Assembly (NCBI RefSeq): GCF_008843145.1
Contig: NZ_CP030265.1
Coordinates: 3,836,501 to 3,900,500, forward strand
Reading direction: 5' to 3'
DNA from: Skermanella pratensis
Lineage (GTDB): Bacteria > Pseudomonadota > Alphaproteobacteria > Azospirillales > Azospirillaceae
Length of the DNA: 64,000 bases
The position numbers were made by a program, and so were the translations under genes. A model generated the notes under the pieces. The model was not told where the DNA came from and ran no database searches. It worked only from the letters and a program-made list of their open reading frames with translations. This document shows, one piece after another, positions 1 through 64,000 of the stretch (positions are counted from its first letter, which is position 1; every line of letters starts with the position of its first letter).

Positions 1-1
1 C

Positions 2-910
2 CATTTCGACGCGGCGCTGGCCCCGGTCGCCGAGATCGCCGGCGGCGGCACCGTCGTCATCCATACCGTGAGCGGCGGCCGGGACGACCTGCCGCCGCCC
101 GGCTCCGGCATGACGGTCCGGCCCGAGCACCGGCGCATCCTCGACGCGGTCGAGCCGGACATGGGGCCGCACATCATGACCGGCCCCGTCGCCGTCCGGG
201 GCGCCGAACCGGGCGACGCGCTTCGCGTCGAGATCCTGGACGTGGCGCTGCGCGAGAATTGGGGCTTCAACCTGATCAGGCCGGGCGCCGGAGCCCTGCC
301 GGACCGGTTCCCCGATCACCGGCGGATACACCTGCCGATCGACCGGGCGGCGGGAAAGGTGCTGACGCCCTGGGGGCTGGAGATCCCGGCCCGTCCTTTC
401 TTCGGCGTGATGGGCACCGCGCCGGCGCCGGACCTGGGGCGGCTCACCTCGATCGTGCCGGGAGCCTTCGGCGGCAACATCGACAACAAGGAGCTGACGG
501 CAGGATCGGTCCTGTACCTGCCGGTCTGGACGGAGGGCGCGCTGTTCTCTGCCGGCGACGGCCACGCCGCCCAGGGCGACGGGGAGGTCTGCCTGACCGC
601 GGTGGAGACGGGCCTGACCGGAACCTTCCGCATCGACCTGGTAAAGCGGGCCGGACTGACGTCTCCCCGGGCGGAAACGCCGGACCACCTGATCACCATG
701 GGCTTCGACGAGGACCTGGACGAGGCCGCGCGCATGGCCCTGATAGAGATGATCGGGCTGATCACCGAACGCACGCCCCTGTCGGAGGAGGAAGCCTACC
801 GGCTGTGCAGCCTTGCAGCCGACCTGCGCGTCACGCAATTGGTGAACCGGCGCAAGGGCATCCATGCCATGCTGGGGCGCTGGGCGCTCCGGACGAAACC
901 AATCCCCTGA
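2..910 (+). CDS. Acetamidase/formamidase family protein, 5' truncated
   Basis: The frame is open from the first base of the window, so the true start lies outside. The GTG at 68 is an internal codon. The visible part (about 302 residues) has the FmdA/AmdA layout: an RPEHRRI segment, a GPHIMTGPVAVRGAEPGD stretch, a GNIDNKEL motif and the AEGDGHAAQGDGE-like metal region (here SAGDGHAAQGDGE). Family members hydrolyse short amides such as formamide or acetamide to ammonia and acid in the cytoplasm. A DUF3830 gene follows after 17 bases, so the two are probably co-transcribed. The substrate cannot be read from the sequence. Confidence 0.9.
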   Translation, partial: HFDAALAPVAEIAGGGTVVIHTVSGGRDDLPPPGSGMTVRPEHRRILDAVEPDMGPHIMTGPVAVRGAEPGDALRVEILDVALRENWGFNLIRPGAGALPDRFPDHRRIHLPIDRAAGKVLTPWGLEIPARPFFGVMGTAPAPDLGRLTSIVPGAFGGNIDNKELTAGSVLYLPVWTEGALFSAGDGHAAQGDGEVCLTAVETGLTGTFRIDLVKRAGLTSPRAETPDHLITMGFDEDLDEAARMALIEMIGLITERTPLSEEEAYRLCSLAADLRVTQLVNRRKGIHAMLGRWALRTKPIP

Positions 911-927
911 CGGGGAGGAGAGAGACC

Positions 928-1340
928 ATGGAAAATCTGAAGATCACCATCAACGAGATGGTCTTCGACGCACGACTGGAACTCCAGGCGGCGCCGAAGA
1001 CCTGTGCCGCCTTCATCCAGCGCCTGCCGTTCGATTCCCAGGTCGTCCATGTCCGCTGGAGCGGCGAAGGCGTCTGGATCCCGCTCGGCGACTATGATTT
1101 CGGCGTCGGATACGAGAACCACACCAGCTATCCGGCCCCGGGCCAGATCATCCTGTATCCCGGCGGGATCAGCGAGACCGAGATCCTGCTGGCCTATGGC
1201 GGGGTGCAGTTCGCCAGCAAGATGGGCCAGCTGGCCGGCAACCACTTCATCACCCTGACCTCGGACTGGAGAACCTGCCCGAGGTCGGCCGCCTCGCCCT
1301 GTGGCACGGCGCCCAGAAGATCAGGTTCGAGGCGGCGTGA
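928..1340 (+). pseudogene. DUF3830 family protein, frameshifted near the 3' end
   Basis: This is a small cyclophilin-like DUF3830 protein, often linked to amide or amino-acid catabolism genes; its function is not established. The ATG at 928 follows a GGGGAGGAG ribosome site. The reading frame is normal to about residue 112 (GNHFITLT), then becomes an Arg/Ser-rich tail running to 1359. From base 1263, frame 3 continues the family's ending with GLENLPEVGRLALWHGAQ and a stop at 1338-1340. One missing base in the TCGGA run near 1261-1264 explains the break. Either the gene is recently broken or the base is a sequencing error. Three other genes here show the same kind of lesion. Confidence 0.75.
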
Positions 1341-1367
1341 CGGGAAGCCCGGATCGTGAGGGACGAT

Positions 1368-1393
1368 CATGCAGGTCCCTCATGCAGGTCCCG
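1368..1393. repeat. 13-bp tandem duplication
   Basis: CATGCAGGTCCC occurs twice head to tail (1368-1379 and 1381-1392) in the gap between the DUF3830 gene and the cytochrome gene. The rest of 1341-1610 shows no convincing gene. A short hairpin, GATCGT/ACGATC, lies just before the repeat. Confidence 0.7.
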
Positions 1394-1610
1394 GCGGGGG
1401 GCTGGGGCACCTCGTCTTCACCGCGCCCAGCCTCTACGACCTCAACACGGTGTGGGTTGCCGCCTCCGCGGAGCGCGCATCGGTGTTCCGAACGGTTCGA
1501 CAGGTTTTCCTGATCCAGGTTAATGCGGCCGGGGCGTTGGCGTGCCATCACCGGCATATGGGAGTGGGACGAGCGGCAACGCCGTCCGTGACCTTCATGA
1601 GGAGCGCCAG

Positions 1611-1946
1611 ATGGCCGGACTATCCTGGAAGGCAGCGATCCTGTTGGGAGCCGCGGCGACCCCCTGGGTCACCGACGCCGGCCAGGCGCGGAGCGGCGAT
1701 CCCGCCGCCGGGGGACGCATCGCCGAACAGTGGTGCTCGTCCTGCCACGTCGTCTCGGGAGCCGGAACCGACGCGGTCCCGAGCCTGGAGCGCATCGCCA
1801 GGGATATTCCCGCCGCGCAGGGAGATCCGGGATTCGCCCGGTTGAGGCAGTGGCTGGCCGATCCGCACCCGCCGATGCCGAACCTCTCCCTGTCGGACGC
1901 CGAGATCATCGACATCGCGGCCTATCTTGAAACCCTGGCGCGCTGA
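1611..1946 (+). CDS. Small c-type cytochrome
   Basis: 111 residues. An N-terminal hydrophobic segment (residues about 6-20) is a Sec signal or anchor, so the protein is periplasmic. The haem-binding CSSCH motif is at residues 42-46. Met89 in PHPPMPNL is the likely sixth haem ligand, and the SDAEIIDIAAYLETL helix near the C-terminus is typical of class I cytochromes c. The ATG at 1611 was chosen because it follows GAGGAGCG; an upstream ATG at 1542 would put non-secretory sequence before the signal. It probably passes electrons in the periplasm; the partner is unknown. It converges with the persulfide dioxygenase gene. Confidence 0.85.
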   Translation: MAGLSWKAAILLGAAATPWVTDAGQARSGDPAAGGRIAEQWCSSCHVVSGAGTDAVPSLERIARDIPAAQGDPGFARLRQWLADPHPPMPNLSLSDAEIIDIAAYLETLAR

Positions 1947-1998
1947 GCCGGCCACGGCCTGAGCGCACCGGGCACCCCTTTCCTTCCCGAACCCTCCC

Positions 1999-2862
1999 TC
2001 AAAGAGCGTCGATGGGGATCTTCAGGTAGCGCTTGCCGTTGCCCTCCGGCGGCGGCAACCGGCCCGCCCGGACGTTCACCTGGATCGAAGGGATGATCAG
2101 CTTCGGCATGTCGAGCGTCCTGTCGCGGGCCTCGCGCAGGGCGACGAACTCCTCCTCGCCCACGCCGTCATGGACATGGACGTTGCGCGCCCGCTGCAGA
2201 GATACCGTGCTTTCCCAGGCGAAATGATCCCGGCCCGGTGGCTTGTAGTCATGGCCGGTGAACAGCCGGGTTTCGGGCGGCAGGTCCAGGATGCGCCGGA
2301 TGGAGCGGTACAGGGCGTGGGCATCGCCGCCGGGGAAGTCGCAACGCGCCGTGCCGTAATCGGGCTGGAACAGCGTATCGCCGACGAAAGCCGCGTCGCC
2401 GACCACATAGGTCATGTCGGCCGGCGTGTGGCCCGGCGTGTGGATGGCCCTGCACTCAAGCCCGCCGACATCGAACCGCTCGCCGTCGGCGAACAGGTGG
2501 TCGAACTGACGCCCGTCGGTGACGAAGGCCGGCTCCATGTTGAACAGGGTCCGGAAGACCTTCTGGACCTCGCGTATATGCTCCCCGATGCCGATGCGCC
2601 CGCCGAGCTTCTCCTTCAGGTAGGGAGCGGCGGACAGGTGATCGGCGTGGATATGGGTCTCCAGTATCCACTCGACCGTGAGGCCGCGCTCATGCACCGC
2701 CGCGACCAGGCGGTCCGCCGAGGCGGTCGAGGTGCGCCCCGATTTCGGGTCGAAGTCGAGCACGCTGTCGATCAGGGCCGCGGCCTTGGTGGCGGGATCG
2801 ACGACCACGTAGCTGACGGTGTTGGTCGCCTCGTCGAAAAAGGGGATGACCTCCGGTTTCAT
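1999..2862 (-). CDS. MBL-fold hydrolase, persulfide dioxygenase-like (Blh/ETHE1 type)
   Basis: 287 residues with the metallo-beta-lactamase motif THIHADH (His70, His72, Asp74, His75), then HTPGHTPADM, GDTLF and FTGHDY. This is the pattern of the ETHE1/Blh subgroup, which oxidises glutathione persulfide to sulfite using a mononuclear iron. The start at 2862 is preferred because AGGAGG lies 5 nt upstream; an ATG one codon earlier sits too close. It is divergent from an ArsR/BigR-type repressor, with a TauE/SafE exporter beyond. This matches the bigR-blh sulfide-detoxification arrangement of Agrobacterium and Xylella. The iron-dependent activity is inferred from the family. Confidence 0.88.
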   Translation of the reverse strand: MKPEVIPFFDEATNTVSYVVVDPATKAAALIDSVLDFDPKSGRTSTASADRLVAAVHERGLTVEWILETHIHADHLSAAPYLKEKLGGRIGIGEHIREVQKVFRTLFNMEPAFVTDGRQFDHLFADGERFDVGGLECRAIHTPGHTPADMTYVVGDAAFVGDTLFQPDYGTARCDFPGGDAHALYRSIRRILDLPPETRLFTGHDYKPPGRDHFAWESTVSLQRARNVHVHDGVGEEEFVALREARDRTLDMPKLIIPSIQVNVRAGRLPPPEGNGKRYLKIPIDAL

Positions 2863-2929
2863 CATGACCTCCTGTACGGCCCTTCCGAGGGCCACTCGCG
2901 TTGTTGCTTGAACAGGTGTGTCCATCCAT

Positions 2930-2950
2930 TATATTAGTCAATACTAAATT
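2930..2950. promoter_or_regulatory. AT-rich promoter/operator with inverted repeat between blh-like and bigR-like genes
   Basis: The only AT-rich patch in this divergent intergenic space contains TTAGT-CAAT-ACTAA (2934-2947). It overlaps TATATT (2930-2935), which could serve as a -10. BigR represses its own divergent operon from an AT-rich palindrome in other alphaproteobacteria, so this is the likely operator. The placement is inference from pattern only. Confidence 0.5.
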
Positions 2951-2966
2951 AGATGATGCTATTTAA

Positions 2967-3299
2967 ATGGTCGAACCGAACGGCAGTCCGATGAACCCGG
3001 CAGAGCTGGAGGCGCAGGCCGCAGAGGCGGAATCGTTCCTGCGGTCGCTGGCGAGCCGCCAGCGCCTGATGATCCTGTGCTCGCTTGCCGAAGGCGAGAT
3101 GCAGGCCGGCGAGTTGGTCCGGCGGCTGGGCCGATCCCAGTCCAACGTGTCGCAGCATCCCGCGAAGCTGCGCGAAGAGGATCCCGTGGCGACCCGGCGC
3201 GAGGGAGCCGCGATCCACTACCGCATCGCATCGGACCGTATCCGCCCGACCCTGGCCGAATTGCACCGTCTGTTCCGCGCCGAAAGCCGACCCGGCTGA
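2967..3299 (+). CDS. ArsR/SmtB-family repressor, BigR-like
   Basis: 110 residues with a winged helix-turn-helix (LASRQRLMILCSLAEGE, then GELVRRLGRSQSNVSQH, then the wing TRREGAAIHYRI). BigR-type repressors sense persulfide through a disulfide between two cysteines. Cys38 is present, but the second, C-terminal cysteine is absent (the tail reads HRLFRAESRPG). Two further oddities fall in the DNA-binding core: Pro65 in SQHPAKL, where the family has Leu, and Asp72-Pro73 where Gly-Leu is usual. A proline in the recognition helix may impair binding. The gene may be decaying or may use another signal. ATG 2991 is an alternative start. Confidence 0.8.
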   Translation: MVEPNGSPMNPAELEAQAAEAESFLRSLASRQRLMILCSLAEGEMQAGELVRRLGRSQSNVSQHPAKLREEDPVATRREGAAIHYRIASDRIRPTLAELHRLFRAESRPG

Positions 3300-3309
3300 C
3301 GCGCCTTCC

Positions 3310-3379
3310 CGCTCCCGACAGCCCGCTCCCGACAGCCCGCTCCCGACAGCCCGCCCCCAACAGCCCGCCCCCAACAGCC
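3310..3379. repeat. Five tandem copies of a 14-bp unit
   Basis: Units start at 3310, 3324, 3338, 3352 and 3366. The first three read CGCTCCCGACAGCC; the last two read CGCCCCCAACAGCC. The array fills the space between the repressor stop (3299) and the exporter start (3393). It would separate the two genes in a shared transcript. Copy number may vary between strains. Confidence 0.9.
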
Positions 3380-3392
3380 CGAGGGTGCCCCG

Positions 3393-4169
3393 ATGCAAGA
3401 ACTCCTCACGATCCTGTCCGGCTCGCTGGTCGGATTTACCCTCGGCCTGATCGGCGGCGGGGGGTCGATCCTGGCCGTGCCGCTGCTGCTCTACGTGGTG
3501 GGAATGCCGGATCCCCACGTCGCGATCGGCACCAGCGCGCTGGCGGTCGCCGTCAGCGCCTTCGCCAACCTTGCCCAGCACGCCCGGGCCGGGACGGTGA
3601 AGTGGCCGTGCGCCGTGACCTTCGCCGCCTCCGGCGTGCTCGGGGCCTTGGTCGGGTCGACCATCGGAAAGGCGGTGGAGGGCGAGAAGCTGCTGTTCCT
3701 GTTCGCGCTGGCGATGGTCGCGGTCGGGGTTTCCATGCTGCGCCGGCGGGGCGGCGAGGGTGATTCCACGGTCCACATCGACCGGCGCATCGCGGCTCGG
3801 CTGCTGGCCATCGGGTTCCTGGTCGGGACCGTATCGGGCCTGTTCGGGATCGGCGGCGGCTTCCTGGTCGTGCCCGGCATCCTGTTCGGCAGCGGCATGG
3901 CGGTGCTCAATGCCGTCGGTTCTTCCCTGTTCTCGGTCGGCGCCTTCGGCCTCACCACGGCGGCCAACTACGCCGTTTCCGGCCTGATCGACTGGACGGT
4001 CGCGGGCCTGTTCATCGCGGGCGGGCTGGCGGGCGGCTTCGCCGGGCTGAAGGCGGCGGTCCGGCTGTCCACCCGCAAGGGGGCGCTGACCCGAATCTTC
4101 GCCGGCGTCATGTTCGCCGTCGCCGCCTACATGCTGTACCGGAACGCGGGCGCCTTCGGCCTGCTCTGA
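3393..4169 (+). CDS. Sulfite exporter TauE/SafE family membrane protein
   Basis: 258 residues, almost entirely hydrophobic, with about eight transmembrane segments and the two family repeats (LGLIGGGGSILAVPLL near residue 15 and VSGLFGIGGGFLVVPGI near residue 150). TauE/SafE proteins export sulfite or other sulfonate-type anions. The position downstream of the persulfide dioxygenase and BigR-like genes fits removal of the sulfite made by persulfide oxidation. The exact substrate is inferred from context. Confidence 0.9.
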   Translation: MQELLTILSGSLVGFTLGLIGGGGSILAVPLLLYVVGMPDPHVAIGTSALAVAVSAFANLAQHARAGTVKWPCAVTFAASGVLGALVGSTIGKAVEGEKLLFLFALAMVAVGVSMLRRRGGEGDSTVHIDRRIAARLLAIGFLVGTVSGLFGIGGGFLVVPGILFGSGMAVLNAVGSSLFSVGAFGLTTAANYAVSGLIDWTVAGLFIAGGLAGGFAGLKAAVRLSTRKGALTRIFAGVMFAVAAYMLYRNAGAFGLL

Positions 4170-4249
4170 TCGCCTTCACCAGGGCCTCGACACGAGGTGT
4201 CGCCAGGCGCGCGGAGGCTGTCGCCAGCGCCCGCGACGACCGGAACATT

Positions 4250-4696
4250 TCAACCCGACTTCATCTCATGCTCCCCGACCCAGGCGAGCAGCGCCGGAAG
4301 CGGCATCGCTCCGGCGGTCCGCGCGACTTCTCGGCCCCGGTGGACCAGAACCAGGGTCGGGATGCTCCTGATCCCGAAACGGGCGGCCAGCTCCGGAACG
4401 GTTTCCGTGTCGACCTTGGCCAACCGGACACGGGGTTCGAGCCGGGCCGCCGCCTGTTCGAAAACGGGGGCCATCATCCGGCAGGGGCCACACCACGCGG
4501 CCCAGAAATCAACCAGGAGCGGCAGGTCGCTCCGCTCCGCATGGACCGCGAACCGGTCGGCATCCAGGGCCAGCGGCTTGCCCTGGAACAGGGTGCCGCC
4601 GCACCGGCCGCATTTGCCCTTCTGGCCCAGGCGGTCGCGCGGCATGCGGTTGAGGGTGTCGCAATTCGGGCATGCGACGTGAATGCTCTCGGACAT
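4250..4696 (-). CDS. trxC: Thioredoxin 2 (TrxC type)
   Basis: 148 residues. An N-terminal zinc ribbon (Cys9/Cys12 and Cys29/Cys32) precedes a thioredoxin fold with the active site WCGPC (Cys69, Cys72) and the cis-proline loop SIPTL. Zinc-ribbon thioredoxin 2 is a cytoplasmic disulfide reductase linked to oxidative stress. ATG 4696 follows GGAGGAGG. A small redox protein gene and a permease gene lie just upstream in the same direction, so the three may form one operon (permease, small thioredoxin-fold protein, trxC). Confidence 0.93.
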   Translation of the reverse strand: MSESIHVACPNCDTLNRMPRDRLGQKGKCGRCGGTLFQGKPLALDADRFAVHAERSDLPLLVDFWAAWCGPCRMMAPVFEQAAARLEPRVRLAKVDTETVPELAARFGIRSIPTLVLVHRGREVARTAGAMPLPALLAWVGEHEMKSG

Positions 4697-4732
4697 GGCA
4701 AACCTCCTCCCTGGCGGTTCCGCCGGTCCGGC

Positions 4733-4975
4733 CTATGCGGCGGCTTGCTTCAGCCAGGCCACGATCTCCTCCCGGCGCGGCAACCGGCCGGACACCTTGA
4801 CCTCGTCCCCGACGACGAGGCCCGGCGTGCTGATGACGGAGTGATCGAGGATCCGGGCCATGTCCGTGACATGCTCGATCTCGACGGCGACGCCGGCTTC
4901 CTGCGCCGCCTCCCGGGTCAACTCCTCCAGGCGCTTGCAGCGGGCGCAACCCGGCCCAAGGACTTTGACTCGCAT
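4733..4975 (-). CDS. Small thioredoxin-fold (redox-active disulfide, TM0996-type) protein
   Basis: 80 residues. It starts MRVKVLGPGCARCKRLEEL, giving a CxxC active site at Cys10 and Cys13, and has the VISTPGLVVGDEV cis-proline region. The ATG at 4975 has AAGGAGG 8 nt upstream; a TTG six codons earlier would overlap that site. Family members are commonly encoded next to DUF318/YraQ-type permeases, exactly as here. They are thought to serve the transporter as a metal- or thiol-handling partner. The role is inferred. Confidence 0.85.
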   Translation of the reverse strand: MRVKVLGPGCARCKRLEELTREAAQEAGVAVEIEHVTDMARILDHSVISTPGLVVGDEVKVSGRLPRREEIVAWLKQAAA

Positions 4976-5024
4976 GGTTCGATCCTCCTTCAAATCGGTG
5001 GTTGCTCACGTTAGCGTTCGAGGC

Positions 5025-6545
5025 TCAGGCGGCCTTCGTCATGGTGCCGGTCCGGCGATGGAAGGCATGCAGGACCGCGGCGAGGACCAGCAGGAAAAGC
5101 ACGAAGCCTCCACCGAGCAGCCATGGGCTGACTCCGTCCCGCCATGCCCCGAAGGTCAAGCCCGCCGCCGTGCTGAACAGCGCCACCAGGCCGACATAGG
5201 CCCACGCCTTGGTCCGGCCGATGATGCTGGCGGTGATCAGGATGCTTTGCAGGCTCAATTCGGGATCCGCCATCAGGTAGGCCAGCAGCGGCCCCGGATG
5301 CATGCCGAGCGCCAGGAACATCTGCGCGACCGGCACCTCGACCAGGGTCGGGAAGTACATGAACACGCCGAAGACGACGCCCACCAGATTGGCGAGCACG
5401 GTGTTGCTGCCGGCCATCGTCTCCACCCATTCCGGCCGGATGAACACGCGCAGGACTCCCACCGCGAAGACGCCGACGACCAGCAGCGGGAAGATCTGGC
5501 GGACGAACCGCCAGCTTTCCCACAGCCATTGCTGAATCTCGAACCGGTCGATGTGGCGGCAGGCGACCCGGATGATCGCCGCCATGGTAGCCGCCACGCC
5601 CACCAGCCTCCCGGTCAGGTGAAGCGTGACGCCGTCGGCCCCGGGCTGCACGCCGACGGAGGCCACCCCCAGGGTCAGCACGACCAGAGCCAGCGCCGCC
5701 CAAGTCCAGCGGTTGAATCCCTCGTCCACCCGGCCCAGTCCGAGCGGGGCCACCGCCGCGATGATGCCCAGCAGCAGGACGAGGACCGCTCCTTGCGCGC
5801 CGATCCCCTCCTCTCCCCGCGCGGGATCGAAGGGGATCATCCGGTGCAGCGTCGCCTCGACCTCGTCCATTCCGTGGATCGGCAGGGTGACGCTCGCATA
5901 GCTGTCGAGCAGGATGCCGACCTTCAGGGTCCCGGCGACGAGCAGCAGCACCAGGAGCAGCATCAGGACGACGGCCGGGAGTTGGAAGCGCTCGCTCCCG
6001 GCAAAAGCGCCGTCGGCCTCGCCGGCATGGACGCGGTCGTCCTTGCTGAAGACCAGCGCCATGATCATTCCGATGCCGATACCGAAGACCAGCGACAGCA
6101 CGAGACGCGCCGCCGCGAACTCGGCCCCCAGGGCGGCGCCCGTGTAGGTCAGCGCCAGGATGTTGGCCGCGGGCGCGAAGAACAGGAAGGTGATGGCCGG
6201 CCCCAGCCCGGCGCCCTTCCTGTAGATGCCCGCGAACAGCGGGACGATGGTGCAGGAGCAGACGGCCAGCAGGCTTCCGGCGGCCGTGGCCGCCGGATAG
6301 GCTATGGCCTTCGGCGCGCCAGGCCCCAGGAAGCGGGTGATCACCGACTTCGGCAACAGCGCGGAGAGACCACCGGCTATGAAAAAGGCCGGGACGAGGC
6401 ACAGCAGCACATGCGCGGCCAGATAGGCCGCGAGGCTTCCGAACCCGCTCTGCACGATCCGGACGAGAATGGCGGACGGTTCCACGGCAGGGACCCCCTC
6501 GGTTCGCAGCGTGTCGAGAGGGATTAAGCTACGGTATCGGGCCAT
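5025..6545 (-). CDS. DUF318/YraQ (ArsP-related) permease
   Basis: About 506 residues with roughly ten or more transmembrane segments. The signature AVCSCTIVPLFAGIYRKGAG near residues 93-112 carries the Cys-Ser-Cys core seen in these permeases. Related proteins export organoarsenicals or metals, or work with thioredoxin-fold partners; the substrate here is unknown. The gene is followed after about 50 bases by the small redox protein. The start is uncertain: ATG 6545 has a weak ribosome site (CACGGCGG), while GTG 6485 follows GAGGGGG by about 8 nt and would remove 20 non-hydrophobic residues. Confidence 0.85.
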   Translation of the reverse strand: MARYRSLIPLDTLRTEGVPAVEPSAILVRIVQSGFGSLAAYLAAHVLLCLVPAFFIAGGLSALLPKSVITRFLGPGAPKAIAYPAATAAGSLLAVCSCTIVPLFAGIYRKGAGLGPAITFLFFAPAANILALTYTGAALGAEFAAARLVLSLVFGIGIGMIMALVFSKDDRVHAGEADGAFAGSERFQLPAVVLMLLLVLLLVAGTLKVGILLDSYASVTLPIHGMDEVEATLHRMIPFDPARGEEGIGAQGAVLVLLLGIIAAVAPLGLGRVDEGFNRWTWAALALVVLTLGVASVGVQPGADGVTLHLTGRLVGVAATMAAIIRVACRHIDRFEIQQWLWESWRFVRQIFPLLVVGVFAVGVLRVFIRPEWVETMAGSNTVLANLVGVVFGVFMYFPTLVEVPVAQMFLALGMHPGPLLAYLMADPELSLQSILITASIIGRTKAWAYVGLVALFSTAAGLTFGAWRDGVSPWLLGGGFVLFLLVLAAVLHAFHRRTGTMTKAA

Positions 6546-6950
6546 CCGCCGTGACGCATGTCAAAGCGCATGCCGATGATATCGGCAAATCCGGATGATC
6601 CGGGACCGCCCGGCCGCAAGGTGCCGGCGGTCAGCGACCTGAACCGAATCGGGCGGCGGTTCGGGCCGGCAACAGCGGCGCCACGACCGCTTACAACTCA
6701 TCGCTGACAAGGGGTTTCGCCATGCGCGTCAGGCAGGCGAAGTCAATCTCCCAAGGTTTTGCCAGACGCCCTTAGCATTCCGCCAACAGGGAAGTTCATG
6801 AAGCTCATCGAGGGTAAGGTGGCTTCCGTCTGGAGCTAACACCTTCGCTGAATAATTACAGCGAGCACCAGAATGCACCGACGCGCATCCCACATTGTGA
6901 GAAGTTAGTGGGATGTGGCAAGGCCAACAGACCTAAGTGCTTCATTTCGC
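6546..6950. other. Intergenic region without recognisable gene
   Basis: About 400 bases between the permease start and tRNA-Glu. No frame has coding character or a recognisable product. A TTGACA-like element (minus strand, near 6559-6564) sits just ahead of the permease start. The remainder is moderate-GC sequence with no clear hairpin terminator. Confidence 0.5.
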
Positions 6951-7026
6951 TGGCGTCCCCAAGGGGATTCGAACCCCTGTTACCGCCGTGAGAGGGCGGT
7001 GTCCTAGGCCTCTAGACGATGGGGAC
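6951..7026 (-). tRNA. tRNA-Glu (anticodon CTC)
   Basis: 76 nt including an encoded 3' CCA. The acceptor stem pairs GTCCCCA with TGGGGAC. The anticodon arm is CCGCC-CTCTCAC-GGCGG with anticodon CTC, which reads GAG. The T arm is AGGGG-TTCGAAT-CCCCT. All three arms pair without mismatches in the regions checked by eye. Confidence 0.95.
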
Positions 7027-7094
7027 ATCGCTGGGCGAGAGGCCGGCTGTATAACCAACGCGCCGGCCTCCCGCAAGGGCTATTTCAACGGGCG

Positions 7095-7122
7095 TTCAAG
7101 TTTTCGCCTTCAAGTTTTCGCC
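7095..7122. repeat. 14-bp tandem duplication at the 3' end of ltaE
   Basis: TTCAAGTTTTCGCC occurs twice in a row (7095-7108 and 7109-7122). Each copy carries a possible stop (TCA on the plus strand), so the duplication spans the end of the threonine aldolase gene and duplicates its terminal codons. Confidence 0.85.
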
Positions 7123-8165
7123 AAGGCCCGCGCGTCGGCGATCATCCGGTCCACGTCCTCGGCCGAGGTGTTCCAGGCCGTCACCAGCCTCACCACCGGG
7201 CCGTCCCAGCGGTAGAAGCCGTAACCCCGCTCCAGCAGGCCGGCGGTGACCGGCTCGGGCAGGCTGATGAAGATCTCGTTGGCTTCCACCGGGTCGCGCA
7301 GGGCGGCCCCGGGCAGTGCCGTCAGTCCGGCGGCCAGGCGGTCGGCCATGGCGTTCGCATGGGTCGCGAGGCGCAGCCACAGGCCGCCCTCCAGATAGGC
7401 GTCGAGCTGGGCCGACAGGAAGCGCATCTTGCTGAACAGGTGCCCGGCGCGCTTGCGGCGGAAGGCGAAGCTTCGGGCCAGTTCCGGCTTGAAGAAGACC
7501 ACCGCCTCGGCGGCCAGGGCGCCGTTCTTGGTGGCGCCGAACGACAGCACGTCCACGCCGGCCCGCCACGTCACGTCGGCGGGGGAGCAGCCCAGCCGCG
7601 CCACGGCATTGGCGAAGCGGGCGCCGTCCATGTGGACCGGCAGGCCGTGGGACCGTGCCACCTCCGACAGGGCCGCAACCTCGGCAGGGGTATAGACCGT
7701 GCCGGACTCGGTCGCCTGGGTCAGCGTCACCGCCGCCGGCTGGACATGGTGCACGACGCCGGCGCCCGCCGTTTCCAGGGTGGCGCGCAGGGTCGCGGGT
7801 TCGATCTTGCCGCCGGCGCCGGGCAATCCCACCAGCTTGGCGCCCGCGGTGAACATCTCCGGCGCGCCGCACTCGTCGGTGTTGACGTGGGCCATTTCAT
7901 GGCAGTAGATCGCGCCATAGGGCGGTGCCACGGCGGCCAGGGCCAGCGCGTTGGCGGCCGATCCGGTCGCCACGGGAAAGACCGCCACCTCGTGGCCGAA
8001 CAGGGCCGACAGCCTTTCCGAAACGCGGGCGGTCAGCGGGTCCTCGCCATAGGACGGCGTCGGGCCCGACGATGCGGCGACGAGGGCTTCAAGGATTTCC
8101 GGCGCGGCGCCGGTCACGTTGTCACTGGTGAAGTTCACGGGACTCTGATCCGGTGTTGCGGGCAA
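7110..8165 (-). CDS. ltaE: Low-specificity L-threonine aldolase
   Basis: 351 residues, a fold-type I PLP enzyme. Visible motifs are NFTSDNVTGAAPE at the start, FPVATGSAANALAL (cofactor phosphate binding), the VHMDGARFANA aspartate region and SFGATKNG with the PLP lysine at Lys213. It cleaves L-threonine or L-allo-threonine to glycine and acetaldehyde in the cytoplasm. It is a single gene on the minus strand, downstream of nothing obviously related. The 3' end lies in a 14-bp tandem duplication. Confidence 0.92.
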   Translation of the reverse strand: MPATPDQSPVNFTSDNVTGAAPEILEALVAASSGPTPSYGEDPLTARVSERLSALFGHEVAVFPVATGSAANALALAAVAPPYGAIYCHEMAHVNTDECGAPEMFTAGAKLVGLPGAGGKIEPATLRATLETAGAGVVHHVQPAAVTLTQATESGTVYTPAEVAALSEVARSHGLPVHMDGARFANAVARLGCSPADVTWRAGVDVLSFGATKNGALAAEAVVFFKPELARSFAFRRKRAGHLFSKMRFLSAQLDAYLEGGLWLRLATHANAMADRLAAGLTALPGAALRDPVEANEIFISLPEPVTAGLLERGYGFYRWDGPVVRLVTAWNTSAEDVDRMIADARALAKT

Positions 8166-8213
8166 GATCGACTGTATGCTGGAATGATATAGTATAACGG
8201 GGTGTGATGAGCA

Positions 8214-8606
8214 TCATTGGCGCGGGGCGGCCGCCCGGGCATCCTCGGGGCCTGTTCCGCTTGCCGAGCCGATCGTCGAGCCGGTCTTGGCCGGGCCGGT
8301 CGTGACGGTCGCGGTCACGGCACCGTTCCGGGGGTCGAGCACGTAGAGGCGGTCGCCCTGCCCGCCGGGCAGGCGCACGCTGAAAACGATCCGGCTGCCG
8401 GACGGCACCAATGTTTCGATGGTGGCGCCCTCGGGCAGCCCCAGGGCGGTCTCGGCGATGCCGCCCGGCGGTGGAGGCGGCGGAGCACCCGGCTCCGCCC
8501 GGCGCTCGGGATCGGTCATGCGGTCGTAGACCTCATAGCTGATGAAGACGAACCCCGCGGCGATGAAGAGGCCCATGATGACGAGGATGGCTTTGAGTGC
8601 CCGCAC
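8214..8606 (-). CDS. Small inner-membrane-anchored protein (DUF6476-like), unknown function
   Basis: 130 residues. One N-terminal transmembrane helix (about residues 7-25) is followed by a Pro-rich linker with six consecutive prolines. A small beta-rich domain follows (GSRIVFSVRLPGGQGDRLYVLDPRNG), then a low-complexity tail. The orientation predicts a periplasmic domain. It is divergent from the pseudouridine synthase gene with 23 bases between starts, a pairing I recall from other alphaproteobacteria. The family name is a recollection and not certain. Confidence 0.7.
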   Translation of the reverse strand: MRALKAILVIMGLFIAAGFVFISYEVYDRMTDPERRAEPGAPPPPPPGGIAETALGLPEGATIETLVPSGSRIVFSVRLPGGQGDRLYVLDPRNGAVTATVTTGPAKTGSTIGSASGTGPEDARAAAPRQ

Positions 8607-8629
8607 GATCGAGGTCCAGTCTGTTGAAG

Positions 8630-9691
8630 ATGACGGCTGAAGAAGAGGACGACATTGAGGACACGGACGGCGAAGCCGATCCGGGGGGCGAGCCGTTCAG
8701 CTTCACCGCGGCCGAGGCGGACCGGGGCGAACGGTTGGACAAGCTTCTGGCCTGCGGGCTCGACGGCCTGTCGCGCACCCGTATCCGCTCGCTGATCGAC
8801 CAGGGCCGGGTTTCGAGTCTCGGGCGGACGATAGCCGACCCGTCATTGCGGGTCAAACCCGGCCAGATCTTCGACGTCCTGGTGCCCGAGCCGGAACCGG
8901 CGCTCCCCGTCCCCCAGGAAATCCCGCTCAGCGTCGCCTACGAGGACGACGACCTGCTGGTGGTCGACAAGCCCGCCGGCATGGTGGTCCATCCGGCCGC
9001 GGGCAATGCCGACGGGACGCTGGTCAACGCCCTGCTGTGGCATTGCGGCGACCGCCTGTCCGGCATCGGCGGCGTCCGCAGGCCGGGTATCGTCCACCGG
9101 CTCGACAAGGAGACCAGCGGGCTGATGGTGGTGGCGAAGAACGACTTGGCGCATGCCGGCCTGGCCGCCCAGTTCGCCGACCGGTCGCTCAGCCGGACCT
9201 ACCGGGCGGTCGTGGCCGGAGTCCCCTCCCCCACCCGGGGCGAGATCACCGGCAATATCGGGCGCAGTTCGTCGGACCGAAAGAAGATGGCGGTCGTCTC
9301 CGGCGGCAAGCCCGCGCTGACCCGCTATCGCGTGATCAAGGCGTTCGGAACCTGGGCGTCACTCGTGGAATGCACCCTGGCGACCGGCCGCACGCATCAA
9401 ATAAGGGTGCATATGACCCATGTCGGACATCCACTGATCGGCGATCCGGTCTATGGTGGTCGGAAAAGTGGAATTAGGGGAGCTGCAAGGACCGGCAGCG
9501 ACGGGTCGGCGGCATCAAGGGCCCGCGGAATTCCGGAACCGGCGCGGGACGCGGTTGTTGGATTCGGTCGACAAGCCCTGCACGCCGTGGCGCTGCGGTT
9601 CAACCACCCGCGCGACGCCCGTCCGATGCAGTTCGAATCCGAATTACCTATGGACATCCAAAGGTTAATAGCCAGCTTGGAATCGATTTAA
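8630..9691 (+). CDS. rluD: RluA/RluD-family 23S rRNA pseudouridine synthase
   Basis: 353 residues. An S4 RNA-binding domain (about 33-80, GERLDKLLACGL...RIRSLIDQGRV) precedes the synthase domain with the catalytic HRLDKETSGL motif (Asp159) and the GRTHQIRVH and DPVYGG motifs. RluD-type enzymes make pseudouridines in helix 69 of 23S rRNA; the exact target here is inferred. The ATG at 8630 begins the acidic leader MTAEEEDD. Between VYGG and the final QALHA motif there is an Ala/Arg/Gly-rich loop longer than usual. rpoH follows 133 bases downstream. Confidence 0.88.
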   Translation: MTAEEEDDIEDTDGEADPGGEPFSFTAAEADRGERLDKLLACGLDGLSRTRIRSLIDQGRVSSLGRTIADPSLRVKPGQIFDVLVPEPEPALPVPQEIPLSVAYEDDDLLVVDKPAGMVVHPAAGNADGTLVNALLWHCGDRLSGIGGVRRPGIVHRLDKETSGLMVVAKNDLAHAGLAAQFADRSLSRTYRAVVAGVPSPTRGEITGNIGRSSSDRKKMAVVSGGKPALTRYRVIKAFGTWASLVECTLATGRTHQIRVHMTHVGHPLIGDPVYGGRKSGIRGAARTGSDGSAASRARGIPEPARDAVVGFGRQALHAVALRFNHPRDARPMQFESELPMDIQRLIASLESI

Positions 9692-9824
9692 ACCTATACC
9701 CGAGCTGTGACGTGGGGTATTATGGTCGCAAAGGCCGGGCCCCGGATGGGTCGGTTCCCGTGGCGGTCGGGGATCAAGGTTACTCAGGCACGAATAACCA
9801 CCGCCCGAAGAGAGGGGCTAGCAA

Positions 9825-10709
9825 ATGTCGAACACTCCCAGCGTCCCGGTCATCAGTTCCGAAGGCAATCTGGCCCGCTACCTTCAGGAAATCCGCAAGT
9901 TCCCCATGCTCGAGCCGCAGCAGGAGTTCATGCTCGCCAAGTCCTGGCGCGAGCACGGCGACACCGAGGCCGCGCACAAGCTGGTGACCAGCCATCTCCG
10001 GCTGGTCGCCAAGATCGCCATGGGCTACCGTGGCTACGGCCTGCCGCTGTCCGAGCTTATCTCGGAAGGCAATGTCGGCATGATGCAGGCGGTCAAGCGA
10101 TTCGACCCGGACCGCGGCTTCCGGCTTGCGACATACGCCATGTGGTGGATCCGCGCCGCTATCCAGGAATACATCCTGCACAGCTGGTCGCTGGTCAAGA
10201 TGGGCACCACGGCCGCGCAGAAGAAGCTGTTCTTCAACCTGCGCAAGCTCAAAGGGCAGATGCAGGCGATCGACGAGGGCGACCTGTCGCCTGAGCACGT
10301 GACCCAGATCGCGACCAAGCTGGACGTGCCCGAACAGGACGTGGTCAACATGAACCGCCGCCTGGCCAGCCCCGACCATTCGCTGAACGCGCCGCTGCGG
10401 GCCGACAGCGAGGGCGAGTGGCAGGACTGGCTGGTCGATGAGAAGGACACCCAGGAGATCCACCTGGCCGAGCGGGAGGAGCTGACCAAGCGCCGCGCCC
10501 TGCTCAAGAGCGCCATGACCAACCTCAACGAGCGCGAGCGGCATATCCTGACCGAGCGGCGCCTCCGCGACGAGCCGACCACGCTGGAGGACCTGTCGCA
10601 GCAGTACGGCATCAGCCGCGAGCGCGTGCGCCAGATCGAGGTCCGGGCGTTCGAGAAGCTCCAGAAGAACATCAAGAACGCGGCTATCGAGCAGCGGCTG
10701 GCCCAATGA
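9825..10709 (+). CDS. rpoH: RNA polymerase sigma-32 factor (heat shock)
   Basis: 294 residues. Region 2 reads RFDPDRGFRLATYAMWWIRA, followed by the RpoH-box region QKKLFFNLRKLK and a region 4 helix-turn-helix (TLEDLSQQYGISRERVRQIE). RpoH directs transcription of chaperone and protease genes. An AGAGAGGGGC ribosome site precedes ATG 9825. No confident promoter is seen in the 133-base leader. Gene order rluD-rpoH is common in alphaproteobacteria. Confidence 0.96.
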   Translation: MSNTPSVPVISSEGNLARYLQEIRKFPMLEPQQEFMLAKSWREHGDTEAAHKLVTSHLRLVAKIAMGYRGYGLPLSELISEGNVGMMQAVKRFDPDRGFRLATYAMWWIRAAIQEYILHSWSLVKMGTTAAQKKLFFNLRKLKGQMQAIDEGDLSPEHVTQIATKLDVPEQDVVNMNRRLASPDHSLNAPLRADSEGEWQDWLVDEKDTQEIHLAEREELTKRRALLKSAMTNLNERERHILTERRLRDEPTTLEDLSQQYGISRERVRQIEVRAFEKLQKNIKNAAIEQRLAQ

Positions 10710-10739
10710 GGGCCGGCCGCTCCCCGTTGCGATCCGCCC

Positions 10740-11225
10740 CTATTCCGGGTTCTCCTCTTCGGGTTCGACCACGCCGCTGACCTCCGGCCCCCATTCGGCG
10801 ATCAGTTCCTGCTGCTCGCCCAGCCGCTTGGCGATGCTGTTCTCCGCGCGGAGCGTGATCCAGCCCGCCACCGCGGGCGGAATCCCGTAATAGAGCGCCC
10901 AGCCCATCCCGGCGGAGCCGTACATCACCAGCCAGGCGAAGGGGTCCGACATCACCTTGGCCAGCGCTCCCATCGTGTGCCCGCCCTGCCAGAGGCTGAT
11001 GATGAAAGCGACCACCCCGACGAAGTTCAGCGCGCCCACGGTCATGGGCGCCGTCTTGTCCGGGTCGCGGTCCACCACATAGGCGACCGCGGTCGGGATC
11101 ATGCCGACCATCAGCAGGATCGTGCTGGGCAGGAAGATCAGTCCCGCCGGGAACAGGATCACCAGCGCGGTCACCATGCCGCTGGAATTGCCCTTGCGGC
11201 CCCTTCCGCTTCCTCCCCGGCTCAT
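10740..11225 (-). CDS. Multi-pass membrane protein, unknown, partner of pseudokinase
   Basis: 161 residues. A Gly/Ser/Arg-rich cytoplasmic start is followed by about four hydrophobic segments (near 18-50, 62-80, 95-120) and an acidic C-terminal tail (VEPEEENPE). No known family is recognised. Its ATG overlaps the stop of the upstream pseudokinase gene by 4 bases (ATGA at 11222-11225), so the two are translated together and probably form a membrane complex. Confidence 0.75.
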   Translation of the reverse strand: MSRGGSGRGRKGNSSGMVTALVILFPAGLIFLPSTILLMVGMIPTAVAYVVDRDPDKTAPMTVGALNFVGVVAFIISLWQGGHTMGALAKVMSDPFAWLVMYGSAGMGWALYYGIPPAVAGWITLRAENSIAKRLGEQQELIAEWGPEVSGVVEPEEENPE

Positions 11226-13315
11226 CGCAGCATCACCATGTAGATACCGATGCCGACCAGCGCCACGGTGGCGAACACGCTGGACACCACCGCCGCCGCC
11301 TGACGGCCCGAACTCTCCGCGATCTCCGTGCGGTTCGCGATCTCCCGCCTCAGCTTCTCGACCTCGCGGCCGGCGATCTGGAACTCACGCCGCGCGCGGG
11401 CGAACTCGATCTCGTCCTTGCGGATCGCCGCCGGGTCGTCGATCAGCTTCAGCAGGCCCATCAGGTTCCCCTCCGCCGCCGACCGGGCCGCCTCGCCGCG
11501 CAGCCTGCCGCGGTGCGCACGGCTGTGGAAGCGGTCGATCGCCGGGCCGATCAGGTCGATCATCCAGCCGCACAGGTTCGGCAGGCTGGCCGGCCCATAG
11601 CGCTTCTGCACCTCCGCCAGCACGTTGACCATGGCCGAGATGCGCCGCAACGTCTCGCCGCTCGGCGTGGTCAGCGCGATCAGCCGCTCGTCCAGCTTGC
11701 GGTAGCGCGCGATCAGGAAGGCGGCGATATGGCGGTCTATCGGTTCCCGCGGCCGGCCGGGCTGGCCCGCGACCTCCTCCAGCGCGGTCAGCAGCTCGTT
11801 GGCGCTGGTCACCATATGGTTGCGGACCATGGGGCTGAAGCAGGGCTGCATCGGGTTCAGCTCGTACAGCACCCGCTCGATGCCGTAGCCGGAGCCGAGT
11901 CGTTCCAGCAGGGTGCGCAGCGCGTCGAAGGTCTGGCTCATGGGCACGTATTCGGCCTTGAACTCGGCCTGCATGCCGACCCAGAACATCGGCAGCTGGG
12001 CGGAAATCGCCTCGCCCAGCGCCTGGTAGCCCTCGTTGCGGGCGAAGGCCTCGGCCATGGCGGTCCCGAAGCCGTCGATCATGACAGCCTTCTGCTTGTA
12101 CCGGATGGGTGCGGGCGGATCGAGCGCGATGCAGACCCGGGCAACCAGCCGCTCCTCGAAGTTGCCGCCCTTGTTGGCCCCGGCCGATTCGACCGCGGTC
12201 GCCACCGCCTCGGCGCGCGCCTCGTCGCCCAGGCTGCGGCGCAGCCAGCGGTCCAGGTCGCCGTTCTCGATCACCGGGACCGCCGCGGCGGGGTTCCTGG
12301 CGAAGACCCGGGCCAACCCGCGGCAATGCCAGTAGCTCGTGCCGGAGAACTCGAAGGGCCGGGCCGCCTTGCGCGGCACCTGCGGCTGCTTGGGACTCAG
12401 CCGCCGGCCGCTCAGCCAGAGATCCAGGTCGTTCAGGGTCCAGCGCATCTTGGGATCGTCGGCCAGCAGCCCGCGCAGCGGCTCCATCAGGTTGAGCGAC
12501 AGCCGCGACGTGCCGACCAGCGCCGGGTATGTCCCGCGGTCCAGCTTGGCCTGAAGCATCGCCTCGTCGTCCAGGTGGCGCACGGGGTTGCGGCCCAGGA
12601 ACAGCAGCAGGATGGTGACCCCAAGCGCGTAGAGGTCGTCGGCGGTGGTTCCGGCGCCCCGCCCCGACGGCTGCGCCATGCTGCGCTCGATCGTCAGGAA
12701 CAGCGGCACCTGCCCGAAGGAGGTCACGGTCGAGACGCATTCGCCCAGCATCACGCCCGCCGTCCCCTGGTCGCGCAGGAAGATGTTGGTGGGACGGATG
12801 TCGCCGTGGACGATGCCCCGGCTGGACAACTCGCGGAGCGCCGAGGCGAGCGGCTGGATCACCGCGCGGGTGATCTGCTCCTGCGTCATCTGCTCGCGGG
12901 TGTCGTTCAGGCTGTTCATCAGCCGGCGCCCGCCGGGATTTTCCAGGATGAAGACGATCCGCTTCAACCCGTCGAGCGGCCAGTCGACCATCCCCCACTC
13001 GACCATGCGCATCAGCGCGACATGCTCGACGCCGCGGATGCCGGACAGCAGGTCCATCCGGGCCGGCACGCCTGCCGTGCCGACGATCGCGAAGACTTCC
13101 ATCCTGCGGTCGCGGAGCGCGCGCACGGCATAGGCCTTGCCGGCCGGTCCATCCAGGGCGGGGAGCGGATTCCCGGGCTGTATCTCGAATCGCCCGGCCA
13201 GCGAGACGGGTTCGACATCGCGGCCGGCAGAACCGGATCCGGGGGCGGTGGCTTGGGCGGCGGTCGCCATCAGGTCGCAGGAGTCCCGGCTTGCAAACAG
13301 CGTCGGGTCCAGCAT
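11222..13315 (-). CDS. Membrane-anchored protein-kinase-like protein (probable pseudokinase)
   Basis: 697 residues. A kinase-like lobe spans about 40-310: the catalytic loop is HGDIRPTN (His170, Asp172, Asn177) and the TTADDLYALGVTILLL helix-F region is clear. However, the magnesium-binding DFG is replaced by GEC (191-193), no beta-3 lysine can be placed, and the glycine loop is absent, so ATP transfer is doubtful. The middle (320-600) is helical with no recognised domain. A charged coiled coil (about 630-670) leads to a single C-terminal transmembrane helix (675-695). This tail-anchored design puts the bulk in the cytoplasm. It is translationally coupled to the downstream membrane protein. 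Confidence 0.8.
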   Translation of the reverse strand: MLDPTLFASRDSCDLMATAAQATAPGSGSAGRDVEPVSLAGRFEIQPGNPLPALDGPAGKAYAVRALRDRRMEVFAIVGTAGVPARMDLLSGIRGVEHVALMRMVEWGMVDWPLDGLKRIVFILENPGGRRLMNSLNDTREQMTQEQITRAVIQPLASALRELSSRGIVHGDIRPTNIFLRDQGTAGVMLGECVSTVTSFGQVPLFLTIERSMAQPSGRGAGTTADDLYALGVTILLLFLGRNPVRHLDDEAMLQAKLDRGTYPALVGTSRLSLNLMEPLRGLLADDPKMRWTLNDLDLWLSGRRLSPKQPQVPRKAARPFEFSGTSYWHCRGLARVFARNPAAAVPVIENGDLDRWLRRSLGDEARAEAVATAVESAGANKGGNFEERLVARVCIALDPPAPIRYKQKAVMIDGFGTAMAEAFARNEGYQALGEAISAQLPMFWVGMQAEFKAEYVPMSQTFDALRTLLERLGSGYGIERVLYELNPMQPCFSPMVRNHMVTSANELLTALEEVAGQPGRPREPIDRHIAAFLIARYRKLDERLIALTTPSGETLRRISAMVNVLAEVQKRYGPASLPNLCGWMIDLIGPAIDRFHSRAHRGRLRGEAARSAAEGNLMGLLKLIDDPAAIRKDEIEFARARREFQIAGREVEKLRREIANRTEIAESSGRQAAAVVSSVFATVALVGIGIYMVMLR

Positions 13316-13601
13316 GGCACATCGACCGATAACGAAGCGTTAAGAGCTTTCACCTGGAACCAAGCCCGCCCGATCCGGCCGGTCGGGTTACGCCGGCAAC
13401 CAAATACGGTCGGTGGCGTTTATTGTCACCATTTTATCTGAACAAGACGGCTACGGTGCGATAATGGCTATCCGGCGCTGATCCTCAGCCTGTGCGAAAC
13501 TCGACCGATCCGGCCGCCGTCCTGACGGGATGGCGGTCCCGAGACTACGAAAGACCGGCGTCGCGTGAAGTGCGCGCCCAAGAACTGGAGGCACCAGAAC
13601 C
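13316..13601. other. Divergent intergenic region, no gene seen
   Basis: 286 bases between the pseudokinase start and the peptide ABC operon. The 13390-13440 part is comparatively AT-rich and probably holds one or both promoters, but no -35/-10 pair stands out. CTGGAGGCACC before 13602 is the ribosome site of the binding protein. Confidence 0.4.
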
Positions 13602-15200
13602 ATGGTAAAGCGCACCGATGGGAGCTTTCCCGCCACTACCCTGCCGGGCCTGACGGCCGAAGGCTCCACCCGCCGCCAGTTCCTTGCCGGAGCGTCGTCG
13701 CTGGCGCTGGGAGCCGCCCTCGGGCTGGCCGGAACAGCGGCATGGACCCTCCCGGCATCCGCGCAGGGCACGCCGCGGCGCGGCGGGTCTCTCAAGATCG
13801 CGGTCCCGGCCGCCACCTCGATCGACCCGGTCAGGCTGAACAGCTCGGGCGGCATCGCGATCGTCCAGCAGGTCGCGGAATACCTGGTCTATGCCGAGCC
13901 CGACCTGACGCTGCGGCCGGTGCTGGCGACCTCGTGGGAGCCGAGCGAGGGCGGCAAGGTCTGGACCTTCGCGCTGCGCCAGGGGGTCAAGTTCCACGAC
14001 GGGCGCCCGCTGACCGCCGACGACGTGGTCGCCACCTTCCAGCGGCTGGTCGATCCGGCCAACGCCTCGCCGGCCGCCGGCGCCATGCCGTTCCTGAAGA
14101 AGGAGGGCGTGGCCAAGGTGGACGACCACACCGTCCGCTTCACGCTCGACCGGCCGATCGGGACCTTCCCCTATTTCACCCACACCTACAATTGCGTGAT
14201 CCTGCCCGCCGACTATGCCGGCAACTTCGCCGAGAAGCCGATCGGTACAGGACCGTTCAAGCTGGTCTCCTACCGGCCCCAGGAAGGAGCGAAGTTCGAG
14301 CGGAACGCCGATTACTGGGACCAGCCAAAGCCCTACCTGGACAGGCTGGAGATCCAGACCTTCGAGTCGCCGCAGCCGATGGTGCTGGCGCTCCAGTCCG
14401 GCGACGTCCAGGTGGTCCAGCAGCTCAGCTACATCGACGCCCAGGGCATCCGGAACGACAAGAACGTGGCGCTGATCCAGGCCGACGCCGCCGACCACCG
14501 GCAGCTCTGCATGCGCACCGACATGAAGCCGTTCGACGACAAGCGGGTCCGCCAGGCGGTGGCGCTCTGCTTCGACCGCCCGGCCATGGTCCGGGGGCTT
14601 CTGGGCGGACTGGCCGACGTCGCCAACGACCACCCGATCGCGCCGATCTACCCGGAGAAGATCGAGCTGGCGCAGCGCCAGGCCGACATCGCCCGGGCGC
14701 GCCAACTGCTGGCCGACGCGGGATACCCGCAGGGCTTCCCGATCGACCTCTATACCCACCAGTACCTTGAACTGCCGCAATTCGCGGCGCTGGCCCAGCA
14801 GATGCTCGCGCCCGCCGGGATCAAGGTCAATCTGAAGGTCGAGCCGACCAATCTCTATTACAACCACTGGACGGAGGTCGGCTTCGGCCTGACCGACTGG
14901 ACCAGCCGACCGGTCGCGGCGCAGATCCTGGCGCAATCCTTCCGCGGCGGCGCGGAATGGAACGCCGCCCACTGGAAGAACGAGGCGTTCGACGCCCTGC
15001 TCGCCCGGTTCGAGGCGGAACCGGACGTGGCGCAACGCGGCAAGCTGGGTTCCGAGATGGCGGCGATCCTCAACGACGAGGTCCCGGCCGTCATCGCCTA
15101 TTTCAACAAGAACCTGCGGGCGGCCCGCACCAGCGTGAAGGGCTTGACCGGCAGCATGTCCAACTATCTCGACATGACCCGGACTTGGCTGGACGCCTGA
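13602..15200 (+). CDS. Peptide/nickel-type ABC transporter substrate-binding protein
   Basis: 532 residues, SBP_bac_5 family (cluster C, DppA/OppA type). A Tat signal, TRRQFLAGASSLALG, with cleavage near PASAQG predicts a folded periplasmic protein. Family segments include GGSLKIAVP, WTFALRQGVKFHDGRPLTADDVV and IGTGPFKLVSY. It begins an operon with two permeases, a fused double ATPase and a second, PhnD-like binding protein. Ligands of this family include peptides, opines, nickel-chelates and glycosides; nothing visible fixes the ligand. Confidence 0.92.
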   Translation: MVKRTDGSFPATTLPGLTAEGSTRRQFLAGASSLALGAALGLAGTAAWTLPASAQGTPRRGGSLKIAVPAATSIDPVRLNSSGGIAIVQQVAEYLVYAEPDLTLRPVLATSWEPSEGGKVWTFALRQGVKFHDGRPLTADDVVATFQRLVDPANASPAAGAMPFLKKEGVAKVDDHTVRFTLDRPIGTFPYFTHTYNCVILPADYAGNFAEKPIGTGPFKLVSYRPQEGAKFERNADYWDQPKPYLDRLEIQTFESPQPMVLALQSGDVQVVQQLSYIDAQGIRNDKNVALIQADAADHRQLCMRTDMKPFDDKRVRQAVALCFDRPAMVRGLLGGLADVANDHPIAPIYPEKIELAQRQADIARARQLLADAGYPQGFPIDLYTHQYLELPQFAALAQQMLAPAGIKVNLKVEPTNLYYNHWTEVGFGLTDWTSRPVAAQILAQSFRGGAEWNAAHWKNEAFDALLARFEAEPDVAQRGKLGSEMAAILNDEVPAVIAYFNKNLRAARTSVKGLTGSMSNYLDMTRTWLDA

Positions 15201-15210
15201 GGGGGCGGGC

Positions 15211-16167
15211 ATGCTGCGCTTCCTTGGGCGCCGCGTCCTGCTGGTCCTGGTGACGCTGGCGGTGGCGTCGGTCCTGATCTTCGCCATCACCAACGTGCTT
15301 CCCGGCGATGTCGGCCGCATCATCCTGGGGCCGTTCGCGCCCCAGGACGCGGTCGAGCGGCTGAACGCCGAGCTGGGCGCCGACCGACCCGTCGCGGTCC
15401 GCTATGCCGAGTGGCTGGCCGGCGTGGTCCGGGGCGACTGGGGGCGGTCCTACGCCTTCGACACCGCCGTCTTCCCCCTGGTGGCGGAACGGCTCGGCCG
15501 CTCCCTGACCTTGGCGGGCAGCGGCCTGGCCGTGCTGGTTCCGCTGGCGGTCGCGGCGGGAGTCGCCGCGGCGCGGCGGGAGGGCGGGCTGTTCGACCGC
15601 GTGCTGTCGGTGGCCGGGCTGGCGGTCGGGGCCTTGCCCGAATTCGTCACCGGCGTCCTGCTGATCCTGGTGTTCGGCATCTGGCTGGGATGGCTGCCGA
15701 TCCAGGCTCTGCCGCCCGAGGGCGCCGGGCCGCTGACCGTGGCGGCCCATCTGGTGCTGCCGGTCGGCTGCCTGGTGCTGCTGCTGTTCGCCTACCTGTT
15801 CCGCATGACCCGGGCCAGCATGATCGAGGCGCTGGCGGCGGACTATACCCGGACGGCCGTGCTGAAGGGCCTTCCGCAACGGACCGTGATCCGCCGCCAC
15901 GTGCTGCGCAACGCGCTGCTTCCGACCATCACCGTGATCGGCGCCCAGATCGGCTGGCTGGTCGGCGGGCTGGTGGTGGTCGAGACGCTGTTCAAGTATC
16001 CCGGCATCGGCAGCCTGATCCATTTCGCGGCGACCAACAAGGACATCCCGCTGCTGGTCGGCTGTTCGCTCGCCATCACCTTCGTGTTCGCCCTGGGCAA
16101 CCTGGCGGCGGATCTCCTCTATGCCGCGTTGAATCCACGGGTGCGCCATGGCCGTAACGCTCACTGA
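15211..16167 (+). CDS. DppB-type ABC transporter permease
   Basis: 318 residues with six predicted transmembrane helices, the first at residues 8-30 (VLLVLVTLAVASVLIFAI). The EAA-loop region reads DYTRTAVLKGLPQRTVIRRHVLRNALLPT, and the C-terminal part (VETLFKYPGIGSLI) is typical of DppB. It forms the inner-membrane channel with the DppC-type partner. It starts 10 bases after the binding-protein stop and overlaps the next gene by 20 bases. Confidence 0.93.
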   Translation: MLRFLGRRVLLVLVTLAVASVLIFAITNVLPGDVGRIILGPFAPQDAVERLNAELGADRPVAVRYAEWLAGVVRGDWGRSYAFDTAVFPLVAERLGRSLTLAGSGLAVLVPLAVAAGVAAARREGGLFDRVLSVAGLAVGALPEFVTGVLLILVFGIWLGWLPIQALPPEGAGPLTVAAHLVLPVGCLVLLLFAYLFRMTRASMIEALAADYTRTAVLKGLPQRTVIRRHVLRNALLPTITVIGAQIGWLVGGLVVVETLFKYPGIGSLIHFAATNKDIPLLVGCSLAITFVFALGNLAADLLYAALNPRVRHGRNAH

Positions 16168-17020
16168 CCGCGGCCGCCGCGACGGGAGCCGACACGACAG
16201 GAACAGGCACCGGGCGGCGATGCCGCGCGGCACGGTATCGCTCGCCATCGGGTTGCTGATGATCCTGGTCTGGGTGGTGACCGCCCTGGGCGCTTCCTGG
16301 ATCGCCCCCTACCCGCCCGCCGACATCGACTTCCTGGCGATCTCCCAGCCGCCCTCGGCCGCCCACTGGTTCGGCACCGACCAGCTCGGCCGCGACATCC
16401 TGAGCCGGGTGATCCACGGCGGCGCCTATGTGCTGACCATAGCGCCGGCGGCGACGCTTCTGGGGCTGGCCCTGGGCGCCGCCATCGGGCTGGCCACCGC
16501 CTGGTTCGGGTCGTGGGTGGACGAGGTGGTGATGCGCGTGCTGGACGCCGTCATGGCCTTTCCGATCGTCATCCTGGCGATGCTGGCGCTGACATTCCTG
16601 GGGGCCGGCACCGGCAACGTGGTGCTGGTGATCGGGCTGGTGTTCGCGCCGCTGATCGCCCGCACCGTGCGAGCATCGGCGCTGGTCGAGGCCCGCAAGG
16701 AATATGTCATGGCGGCCCAGCTCCGCGGCGAGGGCGCCCTTTACATCATGGCGATGGAGCTGCTGCCCAACGTGCGCGGGCCGCTGGTCGTCGAGGGGAC
16801 GGTCCGGCTCGGCTATGCCGTCTTCACCTCCGCGACGCTAGGCTTCCTGGGCCTGGGCGTCCAGCCGCCGACCCCCGACTGGGGCCTGATGGTCAGCGAG
16901 AACCAGGCGCTGCTGACCACGGCGCCCTGGACCGTCCTGTTTCCCGCGCTGGCGATCGCCTGGGTGGTGGTCGCCATAGGGCTGGCCGCCGACGGGCTTA
17001 AGGAATATCTGGAGCCGTGA
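16148..17020 (+). CDS. DppC-type ABC transporter permease
   Basis: 290 residues. An Arg-rich N-terminus is followed by the first helix (SLAIGLLMILVWVVTALG). The DppC-type segment HWFGTDQLGRDILSRVIHG and the coupling loop VRASALVEARKEYVMAAQ are present. It pairs with the upstream permease. Its 3' end overlaps the ATPase gene (GTGA at 17017-17020), indicating translational coupling. Confidence 0.93.
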   Translation: MAVTLTDRGRRDGSRHDRNRHRAAMPRGTVSLAIGLLMILVWVVTALGASWIAPYPPADIDFLAISQPPSAAHWFGTDQLGRDILSRVIHGGAYVLTIAPAATLLGLALGAAIGLATAWFGSWVDEVVMRVLDAVMAFPIVILAMLALTFLGAGTGNVVLVIGLVFAPLIARTVRASALVEARKEYVMAAQLRGEGALYIMAMELLPNVRGPLVVEGTVRLGYAVFTSATLGFLGLGVQPPTPDWGLMVSENQALLTTAPWTVLFPALAIAWVVVAIGLAADGLKEYLEP

Positions 17021-19083
17021 CCGCATCCGCCCCCCTGCTCGAACTCGACCAAGTCACCATCAGCTACCGGCGCCGGCGCGACCGGGTCGATGCCGTCCGC
17101 GGCGTCTCGCTGGTGATCCAGCCCGGCGAAGCCTATGGGCTGGTCGGCGAATCCGGCTGCGGCAAGTCCACCCTCGCCATGGCCGTGATGCGCCACCTGC
17201 CCAAGAACGGTAACTTGAGCGGCGGCCACGTCCTGTTCGAAGGCCGCGACCTGTTCCAACTCGGCGAGGCGGAGTTGCGCCGGGTGCGCGGCGGCCGGAT
17301 CGCCATGGTCTACCAGAACCCGGGCGGCGCGCTGAACCCCACCCTGAAGGTCGGCGAGCAGGTGGCCGAGGTGTTCCGCCTGCACGCCGGCATGAGCCGC
17401 CGCAACGCCGCCGAGGCGGCGCTCGGCATGCTGCGCAGGGTCCGGATCGCCGACCCCGACCGGGTCGCGGGCCTGTACCCCTATCAGCTCTCCGGCGGGA
17501 TGCAGCAGCGCGCGGTGATCGCCATGGCGCTCGCCACCGATCCGGCCCTTCTGGTCCTGGACGAGCCGACGACCGCGCTGGACGCGACCGTCCAGGCCGA
17601 CATCCTGGACCTGTTCGCCGACCTGCGCGGGGAGATGAACGCCGCCATCCTGTTCATCAGCCACAACCTTGCCGTGGTCCAGCAGGTCTGCGACCGGATC
17701 GGCGTGATGTATGCCGGCGAGCTGATCGAGCAGGGCAAGGTCGCGGAGGTCTTCAAGAGGCACCGCCATCCCTATACCGCGGCGCTGTTCGATTGCATCC
17801 CCGATTTCGGCGCGCGCAAGCGCGACCGCCGGCTGGCCGGGATCGCCGGCGGCGTGCCGGACCTGGCCGACCTGGGCACCGGCTGCCTGTACGAGCCGCG
17901 CTGCCTGATCTCCCGCCAGGTCTGCCGGGTCGAGCATCCCGACCTGCTGCGCGCCGGCACCCGGCATCTCAGCCGCTGCTTCTTCCATGGCGAGACCCCG
18001 GCACCGGGCAGCGCCGCCCGCGGCCGACCGGAGCCGATGCCGGAGCCGATCCAGGGCATGCCGCTGCTCAGCCTGGCCGGCGTCGGGCGGCGCTACGGCC
18101 GCGCCCACATCCTCAAGGATATCGACCTGGAGATCGCGCCGGGCGAGACCTTCGGGCTGGTCGGCGAATCCGGCAGCGGCAAGTCCACGCTCGCCAAGGT
18201 GATCGCCGGGCTGGTGCCGCCCAGCGCCGGCACCGTGGCCCTGGCCGGCGAGCGGGTGGCCGGACAGGCCGGCCGGCGGACCCGGCGGCAGCGCCGCGAC
18301 GTGCAGATGGTGTTCCAGACGCCGGACACGACGCTCAACCCGCGCAAGCGGGTCGCCTCGATCCTCGGCCGCGCCGTGCGGGTGCTGGCCGGCCTGGGCG
18401 GGCGGCGAAAGCGCGACCGCTCGGCGGCATTGCTGGGCGACGTGCAGCTTCCGGCGGAGTTGATGAACGCCACCCCGGACCGACTGTCCGGCGGCCAGCG
18501 CCAGCGGGTCGCCATCGCCCGGGCCTTCGCCGGCGACCCGCGCCTGGTGATCCTTGACGAGCCGACCTCCGCCCTGGACGTGTCGGTCCAAGCGTCGATC
18601 CTCAACCTGCTGCTCGACCTCCAGCGGGAAAGCCAGGCGGCCTACCTGTTCATCTCGCACGATCTGGCTGTGGTCCGCTACCTGTCGGACCGGATCGGCG
18701 TGATGTATCTGGGCGAGCTGGTGGAGGTCGGGCCGACCGAGCGGGTGTTCCAGCCGCCCTTCCATCCCTATACCCACGCGCTGATCGAGGCGGTGCCGAA
18801 GCTGGGAGGCATCGTCCCGGAGCGGCCGGTCAGCCTGGACAGGCCGGCTCCCGGTCCGGCGGACCGGCCGGAAGGCTGCCCGTTCCAAACCCGGTGCCCG
18901 CGGGCGTATGATAAATGCCGGAGCGAGGCTCCGCCTTGGCGCGATGCGGGAGGGGGACACATGATCCGGTGCTGGGTGGCGCTCGACGCGCTGGAGGCGT
19001 CCCAGGTGGCAGGGATGGCGGCGCAAAAGCCCCGGCGCGCCCGGGCGCCGCAGGCCCCGCTGCCGATCGGCCGGCGCCCATGA
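17017..19083 (+). CDS. Fused DppD-DppF type ABC ATPase
   Basis: 688 residues with two complete ATPase domains in one chain. The first (about 1-325) has GESGCGKST, an SGGMQQR signature and LVLDEPTTALD. The second (about 345-660) has [24 protein letters not shown] and [11 protein letters not shown]. Each is followed by the oligopeptide-transporter C-terminal region with the CPF/TRCP cysteine cluster. These domains are usually separate genes; fusions occur in peptide-type systems. The GTG at 17017 overlaps the previous stop. Confidence 0.93.
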   Translation: MTASAPLLELDQVTISYRRRRDRVDAVRGVSLVIQPGEAYGLVGESGCGKSTLAMAVMRHLPKNGNLSGGHVLFEGRDLFQLGEAELRRVRGGRIAMVYQNPGGALNPTLKVGEQVAEVFRLHAGMSRRNAAEAALGMLRRVRIADPDRVAGLYPYQLSGGMQQRAVIAMALATDPALLVLDEPTTALDATVQADILDLFADLRGEMNAAILFISHNLAVVQQVCDRIGVMYAGELIEQGKVAEVFKRHRHPYTAALFDCIPDFGARKRDRRLAGIAGGVPDLADLGTGCLYEPRCLISRQVCRVEHPDLLRAGTRHLSRCFFHGETPAPGSAARGRPEPMPEPIQGMPLLSLAGVGRRYGRAHILKDIDLEIAPGETFGLVGESGSGKSTLAKVIAGLVPPSAGTVALAGERVAGQAGRRTRRQRRDVQMVFQTPDTTLNPRKRVASILGRAVRVLAGLGGRRKRDRSAALLGDVQLPAELMNATPDRLSGGQRQRVAIARAFAGDPRLVILDEPTSALDVSVQASILNLLLDLQRESQAAYLFISHDLAVVRYLSDRIGVMYLGELVEVGPTERVFQPPFHPYTHALIEAVPKLGGIVPERPVSLDRPAPGPADRPEGCPFQTRCPRAYDKCRSEAPPWRDAGGGHMIRCWVALDALEASQVAGMAAQKPRRARAPQAPLPIGRRP

Positions 19084-19934
19084 GTCCCGAAGCGGTTGGC
19101 TCTCATGAAACATCCACCCTCGCCACCGTCGGGCGGGCCTCCCTGCCGATGTACGATCTCCCGGAACTGCGGGACGCCCACATCGCCCTGTGGAGCGCCG
19201 TCGCCAGGCACATGGACGAGGCCGGCCTGGATGGGGTACCCGGCCTGCTGACCTTCGACGGCGCGCCGGCCGACCTCTGGCAGGCACCGGACCTGTTCCT
19301 CAGCCAGACCTGCGGGCTTCCGCTGGTGACCAGTCTGGGCGGCATGGTCAGGGTCGTGGCGACGCCGCGCTACCGGGCGCCGGGATGCAGCGGCAGCCGC
19401 CATCGCGGCTTCATCGTGGTGGGTGCCGACAGTCCGGTGCAGCGGCTGGTCGAGCTGCGCGGCAGCCGCTGCATCATCAACGGCTGGGACAGCAACACCG
19501 GCATGAACATGCTGCGCGCGGCCGTAGCCCCGCTGGCCCGGGACGGCCGCTTTTTCGGCTCGGTCTCGGTCAGCGGCAGCCATCTGGCGAGCCTGCACCG
19601 GGTTGCCGACGGCGGCGCCGACGTGGCCGCGGTGGATTGCGTCACCTTCGCCCACCTCAGCCGCCACCGGGCAAGTCTGGTGGAAGGCGTGCGCGTCCTC
19701 GCCGTCACGGCCGCCACGCCCTGCCTGCCCCTGGTCACCGCGGCCGGCACCGACGACGGGACCCTGGCGGCCCTGCGGGCGGCACTCCAGGCCGCCGCGA
19801 CGTCGCCCGGACTGTCGGCGGCGCGCGCGGACCTGTTGCTCGACGGATTCGACCTCCTGCCCGACCGCGCCTACCGCGTCGTCACCGGCCTGGCGGCCCA
19901 GGCCGCAGCGGTGGGGTATCCGGAGCTGGCGTGA
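19080..19934 (+). CDS. PhnD-like substrate-binding protein without signal peptide
   Basis: 284 residues. The fold resembles PhnD/SsuA-type binding proteins: YDLPELRDAHIALWSAVARHM at the start, then VVGADSPVQRLVELRGSRCIINGWDSNTGMN and VAAVDCVTFAHLSRH. No signal sequence is visible from the ATG at 19080, which overlaps the ATPase stop (ATGA). The protein is therefore either cytoplasmic or exported by an unseen route. It may act as a ligand sensor or enzyme-like accessory rather than a transporter receptor. Its stop codon lies inside the IS66 target duplication. Confidence 0.8.
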   Translation: MSPEAVGSHETSTLATVGRASLPMYDLPELRDAHIALWSAVARHMDEAGLDGVPGLLTFDGAPADLWQAPDLFLSQTCGLPLVTSLGGMVRVVATPRYRAPGCSGSRHRGFIVVGADSPVQRLVELRGSRCIINGWDSNTGMNMLRAAVAPLARDGRFFGSVSVSGSHLASLHRVADGGADVAAVDCVTFAHLSRHRASLVEGVRVLAVTAATPCLPLVTAAGTDDGTLAALRAALQAAATSPGLSAARADLLLDGFDLLPDRAYRVVTGLAAQAAAVGYPELA

Positions 19935-19937
19935 ATC
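19930..19937. repeat. Left 8-bp target-site duplication of the IS66 element
   Basis: CGTGAATC at 19930-19937 matches CGTGAATC at 22482-22489 on the other side of the element. Eight base pairs is the expected duplication length for IS66. The copy includes the TGA stop of the PhnD-like gene. Confidence 0.95.
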
Positions 19938-20019
19938 GTAAACCAGCGACGAAGGCACCTTTTCCGCCGGTCTGTTGAAGCCGAGCTTTCCTGGTGACAG
20001 GAAATCGATGGAGGCTGCG

Positions 20020-20358
20020 ATGGCCGATGGCGGGCACTTGGGAGACCGTGAGCAGTTCTGGCGGGATCACGTGGCGGGCTGGAAGAGCAACGGCCTGTCG
20101 CTGCGGCTGTACAGCGAGCGTCATGGGCTGAAGGCAGGCACGTTGGGCTACTGGAACTCCCGGCTCAAAGCGCAGGCCGCCGATGCCCTGACTGCATATC
20201 TGGCGGTCCATGTCGCCGAACCGGCGGTGAGTGTTTCGGAGCCGTGGGATGACCGGATCGAACTGGTTCTGAAGGGGGGCAGCGTCCTTCGGGTTGGGCG
20301 TGGCTTCGACGCCGTGACCCTGGGCCGGCTGCTCGACGTCGTCGAGAGGCGTTCGTGA
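20020..20358 (+). CDS. tnpA: IS66 accessory protein TnpA
   Basis: 112 residues with an N-terminal helix-turn-helix-like region (REQFWRDHVAGWKSNGLSLRLYSERHGLKAGTLGYW, split by a short turn), typical of IS66 TnpA. It is needed for transposition together with TnpB and TnpC. ATG 20020 follows GGAGG; ATG 20008 is an alternative. The stop overlaps the tnpB GTG start. Confidence 0.88.
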   Translation: MADGGHLGDREQFWRDHVAGWKSNGLSLRLYSERHGLKAGTLGYWNSRLKAQAADALTAYLAVHVAEPAVSVSEPWDDRIELVLKGGSVLRVGRGFDAVTLGRLLDVVERRS

Positions 20359-20708
20359 TCGGGCTGCCGGATGGCGTGCGTGTCTATCTGGCGGCGGGTC
20401 GGACCGACCTGCGCCGTGGCATCGACGGCCTTGCCGCACAGATTCAGACAGTGCTGCTCCAGGATCCCTTCAGTGGCCATCTTTTCGTTTTCCGAGGGCG
20501 TTCGGCGCACACGATCAAGGTTCTAATGTACGACACCACCGGCTTTCTGCTGATGCAGAAACGCCTGACCGAGGGAAAGTTCATCTGGCCAAGCCCGGCG
20601 GATGGCATCGTGACGATCAGCCGGGCCCAGATGTCGCTGCTCGTTGACGGTCTGGACTGGCGATCAGCCAAGACAAAACCCATCGCGAAGCCCCTGCTTA
20701 TCGTCTGA
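20355..20708 (+). CDS. tnpB: IS66 accessory protein TnpB
   Basis: 117 residues with the family pattern VYLAAGRTDLRRGIDGLAA, then FVFRGRSAHTIKVLMYD, then KRLTEGKFIWP. GTG 20355 overlaps the tnpA stop (GTGA), indicating coupled translation. Its exact biochemical role in IS66 transposition is unknown. Confidence 0.92.
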   Translation: MIGLPDGVRVYLAAGRTDLRRGIDGLAAQIQTVLLQDPFSGHLFVFRGRSAHTIKVLMYDTTGFLLMQKRLTEGKFIWPSPADGIVTISRAQMSLLVDGLDWRSAKTKPIAKPLLIV

Positions 20709-20785
20709 ACAGAAGCCTGCATTACTTCTATGTTACTGCTTCTGCCGCTGTTTACCAGGAGGGCCGGCGCGGATACTTTCTTTAC

Positions 20786-22375
20786 ATGAAAGATGACCAG
20801 CGCGACAGCAATCCTGCGAACCCGAAGGATGATCCGCTCGAGCGGATCGCCGTGCTGGAACGTCGGGTTGCGGTGCTGACGCGCGAGAACGAACGACTGG
20901 AGACGTTCCTGGCGGTTCTGTGCCACAGGATCTTCGGCCGTTCCTCGGAGAAGATGAGCCCGGATCAGTTCAGCCTGCTCGACACGGCAGCACCTGCGCC
21001 AGCCGATCCCGGCGAGGCGGAACCCTCGGGCGAGGACACGACCGGACGGCACCGCCGCAGCCGCGGGGGTCGGCGTCCTCTGCCCGACAGTCTGCCGCGA
21101 GTGACCCGCGAGATCCTGCCCGCCAGCACGCAGTGCCCGTGCTGCAGCCGGGAGATGGCCCGGATCGGCCAGGACGAGAGCAAACAGCTCCACCTCGTGC
21201 CGGCCCATGCCGAGGTTCATGTCACGGTCCGGCCCAAGTTCGCCTGCAGGACCTGCGGTGAACTGGCCCAGGCTCCGGCTCCTGACGACCGGCCGATCGA
21301 GCGTGGCCTGCCCACCGCCGGCACCATCGCCCAGGTCGTCATCGCCAAGTACCTCAACCACATGCCGCTGCACCGGCAGGCGGCGCACTACGCCCGGTTC
21401 GGCGTGCTGCTCGCCACCACCACCCTGTACGGCTGGGTCGAGGCGGCCGCGCGCGATCTGGCGCCGATTGCCGACCGCTTGCTCGAGCTGCTGCTCCGGC
21501 GGACCAAGATCCATGCCGACGACACGCCGGTGACCGTTCTCAATCCGGGCCGTTCCGGCACTCACGACGGCCGCTTCTGGGTCTATGCCGACGACACCCG
21601 GCCGCGCGGCGGCATCGAACCGTCGATCGCGGTGTTCCGCTTCTCCGCCGGACGCGCTGGCAAGCATCCGGGCCAGCACCTGGCTGGCTTCAAGGGCACC
21701 CTGCAGGCCGATGCCTTCTCCGGCTTCGATCACCTGTACCGGGGTGGTGCCATGGTTGAGGCCGGCTGCCTTGGCCACGCCCGCCGCAAGCTGGTCGATC
21801 TGGTGCGCGCCAAGGGCTCGCCGGTTGCTGGCGAGGGCGTGAAGCAGATTGCCGCGCTGTACCGCATCGAGCGGCGGATCTACGGGCTGCCGCCCGCGGA
21901 ACGCCTGGCGGTGCGCCAGAGCGAGGCGGTGCCGCTGCTCGACGCCCTGCGGACCTGGCTCACCGAGCGGCTGAGCCAGGTGGCGCCGCGCAGCGAACTG
22001 GCTAAGGCACTCGGCTACATGAACGCACAGTGGGATGCCTTGGCGCGCTACGCCGCCGATGGCACGCTGGAAATCGATAATCTGACGGCCGAGCGGGCGC
22101 TGCGTGGCATAGCCATCGGCAGGAAAAACTGGAACGTGATCGGCTCGGATGCTGCCGGCAAGGTCGCCGCCGTGATCTACAGCCTGGTGGAAACCTGCCG
22201 GTTGAACGGGATCAACCCGGAAGCCTACCTGACCGACGTCATCGGCCGGATCGGACGGACCAAGATCCAAGCGCTCGATACCTTGCTGCCGTTCAACTGG
22301 CGACCGCCCGACGCCAGCAGTTCCGCCGATCCAGGCCGCATGAACATCGCTCCTCACACTGCCGCCGCCGCCTGA
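20786..22375 (+). CDS. tnpC: IS66 transposase TnpC
   Basis: 529 residues. An N-terminal coiled coil (VAVLTRENERLETF) is followed by a cysteine zinc-binding region (CPCCSREM ... CRTCGE), then the DDE-type domain with IHADDTPVTVL, FSGFDHLY and the C-terminal glutamate region near NLTAERALRGIAIGRKNW. It is full length for IS66 and uninterrupted. It catalyses cut-and-paste type transposition of the element. Confidence 0.95.
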   Translation: MKDDQRDSNPANPKDDPLERIAVLERRVAVLTRENERLETFLAVLCHRIFGRSSEKMSPDQFSLLDTAAPAPADPGEAEPSGEDTTGRHRRSRGGRRPLPDSLPRVTREILPASTQCPCCSREMARIGQDESKQLHLVPAHAEVHVTVRPKFACRTCGELAQAPAPDDRPIERGLPTAGTIAQVVIAKYLNHMPLHRQAAHYARFGVLLATTTLYGWVEAAARDLAPIADRLLELLLRRTKIHADDTPVTVLNPGRSGTHDGRFWVYADDTRPRGGIEPSIAVFRFSAGRAGKHPGQHLAGFKGTLQADAFSGFDHLYRGGAMVEAGCLGHARRKLVDLVRAKGSPVAGEGVKQIAALYRIERRIYGLPPAERLAVRQSEAVPLLDALRTWLTERLSQVAPRSELAKALGYMNAQWDALARYAADGTLEIDNLTAERALRGIAIGRKNWNVIGSDAAGKVAAVIYSLVETCRLNGINPEAYLTDVIGRIGRTKIQALDTLLPFNWRPPDASSSADPGRMNIAPHTAAAA

Positions 22376-22481
22376 TCCGGCCGCGCCGAGGTCTCTCCCA
22401 TCGGCAAATCCTCCCGCTGCCCACCATCGGGAATCTGCGCGCGTGACGGCGCTCGAGTAGGTGCCTTCGTCGCTGGTTTAC

Positions 22482-22489
22482 CGTGAATC
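22482..22489. repeat. Right 8-bp target-site duplication of the IS66 element
   Basis: CGTGAATC directly follows the right inverted repeat and matches the left flank at 19930-19937. The 164 bases that follow, up to 22653, show no gene. Confidence 0.95.
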
Positions 22490-22653
22490 CTTGGAGTTAC
22501 GGTTCGATCGCTTATGACGCTGACCCGTCCATCTCGGCGCCTGGTAGGTTCGGCCTCGCCGGAGGCGCGCGCCGGCCTATGGTTTGGGTCACTCGTTTCC
22601 CGAGAATGGAGGTAGGAGGCGCACGGACGCGTGCATCCCGCCCAAGCAAACGA

Positions 22654-23172
22654 TCACCCGCCTCCCGCCCCCGTCATGGCGGAGCGTGCCGTCTGCCGCG
22701 CCTGCCGGACCATGTCCAGGCAGGTCCCGGTATCACCCCGCTCGGCGGCGGCGCGGCCTTCGCGCAGCATTGAGGCCATGTCGTCGCGCTGCTGCGGCGT
22801 GATGGTGGCGCCCGCGCGCGTTCCCGGCTGCTGGCCGGGGTTCTGGCCCAGGGGTATGGGCTCGATGCCGCGGTCGGGCTGCTCGGAACCGACGCCGCTG
22901 CCGATGCTGGACGGCGCCACCGTGCCGCCCGACCGCGCCAGATCCTTGGATATCGCCTCCCGGCTGGTCGCCGGGCTTTGGGCCCGGTCGGCGTTGGGCG
23001 TTCCTCCGCCTTGCGGACTGGCTCCGGCCTGGTCGCCCGCCGGCCCGCCGCCCTGCGCGAACGCGGCTTCCAGCCGCTGTATCTCGTCCAGGCAGCTGTC
23101 CTGCTGCGCAACCGCCGGAAATGCAGTGCAGGCCACGATCAGGCCGGCCATGGCAAGGATCGGGGCACGCAT
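22654..23172 (-). CDS. Secreted low-complexity protein, unknown
   Basis: 172 residues. A clear Sec signal (residues 1-21, ending AFPAVAQ) starts at ATG 23172, preceded by GGAGGAG. The mature part is Gly/Ser/Pro/Gln-rich with one cysteine near the start (QDSCLDEIQ) and a second in GDTGTCLDMV close to the C-terminus. The final region (QRDDMASMLREGRAAAERGDTGTC) looks helical. No family is recognised. It belongs to a run of three small minus-strand genes. Confidence 0.7.
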   Translation of the reverse strand: MRAPILAMAGLIVACTAFPAVAQQDSCLDEIQRLEAAFAQGGGPAGDQAGASPQGGGTPNADRAQSPATSREAISKDLARSGGTVAPSSIGSGVGSEQPDRGIEPIPLGQNPGQQPGTRAGATITPQQRDDMASMLREGRAAAERGDTGTCLDMVRQARQTARSAMTGAGGG

Positions 23173-23201
23173 CGAACCACTCCTCCGCTCAACTCCGCGC
23201 A

Positions 23202-23480
23202 TCAGGTCGCGTCCTTCCGCCGGGCCTTGGCCATCCTGCCGCTGCTGGCCGCGCCGGGCGACAGGGGAGCCTGCGGCGACCCGGTCGCTTCCATCCGTCC
23301 CGCAGCCACGGCAGACAGGTTCGGCTCGACGTCGAACTCCCGGCCCGTCGCGGCATCCTCGGCCGCCAGTTCCCGGCAGGCCTGCTCCCAATGCTCGTCG
23401 TTCCGGCCTTCGGGCTGTCCGGCATGTTCCCATATCTCATGGGCGCGCCGCCGGATGCGATCTTCCAGGTTCCCCGTCAT
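23202..23480 (-). CDS. DUF2934 family protein
   Basis: 92 residues. The N-terminal 40 residues (EDRIRRRAHEIWEHAGQPEG, then HWEQACREL) match the DUF2934 pattern, a short helical domain common in alphaproteobacteria. The rest is low-complexity and basic at the end. ATG 23480 is the first codon giving only the domain. Function unknown. Confidence 0.75.
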   Translation of the reverse strand: MTGNLEDRIRRRAHEIWEHAGQPEGRNDEHWEQACRELAAEDAATGREFDVEPNLSAVAAGRMEATGSPQAPLSPGAASSGRMAKARRKDAT

Positions 23481-23500
23481 CGCCAGTCCTCCGCAAGCGT

Positions 23501-23707
23501 TCAGCCGGCTTTGCCCACGCCCTTCATGACATCGGCCATGGTCTCGTACCGGCCGTCGGGCATCTTGCCGATCAGGTCGACCACGCTCTCGTCGGCGCCC
23601 TGCTGCTTCGCGTGCTTGACCAGATCCTCCTTCCCGGCGGGAAAATCGATCCCCTTCAGGTGATGGGTCACGTCGGTCGGGGAATGTCCGTCCAGGCCCT
23701 TGCTCAT
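23501..23707 (-). CDS. DUF2795 domain protein
   Basis: 68 residues with the DUF2795 pattern: HHLKGIDFPAGKEDLVKHA, then GKMPDGRYETMADVMKGVG. These small helical proteins are stress-associated in several bacteria, but no function is established. It leads the short minus-strand cluster with the DUF2934 gene (20 bases apart) and the secreted protein. Confidence 0.85.
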   Translation of the reverse strand: MSKGLDGHSPTDVTHHLKGIDFPAGKEDLVKHAKQQGADESVVDLIGKMPDGRYETMADVMKGVGKAG

Positions 23708-23902
23708 GCCGAAGTCTCCGGTTGAATGGATCGCTTAGATCCTGACAACAGGTTTCGCCCGGGATCGTCCCCAGAACCATTCGAACAAGGAGAACTGCGT
23801 CTTCCGTGCAGCAGGCTGTTTTGAACGCCCGCATCACTCTCGCAGCTTCAGTCATTCTTCAACTCGGCGATCAGTTCGGGAATACAACTATGGTGTCGCG
23901 TT

Positions 23903-24019
23903 TCACAGGGGCACGACCTCGGCCAGAACGGCTTCGGCCAACCGAGGACGCGAGGCCTCCCGCTCTACCAGGTCGACTGAAATCCCGAGAACATCACTGA
24001 GTTCGATTTGAAGTTCCGC
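23903..24019 (-). pseudogene. C-terminal remnant of a MNT-type nucleotidyltransferase
   Basis: The last ~37 codons of a minus-strand frame read as the tail of a small nucleotidyltransferase (ELSDVLGISVDLVEREA, ending LAEVVPL). This resembles the C-terminus of MntA/HEPN-partner antitoxin-type proteins. The catalytic GSxxxG...D part is missing, and the sequence upstream in the same frame is unrelated. No HEPN partner is found. It is a probable decayed toxin-antitoxin remnant in the 23.7-24.15 kb gap. Confidence 0.5.
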
Positions 24020-24152
24020 ATTGTACCGTAGCCTCCAGGCAATCAAGCCTGCTGCGAAGCCATGAAACAGCCCCAATAAGAAGAAGATATCGATCAGCCG
24101 AAGCAGCCTCCCCCGACATCCGTACGCCGACTCGGGCAGCGGCCGATGGGAC

Positions 24153-24176
24153 GGCGGCGGCACGGATGCCGCCGCC
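24153..24176 (-). terminator. GC hairpin after aapP
   Basis: GGCGGCGGCA and TGCCGCCGCC form a perfect 10-bp stem with a 4-nt loop, starting 10 nt after the aapP stop on the minus strand. No T-run follows, so it may act as a mRNA-stabilising 3' structure or a weak terminator. Confidence 0.5.
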
Positions 24177-24185
24177 ATCCTGCTT

Positions 24186-24962
24186 TCAATGCGCCAGGAT
24201 CTGGCTCAGGAACAGCTTGGTCCGCTCCGACTGCGGGTTGTTGAAGAATTCGATCGGCTCGTTCTGCTCGACGATCTCGCCGCGGTCCATGAAGATGACC
24301 CGGTTCGCCACGGTGCGGGCGAAGCCCATCTCGTGGGTCACGCAGAGCATCGTCATGCCCTCCTGGGCGAGGCTGATCATGACGTCCAGGACCTCCTTGA
24401 TCATCTCGGGGTCGAGGGCGGAGGTCGGCTCGTCGAACAGCATCACCTTGGGGCTCATGCACAGCGAGCGGGCGATCGCCACGCGCTGCTGCTGGCCGCC
24501 GGAGAGCTGGCCGGGATACTTCCGGGCCTGGTCGGGGATACGTACCCGCTCCAGGTACTTCATCGCCATGGCCTCGGCTTGGTCCTTGGGCATCTTGCGG
24601 ACCCAGATCGGCGCCAGGGTGCAGTTTTCCAGCACGGTCAGGTGGGGGAACAGGTTGAAGTGCTGGAACACCATGCCGACGTCGCGGCGCACCTGGTCGA
24701 TGTTCTTCAGGTTGTTGGTCAGCTCGACCCCGTCCACCATGATGCTGCCGCGCTGGTGCTCCTCCAGCCGGTTGATGCAGCGGATCAGCGTGGACTTGCC
24801 GGAGCCGGACGGGCCGCAGATCACGATCCGCTCGCCGCGCGCCACGGTCAGGTTGATGCCCTTCAGCACGTGGAACTCGCCGTACCACTTGTGCACGTCG
24901 CTGAGCTGGACCGCGATATCGTTGCCAGCCTGCGTCGCCGCCGTTTGTCTCGCGTCGCTCAT
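24186..24962 (-). CDS. aapP: General L-amino acid ABC transporter ATPase
   Basis: 258 residues, GlnQ/AapP type. Walker A is GPSGSGKST, the signature is [13 protein letters not shown], Walker B is [12 protein letters not shown], and the switch His is in VTHEMGFA. It energises uptake through AapQ and AapM. ATG 24962 gives a ~20-residue leader before [11 protein letters not shown]. It is last in the aapJQMP order. Confidence 0.95.
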
Positions 24963-24986
24963 GTGTCGTCTCCCGGTGGAATGCGT

Positions 24987-26126
24987 TTATCGCTTGTGGC
25001 CGCGGTGCAGCTCCTGCTCCAGCCACTGGCTGTACTTCGACATGAAGAAGCAGAAGACGAAGTAGATCAGCGCCACGAACAGGTACGACTCCTTGTAGAA
25101 GCCGCGCCAGGCGGGGTCGGTCAGCGCCGCCTTCGACGCGCTCATCAGGTCGAACAGGCCGATGATGATCACCAGCGAGGTGTCCTTGAAGAAGCCGATG
25201 AAGGTGTTGACCAGCGGCGGGATGGTGATCGACAGCGCCTGCGGCAGGATGATCTTGCGGGTCTTCTGCCAATAGGTTAGGCCCAGGCTGTCCGCCGCCT
25301 CGTACTGGCCCTTCGGGATCGCCTGAAGGCCGCCGCGGATCACCTCCGCCAGATAGGCGGACGCGAACAGGATCAGGCCGATCTGGGCGCGCAGCAGCTT
25401 GTCGATGGTCACGCCGGTCGGCAGGAACAGCGGGAACATCACCGACGCCATGAACAGCACGGTGATCAGCGGCACGCCGCGGATCAGCTCGATATAGACC
25501 ACGCAGATCGACTTGACGATCGGCAGGTCGGACCGCCGTCCCAGCGCCAGCAGGATCGACAGCGGGAAGGCCACGACCAGCCCCACCACCGACAGGATCA
25601 GCGTCAGCGGCAGGCCGCCCCAAAGGGTGTTGCGGACGAACGGCAGGCCCAGCACGCCGCCCCACATCAGCACGCCCACGACGACCGCGGCGCCCGCCCA
25701 GACGGCGGCGAGCCAGGGCCGCCAGAAGTTGCGGTTGCAGCTCAGCGCCAGCATCCCGATGATGATCAGGATCGCCGCGATCGGCCGCCACTGCTCCTCG
25801 TAGGGGTAAAGTCCGAACAGGATCAGCCGGTACTTCTCGTGGATGAAGGCCCAGCAGGCCCCGCCCGACGCCCGGCAGGTCTGGTTGGTCACCCCTTCGC
25901 CCGGCAGGACGCTGTTGAAGAACAGCCAGTTGAGCAGCGGCGGGATCACCAGGTATCCCAGCCACAGGATCAAGATCGTCAGGATCGAGTTGAACCAGCT
26001 GTTGAACAGGTTCGCCCTGACCCAGCCGAGCGGGCCGAGCGCCAGCGCCGGCGGCTTGACCACCTGCGAGCCGGCGGAGCCGGAGGACACGGTGTCGGGA
26101 CCCTGGAGGGAGATATGGTCTGCCAT
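24987..26126 (-). CDS. aapM: General L-amino acid ABC transporter permease AapM
   Basis: 379 residues. The polar N-terminus leads to a first helix around residue 45. The long periplasmic insertion with CRASGGACW is characteristic of AapM/BztC-type permeases. The coupling motif AYLAEVIRGGLQAIPKGQYEAA is present. It starts one base after the aapQ stop and forms a heterodimeric channel with AapQ. Confidence 0.95.
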   Translation of the reverse strand: MADHISLQGPDTVSSGSAGSQVVKPPALALGPLGWVRANLFNSWFNSILTILILWLGYLVIPPLLNWLFFNSVLPGEGVTNQTCRASGGACWAFIHEKYRLILFGLYPYEEQWRPIAAILIIIGMLALSCNRNFWRPWLAAVWAGAAVVVGVLMWGGVLGLPFVRNTLWGGLPLTLILSVVGLVVAFPLSILLALGRRSDLPIVKSICVVYIELIRGVPLITVLFMASVMFPLFLPTGVTIDKLLRAQIGLILFASAYLAEVIRGGLQAIPKGQYEAADSLGLTYWQKTRKIILPQALSITIPPLVNTFIGFFKDTSLVIIIGLFDLMSASKAALTDPAWRGFYKESYLFVALIYFVFCFFMSKYSQWLEQELHRGHKR

Positions 26127-26127
26127 G

Positions 26128-27327
26128 TCAGCGCTCCACCAGGGCGATGCGTGTGTTGTACCAGTTCATGAACAGCGAGATGCCGAGGCTGATGGTCAGG
26201 TACACCGCCATCATGATCGACACCGCCTCGATCGCCTGGCCCGTCTGGTTCAGGGTCGTGTTGGCGACGCTGACCAGGTCGGGATAGCCGATCGCGACCG
26301 CGAGCGAGCTGTTCTTGGTCAGGTTCAGGTACTGGCTGGTGGTCGGCGGCACGATGATCCGCAGGGCCTGGGGAAGCACCACCAGGCGAAGCACCTCGCC
26401 GCGGTGCAGGCCCAGGGCGGAGGCCGCCTCGGTCTGGCCCCAGTTGACCGCCCGGATGCCGCTGCGCACGATCTCGGCGATGAAGCTGGCGGTGTAGATC
26501 ACCAGTCCCAGCAGCAGCGCCGCGAACTCGGGGCTGATGTTGATGCCGCCGCGGAAATTGAAGCCCTGGAGCTCCGGAACGTCGAGCGCGGTCGGAGCGC
26601 CGCCGGCGGCCCAAGTCAGCAGCGGCAGCGCCACCAGCACGCCGATCGAGGCGAGCACCACCGGGAACTGCTGCCCGGTCGCCTCCTGGCGCTTGCGCGC
26701 CCAGCGCGCCAGCAGCCAGACGCCGACGATCGCGGCCACCAATGCCAACCCCACCCAGGTCCAGATCGGGTCGTCGGCCAGCCCCGGAAACTTCATGCCG
26801 CGGTTGCTCAGGAACACGCCGGGAACCGGGTTCAGCGCCTGCCGCGGCCCGGGCAGGCTCTCGCTGATCACGGCGTACCAGAAGAACAGCTGCAGCAGGA
26901 CGGGCACGTTGCGGATGACCTCGACATAGATCGAGGCCAGCTTCGCCACAAGGAAATTGCTCGACAGCCGGGCGATGCCGATGATCGTGCCCAGGATGGT
27001 GGCCAGGAAGATGCCCAGCACCGCCACCTTGATGGTGTTCAGGAACCCCACGAACAGTGCCTGGCTGTAGCTGCTGGCCGGCGAATAGGCGATCATCGAC
27101 TCGCCGATGGCGAAACTGGCCTCACGGTCCAGGAAGGAGAAGCCCGTCGCGATGTTCTGCCGCGCCAGGTTCTCCAGCACGTTGGACACGAGGTACCAGC
27201 CGAGCAGCACGACGCCGCCCAGCACCAGGATCTGGAAGAAGATCGCCCGGACGTTCGGATCGTTGATCAGGGAGCGGCGCGGCGCCTGGGGAGCCAGGCT
27301 CCCGGGGCCTCTGGTCGATATTGCCAA
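26128..27327 (-). CDS. aapQ: General L-amino acid ABC transporter permease AapQ
   Basis: 399 residues with about eight transmembrane helices. The segment NLARQNIATGFSFLDREA after the first helix and the coupling loop SFIAEIVRSGIRAVNWGQTEAA are typical of AapQ/BztB. It is separated from aapJ by 157 bases that contain a strong GC hairpin, so it is likely expressed at a lower level than the binding protein. Confidence 0.95.
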   Translation of the reverse strand: MAISTRGPGSLAPQAPRRSLINDPNVRAIFFQILVLGGVVLLGWYLVSNVLENLARQNIATGFSFLDREASFAIGESMIAYSPASSYSQALFVGFLNTIKVAVLGIFLATILGTIIGIARLSSNFLVAKLASIYVEVIRNVPVLLQLFFWYAVISESLPGPRQALNPVPGVFLSNRGMKFPGLADDPIWTWVGLALVAAIVGVWLLARWARKRQEATGQQFPVVLASIGVLVALPLLTWAAGGAPTALDVPELQGFNFRGGINISPEFAALLLGLVIYTASFIAEIVRSGIRAVNWGQTEAASALGLHRGEVLRLVVLPQALRIIVPPTTSQYLNLTKNSSLAVAIGYPDLVSVANTTLNQTGQAIEAVSIMMAVYLTISLGISLFMNWYNTRIALVER

Positions 27328-27438
27328 GGATCTCTCCTTTCCCGGTTGAAACGGGAGCCTGGCCCGGACCCATGGCCTGTCGGCTGGCCTGAAGGAGAAC
27401 GGGCCGGGAAGACGGGCGGAATTGAAGGCGAAGAGAGG

Positions 27439-27476
27439 GCCGCCGCCGCCGTCCGCGTTCTCGCGGCGGCGGCGGC
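27439..27476 (-). terminator. 13-bp GC hairpin between aapJ and aapQ
   Basis: GCCGCCGCCGCCG (27439-27451) pairs perfectly with CGGCGGCGGCGGC (27464-27476) around a 12-nt loop. It starts 8 nt after the aapJ stop on the minus strand and lacks a T-run. Such structures after periplasmic binding-protein genes stabilise the upstream mRNA or cause partial termination, giving excess binding protein over membrane parts. Confidence 0.65.
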
Positions 27477-27484
27477 ACGCCGGA

Positions 27485-28510
27485 TCAGCGGACCGGCATC
27501 GCGTACATCAGGCCGCCGTTGGTCCACAGAGCGTTCGGGCCGCGCTCCAGCTTCAGCGCCGTCTTGACGCCGACATTGCGCTCGAAGATCTCGCCGTAGT
27601 TGCCGACGGTCTTGATCACGTTGTAGGCCCACTTCTCGTCCAGGCCGAGCGCCTGGCCCACGCCGGGGGTGGAGCCCAGCAGCCGCTGGATGGTCGGGTC
27701 CTGGCTCTTCAGCATCTCGTCCACGTTGCCGGAGTTGACCCCCTTCTCCTCCGCCTCCAGGGTAGCGTAGACCGTCCACTTGACGATGTCGTAGAACTCG
27801 TCGTCGCCGTGGCGCACCGCCGGGCCGAGCGGCTCCTTCGAGATCAGCTCGGGCAGGATGATGTAGTCGTCGGGGTTGGGCGCCAGGGTCGAGCGGATCG
27901 ACGCCATGCCCGAGGCGTCGGTGGTGTAGACGTCGCAGCGGCCGGAGAAGAACGCGGCGTTCACCTCGTCGAAGGACTCGATCACGACCGGCTGGAACTG
28001 CATGCCCTTCGCACGGAAATAGTCGGCCAGGTTCAGCTCGGTCGTGGTGCCGGGCTGCACGCAGACCGTGGCGCCGTTCAGCTCCGTGGCGCTCGACACG
28101 CCCAGCGCCTTCGGAACCATGAAGCCCTGGCCGTCATAGAAGGTGGTCGGCGCGAAGTTCAGGCCGAGCGAGGTGTCGCGGGTAAGTGTCCAGGTCGTGT
28201 TCCGCGACAGGATGTCGATCTCGCCGGATTGCAGGGCCGTGAAGCGCTGCTGCGCGGAGAGCGGCGTGAACCGGACGGCCTTGGCGTCGCCGAAGATGGC
28301 GGCCGCGACCGCGCGGCAGAAGTCCACGTCCAGCCCGGTCCAGTTGCCCTGGCTGTCCGGGTTGGAGAAACCGGGCAGGCCGGTGTTGACGCCGCACTGT
28401 ACGAAACCCTTCTGCTTGACCGCGTTCAGCGTCGGTCCCGCAAATGCGGCGGTGCTTCCCAGAGCGATCGCCAGCGCTGTGCCCATCGCGGCAATGATTT
28501 TGGTTTTCAT
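27485..28510 (-). CDS. aapJ: General L-amino acid-binding periplasmic protein
   Basis: 341 residues. A Sec signal (MKTKIIAAMGTALAIALGS, cleavage after AFA) precedes a SBP_bac_3 domain: VKQKGFVQCGVNTGLPGFSN, then GLDVDFCRAVAAAIFGDA, then RNTTWTLTRD. AapJ binds a broad range of L-amino acids for uptake via AapQMP. ATG 28510 lies in a divergent promoter region shared with metC. Confidence 0.95.
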   Translation of the reverse strand: MKTKIIAAMGTALAIALGSTAAFAGPTLNAVKQKGFVQCGVNTGLPGFSNPDSQGNWTGLDVDFCRAVAAAIFGDAKAVRFTPLSAQQRFTALQSGEIDILSRNTTWTLTRDTSLGLNFAPTTFYDGQGFMVPKALGVSSATELNGATVCVQPGTTTELNLADYFRAKGMQFQPVVIESFDEVNAAFFSGRCDVYTTDASGMASIRSTLAPNPDDYIILPELISKEPLGPAVRHGDDEFYDIVKWTVYATLEAEEKGVNSGNVDEMLKSQDPTIQRLLGSTPGVGQALGLDEKWAYNVIKTVGNYGEIFERNVGVKTALKLERGPNALWTNGGLMYAMPVR

Positions 28511-28833
28511 TGGACCTACCCTGTTATTTTTACAACTTGCATGAACTGGCCTTGGGAGCAGCCGGTACCGTCCGGCCACCCGATCAAGTTCTAGCAATGT
28601 TTGAGCCATTTGGAATAGCTTTTGATTGATGCTGCCCCTACAAAAGTGCATGACCCCGGTCGCGCCGCGGGACATGAGCCGGCTCGATCGATAGCGCTGC
28701 CGCCCTGCGCCGCGCGTCGGCGAACGGGGTTGGCCGGAGCCCGCGGGAATGACAGACTGCGCCTTCGTCCAGCGCCCCGTCGCCCGCCCTGCGGCGCGCC
28801 GGGGAGGAACCGCCCATCTTCTCAGCAGAAGCC
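28511..28833. promoter_or_regulatory. Divergent aapJ/metC intergenic region
   Basis: 323 bases with an AT-rich core (about 28580-28660) that presumably holds both promoters. I could not place a convincing -35/-10 pair. A sigma-54-like GG...GC pair ahead of aapJ has 9 instead of 10 intervening bases and was not accepted. No additional gene is seen. Confidence 0.4.
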
Positions 28834-30009
28834 ATGAAAAACGCCAGTCCAGACACCATCCTGACCCATGCCGGCAACGACCCGCAGGCCAATTTCGGCA
28901 TCGTGAACCCGCCGGTCTACCATGCCTCGACCGTGCTGTTCCCCACGGTGGCGGCGCTGGAGGAGGCCGGCCACTCGTTCGACGGCGTCCGCTACGGCCG
29001 CATCGGCACGCCGACATCCCAGGCGTTCGAGGCGACGGTGGCCCGGCTTGAGGGCGGCTTCAAGGCCGTGACCGCGCCGTCCGGGCTGGCGGCGATCTCT
29101 ACGGCGCTGCTCGCCTTCGTATCGGCCGGCGACCACATCCTGGTCACCGACAGCGTCTATGGCCCGACCCGGCTGTTCTGCTCCGACATGCTCAAGCGGC
29201 TCGGCGTCGAGGCGGAGTTCTACGACCCCCTGGCCGGGGCCGGCATCGAGCGGCTGATCCGGCCGAACACCCGCGTGGTCTTCCTGGAATCGCCCGGCTC
29301 CCTGACCTTCGAGGTGCAGGACGTGCCGGCCATCGCCGACGCCGCCAGGAAGTCGGGGGCCGTCGTGATGATCGACAACACCTGGGCGACGCCGCTGTTC
29401 TTCAAGCCGTTCGACCATGGCGTCGACCTGTCGATCCACGCCGCGACCAAATACATGGTCGGCCACTCCGACGCGATGCTCGGCGTGATCACCGCCGGCA
29501 CCGAGGAGGTCTGGAACCGCCTGAAGCGCAACGCGGTGCAGCTCGGCACCTGCGCCGGGCCGGACGACATCTATCTGGGCCTGCGCGGATTGCGCACCAT
29601 GGGCGCCCGCCTCCGGCAGCACCAGGACACCGCCATCGCTCTCGCCCGCTGGCTCCAGGCCCGGCCCGAGGTCGTCCGGGTGCTCCACCCCGCCCTGCCG
29701 GACGATCCCGGCCACGCGCTCTGGCGGCGCGACTTCACCGGCGCCTGCGGCCTGTTCGCGATCGAGCTGAAGCCCTGCTCCGCGGCGGCGGTCGCCGCCT
29801 TCCTCGACGGCATGGAGCTGTTCGGGATGGGCTACAGCTGGGGCGGCTACGAGAGCCTGATCCTGCCGATCCACCCGGAGAAGCTGCGCACCGCCACCCG
29901 CTGGCGCTCCGACGGCCCCATGATCCGGCTGCACGCCGGCCTGGAAGACCCGAGCGACCTGATCGCCGACCTCGACCAAGGGTTCGCCCGTCTGGCGGCC
30001 GCGGCATGA
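28834..30009 (+). CDS. metC: Cystathionine beta-lyase
   Basis: 391 residues, Cys/Met-metabolism PLP family. The PLP lysine is Lys206 in the SIHAATKYMVGHSD motif. YGRIGTPTS and FLESPGSLTFEVQD match the MetC subgroup. It cleaves cystathionine to homocysteine, pyruvate and ammonia. In Rhizobium metC lies beside the aap operon, as here. Its stop overlaps the hisI start (ATGA at 30006-30009). Confidence 0.9.
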   Translation: MKNASPDTILTHAGNDPQANFGIVNPPVYHASTVLFPTVAALEEAGHSFDGVRYGRIGTPTSQAFEATVARLEGGFKAVTAPSGLAAISTALLAFVSAGDHILVTDSVYGPTRLFCSDMLKRLGVEAEFYDPLAGAGIERLIRPNTRVVFLESPGSLTFEVQDVPAIADAARKSGAVVMIDNTWATPLFFKPFDHGVDLSIHAATKYMVGHSDAMLGVITAGTEEVWNRLKRNAVQLGTCAGPDDIYLGLRGLRTMGARLRQHQDTAIALARWLQARPEVVRVLHPALPDDPGHALWRRDFTGACGLFAIELKPCSAAAVAAFLDGMELFGMGYSWGGYESLILPIHPEKLRTATRWRSDGPMIRLHAGLEDPSDLIADLDQGFARLAAAA

Positions 30010-30413
30010 CCATGAACGCCGGCAGCCGCGAGGTGCTCGACCTCGTCAGCTTCGACGCCAACGGACTGGTCGCGGCCATCGCCCAGCAGCACGACACCGG
30101 GGAGGTGCTGATGCTGGCCTGGATGAACCGCGCCGCCCTGGAGGAGACGCTGGCGACCGGCCGCGTCTGCTACTTCTCCCGCTCGCGCGGCAAGCTGTGG
30201 CGCAAGGGCGAGACGTCCGGCCAGATCCAGCACCTGAAGGAGCTTCGGGTCGACTGCGACGGCGACGCCGTGCTCCTCCTGGTCGACCAGACCGGGGTCG
30301 CCTGCCACACCGGACGCCGGAGCTGCTTCTACCGGGCGGCCCGGCAGGGGGGTGTCGAGACCATCCTGGACGTGGAGACGGACCCGGAGAATCTCTACGG
30401 GTCGAAGGCCTAG
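30006..30413 (+). CDS. hisI: Phosphoribosyl-AMP cyclohydrolase
   Basis: 135 residues with LMLAWMNRAALEETLATG, the Mg-binding DCDGDA motif and the zinc-binding CHTGRRSCFYR segment. It is the third step of histidine synthesis. No HisE domain is fused. It is translationally coupled to metC; an ATG at 30012 is an alternative start. A hairpin terminator lies 62 bases downstream. Confidence 0.95.
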   Translation: MTMNAGSREVLDLVSFDANGLVAAIAQQHDTGEVLMLAWMNRAALEETLATGRVCYFSRSRGKLWRKGETSGQIQHLKELRVDCDGDAVLLLVDQTGVACHTGRRSCFYRAARQGGVETILDVETDPENLYGSKA

Positions 30414-30474
30414 ACAACCCGAAGGAATGCGGAGGAATGCCGCAAGAGACGCGTTAAGACTTCCGAAAGCCTAA

Positions 30475-30500
30475 TGCCGACCAAGTCGGCAGACTTTTTG
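30475..30500 (+). terminator. Rho-independent terminator of metC-hisI
   Basis: TGCCGAC (30475-30481) pairs with GTCGGCA (30485-30491) around a 3-nt loop, then GACTTTTTG provides a T-run. Confidence 0.75.
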
Positions 30501-30528
30501 CGAAAACCTTCGATAAGAATCCCGACCG

Positions 30529-30542
30529 TTGATCTAGATCAA
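30529..30542 (+). promoter_or_regulatory. Perfect FNR/Anr-type operator
   Basis: TTGATCTAGATCAA matches the FNR consensus TTGAT-N4-ATCAA at every fixed position. A TATAGA -10 element follows at 30563-30568, which puts the box centre (30535.5) near -40 of a start at about 30575-30577. This is the class II activation position. Confidence 0.8.
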
Positions 30543-30574
30543 CGTGGCGCCCGCGGCCCTGGTATAGAAACACT

Positions 30575-30645
30575 CTTGTCTCTAACCCTCCCTGTAATCG
30601 CCTTTCAGCCAGGGGTTCTCCCAAGAACCTCTGGCTCTTTTCTTT
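30575..30645 (+). ncRNA. Candidate FNR-activated small RNA, about 70 nt
   Basis: From the predicted start the transcript would have a ~30-nt pyrimidine-rich, apparently unstructured leader containing CCCUCCCU (30586-30593). This is an anti-Shine-Dalgarno-like motif of the kind found in several alphaproteobacterial sRNA families. The leader is followed by a 13-bp terminator hairpin (30607-30619 with 30624-30636, one G-U pair, 4-nt loop) and CTTTTCTTT. No reading frame fits inside it. The upstream gene already has its own terminator at 30475-30500, so this is an independent unit. Expression and regulation are inferred from sequence alone. Confidence 0.65.
30607..30645 (+). terminator. Terminator hairpin of the candidate sRNA
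   Basis: AGCCAGGGGTTCT and AGAACCTCTGGCT form a 13-bp stem with a CCCA loop, followed by CTTTTCTTT. Confidence 0.75.
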
Positions 30646-30709
30646 CGCGCATGGGGAAAAGACCCCACGACGAGCAAGGTGATAGCTTGCCTTCTGCTAT
30701 GGGAGCGGC

Positions 30710-30738
30710 AAAAAAAGAGGTGACAGCAAGCTGTCACC
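30710..30738 (-). terminator. Rho-independent terminator, minus strand
   Basis: On the minus strand GGTGACAGC-TT-GCTGTCACC (30738-30719) is followed by TC and seven T residues. It would end the transcript of the small membrane-protein gene at 30922-31155 after a ~185-nt 3' untranslated region, or another minus-strand RNA in that stretch. Confidence 0.75.
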
Positions 30739-30921
30739 CGAGGCGAATGCGCGATGAGTAGAGGATGCGAGCGGACCTTTGCTGCCATGGGCTCTCAGTG
30801 CAGGTCAGGTCATGTTCCGGTCGCAGGCGTAAATTAACCATAACGTGCCGACCCTGACACTGCGCACCCGGAGCATCACAGGTTTGTCACACTACGCACG
30901 AATTAGCCATGTTCCACCTTG

Positions 30922-31155
30922 TCAGCGCTGCCGGAGATAACGAAGCAGGGCCGCGACCAGCGCCAGGGGAACGACCACGACCGCGCCGACCAGGACATAG
31001 GGAAGCGCCCATTCCGCGACTCTCGCGAACAGGCCGAAGACATCCAGGACGGTGTCCCAGGTGTCGTGGAGAATGCCCATCGGTTCGATATCGAGAAACG
31101 ACAAGGCCAGCCCGACGACCAGGGAAAGCACGATGATTCTGACGATCCAACTCAT
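30922..31155 (-). CDS. Small two-helix membrane protein (DUF6460-like)
   Basis: 77 residues. Two transmembrane helices (about 3-20 and 48-70) flank an amphipathic middle (DTWDTVLDVFGLFARVAEW), with a basic tail LLRYLRQR. Start ATG 31155. The layout resembles small uncharacterised Rhodospirillales membrane proteins; the family name is a recollection. A terminator lies downstream at 30710-30738. Confidence 0.7.
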   Translation of the reverse strand: MSWIVRIIVLSLVVGLALSFLDIEPMGILHDTWDTVLDVFGLFARVAEWALPYVLVGAVVVVPLALVAALLRYLRQR

Positions 31156-31334
31156 CGGGGTGGAATAGCTCCGTCGATTAGCGTGATTGGGATCCGCCGA
31201 CAGGCCGATCGCGCGAGGCATACGCGAGAAAACGTCGTCGGTGGGTGGAATAATGGAGTGGCTGCTGCTGTTAAAAAGGGGTATCGGGCGGGACTTGTTC
31301 CGCCCGGCGACAAGACGACGCAGCGGGGGAACGG

Positions 31335-31526
31335 ATGGTGGTGGAGCATGAACACTGGGCGGTGGCCAACCTCCTGATCGGCCGGTATGGTCGTCTCGCG
31401 GCCCGCCAGGCTGAAGCGCGGATCGAGGATGCCGACGCCTGCGGCGATCGGGAAGGACGGGAGATCTGGCGCAGCGTCCTGGGTGCGCTGGATAGCCAGG
31501 CTCATTGCCTCGGACAGTTCCGGTAG
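31335..31526 (+). CDS. Small soluble helical protein, unknown
   Basis: 63 residues rich in Ala, Arg, Asp and Glu: HWAVANLLIGRYGRLAARQA, then AREGREIWRSVL-type helix (here DREGREIWRSVLGALD). The pattern (RYG...A...W..VL) resembles small uncharacterised alphaproteobacterial proteins. ATG 31335 follows GGGGGAACGG. Function unknown; confidence is moderate because it is short. Confidence 0.55.
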   Translation: MVVEHEHWAVANLLIGRYGRLAARQAEARIEDADACGDREGREIWRSVLGALDSQAHCLGQFR

Positions 31527-31559
31527 CCCTTGGGACCACGGAACGGGGGGACAAGGGGG

Positions 31560-31985
31560 CGGAAGTCACCGGAAGCAATCATCGTGCTCGATATATAAAA
31601 TTATAATATCATTCTTCCCGATTGATCCGTACATTCAACGTAATTGCCTGCATCAAGCCATTTATCGGCCAAGCATGCAACCGCCAGGATATGAATACAG
31701 ACTGTTCCTTGAACCGCTTCCGTGCCGCCCTGCCGCCTCAGCCGTTTGGCATAATACGAAGTGCATATTCCAATCCACTGCATTCCAACTTTCCGGCACC
31801 GCCTGCGACGCGGATTTTTCATCCCCAGAATCTGGGGATAACTCTGTGGATCGAGACGCCCCACCCTAGCCGGATCCTGCCACTTGAACCAGATGCCTAA
31901 TTTTTAGGCACTCCTTTGATTTCGGGGTGTCAAGCAAAAGATTCAGGTTTCACTTGGAACCGCCTCAATGAAGAATCAGTATTCA
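31560..31985. other. AT-rich, gene-poor region with two inverted repeats
   Basis: Base composition drops sharply (for example TATATAAAATTATAATATC near 31593-31611). Two palindromes are present: ATCCCCAGA-A-TCTGGGGAT (31821-31839) and TGCCTAA-TTT-TTAGGCA (31894-31910). No gene with recognisable product is seen on either strand. It may be a transferred fragment or a regulatory region of the helicase's downstream side. Confidence 0.5.
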
Positions 31986-32101
31986 TGTGCCGTCCTTACA
32001 ACACCCTGAGAACATCTCCGTCCTGCGAAGAATACAGTTGACAGCCGGCGCTACACCCGGCGCGCGCGCCTGTGGACGGTTGGCGCCGCACCCTCCGGCC
32101 G

Positions 32102-34372
32102 TTACCGGCGCCGCGGCCCGAAGCGCTTGCGCGGCGCCCCGCGAAAGCCCGGCCCGGGCTTCCCGCCCTTCCCCGCCGATCCGGCGGACTGCTTCGGCTC
32201 CCGCTCGCGGCGTGCGCGGGAGGCGAGCAGATCCCCCAGCCGGCTGCCGATCAGCGCCCGTCGCTCGCGCACCCCGTCGCGGTCGGGGAACAGGGTCCGG
32301 AACCGCCGAGCCGCCCAGTAATAGAGGTCGCAGGCGCGCGACAGGTCCTCCAGCGCCTGGTCGCCCAGCCCGTCGATCCGGCTCGGCACCACATGTCCGA
32401 TGGGCATCGGCTCCACGGTCTCGACGGCCTGGAGGATCGCCCGGAACAGCCGCATCTCGGCCTCCTTCTCCAGGTCGGCCGGGACGAACAGCAGGCTCAG
32501 CTTGTCCGGAAAGGCCAGCGACCGCTCGTCGAGCAGCAGCGCCAGGCGGCGGAGAGCCCCCAGGTCGCCGATGCGGTAGAGCGATCCCGCCGTCCTGGCG
32601 GCCGAGAACCAGTCGATCAGCAGCGTCATCGCCGTCGTGCCGCTGTACTCCGCCAGCCGGGCCAGCATGGAGCGGGTCGGCCGGATCGCGAGCGAGGCCT
32701 GCGGCCCCAGCCTGGCGTCGGGCCGCTCCATCAGCGTCTTCAGGGCCTGCGGCGTGTTGCGGGTGACCACGCCGAACTCGCCTGCCTCGAACTGGCCGAA
32801 GCGCCCCGCCCGCCCGGCGATCTGGCGGATCTCCGCCGGCGCCAGCGGCCGGACCGCGGTGCCGTCGAACTTCTCCAGGGCGGTGAACAGGACCCGGCGC
32901 ACCGGCAGGTTCAGCCCCATGCCGATGGCGTCGGTCGCGACGACCACGTCGGCCAGCCCGGACAGGAAGCGTTCCGCTTCCAGCCGGCGAACGTCCGGCG
33001 CCAGGGCTCCGTAGAGGACGGCGGCCGTCAGTCCCTGGGCATGGACCGCGTCGCGGATCAGGTGGACGTCCCGCCTGGAGAAGGCGATCAGCGCGTCGCC
33101 GGCCTCGACGTCGGTCCATTCCAGCCGGCGCGGGATCATCGAGAGCGGCGCCTTCCGCTCCAGTTCGACGATCTCCAGCGGCTCGCCCAGGTGGGCCGCC
33201 ACCCGCTCGACCAGCTGCCGGGCCTCGGGCGCCCCCAGCAGGTAGACGGTATCCGCGGGGACTCCCATCAGTGCCGCGGTCCAGGCCCAGCCGCGGTCGG
33301 CATCGGCCAGCATCTGGATCTCGTCGATCACCGCCACGTCGACCGGCCGTTCCGGGTCCATCATCTCGATGGTCGAGGCCATGTGCCGGGCGTCCGGCGT
33401 CCGGATCTCCTCCTCGCCGGTCAGCAGCGTCGTCGGGGTGCCGTCGCGGTTCAACCGATCCATGACCTCCAGGGCCAGCAGCCGCAGCGGCGCCAGGTAT
33501 ACCCCGGAAGAAGCGCCCCGCAGGGCTTCCAGCGCGCGGTGGGTCTTGCCCGAGTTGGTCGGCCCGATCACCAGGACGAGGCGCCGCCCCATGCCGCGCG
33601 CCACCGGGAAGAGAAGCTCGTAGCGCGAGAAATCGAAATGCCGGTCGATGAAGGCCCGGCCGCGCGCCTCCGCTCTGTCGCGCCGCCATGCGTCGAACTC
33701 CCGGTCCCAGCGGCGCAGGATCTCGTCGGCGTCCTGGTGGTTGCGGCTCCCCCGGCCGAGCCGGTCGCACAGCGAACCGAACGTCCAGCCGTCGTCGGCG
33801 GCGCCCGCCTCCTCCGCATAGCGCCAGAGCCGTTCGGCCAGCCGAGCCGCGTCGGCGTGCAGCCGCTCGGCCAGGACGCCGTCGGCGACCAGGCGGTCGC
33901 GCAATCCGGCATGGTCCGGCCCGGCATCGTGCAGTCCGGCGAACTCGTCCACGTCGATCTGGCGGGAAACGGCGAAACGGATGGGCTCCGCCATGCCGGT
34001 CCAGGGCAGCGCGTCGGTCATGGCCAGCCGGACCCTGTCGCGCCCGTCGCCGGGATGGAGCGAGACGTGCCCGGCCGGGTCGAGAACGCGGCGGGACGCG
34101 GCGAGCAGTTCGTTCCGCCGCCTCGCCCGGTCCAGATGCCCCTGGATCTCGCGCACCACCGCGTCGCGCCGCTCGGCCGGCACGAGCAGGTCGCGCTTGC
34201 CCCTGGGCAGCGGCAGGCCCAGCGCGGCCAGCCCGGATGCCGGGGCCATCTCCATCCTCGCTATCCCGGCGTCGGCAAGGGTCAGGCAGTCCGGATGCAG
34301 GCGGGCGATCTCGTGGATCAGGTGCGGGTCGGCGTCCTCGGGGAAGTCCCGGACGTCCATTTCTTCAGCCAT
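32102..34372 (-). CDS. SUV3-type ATP-dependent RNA helicase
   Basis: 756 residues. The N-terminal ~250 residues are helical and not recognised. The helicase core has Walker A GPTNSGKT (270-277), a DEIQ box (350-353), LLTGEEE and the SUV3-like second RecA domain with VATDAIGMGLNLPVRRVLF and QIAGRAGRFG. The C-terminal ~60 residues are basic and Gly/Lys-rich (ending RKRFGPRRR), a likely RNA-binding tail. SUV3 is the mitochondrial degradosome helicase; bacterial relatives occur in alphaproteobacteria and probably unwind RNA for decay. It is a single gene, not in an operon. Confidence 0.88.
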   Translation of the reverse strand: MAEEMDVRDFPEDADPHLIHEIARLHPDCLTLADAGIARMEMAPASGLAALGLPLPRGKRDLLVPAERRDAVVREIQGHLDRARRRNELLAASRRVLDPAGHVSLHPGDGRDRVRLAMTDALPWTGMAEPIRFAVSRQIDVDEFAGLHDAGPDHAGLRDRLVADGVLAERLHADAARLAERLWRYAEEAGAADDGWTFGSLCDRLGRGSRNHQDADEILRRWDREFDAWRRDRAEARGRAFIDRHFDFSRYELLFPVARGMGRRLVLVIGPTNSGKTHRALEALRGASSGVYLAPLRLLALEVMDRLNRDGTPTTLLTGEEEIRTPDARHMASTIEMMDPERPVDVAVIDEIQMLADADRGWAWTAALMGVPADTVYLLGAPEARQLVERVAAHLGEPLEIVELERKAPLSMIPRRLEWTDVEAGDALIAFSRRDVHLIRDAVHAQGLTAAVLYGALAPDVRRLEAERFLSGLADVVVATDAIGMGLNLPVRRVLFTALEKFDGTAVRPLAPAEIRQIAGRAGRFGQFEAGEFGVVTRNTPQALKTLMERPDARLGPQASLAIRPTRSMLARLAEYSGTTAMTLLIDWFSAARTAGSLYRIGDLGALRRLALLLDERSLAFPDKLSLLFVPADLEKEAEMRLFRAILQAVETVEPMPIGHVVPSRIDGLGDQALEDLSRACDLYYWAARRFRTLFPDRDGVRERRALIGSRLGDLLASRARREREPKQSAGSAGKGGKPGPGFRGAPRKRFGPRRR

Positions 34373-34840
34373 CGTTTTCAGCCACTGCCTTCGGCCTCTT
34401 CAGGGGATTCCTTCGGATCGGAAGACCCGAAGATGCGCACCGGGGATCGGCAGGGTCAACCCGCAGCGTTGCGACCGGCGGATGTCGGGCGCGCCTCGAT
34501 GACCCGGAACATGAACGAAGCCGCATCTCCGATCCTCATTGTTACCAACCTTTAATAATAGTGACTCTCTCGTTGGTAAAATCTCCTTCGCCCAAGCACA
34601 CATCCAGGATCTTTGGCAGAGACGCCTATGAATATCAGCCAAGCGCTATTTCCTTTCCCGGACAAGCAGACTTGTTATTCATTCCAGGAACGAATGAAAT
34701 CCCAGTAAGCCTAGGCGTCTTACGGTACGGTGATTATGACCAAAGACATGTCGAAATTGCCCCGCATCGCGCGCACTATTCCCACGCATTTGGGAGTAAT
34801 ACGTTCGACCCCGGGTCGGACCGGAGTTAGGGGATGGGAT
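34373..34840. promoter_or_regulatory. Intergenic region with inverted repeat upstream of chemoreceptor
   Basis: 468 bases between divergent starts. TTACCAAC (34542-34549) and GTTGGTAA (34572-34579) form an 8-bp inverted repeat with a 22-nt spacing, in an AT-rich patch (CTTTAATAATAGTGACTC between them). It may be an operator. No gene is seen. Confidence 0.45.
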
Positions 34841-36196
34841 ATGGATGCCGGCAGCGATCGCGATGAAGTCCAGCGCCTGAGCTTTTTGCGGATTGACCAG
34901 AAAACCCGCGACACGTTGAAGGAGTTCGCCTCCGAGTTGGAGGAACTTCTACCGCCGGCTCTGGACCAGTTCTATCGGCACGTTCGGGACTATCCCGAAC
35001 TGAAGGCGATGTTTTCCAGCGAAAGCCGGATCGAACACGCCCGGTCGGCACAGCTCAAGCATTGGCTCAATCTGTTCTCCGGCAGGTTCGACGGCGAGTA
35101 TTTCGCCTCGGTCAGGCGGATCGGCCTGACCCATAGCCGGATCGGGCTGGAGCCCCGCTGGTACATCGGCGGCTACGCCTTCACCGTCAACCACCTCTAC
35201 GATTCCGCCACCCGCAAGTTCAGCAACCGCTGGCGGCCGGAAGTGGCCCGGGCGAAGCTGTCCGACCTGCTCGGCGCGCTGAACAAGGCGGTGATGCTCG
35301 ACATGGACCTCGCCATATCCATCTACATCGAGGAGAACAAGACGGTTTACGACCGGCAGCTGGATCAGCTCGCCGAGAGCTTCCGGAACACCGTCGTCGG
35401 CATCGTCGAGGCCGTCGGCGGACAGGCCGGCGATCTGGACGTCACCGCCGAGGCGATGTCCGCAGCGGCCGAGGAAACCAGCCGCCAGGCGGTCGCCGTG
35501 GCCGCCGCCGCCGAGCAGGCGAGCCAGAACGTCGAGACCGTCGCCGCCGCCGCGGAGGAACTGTCCAAGTCGATCCAGGAGATCACCCGGCAGGTTACCC
35601 GCTCGTCCGACACCTCGCGCCGGGCGGTCGCCGACGGCGAACGGACCGATGGGCTCCTGCACACCCTGTCCACCGCCGCCGAAAGCATCGGCGCCGTCGT
35701 CAGCCTGATCAACGACATCGCCAACCAGACCAATCTGCTGGCGCTCAACGCCACGATCGAGGCCGCCCGCGCCGGCGAGGCCGGCAAAGGCTTCGCCGTG
35801 GTCGCCAACGAGGTCAAGCAGCTCGCCACCCAGACGGCCCGTGCCACCGGCGACATCAAGGGTCAGGTGGGCGAGATCCAGGAGGCGACCCAAGGCGCGG
35901 TGGCCGCCATCCGCAACATACTGGGCACCGTCATGGACATGGACCAGATCTGCTCGCTGATCGCCGCCGCGGTGGAGGAGCAGGCCGCGGCGACCCAGGA
36001 GATCGCCCGCAACGTCGAGCAGGCGGCGGTCGGCACCCAGGAGGTGGCGATCAACATCGCGGGCGTCACCTCGTCCTCGTCGGAGACCACCAGGTCCGTC
36101 TCGACGGTGCGCAGCACCGCCGGCCAGCTCAGCGGCCAGTCGGCGGCGCTTCAGCGGGAAGTCGGCAACTTCCTGCGCTCGATCAAGGCAGCGTAG
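34841..36196 (+). CDS. Globin-coupled methyl-accepting chemotaxis protein (aerotaxis sensor)
   Basis: 451 residues, soluble (no transmembrane helix). A protoglobin domain covers about 1-180 with the haem-binding His98 in [20 protein letters not shown] methyl-accepting signalling domain (about 190-451) contains the conserved tip [19 protein letters not shown] and [13 protein letters not shown]. Family members such as HemAT bind O2 through haem and signal to CheA-CheW. ATG 34841 follows AGGGGATGGG; an ATG at 34730 would add an unrelated leader. It converges with the sugar dehydrogenase gene. Confidence 0.92.
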
Positions 36197-36200
36197 CGGA

Positions 36201-37357
36201 TCATCCCTCCGCGGGATAAACGCGCAGGATCTCGCCGGCCGAGTGGTCGGTCAGAAGGTACAGCGCGCCGTCGGGCCCCTGCTCGACGGCCCGTATCCTT
36301 TGGTTCAGGTCCTTGAACAGTCGCTCCTCGTGGGTCACGCGGTTGCCGTCCAGTTCCAGCCGGGCCACGTCCTTGGTCGCCAGCCCGCCGTTGAAGACGC
36401 TGCCCTGCCAGGCCGGGAACGCCGACCCCGTGTAGAAGGCCATGCCGGACGACCCGATCACCGGGGTCCAGTGATGCACCGGCTCCTCCATGCCTTCGGC
36501 CTGCTGCTTGCCGGTTCCGACCGGGCTGCCGTCGTATTCGACGCCGTACGACACTACCGGCCAGCCGTAGTTCTTGCCCGCCTCCGGGATGTTGATCTCG
36601 TCGCCGCCCTTGGGTCCGTGCTCGTTGACCCAGAGCACCCCGGTTTCCGGATGCAGCGCGGCGCCCTGGATGTTGCGGTGGCCGTAAGACCAGATCTCCG
36701 GCAGGGCGCCCTCCCGGTTGACGAACGGGTTGTCCTCGGGAACCGAACCGTCGGGCGGATCCGGATGACCTTGCCCAGATGGGAGTCGAGGTCCTGCGCC
36801 TGGGTACGGAACTGCTCCTCCGACCGCTCGCCAAGCCCGATGAACAGGTATCCCTGCCCGTCGAACACCAGGCGCGAGCCGAAATGCTTGGTGCTGGGCA
36901 GCTTCGGCTTCTGCGAGAAGACGACCTGCACCTCCGACAGGCTGCCGGCGTCCGGGCTCAGCACGCCGCGCGCAACGGCGGTCGAGTTGCCGCCATCCCC
37001 CGGCTCCGAGAAGCTGAAATAGACCAGCCGGTTCTGCGCGAACTGCGGGTCGAGCGCCACGTCGAGCAGGCCGCCCTGTCCGCGGCTGTCGACCTGCGGG
37101 ATGCCGCGGATCGGGTCCGACACGGTGCCGTCTGCCGAGACATGCCTCAGGTTCCCGCGCTTCTCGGTCACCAGCATGCCGCCGTCGGGCAGGAAGGCCA
37201 GGCCCCACGGGTTGGCCAGGCCGTCGGCGAAGGTCGTCACTTGCACCCGGCCTTTTTCGGTCTCGAAGGTTTGGTCGACGGCCAGCGCCGGATTCAGTCC
37301 GGCAAGCGCCGTGGTGGCCAAGAAGGCGGCCGCGATGGCGGGGGCGACGTTGCGCAT
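36201..37357 (-). pseudogene. PQQ-dependent sugar dehydrogenase (YliI type), frameshifted
   Basis: About 385 residues when the frame is repaired. A Sec signal (MRNVAPAIAAAFLATTALAG) predicts a periplasmic protein. The soluble aldose-dehydrogenase beta-propeller follows: NPWGLAFLPDGGMLVTEK, GLLDVALDPQFAQNRLVYFS, SYGHRNIQGAALHP, WVNEHGPKGGDEIN. The frame is open to LGKVIRI, then the remainder (GSVPEDNPFVNREG...) is in another frame. One base is missing in the CGCCCGACGG run at about 36752-36757. With the base restored the gene is normal, so a sequencing error or a recent mutation is possible. Confidence 0.85.
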
Positions 37358-37449
37358 GGGAGTCTCTCCTCGTCTCGTCGATTCGGAGACCTAGATAAGG
37401 GCGAAGACGGGTTGAACAACTGCGGCATCCTAACAACTTTTACATTTAT

Positions 37450-37509
37450 GTTCCACTATGTGAAGTGATCGCAATCTATTTGACATACCCCCGTATCGCT
37501 TCCTACCAT
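37450..37509 (+). promoter_or_regulatory. Promoter and likely operator of the dgo operon
   Basis: TTGACA (37480-37485) and TACCAT (37504-37509) form a plausible -35/-10 pair with 18-bp spacing. Just upstream, TTCCACTATGTGAA (37451-37464) is a near-palindrome of the kind bound by IclR-family repressors, whose gene starts at 37543. Autoregulation is inferred. Confidence 0.5.
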
Positions 37510-37542
37510 GATCACCGGCCAACGCGGGAGCGGACCTCCACG

Positions 37543-38373
37543 ATGAAGGGCGACCACGCAGCTGTCCTGGAACAGCTCCAAACACCGGACCGGACACCGG
37601 AAAAACACCAGGGTACCGGCACCCAGACGCTTCTGAGGGGGCTTGCCCTGCTGGAATGCGTCGCGGAGGGCATCGGAGACGTGAAAGGGATCGCGGCACG
37701 GCTCGGCACGCCGCGCAGCACCACGCACCGGATGCTCAACAGCCTCGTCGCCGAACGTTACCTGCATCATGTGCCGTACAAGGGCTATTTGCTCGGGCCG
37801 AAGCTGATCCAGCTCGGCATGCGAGCGCTGGAGCATCGGCCTCTCGTGGCGATGGCACGCCCCCATATCGAGGCGCTCGCGCGGCTGACCGGCGACACGG
37901 TCCATCTCGGCGTGCTGGAGGACGAAGAAGTCTTCTACCTGGACAAGGTTCCCGGCACCCGAGGGCTGGAGATGCGGTCGCGCGTCGGCCTCGCCATGCC
38001 GGTGGCCTCCACCGGCCTGGGCAAGAGCCTGATGCTGGGGTTGCCGCCTGACCGCTGGCCCGCGCTGTACGAGCGCGCCCGCGCGTTCGCCGCCAAGGTT
38101 CCCGACCGCCCGCCGCTCGCCCCGTGGCCGGATTTCCAGCGCCGGCTCGCGGACTACGCCGGGCAGGGCTGGTCGTTGGACCTGGAGGAGAACGAGGTCG
38201 GCATCCGGTGCGTCGGAGCGCCGGTGCGCGACGTGCGCAACCAGGTGGCCGCGGCGGTCAGCGTGGCGAGCGCCGTCCCCTTCATGCCCGAGGACCGGAT
38301 GCGGGAGCTCGGACCGGCGGTGCGCGACTGCGCGGACACGATTTCGAAGGAGTTGGGATGGAAACCCCAGTGA
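37543..38373 (+). CDS. IclR-family transcriptional regulator of the KDGal operon
   Basis: 276 residues. An N-terminal winged helix (LLRGLALLECVAEGIGDVKG, then IAARLGTPRSTTHRMLNSL) and a C-terminal effector domain (GDTVHLGVLEDEEVFYLDKV and PVASTGLGKSLML) are clear. ATG 37543 was chosen over an upstream ATG that precedes the promoter. Its stop overlaps the dgoK start by 16 bases, so it controls and is co-transcribed with dgoKA; the ligand is probably a galactonate-pathway intermediate. Confidence 0.9.
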   Translation: MKGDHAAVLEQLQTPDRTPEKHQGTGTQTLLRGLALLECVAEGIGDVKGIAARLGTPRSTTHRMLNSLVAERYLHHVPYKGYLLGPKLIQLGMRALEHRPLVAMARPHIEALARLTGDTVHLGVLEDEEVFYLDKVPGTRGLEMRSRVGLAMPVASTGLGKSLMLGLPPDRWPALYERARAFAAKVPDRPPLAPWPDFQRRLADYAGQGWSLDLEENEVGIRCVGAPVRDVRNQVAAAVSVASAVPFMPEDRMRELGPAVRDCADTISKELGWKPQ

Positions 38374-39383
38374 CCGCGGATCAGGCATCCCCCGCGCTGA
38401 TCGCGCTGGACTGGGGCACCTCCAGCCTGCGCGGGTACCTGATGGACGCGGGCGGCAGGGTGCTGGACCGGCGCGCCACCGCCCATGGCATCCAGAACCT
38501 GCCGGTGCCCGGCATACCCGGTTTCGAACAGGCTCTCGCCGGCCTTTGCGGCGCATGGCTGGAGACCCACGGCACGCTTCCTACGGTGGCCGGCGGCATG
38601 GTCGGCAGCGCCCAGGGCTGGGCGGAAGCGCCCTATGTCCCCTGCCCCGCCGACACCGGCAGCCTGGCCGGCAAGGCCGTCGCCGTGGACAGCGCGTCGG
38701 GCGTGCGGGTGCTGATCGCGCCGGGTGTCATCTTCGATCCGCCCGACGCCGACCCCGACGTGATGCGCGGCGAGGAGATCCAGATTTCCGGCGCGCTCGC
38801 CGACCACCCCCACTTTGCCGGCCGGGCCTGCGTCGCGCTGCCGGGCACCCATTCCAAATGGGTTCAGGTGACCGACGGCAGGATCGCGCGGTTCGCGACC
38901 TACATGACCGGCGAGTTGTTCGCCGTGCTGTCGCGCCACTCGATCCTCGGCCGGCTGATGCCGGACGACCCCGCGACCGTCTCCGCCGACCAGTCCGCCG
39001 ACGCCGCCTTCGCGGCCGGCGTGCGCACCGCCCGCGACGGCTTGCCCGGCGACCTGGCGCACCAGATCTTCGCCGCCCGCACGCTCGGCCTCACCCGCCG
39101 GCTACCACCCGGAGTGCTGAAGGACTACCTGTCGGGCCTGCTGATCGGCAACGAACTGGTCTCCGGCCTCGCCCGCATGCGCGACACGCTGGCCGGCGAC
39201 ACGCCTCTGCTTCTGATCGGCGAGGCCGGCCTGTGCCGGCGCTATGTCCGTGCCCTCGACCTGCTGGACACCGTCCCGGCCGCCCTGCTCGACAACACCG
39301 CCCCCCGCGGGCTCTTCCAGTTCGCCGTCGAGGCCGGACTGGTGACCTCTCCCGTTTCCTCCGACCGGAGCGACATCCCATGA
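38358..39383 (+). CDS. dgoK: 2-dehydro-3-deoxygalactonokinase
   Basis: 341 residues, ASKHA sugar-kinase fold. It opens with LIALDWGTSSLRGYLMD (phosphate-1 loop), and has VAGGMVGSAQGW, ALPGTHSKWVQV and VLKDYLSGLLIGNEL. It phosphorylates KDGal to KDPGal for the DeLey-Doudoroff route of galactose/galactonate breakdown. ATG 38358 follows GGAG. The stop overlaps dgoA (ATGA at 39380-39383). Confidence 0.93.
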   Translation: METPVTADQASPALIALDWGTSSLRGYLMDAGGRVLDRRATAHGIQNLPVPGIPGFEQALAGLCGAWLETHGTLPTVAGGMVGSAQGWAEAPYVPCPADTGSLAGKAVAVDSASGVRVLIAPGVIFDPPDADPDVMRGEEIQISGALADHPHFAGRACVALPGTHSKWVQVTDGRIARFATYMTGELFAVLSRHSILGRLMPDDPATVSADQSADAAFAAGVRTARDGLPGDLAHQIFAARTLGLTRRLPPGVLKDYLSGLLIGNELVSGLARMRDTLAGDTPLLLIGEAGLCRRYVRALDLLDTVPAALLDNTAPRGLFQFAVEAGLVTSPVSSDRSDIP

Positions 39384-40039
39384 CCACCCCGGCCATGCCC
39401 TCTTCAGACCTCCAGACGCGCCTGAACGGCGCCTTCGCCGCCCTGCCGCTGGTCGCCATCCTTCGCGGCCTGACCCCCCGGGAGGCGGAACCCGCGGCGC
39501 AATCATTGTACGACCGCGGTTTCCGGCTGATCGAGGTGCCGCTGAACTCTCCGGAGCCGTTCGACAGCATCGGCGCGATCCGCAGGCTGCTGCCCCCGGA
39601 TGCGATCGTCGGCGCCGGCACCGTGATGTCCGCCGACCAGGTGAAGACGCTCGCCGGCCTCGGCGCCGACATCGTCGTCATGCCCCACGGCGACACCGAC
39701 CTGATCCGCGCCGCCAAGTCCGCCGGCCTCGCCTGCCTGCCGGGCGTGACCACCCCGACCGAGGCCTTCGCCGCCCTGAAAGCCGGCGCCGACGCGCTCA
39801 AGCTGTTCCCGGCCGAACTGATCAGCCCCCGCATCGTCAAGGCCATGCGCGCCGTGATGCCCCCCGGCGTCCGTCTTCTACCGGTCGGCGGCATAGCCCC
39901 CGAAACCATGCGCGACTACCGCGGCGCCGGCGTAGCAGGCTTCGGCCTCGGCTCCGCCCTCTACACCCCCGGCATGGCCGTCCCCGATCTCGCCCAGCGG
40001 GCGGAACGCTTCGTCGCCGCGTGGCGGGAGATCGCATAG
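39380..40039 (+). CDS. dgoA: 2-dehydro-3-deoxy-6-phosphogalactonate aldolase
   Basis: 219 residues, class I KDPG/KDPGal aldolase barrel. Motifs are LVAILRGLTPREA, FRLIEVPLNSPEPF, VGAGTVM and the Schiff-base lysine in GADALKLFPAE. It splits KDPGal to pyruvate and glyceraldehyde 3-phosphate, the step after DgoK. No galactonate dehydratase or transporter gene lies in the window. Confidence 0.94.
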   Translation: MTTPAMPSSDLQTRLNGAFAALPLVAILRGLTPREAEPAAQSLYDRGFRLIEVPLNSPEPFDSIGAIRRLLPPDAIVGAGTVMSADQVKTLAGLGADIVVMPHGDTDLIRAAKSAGLACLPGVTTPTEAFAALKAGADALKLFPAELISPRIVKAMRAVMPPGVRLLPVGGIAPETMRDYRGAGVAGFGLGSALYTPGMAVPDLAQRAERFVAAWREIA

Positions 40040-40050
40040 AGAGGTTTCCG

Positions 40051-40106
40051 TCCAGGTTGACCGGACCGGGACAGGCGGACCGATGCGTTGGGCCATGGGC
40101 CCAACC
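40051..40106. repeat. Left copy of a ~56-bp intergenic repeat, inverted relative to right copy
   Basis: The core CGATGCGTTGGGCCATGGGC (from 40081) reappears inverted at 41646-41672 with one mismatch over 26 bp. Similarity continues at about 70-80% for another 30 bp outward. The core resembles the GCGTTGGGC...GCCCAAC palindromic intergenic repeats (REP-like) known in many proteobacteria. It flanks the IS110 element. Confidence 0.75.
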
Positions 40107-40137
40107 TTGTCTTTTGGTGACGTTGTATAGAGGTTTT

Positions 40138-41314
<1,177 letters not shown>

Positions 41315-41365
41315 GCCCCATCCCTTTGTTCGACCGGCGGCACCATCCCTCCGTCCCGACCTGAG

Positions 41366-41470
41366 GGTCCAGCGGGCGGCGGGCGGAGCGGCGGTCAAGG
41401 AGGGCCGAAGGCCACCGCGGAGCGGCGCGCAGCGTCCTTGATGGCCGCTCCGCCCGCCGCCCGCTGGACC
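41366..41470. repeat. 36-bp near-perfect inverted repeat (long hairpin)
   Basis: The arm at 41366-41401 (starting GGTCCAGCGGGCGGCGGGCG) pairs with 41435-41470 with two mismatches around a 33-nt loop. It lies 51 bases after the IS110 recombinase stop. The very stable GC hairpin could end transcription through the element, protect an RNA, or be a separate small palindromic repeat. Confidence 0.85.
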
Positions 41471-41645
41471 GAGGTGGGGCGGCCAAGAGCACGTCCGACA
41501 ACCGCCGCGGCAAACCGCTGACGGCGGCGTCTTCCCGTGACCATGCATGCTGCTTGAAGTTGTATATCCACACCCAACGATGCGGCTCACAAAAACAGTT
41601 GCTACGGTTCGATGCAGGGCAAAGGTGATGCGGTTCGTCGATCGT

Positions 41646-41702
41646 AGGTTGGGCCCGTGGCCCAACGCATCGACCCGGCTGCCCCGGCCGGATCGACCTG
41701 AT
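41646..41702. repeat. Right, inverted copy of the ~56-bp intergenic repeat
   Basis: AGGTTGGGCCCGTGGCCCAA (from 41646) is the reverse complement of the left copy core at 40081-40106, with one mismatch. Between 41703 and 42067 no gene is seen. Confidence 0.75.
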
Positions 41703-42067
41703 CGGGCACAGCTCCAACTCGCTCCCCGCCCGGCCTTTTGCCCCCATCACCCCAACTCACGCCTATCGGATTGTATTCCTAGAATGAAAATGATATGAAC
41801 AACCCGGCGGCCCGCCGGGATCTTTCAAACCGTGAATCATGAAGAACAGGCGATGCGCTTTCGCCTGAAACCGGGCGACCAACCTCCCGGCGGCAGGGCA
41901 AGCCGCCAGGAAGCGTAAATGGGCAGGCCATGACGACATTTCGCATCGAATGTTGACATTTGCGGCCAAGCGGAGGGGCCACCATCCGCAGCGCGGGACG
42001 GGGCGCCCTCTCCCCGCCGACGCCACTACCACGAATGATGACATTTCCCCACGCCAGGGGGGCGTCG

Positions 42068-43681
42068 TCACGCCGCCGGCAGCAGTTCCTTCGTGTACAG
42101 GCTCTGCCCGTCCAGATCCTTCAAGGTGACCAGCATCACGCCGTCCTCGCTGATGTCCACCTGGCCGAAGAACTGCATCCCGGCCGAGGGAGCCAGGTTG
42201 GACTGCCCGTCCGGCGGTGCCTTCACGTACATCAGCTGCGGGCCGAAGGTGTCGTCCAACGGGTTCGGGCCGAAGGTGCCGGCGTTCAGCGGGCCGGAGA
42301 CGAACTCCCAGAACGGTTCGAAATCCTGGAACCTGGCCTTGTTCGGATCATAGAAATGGGCGGCGGTGTAGTGGACGTCGGCGGTCAGCCACACCGTGTT
42401 GCGGATGCCGTTGCGCCGGATGAAGCTCAGCAGGTCGGCGATCTCCAGCTCGCGCCCCCGTGCCGGGCCGTCGCCCTGGGCGATCGCCTCCGACCCGGTC
42501 TTGTCCTTGCCGTTGTCGTAGACGATCAGGCCGATCGGCATGTCGGCCGCGATCACCTTCCAGGTCGCGTCCGAGGCCAGCAGGGCCTGCTTGAGCCAGC
42601 GGATCTGCTCGGACCCCAGGATGGCGGTCTCCGGTCCCATTTCCTCCTGGAGGTTGGCGGTATTGGGGCCGCGATAGCTGCGCATGTCGATGCGGAACAC
42701 GTCGAGATGCGGGCCGTAGGAGAACTTGTTGTAGATCCGGTCGCGGTTCTCCGGATCGTGCCGGATCGGCATGTATTCCAGGAAAGCCCGCATGCCGTTG
42801 GCGGCCAGCACGGCGGCGCTCTTCTCCTTATAGCGCTGGTCGGCGTCCATGCGCTTTTCCCAGTACCAGTTGTTGGTCGCCTCGTGGTCGTCCCACTGGG
42901 CGAACATCGGCACCTCGGCGTTGAAGCGGCGCAGGTTGTCGTCCATCAGGTTATAGGCATGGGCGCCTCGGAAATCGCCCAGCGTCTCGGCGACCTTGGA
43001 CTTCGCCTCGGTCGTGACGTTCTTCCACACCCCGCCGCCCGGCAATTCCTTGGTCTCGGGGATCGGGCCGTCGGCATAGACCGTGTCGCCGGAATGGATG
43101 AAGAAGTGCGGCTCGGCCCGGCGCATCGCCTCGTAGATCCTCATGCCGCCGAAATCGGGGTTGATGCCGTATCCCTGCCCCGCCGTGTCGCCCGACCACA
43201 CGAAGCGGACCCGGCCATCGCCCGGGGCGGTGCGGAACTGGCCGGTCACCGGCTCGCTGAAGCTCTTCAGGTCGGAAAGGTCCTGGAAGCTGACGCGGTA
43301 GAACACCCGCTGGTCGGCCGGCAGCCCGGACAGGTCGATCCGGGCGGTATAATCGCTGTCGGTGACGGCGACCGGACCATCGAAGCGCTTGGCGTTCCTG
43401 AAGCTCTCGGTCGTGGCGACCTCCACGATCATCCGGGCCGGCCGGTCGGCGCGGCTCCAGACGATCGCCCGCCCGCCGGAAAGGTCGCCGGACTGGACGC
43501 CATAGGGCATGGCGATGCGGCGGCTGTCGGCGGTGATGATGGCCGGGGCCGGGGCCGGCGCCTGGGCCAGTGCCCGGCCGGCCGTCGACGCCGCGACGAG
43601 CAGCCCGCCGCCGGCCAATGCCGAATTGTACAGGAACGAGCGGCGGGTAACCCACCGCCGGGGCTCGGGCAACTTGGACAT
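42068..43681 (-). CDS. phoD: PhoD-type alkaline phosphatase
   Basis: 537 residues. A Tat signal (TRRSFLYNSALAGGG) predicts export of a folded metalloenzyme. After the N-terminal Fn-like PhoD domain (VQSGDLSGGRAIVWSRAD) come the metal-binding motifs WSGDTAGQG, HSGDTVYADGP, QWDDHEATNNW and TADVHYTAAHF. PhoD enzymes use calcium and iron to cleave phosphomono- and diesters, usually under phosphate starvation. It is a single gene; no PHO box was identified. Confidence 0.92.
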   Translation of the reverse strand: MSKLPEPRRWVTRRSFLYNSALAGGGLLVAASTAGRALAQAPAPAPAIITADSRRIAMPYGVQSGDLSGGRAIVWSRADRPARMIVEVATTESFRNAKRFDGPVAVTDSDYTARIDLSGLPADQRVFYRVSFQDLSDLKSFSEPVTGQFRTAPGDGRVRFVWSGDTAGQGYGINPDFGGMRIYEAMRRAEPHFFIHSGDTVYADGPIPETKELPGGGVWKNVTTEAKSKVAETLGDFRGAHAYNLMDDNLRRFNAEVPMFAQWDDHEATNNWYWEKRMDADQRYKEKSAAVLAANGMRAFLEYMPIRHDPENRDRIYNKFSYGPHLDVFRIDMRSYRGPNTANLQEEMGPETAILGSEQIRWLKQALLASDATWKVIAADMPIGLIVYDNGKDKTGSEAIAQGDGPARGRELEIADLLSFIRRNGIRNTVWLTADVHYTAAHFYDPNKARFQDFEPFWEFVSGPLNAGTFGPNPLDDTFGPQLMYVKAPPDGQSNLAPSAGMQFFGQVDISEDGVMLVTLKDLDGQSLYTKELLPAA

Positions 43682-43829
43682 ATCGCGGATTCTCCCGTTC
43701 CGGTTTATCGGTTCGCGGAAGCTATCCGGTGCCCATGACAGTTTTTCATGCGGGACCGGCGCAAATGGGTACCTCCTGACGGCCAGTCCCCAGCCACTCC
43801 GATAACCTGCGGATCGGCCGTCCTCTCCC

Positions 43830-45017
43830 TCAGTCCCCGTGCAGCGGCATCGTGACCGTCACCTTCGTCCCACCGCCATTGGCCGCGCCGTCTCCGCCGA
43901 ACCCGCCCGCGATCTCCAGCACGCCTTCGACCCGCGTCACCAGGGCGCGGATCAGGTTCATGCCGAGGCTGTCGGCCGCCTCCTCCGGCATGCCCTTGCC
44001 GTTGTCCGAGACTTCGAGCCTGAGCCGCTCGCCCGGCAGGACGGTCAGCGACACCCGGATCTCCCCCTGGGCACCGTCCGGGAAGGCATGCTTGAAGGCG
44101 TTGGTCACGATCTCGTTGATCAGCAGGCCGAGCTGGATCGCCATGTCCAGCCCCAGCGCCACGTTGTCCGTCTCGACCATCAGCTCCGGCCCGTCGCCCC
44201 GCGCGGTGAAGGAGGTCCTCAGATGGGCGCACAGGTCCCGGACATAGCCGGAGAGGTCGACCCGGGCCAGGTCGTCGGACTGGTACAGCTTTTCGTGGAC
44301 GATGCTGAGCGAATGGATACGGCTGCGCACGTCGTCCAGCTCCTGCCGGACCAGCGGGCTGGTGGACTTCCGCGCCTTCAGGCTGACCAGGCTGGAGATG
44401 ATCTGGAGGTTGTTCTTGACCCGGTGGTAGACCTCCTTCAACAGCACTTCCTTCTCGACGACGCTGGCGCGCAGCGCCGCGTTCGCCTCAAGAAGCTCCT
44501 CCTCCCGCTGGCGCAGGTCGCTCAGGCTGCTCAGCAGTTCCTGGTTCTGGCGCTGGACCTCCTCGACCGGGTCGAGCGGCTGCTGGCGGGCCAGTTCGTC
44601 CATCAGCTTGTTGATGAACTCCTGGACCGTCATGCCCAGGGGCTTCGACAGCGACCGGGTCAGCCGGACCGTCGTTCCCTCGCCGGACGTCTCGATGTCC
44701 AGCCGGTCCATCAGGCGGCGGGCGCCGAGTAGACCCAGCCCCATGCCGGTGCGCGAGCGATAGCGGCCGGCCAGGATGTCGTCCAGTTCCGTGATGCCGG
44801 GCCCGCGGTCGCCGACCTCGATCATCAGGGACACCCTGCCGCCGACCTCCTGGATCCGGAAATCGGCCTTGCCACCGCCGGCATAGGCATAGGCGTTCCG
44901 GCAAACCTCCGACACGGCGGTGGCGATGCGGGTCTGGTCCTGGACCTCGAAGCCCATCCGGTCGGCGACCAGCCGCGCACGCTGCCGGGCATGAACGATG
45001 TCCCGGTCATGGCGCAC
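43830..45017 (-). CDS. HisKA_2-type sensor histidine kinase with N-terminal RsbT-like ATPase domain
   Basis: About 395 residues from GTG 45017. Residues about 1-130 form an anti-sigma-type ATPase domain (VSEVCRNAYAYAGGGKADF, DRGPGI, TGMGLGLLGARRLMDRL), much like RsbT. A coiled coil follows, then the HisKA_2 phospho-acceptor box KEVYHRVKNNLQIISSLVSL and a second ATPase domain (NEIVTNAFKHAFPDG, DNGKGM, LGMNLIRALV). HisKA_2/HWE kinases feed PhyR in alphaproteobacteria. It is last in the stressosome-phyR operon. The start codon is uncertain: CTG 45044 is possible and no ribosome site is evident. Confidence 0.85.
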   Translation of the reverse strand: MRHDRDIVHARQRARLVADRMGFEVQDQTRIATAVSEVCRNAYAYAGGGKADFRIQEVGGRVSLMIEVGDRGPGITELDDILAGRYRSRTGMGLGLLGARRLMDRLDIETSGEGTTVRLTRSLSKPLGMTVQEFINKLMDELARQQPLDPVEEVQRQNQELLSSLSDLRQREEELLEANAALRASVVEKEVLLKEVYHRVKNNLQIISSLVSLKARKSTSPLVRQELDDVRSRIHSLSIVHEKLYQSDDLARVDLSGYVRDLCAHLRTSFTARGDGPELMVETDNVALGLDMAIQLGLLINEIVTNAFKHAFPDGAQGEIRVSLTVLPGERLRLEVSDNGKGMPEEAADSLGMNLIRALVTRVEGVLEIAGGFGGDGAANGGGTKVTVTMPLHGD

Positions 45018-45040
45018 ATGGACCGTGAAAAGCGGCCAGG

Positions 45041-46060
45041 TCAGGGTTCTCTGCTCTTCACCACGACGATCAGGTTGTCGTCCCGGACCCGCTTGAAATC
45101 GCGGTACAGCACGGCCGCGATCATCGTCGGGTGTCTTGTTGCCAGCCCCGGGTAGCTGTCGATATCCCATTTGGTGCTCAAACCGTCTGAATGGAAAACC
45201 GCCAGCAGGTCGCCACCGTAAGCATACTCGTATTCCTTCACTTTCGACATATTATGCCCAACGACGCCGTTTTGCGACACCGTTCGGGCCTGCCTGTCCC
45301 GCCAGCGGAAAAATCCCGCGATATTGCCCACCCCGGCGAACCGGACCCGGCGTTCGGCCGGTTCGATCCGCACGACGGCGATCGCCGCGCCGCGCGTCCC
45401 GCGCAACGCCCGGTGCAGATCCTCGACCAGCGGCTCGGGCATCCGCTCCCTCGATTGCCTGAAACCGGCACGGGCCGCATCGGCCGCGTCGGCCGCGCCG
45501 AGCCCATGCCCGAGACCGTCACACAGCAACAACAGCGTGGCGCCTCGATCGGTCACCCGGACAGCCCAGGTATCGCCGCTGACCACCTCCCCGATGCGCG
45601 GAAGGCAGACCGCCCCGACCCACAGACCCGGCAAGTCGGGCGGCGGCTGGCGGCCGCCGGCCCGCACGCCGCAGACGATCACGGTGCCGTTCCCCGGCTT
45701 GGAATAGATATCGAAATGGTCGGACTGGCGCTGGATCGCGCCCAGCCCGGTGCCCGGGCTGTCGCCGCTGGTGACGCCGTCCCGCAGGCAATCCTGGACG
45801 TTCGCCATGCCGGGGCCGGCGTCCATGGCGATGACGGTGACCTCGCCGCTGGCGCCCGACGACCGGGCGTCCAGCAGGATCTCCCCGCCGCCGCCATGGC
45901 GCAGGATATTGGTCGCCGCCTCGGTCACGACCAGTGCCAGGCGGGCGCACTCCTGTTCGCCGAGGCCGGCTGGAGTCGCAAGCTGCACCGCCTTGCGGCG
46001 CGCCTCGGCGACCTGGGTCTGTTCCCGGATGGGGACCGAAACTACGGCCGTTCCGTCCAT
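45041..46060 (-). CDS. RsbX-like protein: RsbW/T-type ATPase domain fused to SpoIIE (PP2C) phosphatase
   Basis: 339 residues. An N-terminal HATPase_c_2 domain (VTEAATNILRHGGGGEI, DAGPGM, GTGLGAIQRQSDHF) is joined to a SpoIIE-type serine phosphatase domain (LLLLCDGLGHGLGAADAA, GVGNIAGFF, FHSDGLSTKWD). It probably dephosphorylates RsbS/RsbR STAS domains to reset the stressosome, as RsbX does. ATG 46060 overlaps the rsbT stop by 19 bases. Confidence 0.88.
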   Translation of the reverse strand: MDGTAVVSVPIREQTQVAEARRKAVQLATPAGLGEQECARLALVVTEAATNILRHGGGGEILLDARSSGASGEVTVIAMDAGPGMANVQDCLRDGVTSGDSPGTGLGAIQRQSDHFDIYSKPGNGTVIVCGVRAGGRQPPPDLPGLWVGAVCLPRIGEVVSGDTWAVRVTDRGATLLLLCDGLGHGLGAADAADAARAGFRQSRERMPEPLVEDLHRALRGTRGAAIAVVRIEPAERRVRFAGVGNIAGFFRWRDRQARTVSQNGVVGHNMSKVKEYEYAYGGDLLAVFHSDGLSTKWDIDSYPGLATRHPTMIAAVLYRDFKRVRDDNLIVVVKSREP

Positions 46061-46479
46061 GATACGACTTTCACTATGGTTCCTTCGCCCGGGACGGACC
46101 GGATCTCGAACTCCTTGCACAGGCGCTTGGCACCGCTCAACCCGAGCCCGAGTCCGCCGCCCGTGCTGTATCCGTCCTTCAGCGCCAGGGCGATGTCGGC
46201 GATCCCCGGCCCCCGGTCGCTGAAGATCATCTCGACCTTGCGCTTCGACATCCGGCCGACGATGGCGATCCGCATCTCGCCCCCGCCGCCATAGTCCAGC
46301 GTGTTGCGCGCCAACTCGCTGGCCGCGGTGACCATGCGGGTGGTCTCGATCTTGGAGGCGCCGATCGTCGCCATGGCGGCGGCTGTCACCCGCCTGACCC
46401 GGCTGACGTCGGCGCCGGTCCGGATCGGGATCACCTCGCCGTCGGCGGCTCCTTCCTCCTGCTCCGGCTCAGGCCTCAT
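46042..46479 (-). CDS. rsbT: Stressosome serine kinase RsbT
   Basis: 145 residues. The GHKL-type ATPase boxes are ASELARNTLDYGGGG (N box), SDRGPGIADIALALKDGY (G1) and GGLGLGLSGAKRLCKEF (G2), very close to Bacillus RsbT. RsbT phosphorylates RsbS and RsbR on the stressosome and, once released, activates an output partner. It starts 11 bases inside the rsbS 3' end. Confidence 0.92.
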   Translation of the reverse strand: MRPEPEQEEGAADGEVIPIRTGADVSRVRRVTAAAMATIGASKIETTRMVTAASELARNTLDYGGGGEMRIAIVGRMSKRKVEMIFSDRGPGIADIALALKDGYSTGGGLGLGLSGAKRLCKEFEIRSVPGEGTIVKVVSWTERP

Positions 46480-46870
46480 GGAGGCGCGCGGCCTCCTCGG
46501 CGGCGCCCCGGCGGATCAGCTCCATGCCGCGGTCCACGTCGAGGGCGGTGCGGACGCCCTGGAGCGACATGCCCAGTTCGACCAGAGTGATGGCCACCGC
46601 CGGCCGCATGCCGACGATCACCGTCGAGGCGTCCAGGATGCGGGCGATCGCCGAGATGTTGGCAAGCATGCGGCCGATGAAGCTGTCCACCACGTCCAGG
46701 GCCGAGATGTCGATCAGGACGCCCTTGGCGTGGGTCTTGGCGATCCGTTCGGCCAGATCGTCCTTCAGCGTCATGATCATCCTGTCCTCCAGGTCGACCT
46801 GGATCGTCAGGAGCAGGCAGTCGCCGATCTGGAAGATGGGGATGCGGTTCGGCTCGAGGAAATGGGTCAT
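46469..46870 (-). CDS. rsbS: Stressosome STAS protein RsbS
   Basis: 133 residues, a single STAS domain. The phospho-acceptor segment LIDISALDVVDSFIGRMLA places Ser63 at the position of the phosphorylated Ser59 of Bacillus RsbS. RsbS co-assembles with RsbR and holds RsbT. The C-terminal ~20 residues beyond the STAS fold (AAEEAARLHEA) are an extension. Confidence 0.93.
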   Translation of the reverse strand: MTHFLEPNRIPIFQIGDCLLLTIQVDLEDRMIMTLKDDLAERIAKTHAKGVLIDISALDVVDSFIGRMLANISAIARILDASTVIVGMRPAVAITLVELGMSLQGVRTALDVDRGMELIRRGAAEEAARLHEA

Positions 46871-46884
46871 GTCGATGCCGCCGC

Positions 46885-47742
46885 TCAGTGGCCCGTGAAG
46901 GTGACGCCGGTGCGCTTCAGCGCGTGGGCGAAGGCACTCTGTAGGTCGGCCTTCGTCGCGACCTGCGGCAGCTCGACGCCCAGATGCACGATGGTCTGGG
47001 CGATCTGCGGCCTAATGCCGCTGATGATGCACTCCGCCCCCATCAGCTTGGCCGCGGCGGCCGTTTTCAGCAGGTGCTGGGCGACCAGGGTGTCGACCGT
47101 GGGCACGCCGGTGATGTCGATGATCACGATCTCGGCCTTGCTTTCGACCACGGCTTCGAGTAGATTTTCCATTACGATCTGCGCGCGCGAGCTGTCGAGC
47201 GTGCCGATCAGGGGAAGCGCAACGATGCGGTCCCAAAGCTGCACCACCGGAGTGGACAGCTCCAGCATCTCCTGCTGCTGGCGCTGGATGATATCCTCCC
47301 GGCCGCGCAGATAGATGTCGTTGGTGTACAAGCCCAGCTTGTCGAGCAGGACGGTGGCGGACCAAGCCTCGTCGACCAGGGTCTGCGGGTCATCCTTGTA
47401 CTGATCGCGCAGGCATTCGAAAATCGGCTGCTTGAGCGCAAGGATGAACGTCGCGGTCTCCGTCGGGGTGAAGCCGTGATCGACCCGGTAGTTGGTGACC
47501 TCGGTCAGCATGTCCCGGACATCCTGCCACTGGTCGCTTTCGATGTCGAAATTGACCCCGTTCTTGGTCGCGGCGGTCAGATGGGTCAGGAAGCTGCGCG
47601 ACTGGCGGCGGATCTCCGCCTCGCGCATCAGATCGGCGCGAAGCACACCGACGTCGGATTGCGCTGCGATCCAGTCGGTCAGGATACGGTCCTGGTACCG
47701 GCTCAGGAGAGCCGGGAGCTTGCTGCCGGAAGAGTCGGGCAT
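46885..47742 (-). CDS. rsbR: Stressosome sensor RsbR
   Basis: 285 residues. The N-terminal ~150 residues are the helical, globin-like RsbR sensor domain, followed by a linker helix (REDIIQRQQQEMLEL) and a STAS domain (165-280). The two Bacillus RsbRA phosphosites align with Ser184 (LDSSRA) and Thr218 (TVDTLV), with exactly the same 34-residue spacing. A single RsbR gene is present, so the sensor shell may be homogeneous. The sensed signal is unknown. Confidence 0.93.
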   Translation of the reverse strand: MPDSSGSKLPALLSRYQDRILTDWIAAQSDVGVLRADLMREAEIRRQSRSFLTHLTAATKNGVNFDIESDQWQDVRDMLTEVTNYRVDHGFTPTETATFILALKQPIFECLRDQYKDDPQTLVDEAWSATVLLDKLGLYTNDIYLRGREDIIQRQQQEMLELSTPVVQLWDRIVALPLIGTLDSSRAQIVMENLLEAVVESKAEIVIIDITGVPTVDTLVAQHLLKTAAAAKLMGAECIISGIRPQIAQTIVHLGVELPQVATKADLQSAFAHALKRTGVTFTGH

Positions 47743-47757
47743 CTTTTCTTCTTCTCG

Positions 47758-48561
47758 TCAGTTCATCTTCTGAGGCGGATGCACCGCCAGCGCCTGACCG
47801 ATCGCGGTCCGGAGAACCTCCGGCTGGAACGGCTTGGCGATCAGGAAGGCCGGCTCCAGCTGTTCGCCAGTCAGCAACCTTTCCGGGAAACCGGTGATGA
47901 AGATCACCGGCAGGTTGGTCGAGCGCAGGATCTTCTGGACGGCCTTGATGCCGCTGTCGCCGCCCTTCAGCTGGATGTCGGCCAGGATCAGTTCCGGCGC
48001 GGTCTCGCGGGCGAGTCTCAGGGCCTCTTCCTCGCGGGCGGCGGAACCGCAGACCTTGTGGCCCATGTCGGTCACGAGACCGGCGATGTCCTCGGCGATC
48101 AGGGGTTCGTCCTCGATGATCAGGACACGGACGGAGGTCTGCTTGGACAGCTCGCCCCGGGCGGATTCCAGCTCGACGCGGATCTCCTCGGTGGTGGCGT
48201 TCAGGATGCGGGCCGCCTCGTCGAAGGAGAATCCTTCAAGGGAGATCAGCAGCAGCACCTGGCGCTGGCGCGGCGGCAGCCTGCCGACGCCCTGGATCAC
48301 CTTGGTGTCCGAGGTACCTTCGGGAAGGTCGGGCACCGCTTCCGGGAACGTTTCGTCCACCAGGGACCAGACCTCATGGAACAGCGCGAACAGTTCGAGC
48401 CGGATGTTGCCGGCGGGATCGATGCGGTCGGGCTCTGCCAGATAGGCTTCGAGGCAAACTCGGACATATTGGTCGCCGCGATCCTGGGATCCCAACAGGG
48501 CTCGGGCATAGCGCCGCAAGTAGGGAAGAAATTTCACAATCTCTGCGGAGGATTCCGGCAT
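47758..48561 (-). CDS. phyR: PhyR-type general stress response regulator (anti-anti-sigma)
   Basis: 267 residues. A sigma-like N-terminal domain (about 10-140, with LPPRQRQVLLLISLEGFSFD) is fused to a C-terminal receiver (145-262) with Asp195 in ILADIQLKGG, acidic pair IIEDE at 149-152 and the VIFITGFPERL motif near 220. Phosphorylated PhyR binds NepR, releasing the ECF sigma factor EcfG. nepR and ecfG are not in the window. It is the first gene of the operon with rsbRST, giving a direct link between a stressosome and PhyR. Confidence 0.93.
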   Translation of the reverse strand: MPESSAEIVKFLPYLRRYARALLGSQDRGDQYVRVCLEAYLAEPDRIDPAGNIRLELFALFHEVWSLVDETFPEAVPDLPEGTSDTKVIQGVGRLPPRQRQVLLLISLEGFSFDEAARILNATTEEIRVELESARGELSKQTSVRVLIIEDEPLIAEDIAGLVTDMGHKVCGSAAREEEALRLARETAPELILADIQLKGGDSGIKAVQKILRSTNLPVIFITGFPERLLTGEQLEPAFLIAKPFQPEVLRTAIGQALAVHPPQKMN

Positions 48562-48746
48562 TCTGATCTCAACGGTCCATCATGAAGCTGATCTGTCCGC
48601 CTCTTCTCCGGCGGGGCTCAATATCGAAGGTTCGAGATATCATATTCGCGTATCCGGCGGATCGGGGTATTCGGCCTAAACCCTTTCGCCGCGGATATCG
48701 GCTGCGATCCGACCGGCAACGCCTCAAGTCAAGAAAGGTTGCAGCC

Positions 48747-49556
48747 ATGCGTGAATTGACACGGGCTCCGCCGGAGAGCAATGGTCGGAACGCCCGCCCC
48801 AGCCGCCCCGCAGCCAGCGAGAAAGCCGCCTTGCCAATCACTTCCGAGGTCGACCTCTACGATCCGGTGAAAGCCTTCCTCGAAGCCCAGGGGTACGATG
48901 TCAAAGGCGAGGTGCGGAGCTGCGACCTGGTCGCCGTCCGCGCCGGCGAACCGCCCGTTTTGGTTGAGTTAAAGCTGCGGTTCTCGTTGTCGCTGGTTCT
49001 CCAGGGAGTCGACCGGCTGGCCCTGTCGGACCGCGTCTACCTCGCGGTTCCCCGGCCCGCCGGCCGGCGGGCGACGGGGCCGAACGCGAACGACGGCAAT
49101 GTCCGCAAGCTCTGCCGGATGCTGGGGCTCGGGCTGCTGACGGTGGATCCCACCGCCCGCGCGGGCAGGCAGGTGGACCTTGTGATCGAGCCGGCACCCT
49201 ACCGGCCGCGGGTGAACGCCAAGCGCGCCCGGCTGCTGCTGAGGGAGCACGGCCGGCGGCTGGGCGATCCCAACCGCGGCGGGTCGAGCAAAGTCAAGAT
49301 CGTGACAGCCTACCGCCAGGAAGCATTGCGCTGCGCGGCTCTGCTGAAGGCGAACGGCCCCATGGCCGTCGCGGCACTGCGCCGGGACGGGGATGCTCCC
49401 GGCGCCGCCGGCATCCTCCAGCGCAATGTCTACGGCTGGTTCGAGCGGGTGAGCCGCGGCACCTACCGGCTGACCGAGGAAGGGCTGCGCGGGCTGGAGC
49501 AGTTCGCACCGGAAGAACCATCGGCGGAACTGGTCGAACAATCCGCGCCGCGGTGA
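48747..49556 (+). CDS. DUF2161 family PD-(D/E)XK-like protein
   Basis: 269 residues. The N-terminal part shows the nuclease-like pattern: EVRSCDLVAVRAGE, then PVLVELKLRF. This gives an Asp and an Glu-x-Lys in the PD-(D/E)XK arrangement. The C-terminal part (YRQEALRCAALLKANGPMAV) looks like a winged helix. DUF2161 proteins are predicted phosphodiesterases of unknown role. ATG 48747 was preferred; an in-frame ATG at 48582 lies too close to the divergent phyR start. Confidence 0.8.
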   Translation: MRELTRAPPESNGRNARPSRPAASEKAALPITSEVDLYDPVKAFLEAQGYDVKGEVRSCDLVAVRAGEPPVLVELKLRFSLSLVLQGVDRLALSDRVYLAVPRPAGRRATGPNANDGNVRKLCRMLGLGLLTVDPTARAGRQVDLVIEPAPYRPRVNAKRARLLLREHGRRLGDPNRGGSSKVKIVTAYRQEALRCAALLKANGPMAVAALRRDGDAPGAAGILQRNVYGWFERVSRGTYRLTEEGLRGLEQFAPEEPSAELVEQSAPR

Positions 49557-49595
49557 TGTTGATCTGGAAAGAGGAGTGCGTCACCGGGAGGCTGG

Positions 49596-51616
49596 ATGAT
49601 GGGCAGCACGGATTTCGCCGAAAAGCGCCGGGTCATGATCGAACGCGACATCATGCCCCGGGGGATCGACGACGCCGGCGTGATCGCCGCTTTGGGCCGG
49701 GTGCCGCGGGAACTCTTCGTCCCGAGTACCTGTTGGAAATCGCCTACGACGACTCGCCACTGCCGATTGAACAAGGCCAGACGATCTCGCAGCCTTTCGT
49801 CGTCGCCCTGATGATGCAGGCGGCTGAACTGGTCCCCGGCGCCAAGGTGCTGGAGATCGGCACCGGCTCAGGCTACTCCGCCGCCGCGCTGGCGGCGATG
49901 GGGTGCGAGGTCTATTCCATCGACCGCCATGCCTCCCTGGTTGAGGCTGCCCGGACACGGCTGGAGCGGGCGGGCTATGCAGGTATCCACCTGCGGGCCG
50001 GCGACGGTACCCTGGGCTGGCCGGAGGTGGCGCCGTTCGATGCCGTGATCGTGACCGCCGGCGGGCCGCGCCTGCCGGAGCCGCTGTCCCGCCAGCTCAA
50101 GGTCGGCGGGCGGATGATCATGCCGGCCGGCGCGGAAGCCGGCGGCCAGCGCCTGATCCGGCAGCGCCGCACCGGCGAGGACATGTTCGCCGAGGAGGAT
50201 CTCGGCTTGGTCGCCTTCGTGCCGCTGATCGGCGCCCATGGCTGGCCGGAAGCAACCCGCACCGAGGCCATGCGCCGTTCCCCGGCCCTGCCGCCCGACG
50301 CGGCTGAGCGGGTCCGAGACGCCGCCGAACCGCTGCCCGACGTGGACGACGAGCGGTTCGGCGTGCTGTTCGACCGGATCGCCGATGCCAGGGTCGTCCT
50401 GCTGGGCGAGGCGACCCACGGCACCTCGGAGTTTCACCGCGCCCGCGCGCGAATCACCGAGCGGCTGATCACCCGGCACGGCTTCACCGTCGTGGCGGTC
50501 GAGGCCGATTGGCCCGATGCCGAACAGATCGACCGGTATGTCCGCGGCCGGCCGCCGGGCGGGTCCGACGACGCGGCGTTTTCGCGCTTTCCCGCCTGGA
50601 TGTGGCGGAACGAGGAGGTCGCCGGCTTCGTCGACTGGTTGCGCCGGCACAACGACGGGGTGCCGGAACCAAGGCGGCGGGTCGGGTTCCACGGCCTGGA
50701 CCTCTATGGCCTGAACGGTTCCATCGCCGCCGTGCTGGACTATCTGGACGAGGTCGATCCGCAAACCGCCGGGATCGCGCGCGAGCGGTACGGCTGCCTG
50801 GCGCCGTGGCGGCTGGCACCTGAAACCTATGGGCGCGCGGCGCAGACCGGCGGGTTCGACACCTGCGAGAAGGCGGTGCTGGACATGCTCCGGGAACTGC
50901 TCGACAAGCGGCTCTCCCATCAGGCCGCCGCCGGTGAGGACAGCTGGCTGGACGCCCGGCAGAACGCACGGCTGATCGCCTCCGCGGAGGAATATTACCG
51001 CACACTCTATCATGGCGCGACCACCAGCTGGAACCTGCGCGACCGCCACATGTTCGAGACGCTCCGGGCGGTGATGGAGACCCGCGGACCGGAGACGAAG
51101 GCGGTGGTTTGGGCCCACAACACCCATGTGGGCGACGCCGCGGCCACGGAAATGGGCCGCCAGGGTCAAGTCAACCTGGGGATGCTGTGCCGCGAGGCGT
51201 TCGGAAGCGAGGCGGCGCTCGTCGGGTTCGGAACCGACCGTGGGACAGTCGTCGCGGCGTCCGGGTGGGGCGGCCCGATGGAGGTGATGGAGGTGCCGCC
51301 GGCGCACCCGGACAGCTACGAGCACCTGTGCGTCCGCTCCGGCAAGCCCCGGTTCCTGCTCGACCTGCGGCCCGGACGGAACGAGCCGCTGGTCGAGGAT
51401 CTGAAGCGACTCCGGCTGGAGCGGGCGATCGGCGCGATCTACCGCCCTGGGGCCGAGCGGGAGAACCACTATTTCCAGGCCTCCCTGCCCGGCCAGTTCG
51501 ATCTCTACGTGTGGTTCGACCGGACCACCGCGATCCGGCCCCTGGCGCCTATTGCACCGCCGCCTGGCCGAACAGGAAGTTCGGAAGGAACAGCGACACC
51601 CACGGCACATAGGTGA
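49596..51616 (+). pseudogene. Protein-L-isoaspartate methyltransferase / erythromycin esterase fusion, frameshifted
   Basis: About 673 residues when repaired. Residues 1-~205 are a PCMT-type methyltransferase: FAEKRRVMIERDIMPRGID, RVPRELFVP, then ISQPF, LEIGTGSGYSAA and the Y-rich core. The rest is an erythromycin-esterase-family domain with LLGEATHGTSEFH, VEADWPDA and WAHNTHVGD. Fusions of this kind occur in bacteria and probably act on damaged aspartyl sites or related esters; no macrolide role is implied. The first ~43 codons and the remainder are in different frames; one base is missing near 49721-49724 (CCCGAG). The last 68 bases overlap the convergent TRAP permease gene. Confidence 0.8.
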
Positions 51617-52844
51617 TGATGATCAGGAAGACGAACAGGATACTGAGCCAGGGCAAGGCCGCTCGGACGACCTGCATGATGCTCATGTCCGTGATGCCGG
51701 CCGTAACGAACAGGTTCAGGCCGACCGGCGGGGTCACCATGCCGATCTCCATGTTCACCACCATGATGATGCCGAGATGGATCGGGTCGATGCCAAGCTG
51801 CGTCGCGATCGGGAACAGGATCGGCGCCAGGATCAGGATGATGGCCGACGGCTCCATGAAGTTGCCGGCGACCAGCAGGATGATGTTGACGACGATCAGG
51901 AATTGCCAGGGCTCCAGCCCGGCTTCCGAGATGCCGCGCGCGATGTTCTGGGGGATCTGCTCGGTCGTCAGGACATGGGCGAACAGGAAGGCGTTGGCGA
52001 TGATGAACAGCAGCATGATGGTGACGCGGCCGCTGTCCACCAGCACCTTGGGCACATCCTTGAAGCCCATGTCGCGATAGATGAACAGGGCGGCGACGAA
52101 ACCGTAGACCGCGGCCACCGCCGCCGCTTCCGTCGGCGTGAACACGCCGCCATAGATGCCGCCCAGGATGATGACGATCAGCAGCAGGCCCCACAACGCC
52201 TCCTTGCCGGCTTGGCCGAGTTCGGCAAGCGAGGCGCGCGGCTGGCGCGGCAGGTTCTTGTAGCGGGCCACGATATAGATGGCGCCCATCAGCATCAGGC
52301 CGAGCAGCAGCCCGGGGATCACGCCGGCCATGAACAGGCGCCCGATGGAGCTTTCGGTCGCGGCCGCATAGACGACCATCACGATCGAGGGCGGGATCAG
52401 GATGCCCAGCGTGCCCGAGTTACAGATGACGCCGGCAGCGAACTCCTTGGTGTAGCCGGTCCGCACCATCCCGGCGATCACGATGGAGCCGACCGCGACC
52501 ACGGTCGCCGGGCTGGAACCCGAGACGGCGGCGAACAGCATGCAGGCCAGCACCGAGGCGATCGCAAGGCCTCCGTGCAGGTGGCCGACCGCCGCGATGG
52601 CGAAGTTGATCATGCGACGGGCCACGCCGCCCGTGGTCATGAAGGAGCCGGCCAGGATGAAGAACGGGATCGCCAGCAGCGTATATTGCTCGAAGGTCTG
52701 GAAGAACTTGAGCGACAGCGACGCCATGCTGTCGTTGGCGAACAGCAGGATTGTCAGCAGCGACGACAGGCCCAGCGAGATCGCGATCGGCATGCCCAGC
52801 AGCATGAAGACGAACAGCGTGACGAAGAGGAATACCGTGGTCAT
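51549..52844 (-). CDS. TRAP transporter large permease (DctM type)
   Basis: 431 residues with about twelve transmembrane helices. Typical DctM segments are LGMPIAISLGLSSLL, GSSPATVVAVGSIVIAGMVRTGY and VTPPVGLNLFV. It is the ion-coupled channel of a periplasmic-binding-protein-dependent secondary transporter for carboxylates. Its ATG overlaps the small-permease stop by 4 bases. Confidence 0.94.
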   Translation of the reverse strand: MTTVFLFVTLFVFMLLGMPIAISLGLSSLLTILLFANDSMASLSLKFFQTFEQYTLLAIPFFILAGSFMTTGGVARRMINFAIAAVGHLHGGLAIASVLACMLFAAVSGSSPATVVAVGSIVIAGMVRTGYTKEFAAGVICNSGTLGILIPPSIVMVVYAAATESSIGRLFMAGVIPGLLLGLMLMGAIYIVARYKNLPRQPRASLAELGQAGKEALWGLLLIVIILGGIYGGVFTPTEAAAVAAVYGFVAALFIYRDMGFKDVPKVLVDSGRVTIMLLFIIANAFLFAHVLTTEQIPQNIARGISEAGLEPWQFLIVVNIILLVAGNFMEPSAIILILAPILFPIATQLGIDPIHLGIIMVVNMEIGMVTPPVGLNLFVTAGITDMSIMQVVRAALPWLSILFVFLIIITYVPWVSLFLPNFLFGQAAVQ

Positions 52845-53395
52845 CGCGACGTCCTATCGAGTCCGGGATTGCCGCCGGTGAGCCCCTGTTCCTTCAGGAC
52901 ATCGGCCGCCTCGTCGGCGAGTTCGAAGCCCGAGCGCCGGCCGGTCAGGATCGCGTAGGCCTCCTGGGCGAGCCTGAGGCCGAGCAGCCCGAAGCCGATC
53001 GGCAGGATGACGGTGAGCATCCAGCGCTCGACCGGAATGTCCTCGGCCTCGATGCCGAGGCGCATCAGGCGGCTGATATAGCCGTAGGAGCCCCAGGCCA
53101 TTATGCCCGCGTAGAGCAGGCACAGGCCGATCGCGACGAGGCCGACCCAGCGGCGCAAGCCGGCGGGAAGGCTCTTGACCAGCAGGTCGATGCCGATATG
53201 GGCATGGACGCGGACGCCGTAGGAGATGCCGAACAGCACCATCCAGGCGAACATGTAGTTGGTCGCCTCGACGCCCCAGATGATGCCGGAGTTGAATCCG
53301 TAACGCAGCACGACCTGCGCGAAGGTCAGGATCGTCATGCCGGCCAGGAGAAGGGCGATGAAGCCCTCCTCCAGATGGTTGATCACTCGGGTCAC
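52841..53395 (-). CDS. TRAP transporter small permease (DctQ type)
   Basis: 184 residues with four predicted helices (near 15-35, 52-70, 90-110, 135-155) and the DctQ pattern FAQVVLRYGFNSGIIWGVE. It assists the large permease. Start ATG 53395; 61 bases separate it from the binding-protein stop. Confidence 0.92.
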   Translation of the reverse strand: MTRVINHLEEGFIALLLAGMTILTFAQVVLRYGFNSGIIWGVEATNYMFAWMVLFGISYGVRVHAHIGIDLLVKSLPAGLRRWVGLVAIGLCLLYAGIMAWGSYGYISRLMRLGIEAEDIPVERWMLTVILPIGFGLLGLRLAQEAYAILTGRRSGFELADEAADVLKEQGLTGGNPGLDRTSR

Positions 53396-53456
53396 GATCC
53401 CTCTTCCCGTGTAGGTGTGGTCCGGGAGCCCCGATTGCAGGGGTCCCCGGGAGTCG

Positions 53457-55321
<1,865 letters not shown>

Positions 55322-55343
55322 ACAACGAGGGGGACACGCCGCC

Positions 55344-55940
55344 ATGGCACCACGGATCGACTACTTCTTCACACCGATCTCGCCCTGGGTCTTCCTGGGA
55401 TCGAAGCGGTTCCACGAGATCGCCGGCAAGGCGGGCGCAGAGATCGCCTACAGGCCGGTCGACTTCGGCCGCATCTTCCCGGCATCCGGTGGGCTGCCCC
55501 TGCCGAAACGCGCGCCGCAACGACAAGCATACCGGCTGGCCGAACTGAAGCGCTGGTCGGAACGCCTGGACATTCCGCTGATCCCTCAGCCATCCAACTT
55601 TCCGCAGCCCGACGAACTGGCGGCATTAACCTTGATCGCGGCGGATCAGGCGGGGGCCGACATGGCGGCGCTCTGCACCGCTTTCGGCCGCGCGGTCTGG
55701 ATCGAGGATCGCATCCTGTCGGCGCCCGAGACCCTGGCCGACATCCTGTCGCGACACGGAGCCTCGCCCGACCTGATCGACCGGGCGCAGACCGACGAGG
55801 TGCGCGCCCTCCGGGACGCCTACACGGAGCAGGCGCTGTCAGCCGGCGTGTTCGGCGCGCCGACCTATGCGTTGGACGGAGAGCTGTTCTGGGGCCAGGA
55901 CAGGCTGGATTTCCTGGAGCGCAAACTCACCCGCTCCTGA
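55344..55940 (+). CDS. DsbA-like 2-hydroxychromene-2-carboxylate isomerase family protein
   Basis: 198 residues, kappa-class GST/DsbA fold. It starts with IDYFFTPISPWVFLGSKRF, in which the CxxC site of DsbA is replaced by Ser-Pro-Trp, the hallmark of the isomerase branch. The C-terminal GVFGAPTYALDGELFWGQDRLDFL motif is clear. Family members use glutathione in aromatic catabolism. The ATG at 55344 follows GAGGGGG. It appears fused to the upstream protease only because of that gene's frameshift. Confidence 0.9.
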   Translation: MAPRIDYFFTPISPWVFLGSKRFHEIAGKAGAEIAYRPVDFGRIFPASGGLPLPKRAPQRQAYRLAELKRWSERLDIPLIPQPSNFPQPDELAALTLIAADQAGADMAALCTAFGRAVWIEDRILSAPETLADILSRHGASPDLIDRAQTDEVRALRDAYTEQALSAGVFGAPTYALDGELFWGQDRLDFLERKLTRS

Positions 55941-56001
55941 GGCGGACTACGGCGTTCTTCGGGCCTGCCCCCGGGGCAGGCCCGATCCTGGCAAGGAAAA
56001 G

Positions 56002-56307
56002 TCAGGCGGCCAAGCGGCGGTACTGGTTTTCGATCGCCTCGATCCCGACGCGGAATTGGGCAAGTGCCGCCTCTGCGTGCACCCTGACCAGATACCAGGC
56101 ATCCTCGGAGGCACGGCGCGCATCTTCCAGCCGTGCCTCGCAGCGGTTGCGCAGACCGCGCAGTTCATCGAGCGAGCGTTCCAGAAGGAACTTCTGATCA
56201 CCCGGTACCCGCTCGGCCACGGCACGCAGATTGTCCAACCGTTCAGTCAAGGCCTTCATTTCAAGCGACGAAGCCGATTCGAACCGATCCCTGCTCCGAT
56301 GTGTCAT
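56002..56307 (-). CDS. Small coiled-coil protein, unknown
   Basis: 101 residues, rich in Glu, Arg, Ala and Leu with long helices (MKALTERLDNLRAVAERV and SLDELRGLRNRCEARLEDARRA). No signal or transmembrane segment. ATG 56307 follows GGGAGGG. No family recognised; it may be a structural or partner-binding protein. Confidence 0.7.
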   Translation of the reverse strand: MTHRSRDRFESASSLEMKALTERLDNLRAVAERVPGDQKFLLERSLDELRGLRNRCEARLEDARRASEDAWYLVRVHAEAALAQFRVGIEAIENQYRRLAA

Positions 56308-56688
56308 GAGACCCTCCCAACTACACTCCCCATCGATCATCCACCTGCATTATCCGGGCCACCGCTTTCCCTGCGCCAAGAACCCTAACCGGCACCTTGG
56401 TTGCGCCTGTTATTAACCACTCCGTCGATCCTGTATTCCATGCCGCGCTCCGCCGCCTTCGGCCGGAGGACAGGGCAGGATCGACCCTTGTCGGCAACAT
56501 TGTTTCGCTGACCAACCGTTACAAGCCCCTTTAAGGCGGACGGGAGATCGCAATAATAACTTAACTGCTTTTTTCTCCGTACAGCCAGAACTCGTTGCCG
56601 AAGGCCAATAATGGATCAATACTAAAGTAATGATCAGGCTTCAAGACCACCTCCAAAGATTGCTGCATCGCACAAGACGAGGATGAGT
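56308..56688. other. Intergenic region upstream of leucine dehydrogenase
   Basis: 381 bases with no recognisable gene. The 56540-56640 part is AT-rich (GCAATAATAACTTAACTGC) and probably contains the promoter of the downstream dehydrogenase. No operator was identified with confidence. Confidence 0.4.
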
Positions 56689-57741
56689 ATGGCCGTATTT
56701 TCAATGCAAGACTTTGATGGACATGAGCAGGTTGTCTTCGCATCCGATCCCGAATCGGGACTGAAAGCGATCATAGCCGTCCACAACACCGCCCGCGGCC
56801 CCGCCGTGGGCGGTTGCCGCATGTGGAACTACGCGAGCGAGGATGTCGCGGTTCGCGACGTTCTGCGGCTGTCCCGCGGCATGACCTACAAGAACGCCCT
56901 GGCCGACCTGCCCTTCGGTGGCGGCAAATCGGTGATCATCGGCGATTCGCGCGCGGACAAGACCCCCGACCTGATGGCTGCCATGGGCAGGGCGGTCGAA
57001 CGCCTCGCCGGCCGCTACATCATCGCCGAAGACGTCGGCACGTCGGTCGAGGACATGGCGACGGTCCGCGGCGTCACGCGGCACGTGGCCGGGCTGCGCG
57101 ACGGCAGCGGCGATCCTTCCCCCGCCACGGCGCGCGGCGTCTTCATGGGCATCCGGGCCGCGGTGGGCCACCGGCTGAGGCGGAACAGCCTGGACGGCCT
57201 CCGGGTCAATGTGCAGGGCCTGGGGCATGTCGGCTGGGACCTGTGCCGCCAGCTGGCCGAGGAAGGCGCCCGCCTAGCCGTCAGCGACATCCGCCGCGAC
57301 ACCGTCGAACGGGCGGTCGAAGCCTTCGGCGCGACGCCGGTCGATGCGGAGCGGATCTTCGACGTGGAAGCCGATGTCTTCGCCCCGTGCGCCTTGGGCG
57401 CGGTGATCGACGACGAAACCCTGCCCCGCCTGAAGGTGGCGGTGGTCGCCGGGTCGGCCAACAACCAGCTCGCCGAGAGCCGCCACGGAACCGGGCTTGC
57501 CCGGCGCGGCATCCTCTACGCGCCCGACTTCGTCATCAATGCCGGCGGAGTCATCAATATCAGCTACGAGTTCGGTCGGAACGGCCGGGGCTATGACCGC
57601 GCGGCGGCGTTCAGGCATGTCGACCGTATCCACGATACGTTGCTGGAGATCTTCCAGCGGTCCGATGCGGAGGGGATTCCGACAAACATCGCCGCCGACC
57701 GGATCGCGGAGGAACGTTTCCGCCCTTCGAGGGTTGCATAG
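56689..57741 (+). CDS. ldh: Leucine dehydrogenase (Glu/Leu/Phe/Val dehydrogenase family)
   Basis: 350 residues. The N-terminal catalytic domain has [10 protein letters not shown], Lys68 in [10 protein letters not shown] and Lys80 in [10 protein letters not shown]. The C-terminal NAD domain has the GLGHVGWDL loop and the [10 protein letters not shown] motif. It interconverts branched-chain amino acids and their oxo acids with NAD. ATG 56689 has the better ribosome-site spacing (AGGA 7 nt upstream); ATG 56683 is possible. Confidence 0.9.
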
Positions 57742-57813
57742 GCTCGCGAGGCGCACCATGGCGCAGCCTTGGTGCGGCCCGGCTTCGAACGGCGGTATGC
57801 GAATGGGAAGGGA

Positions 57814-58041
57814 CTATTCGGCCGCGATGGCGGCTTCTTCAGGAATGGGAGCGGAGCAGGTATTCGCGCAGGACAGCGTGTTGCGATGGTCCGTCACCAT
57901 TTGGCGCACATAGGGGACGCATTTCCCGCATTGCGGCTTGCATCCCATGCAGGTGAAGAAGCCCGCCGCAGAGCAAACGCCTTCGGCGAGAGCCTGCTTG
58001 ACCTTCTTCTCGGTAAATCCGTGGCAGATGCAGACATACAT
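57814..58041 (-). CDS. bfd: Bacterioferritin-associated ferredoxin
   Basis: 75 residues. The [2Fe-2S] ligands are Cys4 and Cys6 (VCICHG) and Cys38 and Cys41 (CGKC), with 31 residues between Cys6 and Cys38, the BFD spacing. Bfd reduces ferric iron inside bacterioferritin to release it in iron starvation. ATG 58041; a Fur-like box lies 45 bases upstream. The C-terminal tail is Ala/Glu-rich. Confidence 0.93.
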   Translation of the reverse strand: MYVCICHGFTEKKVKQALAEGVCSAAGFFTCMGCKPQCGKCVPYVRQMVTDHRNTLSCANTCSAPIPEEAAIAAE

Positions 58042-58085
58042 GATCGTTTGAACCCAGCCGATGTTGCTCCAATGGTTAGAGCAGG

Positions 58086-58100
58086 TGAGAATGAGTGTCA
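58086..58100 (-). promoter_or_regulatory. Fur box upstream of bfd
   Basis: TGAGAATGAGTGTCA matches the 7-1-7 Fur core TGATAATGATTATCA at 12 of 15 positions. It is 45 bases upstream of the bfd start, consistent with iron repression of bfd. Confidence 0.65.
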
Positions 58101-58255
58101 ATCGCTTAGTTGGCGTCAATCCGCTGTGGTCAAATTCGCCTCATCCGGTCAAATCATAAGCGTGCCGTGGATGAAGAAACCGCTAACTCGGGATGTAAAA
58201 AAGGTCGACAAATAAGGCCTGAAGCAAAGGTGACATAAGGGAGGACCGACGAGCC

Positions 58256-59542
58256 ATGAGGAAAATTGTCGCGGCAGCGGCCCTGTCGGCTGCCCTCCTT
58301 TTCTCCGGCGGCGCCTACTCGCAGGGCGATCCCGGACGCGTCGGCATCGCGATCTCCTGCGGCTCGGTCGGCATCGAATTCCAGGTCTGCAGTACCGGCG
58401 TCGAAGCCTGGGCCAAGGCCACCGGCCACCGGGTCCAGCTCGTCTCGACCCCGAACGACAGCAACGAGCGCCTGGCCCTGTACCAGCAGTTGCTGGCCGC
58501 CAAGTCGGGCGACATCGACGTCTTCCAGATCGACGTGGTCTGGCCCGGCATCCTCGCCAACCACCTGATCGACCTGCGCGAGTTCATCGATCCCAAGGTG
58601 CTGGAGCAGCATTTCGAGGCGATCGTGACGAACGACGTGGTCGACGACCGGCTGGTCGCCATGCCCTGGTTCACCGACGCCGGATTGTTCTATTACCGGA
58701 ACGACCTGCTGGAGAAATACGGCCGGCCGCTCCCCACCACCTGGCAGGAGATGACGAAGACCGCCCGGATCATCCAGGAGGGCGAGCGGGCCGCCGGCAG
58801 CGACCGCATGTGGGGCTTCGTCTTCCAGGGCCGCGCGTTCGAAGGGCTGACGGTCAACGCGCTGGAATGGCTGGACAGCTTCAACGCCGGAACGATCGTC
58901 GACGAGCAGGGCGAGATCACGGTGAACAACTCGCGCGCGGCCGACGCCCTTTCGCTGGCGGCCTCGTGGGTCAACGACATATCGCCGCAGGGCGTGATCA
59001 ACTACAGCGAGGAGGAAGGCCGCGGCGTCTTCCAGTCCGGCAATGCCGTCTTCATGCGCAACTGGCCTTATGCCTGGCCGCTGCTGAATGCGGAGGACAG
59101 CCCCGTGCGGGGCAAGGTCGCCGTGGCGCAGCTTCCCAAGGGAGGGCCGGACGGCAAGCACACCGCCACCTTGGGCGGCTGGCAGCTCGCCGTGTCCAAA
59201 TATTCGAAACATCCGGAGGTCGCGGCCGATCTGGTCCGCTACCTGACCAGCCTGGAGGAGCAGAAGCGCCGGGCCGTGGTCGGCGGTTTCAACCCGACCA
59301 TCGATGCCCTGTACAAGGACCAGGAGGTCCTGGCCGCCAACCCGTTCTTCGGCGACCTGTACGAGGTCTTCGTCAATGCGGTGGCGCGCCCGTCGCGGGT
59401 GACCGGCGTGCGCTACAACCAGGTCTCGGCGGAGTTCTGGAACGCGGTCCATGCGACGCTGTCCGGCCAGACCGATGCGAAAACGAGCCTCGCGGACCTG
59501 GAGCGGACGCTCGACCGGGTCAGCCGCGGCGGCCGGTGGTAG
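58256..59542 (+). CDS. thuE: Trehalose/maltose-type ABC transporter substrate-binding protein
   Basis: 428 residues. Sec signal (MRKIVAAAALSAALLFSGG) is followed by a SBP_bac_1 fold closely matching ThuE-type proteins: VQLVSTPNDSNERLALYQQL, GDIDVFQIDVVWPGILANHL, TDAGLFYYRNDLLEKYGRPLP and AVFMRNWPYAW. It binds alpha-glucoside disaccharides in the periplasm. It is first of the operon with two permeases, an alpha-glucosidase and an ATPase. Confidence 0.88.
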   Translation: MRKIVAAAALSAALLFSGGAYSQGDPGRVGIAISCGSVGIEFQVCSTGVEAWAKATGHRVQLVSTPNDSNERLALYQQLLAAKSGDIDVFQIDVVWPGILANHLIDLREFIDPKVLEQHFEAIVTNDVVDDRLVAMPWFTDAGLFYYRNDLLEKYGRPLPTTWQEMTKTARIIQEGERAAGSDRMWGFVFQGRAFEGLTVNALEWLDSFNAGTIVDEQGEITVNNSRAADALSLAASWVNDISPQGVINYSEEEGRGVFQSGNAVFMRNWPYAWPLLNAEDSPVRGKVAVAQLPKGGPDGKHTATLGGWQLAVSKYSKHPEVAADLVRYLTSLEEQKRRAVVGGFNPTIDALYKDQEVLAANPFFGDLYEVFVNAVARPSRVTGVRYNQVSAEFWNAVHATLSGQTDAKTSLADLERTLDRVSRGGRW

Positions 59543-59551
59543 GAGGCGACG

Positions 59552-60511
59552 ATGACGACCGTTTACGACGCGGGACGAGCCACCACCCCGGCGGCGCGCG
59601 GCGGCGCCGCTCCGTTCCGCGGCTCCCTGCTGACCCGCCAGCGCCGCCGGGCGGCCTGGCTGTTCCTGGCGCCGATGATCGTGGTCCTGTCGCTGGTCGC
59701 GGGATGGCCGCTGCTGCGGACGATCTATTTCTCCTTCACGGACGCGACGCTGTACGACCTCGAATACCACGAGTTCATCGGCCTGCTGAATTTCTACTAC
59801 CTGGCGATCGACCCGCACTGGTGGCGCGCGGTCTGGAACACGGTGTTCTTCGCCGTGGTGTCGGTCAGCATCGAGACCGTGCTGGGCATGGTCATCGCGC
59901 TGACGCTCAACGCGCATATGCCCGGCCGGGGCCTGCTGCGGGCGGCCATGCTGATCCCCTGGGCGATCCCGACCGTGGTCTCGGCCCAGATGTGGGGCTG
60001 GATGTATCATGACCTCTACGGCGTGATTAACGAGATCTTCCTGTTCCTCGGGCTGATCGACCAGCCGCGCGCCTGGATCGCCGACCCCGACCTGTCCATG
60101 TATGCCGTCATCGCGGTGGACGTCTGGAAGACCACGCCCTTCATGACCCTGCTGATCCTGGCGGCGCTCCAGCTGCTCCCCGGCGAGGTCTACGAGGCCG
60201 CGCGGGTGGACGGGATCAACCCGGTGAAGGTCTTCTTCAAGGTGACCCTGCCGCTGATCAAGCCGGCGCTGATGGTGGCGATCATCTTCCGGACGCTGGA
60301 CGCGCTGCGCATCTTCGACCTGATGTACGTCCTGACCGGCAACAGCCGGGCGACCGCGTCCATGTCGGTCTACGCGCGCCAGCAGCTGGTGGATTTCCAG
60401 GACGTCGGCTACGGCTCCGCCGCCTCGACCTTCCTGTTCCTGATCATCGCGGCCTTCACCGTCATCTACATCACCGTCGGCAAGGTGAATTTCGACCAGG
60501 GGAGCAAGTGA
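59552..60511 (+). CDS. thuF: Sugar ABC transporter permease (ThuF/MalF type)
   Basis: 319 residues with six transmembrane helices, the first at about 30-50 (WLFLAPMIVVLSLVAGWPLL). The EAA loop reads EVYEAARVDGINPVKVFFKVTLP. It forms the inner-membrane channel with the next gene product. It starts 9 bases after the binding-protein stop. Confidence 0.92.
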   Translation: MTTVYDAGRATTPAARGGAAPFRGSLLTRQRRRAAWLFLAPMIVVLSLVAGWPLLRTIYFSFTDATLYDLEYHEFIGLLNFYYLAIDPHWWRAVWNTVFFAVVSVSIETVLGMVIALTLNAHMPGRGLLRAAMLIPWAIPTVVSAQMWGWMYHDLYGVINEIFLFLGLIDQPRAWIADPDLSMYAVIAVDVWKTTPFMTLLILAALQLLPGEVYEAARVDGINPVKVFFKVTLPLIKPALMVAIIFRTLDALRIFDLMYVLTGNSRATASMSVYARQQLVDFQDVGYGSAASTFLFLIIAAFTVIYITVGKVNFDQGSK

Positions 60512-60514
60512 GCC

Positions 60515-61348
<834 letters not shown>

Positions 61349-61375
61349 CGGAACGATGGGCGGGAGAAAAGGACC

Positions 61376-63016
61376 ATGACGGAATGGTGGCGCGGCGGGG
61401 TGATCTACCAGATCTATCCGCGCAGCTTCAGGGACAGCGACGGCGACGGGATCGGCGACCTGCGCGGCATCTCGGAACGGCTGGACCATGTCGCCGGCCT
61501 GGGCGTCGACGGGATCTGGCTCTGCCCGTTCTTCAAGTCGCCGATGAAGGATTTCGGGTACGACGTGGAGGACTACCGCGCCGTCGATCCCATGTTCGGC
61601 ACGCTGGAGGATTTCGACCATCTGCTGGCGCGCGCCCACGGCCTGGGACTGCGCGTCATCATCGACATGGTGCTGAGCCACACTTCCGACCTGCACCCCT
61701 GGTTCCTGGAAAGCCGGGAGTCGCGCGACAGCCCGCGGGCCGACTGGTACGTCTGGGCCGACGCCAGGCCGGACGGCAACCCGCCGAACAACTGGCTGTC
61801 GGTGTTCGGCGGCTCCGCCTGGGCCTGGGAGCCCCGGCGCAACCAGTATTACCTGCACAATTTCCTGACCAGCCAGCCCGACCTCAACCTGCATGACGGC
61901 CGGGTCCAGGACGCCGTGCTGGATGCCTGCCGGTTCTGGCTGGACCGGGGGGTGGACGGCTTCCGGCTGGATACCGCCAACTTCTACATGCACGACCCGG
62001 AGCTGCGCGACAACCCGCCCCGGCCGAGCGGGTCCGGCGCGCTGGAAGGCGTCGCCTCGGTCAATCCCTACGGCATGCAGCGGCATGTCTACGACAAGTC
62101 GCGGCCGGAGAACCTGGCCTTCCTGCGCCGGCTGCGCGCCTTGATGGACCGCTATCCCGGCACCATGACCGTCGCCGAGGTGCATGACGACGACAGCACC
62201 ATGAGGAGCGCCGAGTATGTCGGCTCCCCCGACCTGCTGCACACCGCCTACGGCTTCACGCTGCTGACCGAGCGGTTCGGCGCCGGGGTGATCCGGGGGG
62301 CGCTGGAGTCCTTCGAGCGGCAGCCGGGCCGGGGCTGGCCGGCCTGGGCGTTCGGCAACCACGACGTGATCCGGCCGGTCACCCGCTGGGGCAAGGGAGA
62401 GGGCGGCGATGGGTTCGCCAAGCTGCTGGTCGCCCTGCTCTGCTCGATCCGCGGCACCGCCTTCCTGTTCGAGGGGGAGGAGCTGGGCCTGCCGGAGGCC
62501 GACGTGCCGTTTGACAAGATCCAGGACCCCTACGGCCTGCCGTTCTATCCCCGGTACAAGGGCCGCGACGGCTGCCGCACGCCGATGCCCTGGCGGCACG
62601 ACCACCCGGCCGGCGGGTTCACCGACGGGACGGCGGAGCCCTGGCTTCCGGTACCGGAGGAGCATCTGCACCGCGCGGTGTCGGTGCAGGAGGGCGACCC
62701 CGGCAGCGTGCTGAACTTCACCCGGGGCTTCCTGCGCTGGCGGCGGGAGCACCCGGCGCTGGTGACCGGGGACATCCGCTTCATCGACGCGCCGGAGCCG
62801 GTGATCGCCTTCGTCCGGAGCGGCGGGGGCGAGGAGGTGCTGGCGGCCTTCAACCTGGGCGGGGAGCCGGCGGCACTGGAGGCGCCGGGCGGGGTGGAGG
62901 CTCTGTCTGGGCATGGGCTTACCGGCACGCTGGACGGAAGGAATATCCGGCTGCCGGGCCACGGCGCCTTCCTGGGGCGTCTATCGGGGACTGACAATAA
63001 AACGACGGGAAGGTAA
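61376..63016 (+). CDS. aglA: Alpha-glucosidase, glycoside hydrolase family 13
   Basis: 546 residues, no signal, so cytoplasmic. GH13 motifs: [42 protein letters not shown] (nucleophile Asp199), VAEVHD (acid/base Glu268) and FGNHDV (Asp330). The intracellular location behind a disaccharide importer suggests hydrolysis of imported sucrose, maltose or trehalose-like sugars. The SBP-permease-permease-glucosidase-ATPase order matches the Sinorhizobium aglEFGAK operon. Confidence 0.92.
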
Positions 63017-63023
63017 TCCGCCA

Positions 63024-64000
<977 letters not shown>

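Follow-up and report, generated by a model that had tools for sequence, protein, structure and literature searches.

The stressosome of Bacillus and Listeria signals through RsbU, RsbV and RsbW to SigB, and in Listeria its phosphorylation sites are given as T175, T209 and S56 (excerpt of PMC6614362). Coupling of stressosomes to two-component systems has precedents in Vibrio and elsewhere, and in the excerpts of PMC9237108 and PMC10014275 the Vibrio-type RSTX module (VvD1-D2) has a histidine kinase gene directly after RSTX, a kinase which lacks RsbU_N, a haem globin sensor on RsbR and c-di-GMP as the proposed output. In the excerpt of Heinz et al. (PMC9237108) most of the downstream proteins surveyed were without RsbU_N and no positive interaction of VvRsbT with VvD1 was obtained. 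A further group of outputs, comprising RsbU, a Moorella GGDEF protein and some proteobacterial histidine kinases, carries RsbU_N as a stressosome-coupled N-terminal domain followed by a helical linker and an exchangeable output (excerpt of PMC12143880). The signal output of Gram-negative stressosomes is an open question, and a conserved RsbT-like output domain of the kind described below would be a concrete, testable answer for many RSTX modules. The PhyR-NepR-EcfG system serves the general stress response in Alphaproteobacteria. Our literature search found no published description of a stressosome paired with PhyR.

The six-gene operon and its stressosome proteins

The DNA analysed (the window) is a 64,000-nucleotide stretch from the soil bacterium Skermanella. 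Open reading frames and Pfam domains delineated an operon of six closely spaced minus-strand genes at 43830-48561, in the order phyR, rsbR, rsbS, rsbT, rsbX-like and kinase, in agreement with the original prediction. By coordinates phyR (P0001, 47758..48561) is separated by 15 bp from rsbR (P0002, 46885..47742), and rsbR by 14 bp from rsbS (P0003, 46469..46870), while rsbS overlaps rsbT (P0004, 46042..46479) by 11 bp and rsbT overlaps the rsbX-like gene (P0005, 45041..46060) by 19 bp. The kinase gene (P0006, 43830..45044) overlaps rsbX by 4 bp if it starts at 45044; the sole ATG, GTG or TTG start listed for its frame lies at 45170, within rsbX, and our guess is a CTG start at 45044 overlapping the rsbX stop codon. 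The order and spacing of phyR, rsbS and the kinase gene were the same in all five Skermanella genomes, in which RsbR, RsbT and phosphatase domains were also present, and this synteny ruled out a chance neighbourhood.

Motif scans of 43600-48900 returned no sigma-70 promoter or terminator. Upstream of phyR, alignment of the five Skermanella genomes revealed a GCAAC-N16-CGTTGC element (48714..48744, no strand assigned) which is kept in every one of them. As an imperfect dyad that also covers what may be a ribosome-binding region of the divergent DUF2161 gene, it is not put forward as a promoter.

RsbR (RsbRD_N sensor and STAS domains), RsbS (a single STAS domain, the scaffold) and RsbT (HATPase_c, a GHKL switch kinase) are thus encoded together. 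RsbR could be aligned to RsbR stressosome structures and RsbS to 6jhk and 6qcm; RsbT had no PDB match at E 0.001 with phmmer, and motif alignment found its N, G1 and G2 boxes intact. The phosphosites that had been claimed, Ser184 and Thr218 of RsbR and Ser63 of RsbS, are at those positions and align with residues that vary among 9o3o, 9o4r, 9o5l, 9o3z and 6qcm (T/A/E, T/A and S/A, respectively). When 23 loci were aligned Ser184 was conserved in all 23 and Thr218 in the 22 which were readable, G352 being omitted as its RsbR frame hits a stop within the STAS domain, and the RsbS site was serine in 19 loci and threonine in four. The product of the fifth gene is a PP2C phosphatase adjoining rsbRST, with a SpoIIE domain scoring 31.5 bits against a cut-off of 25. 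It is not a single-domain protein, since it has an additional N-terminal, RsbT-like ATPase domain (HATPase_c_2), and we therefore name it RsbX-like rather than RsbX. This N-terminal domain was found in all 23 loci compared and forms one side of a branch supported at 100/100 in the tree.

An RsbT-like domain on the output kinase

The kinase was predicted to be of the HisKA_2 type, which Pfam bore out (HATPase_c_2, HisKA_2, HATPase_c), but the prediction had omitted an additional RsbT-like domain at the N terminus, which we call KinN. KinN occupies residues 1-133 and is followed by a helical linker (about 140-205), HisKA_2 with His207, and HATPase_c. The best NCBIfam match of the kinase core was PhyK (NF051872), at 141.5 bits, far short of the 750 set for the whole protein, with alignment of the core only; the core is nearest PhyK and, among the matches listed, the blue-light kinase EL346. 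No REC domain was identified on the kinase by Pfam.

KinN is split from RsbT and from the RsbX N-terminal domain by a branch of 95/88 in an unrooted tree. This branch spans Proteobacteria, Deinococcus and, in degenerate form, Streptomyces, the last of which was spotted by eye rather than by BLAST and added to the tree by hand (branch length 4.07). The outputs behind KinN vary, being HisKA_2, HisKA-REC or, in Streptomyces, PP2C. Searched alone against the PDB, KinN gave weak matches only, the best of these to RsbW at E 0.02, and a Foldseek search with the kinase was uninformative on KinN, histidine kinases dominating the 50 best of 605 matches. A two-sequence AF2 model (pLDDT 72.5, pTM 0.41), used for secondary structure only, has a long helix linking KinN to the catalytic dimerisation domain.

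The association of KinN with stressosome genes was surveyed in 385 alphaproteobacterial genomes by scoring the 11 best candidates per genome. Its profile matched 15 genomes, among them all 12 with RsbS, and of the matches at the kinase position 7/7 were located beside rsbS, two of them on contigs ending inside the gene. KinN was also found directly behind rsbT-rsbX in 3/3 further genomes. RSTX with a KinN-kinase was present in seven of ten named plasmid loci, including Phaeobacter porticola (L261), which is G409 again and was treated as one locus with G409:C2; these ten plasmids were fetched from 100 records with an RsbS match, one listed Xanthomonas plasmid being omitted on purpose. No KinN kinase was detected in four genomes of the class having a more distant RsbS, and in G261 the stressosome-linked kinase is without KinN. 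Adjacency was taken from tblastn and coordinates because gene calling was incomplete or inaccurate in places, as with rsbR-S-T in L177.

The reading we prefer, to which we would give an even chance, is that the stressosome holds or gates the HisKA_2 kinase through KinN and that under stress the kinase phosphorylates PhyR. The classical route, in which freed RsbT binds the kinase at KinN or at the linker and activates it, with KinN as its receptor or dimer partner, we regard as possible but doubtful. For RsbU of Bacillus, activation through bound RsbT is well established, and the long helix modelled between KinN and the core resembles the coiled-coil linker mechanism in the same source (excerpt of PMC12143880); moreover, RsbT adjoins KinN wherever both were looked for. 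However, a Pfam search of the kinase at E 0.001 did not return RsbU_N, and an RsbT-like KinN should offer an RsbT-type surface to the STAS proteins whereas this route needs a contact between RsbT and an RsbT-like domain. The original proposal that release of RsbT feeds PhyR is supported in part: the coupling to PhyR is borne out, whereas release of RsbT is a generic guess and the data favour the KinN domain of the kinase as the coupling part.

PhyR and its genomic setting

The product of phyR contains PhyR_sigma2, PhyR_sigma-like and Response_reg domains, the phospho-acceptor Asp195 and the FITGFPERLLTG segment at 221. It scored 309.3 bits against PRK09191 (NCBIfam cut-off 240), and its residues 6-264 align with the solved PhyR 3n0r, 4g97 and 4qic being similar. 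By sigma-like domain and receiver, family score and receiver motif it is a PhyR, and it is alone in having the FPERLLTG segment among the three PhyR-type proteins detected in this Skermanella genome.

RsbS was found in 13 of 82 genomes of the order and PhyR stood beside it only in the five Skermanella genomes, so that an order-wide trait is rejected in this sample and the pairing is not one typical of Rhodospirillales. PhyR adjoins none of 20 other genomic stressosome loci (three on short contigs: G257, 3.3 kb; G284, 4.0 kb; G325, 9.1 kb) and none of the ten plasmid loci, and a single-sequence scan of genome contigs gave one full-length relative, Skermanella stibiiresistens, which was counted once together with G081:C3. 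These genome searches scored only the top first-look candidates per genome (a maximum of 4, 10, 11, 22 or 31, depending on the search) and may have missed some loci, and completeness is 88-89% for G352 and G257. Within the genomes sampled, the pairing looks specific to the genus; a unique or random arrangement had been named in advance as the outcome that would count against the idea, and what we observe is not random, given the synteny in 5/5 genomes, but is limited to a single genus.

Of the genera whose KinN kinase is of the HisKA_2 type, the four that were searched (Skermanella, G175, G284 and G409, of which G175 and G284 belong to one family) each have a canonical PhyR, which in the latter three lies away from the stressosome. 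As canonical PhyR also occurred in G257 and G261, out of six genomes in which the kinase was of a different type or not seen, this co-occurrence is weak evidence.

We consider it unlikely that PhyR only happens to adjoin the stressosome genes, or that it also receives input from other kinases, with a different receiver protein as the target of the stressosome kinase. The restriction of the linkage to one genus in the samples would fit such a role, as would the sister genus G001, which has no RsbS match and in which the PhyR orthologue (72%) adjoins a different kinase, and the REC domains that five out of nine scanned products of the sixth gene at other loci carry themselves. Set against this are the conservation in all five Skermanella genomes, the 15-bp spacing in the window, and a kinase with a PhyK-like core and no REC domain in an operon where phyR is the sole receiver gene of the six by Pfam. 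Together with the FPERLLTG segment, the five-genome synteny and the PhyK-like core uphold the joining of a partner-switch sensor to the PhyR phosphorelay that had been proposed, and wiring of the stressosome to PhyR is well supported by this conserved linkage.

The locus is less firmly tied to the general stress response than had been implied. Neither nepR nor ecfG was present in the neighbourhoods of the three PhyR-type genes, and no complete nepR-ecfG locus was found elsewhere in the genome. The NepR profile PF18557 had one match in each of the five Skermanella genomes; in G000 this is a 77-residue anti-sigma factor (G000:C1:3244686-3244919, with a sigma factor beside it) which zf-HC2 also matches and which scored 24.9 against 100 for NCBIfam NepR. 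No convincing nepR was found in this genome. An orphan sigma factor (G000:780394-781035) has 46-47% identity to the sigma factors of G064 and G409, which were called EcfG by their position beside phyR-nepR and are 55% identical to each other, and it was the best match in all five Skermanella genomes (44-46%). Scanning the surroundings of this EcfG-like gene (L266-L270, L165) and the window for the motif of a small NepR gave no convincing candidate. The EcfG promoter consensus, which we take to be GGAAC-N15-19-CGTT, had no match in the window against 1.78 expected. The lack of linked nepR and ecfG, the zf-HC2-like nature of the NepR match and the absent EcfG motif speak against a simple general-stress reading.

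A proposed route from stressosome to PhyR and its relation to known systems

Degenerate KinN domains, which have lost the N-box Asn and the G1 and G2 boxes, were seen in four sequences from three lineages, namely G352 and G257, which share a genus, Caballeronia, and Streptomyces. They still retain the sequence of the first two helices, as would be expected of a docking domain. With interchangeable outputs and ATP motifs lost in three lineages, docking is likelier than catalysis as the function of KinN. That KinN is a second Ser/Thr kinase of the core, which phosphorylates RsbR and RsbS and in this way senses the core's condition, with signalling left to the histidine kinase part, appears very unlikely, for although Skermanella KinN has preserved its N, G1 and G2 boxes and Glu46, Asn50 and Asp79 are invariant in a 12-sequence alignment (A3), that alignment was built by choice without the three degenerate rows found by BLAST, and KinN is kept where the motifs are gone.

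Returning to a kinase held or gated through KinN, we infer that RsbR and RsbS assemble as the STAS core with RsbT as its switch kinase, and that the RsbX-like ATPase-phosphatase resets this core. The soluble HisKA_2 kinase would be the output, docked on the core or gated by it via KinN. On sensing of stress by RsbR, RsbT would phosphorylate RsbR at Ser184 and Thr218 and RsbS at Ser63, which may free or re-orient KinN and so activate the kinase. His207 would then pass its phosphoryl group to Asp195 of PhyR, whose sigma-like domain would draw a presumed anti-sigma factor off a presumed ECF sigma factor.

More tentatively, and at somewhat less than even chances, KinN may represent a second kind of stressosome plug. 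The complex would then not send out RsbT to find a target but would capture and let go of the output enzyme directly, by means of a copy of the RsbT fold incorporated in that enzyme, independently of ATP in some lineages. Such a plug would carry HisKA_2 kinases, HisKA hybrid kinases and the Streptomyces PP2C, and in Skermanella would be coupled to the only canonical PhyR of the genome, so that a Bacillus-type complex would drive the alphaproteobacterial switch. Two well-studied general stress systems, stressosome partner switching and the PhyR phosphorelay, would then be united in one operon, which suggests how systems considered separate may be joined.

With Bacillus and Listeria the Skermanella locus shares RsbR, RsbS and RsbT with matching phosphosites and an RsbX-type PP2C, but its sensor is of the RsbRD type, its phosphatase has an added RsbT-like domain, the operon contains no rsbU, rsbV, rsbW or sigB, and a histidine kinase bearing an RsbT-like domain serves as output. 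The position of the kinase gene and the lack of RsbU_N are as in the Vibrio-type module, from which it differs in RsbRD_N and in PhyR and may differ in KinN on the kinase. In common with the RsbU_N-fused outputs there is a stressosome-coupled N-terminal domain, a helical linker and an exchangeable output, but the domain in Skermanella is RsbT-like (GHKL) and not the RsbU_N four-helix bundle of the PMC12143880 excerpt. From the PhyR-NepR-EcfG response it has the canonical PhyR and a HisKA_2/HWE-type core nearest PhyK; nepR and ecfG are not linked, and a stressosome replaces the sensor-kinase input.

The six-gene operon and its conservation

The host genome is a single contig of 5.87 Mb, with the window at positions 3836501-3900500. 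Six consecutive ORFs on the minus strand, running from window position 48561 to 43830 and separated by 14-15 bp or briefly overlapping, were assigned by Pfam as PhyR (sigma-like and receiver domains), RsbR (RsbRD_N and STAS), RsbS (STAS), RsbT (GHKL ATPase), an RsbX-like phosphatase (45041-46060; HATPase_c_2 and SpoIIE) and a kinase (HATPase_c_2, HisKA_2 and HATPase_c). ORF positions and domains bear out the original prediction of a PhyR, RsbR, RsbS, RsbT, RsbX-like and HisKA_2-type kinase set. The phosphosites it named (RsbR Ser184 and Thr218, RsbS Ser63) were also confirmed and match positions varied among RsbR and RsbS structures; excerpts of one report name the equivalent Listeria sites T175, T209 and S56 (PMC6614362). 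The sole full-length relative of the kinase in the named collection was from Skermanella stibiiresistens (87%). Among the neighbouring genes, a single ORF at 49553-51616 fuses PCMT methyltransferase and erythromycin esterase domains, and an IS110-type transposase gene lies at 40229-41314, approximately 2.5 kb past the operon end (both by Pfam).

The operon is real and conserved across the genus Skermanella. By coordinates, the order and spacing of phyR, rsbS and the kinase gene were identical in all five Skermanella genomes, where RsbR, RsbT and phosphatase domains were likewise present. RsbS was found in 12 of 385 sampled alphaproteobacterial genomes (E 1e-12) and in 13 of 82 genomes of the order, five of these 13 being Skermanella. 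A domain search detected no PhyR sigma-like domain at any of 20 stressosome loci (three on short contigs) drawn from 19 non-Skermanella genomes in the alphaproteobacterial and order lists, and no PhyR was found at ten named plasmid stressosome loci. The pairing of phyR with the stressosome is therefore genuine, being kept in 5/5 Skermanella genomes, yet it is confined to one genus in the samples searched.

An RsbT-like domain on the output kinase

The sixth protein opens with an RsbT-like domain (KinN, residues 1-133) which was absent from the original prediction. When 66 RsbT-like domains from 23 loci were placed in an unrooted tree, the 20 KinN sequences fell on one side of a supported branch (95/88). 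A second branch (100/100) likewise set apart the 23 phosphatase N-domains, and the RsbT sequences made up the remaining, partly unresolved part. Since the RsbX-like phosphatase has its own RsbT-like N-domain (23 of 23 loci compared, window 45041-46060 and 22 others), up to three RsbT-like domains are encoded per operon.

The KinN profile matched 15 of the 385 alphaproteobacterial genomes, including all 12 with RsbS; the other three matched only through frames of 143-172 aa. Kinase-position hits (frames of at least 236 aa, the contig stopping inside the gene in two) adjoined rsbS in seven of seven genomes (the host G000, G140, G175, G257, G284, G352 and G409). KinN was also present in two genomes of the order, G015 and G052, and in three further genomes from a phylum-wide sample of 398, where it directly followed rsbT and rsbX in each case. 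Ten named plasmid loci were taken from 100 records with an RsbS match, and in seven of these the rsbR-rsbS-rsbT-rsbX (RSTX) module was followed by a KinN kinase (Sphingomonas aliaeris, Caballeronia, Paraburkholderia, Deinococcus radiodurans MP1, Deinococcus KNUC1210, Salipiger and Phaeobacter, the last being the G409 locus again). A degenerate KinN, recognised by eye, preceded a PP2C domain on a Streptomyces microflavus plasmid, and KinN was not found at the Variovorax and Embleya loci (2/10). The stressosome-linked kinase of G261 lacked KinN, and no KinN kinase was seen in four alphaproteobacterial genomes with more distant RsbS (G263, G325, G361 and G432).

Some distant RsbS loci (35-45% identity; L157:9087-9875 and L154:9312-10105) carried a tandem pair of RsbT-like genes and no KinN kinase. 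The D. radiodurans megaplasmid MP1 locus (L260, NC_000958.1 25219-31023) combined RSTX, a KinN hybrid kinase and a REC-kinase-like gene; its genes are annotated merely as STAS, anti-sigma and ATP-binding proteins. The G352 rsbR frame (L144:10950-11831) contained a stop codon within the STAS domain, reflecting a pseudogene or an assembly error.

Behind KinN and a helical linker, Pfam identified a receiver-less HisKA_2 kinase in Skermanella, G175, Phaeobacter and Salipiger; G284 was counted with these by 57% identity over the part present on its contig. The output was a HisKA kinase with receivers in G140, G015, Sphingomonas, D. radiodurans and Paraburkholderia, and PP2C in Streptomyces. An AF2 model of the Skermanella kinase (two-sequence input, mean pLDDT 72.5) placed residues 1-131 in GHKL-like element order and a single helix at 159-226, passing through the expected phospho-acceptor His207. 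Arg20, Glu46, Asn50 and Asp79 were invariant across an alignment of 12 KinN sequences which excluded four degenerate ones. We take Glu46 and Asn50 to be catalytic positions, and SpoIIAB Arg20, equivalent in place to KinN Arg20, contacts its STAS partner. The N-box Asn and G1/G2 boxes were lost in the four degenerate sequences, which represent three lineages (Caballeronia, Streptomyces and the genus shared by G352 and G257) and in which helices 1 and 2 were conserved in sequence. That the domain and its genomic place were retained after the ATP site had gone argues for a putative docking role of KinN.

PhyR and the general stress response

The operon PhyR aligned with solved PhyR proteins across almost its full length, passed the NCBIfam PhyR cut-off and kept the FPERLLTG segment. 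Two more PhyR-type proteins of the host genome (2324516-2325268 and 3287126-3287878) were 37% identical to it and lacked this segment; the first scored 266.7 bits, above the cut-off of 240, and the second 235 bits, narrowly under it. The closest NCBIfam match of the kinase core was PhyK. Although the numbers are small, canonical PhyR occurred in all four searched genera with a HisKA_2-type KinN kinase (Skermanella; G175, 55%; G284, 53%; G409, 47%) and in two of six genomes with another or unseen kinase (G257, whose contig stops before the kinase core, and G261, whose kinase lacks KinN). The PhyR search gave no match in G140 and G352, and paralogues only (36-38%) in G015 and G052.

One result against the coupling to PhyR comes from the sister genus (G001), where the PhyR orthologue (72%) adjoins a kinase that by eye looks like PAS-HisKA and where RsbS gave no match; this PhyR can therefore exist without a stressosome. 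In the host genome neither nepR nor ecfG lay near any PhyR-type gene of the three, a result against a simple general-stress link. By contrast, G409 has phyR grouped with a sigma gene and a small ORF that by eye resembles nepR. In G064 a nepR confirmed by Pfam occurs with a sigma gene and with a PhyR-like ORF whose receiver is shortened. The sole NepR-profile match in the host was a 77-aa soluble anti-sigma (C1:3244686-3244919, within L164:8462-8920) with an EPVPERMLDLL stretch; it adjoins its own ECF sigma gene, scored 29.5 bits for NepR and 22.3 bits for zf-HC2 in Pfam, and may bridge these two types of anti-sigma. Similar sequences lay behind the NepR-profile matches inspected in genomes G033, G016, G054 and G081. 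An orphan ECF sigma (C1:780394-781035; L165:4395-5036), beside which neither an anti-sigma nor a NepR-like gene was seen, is a likely EcfG; it was the best match to a presumed EcfG in 5/5 Skermanella genomes. The consensus EcfG promoter motif was absent from the window.

Proposed coupling of the stressosome to its output

The most likely reading, to which we give about an even chance, is that RsbR-RsbS-RsbT would gate the sixth protein via KinN, and that this kinase would charge PhyR. The classical route, where free RsbT would bind the kinase, appears less likely. Excerpts of published work describe RsbT activating RsbU through a linker and also mention RsbU_N-fused kinases (PMC12143880). The broad idea that the stressosome feeds PhyR is kept by both readings, which differ in the RsbT-like domain that moves.

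A survey of globin-type RsbR describes RSTX modules with PP2C, c-di-GMP or HisKA-REC outputs, RsbU_N being present on some output proteins and lacking on most; in that work an interaction of VvRsbT with VvD1 was not obtained (PMC9237108). In Vibrio, deletions of RSTX and of the kinase give similar phenotypes (PMC10014275), and no role of PhyR was found in a Rhodobacter partner-switch phenotype (PMC3999984). Passages of two further papers (PMC6530869, PMC4598750) mention the stressosome alongside PhyR, or merely Phyre2, and never join the two. Within the literature excerpts searched we recognised no description of a stressosome joined to PhyR or of a histidine kinase that carries a fused RsbT-like domain; the RsbRST reviews of 2005 and 2017 may mention either. 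Of these observations, the putative KinN plug has the wider reach and the greater novelty; the PhyR link is more striking but narrower. Coupling of stressosomes to outputs is already known, and the Skermanella operon is a novel variation on that coupling.
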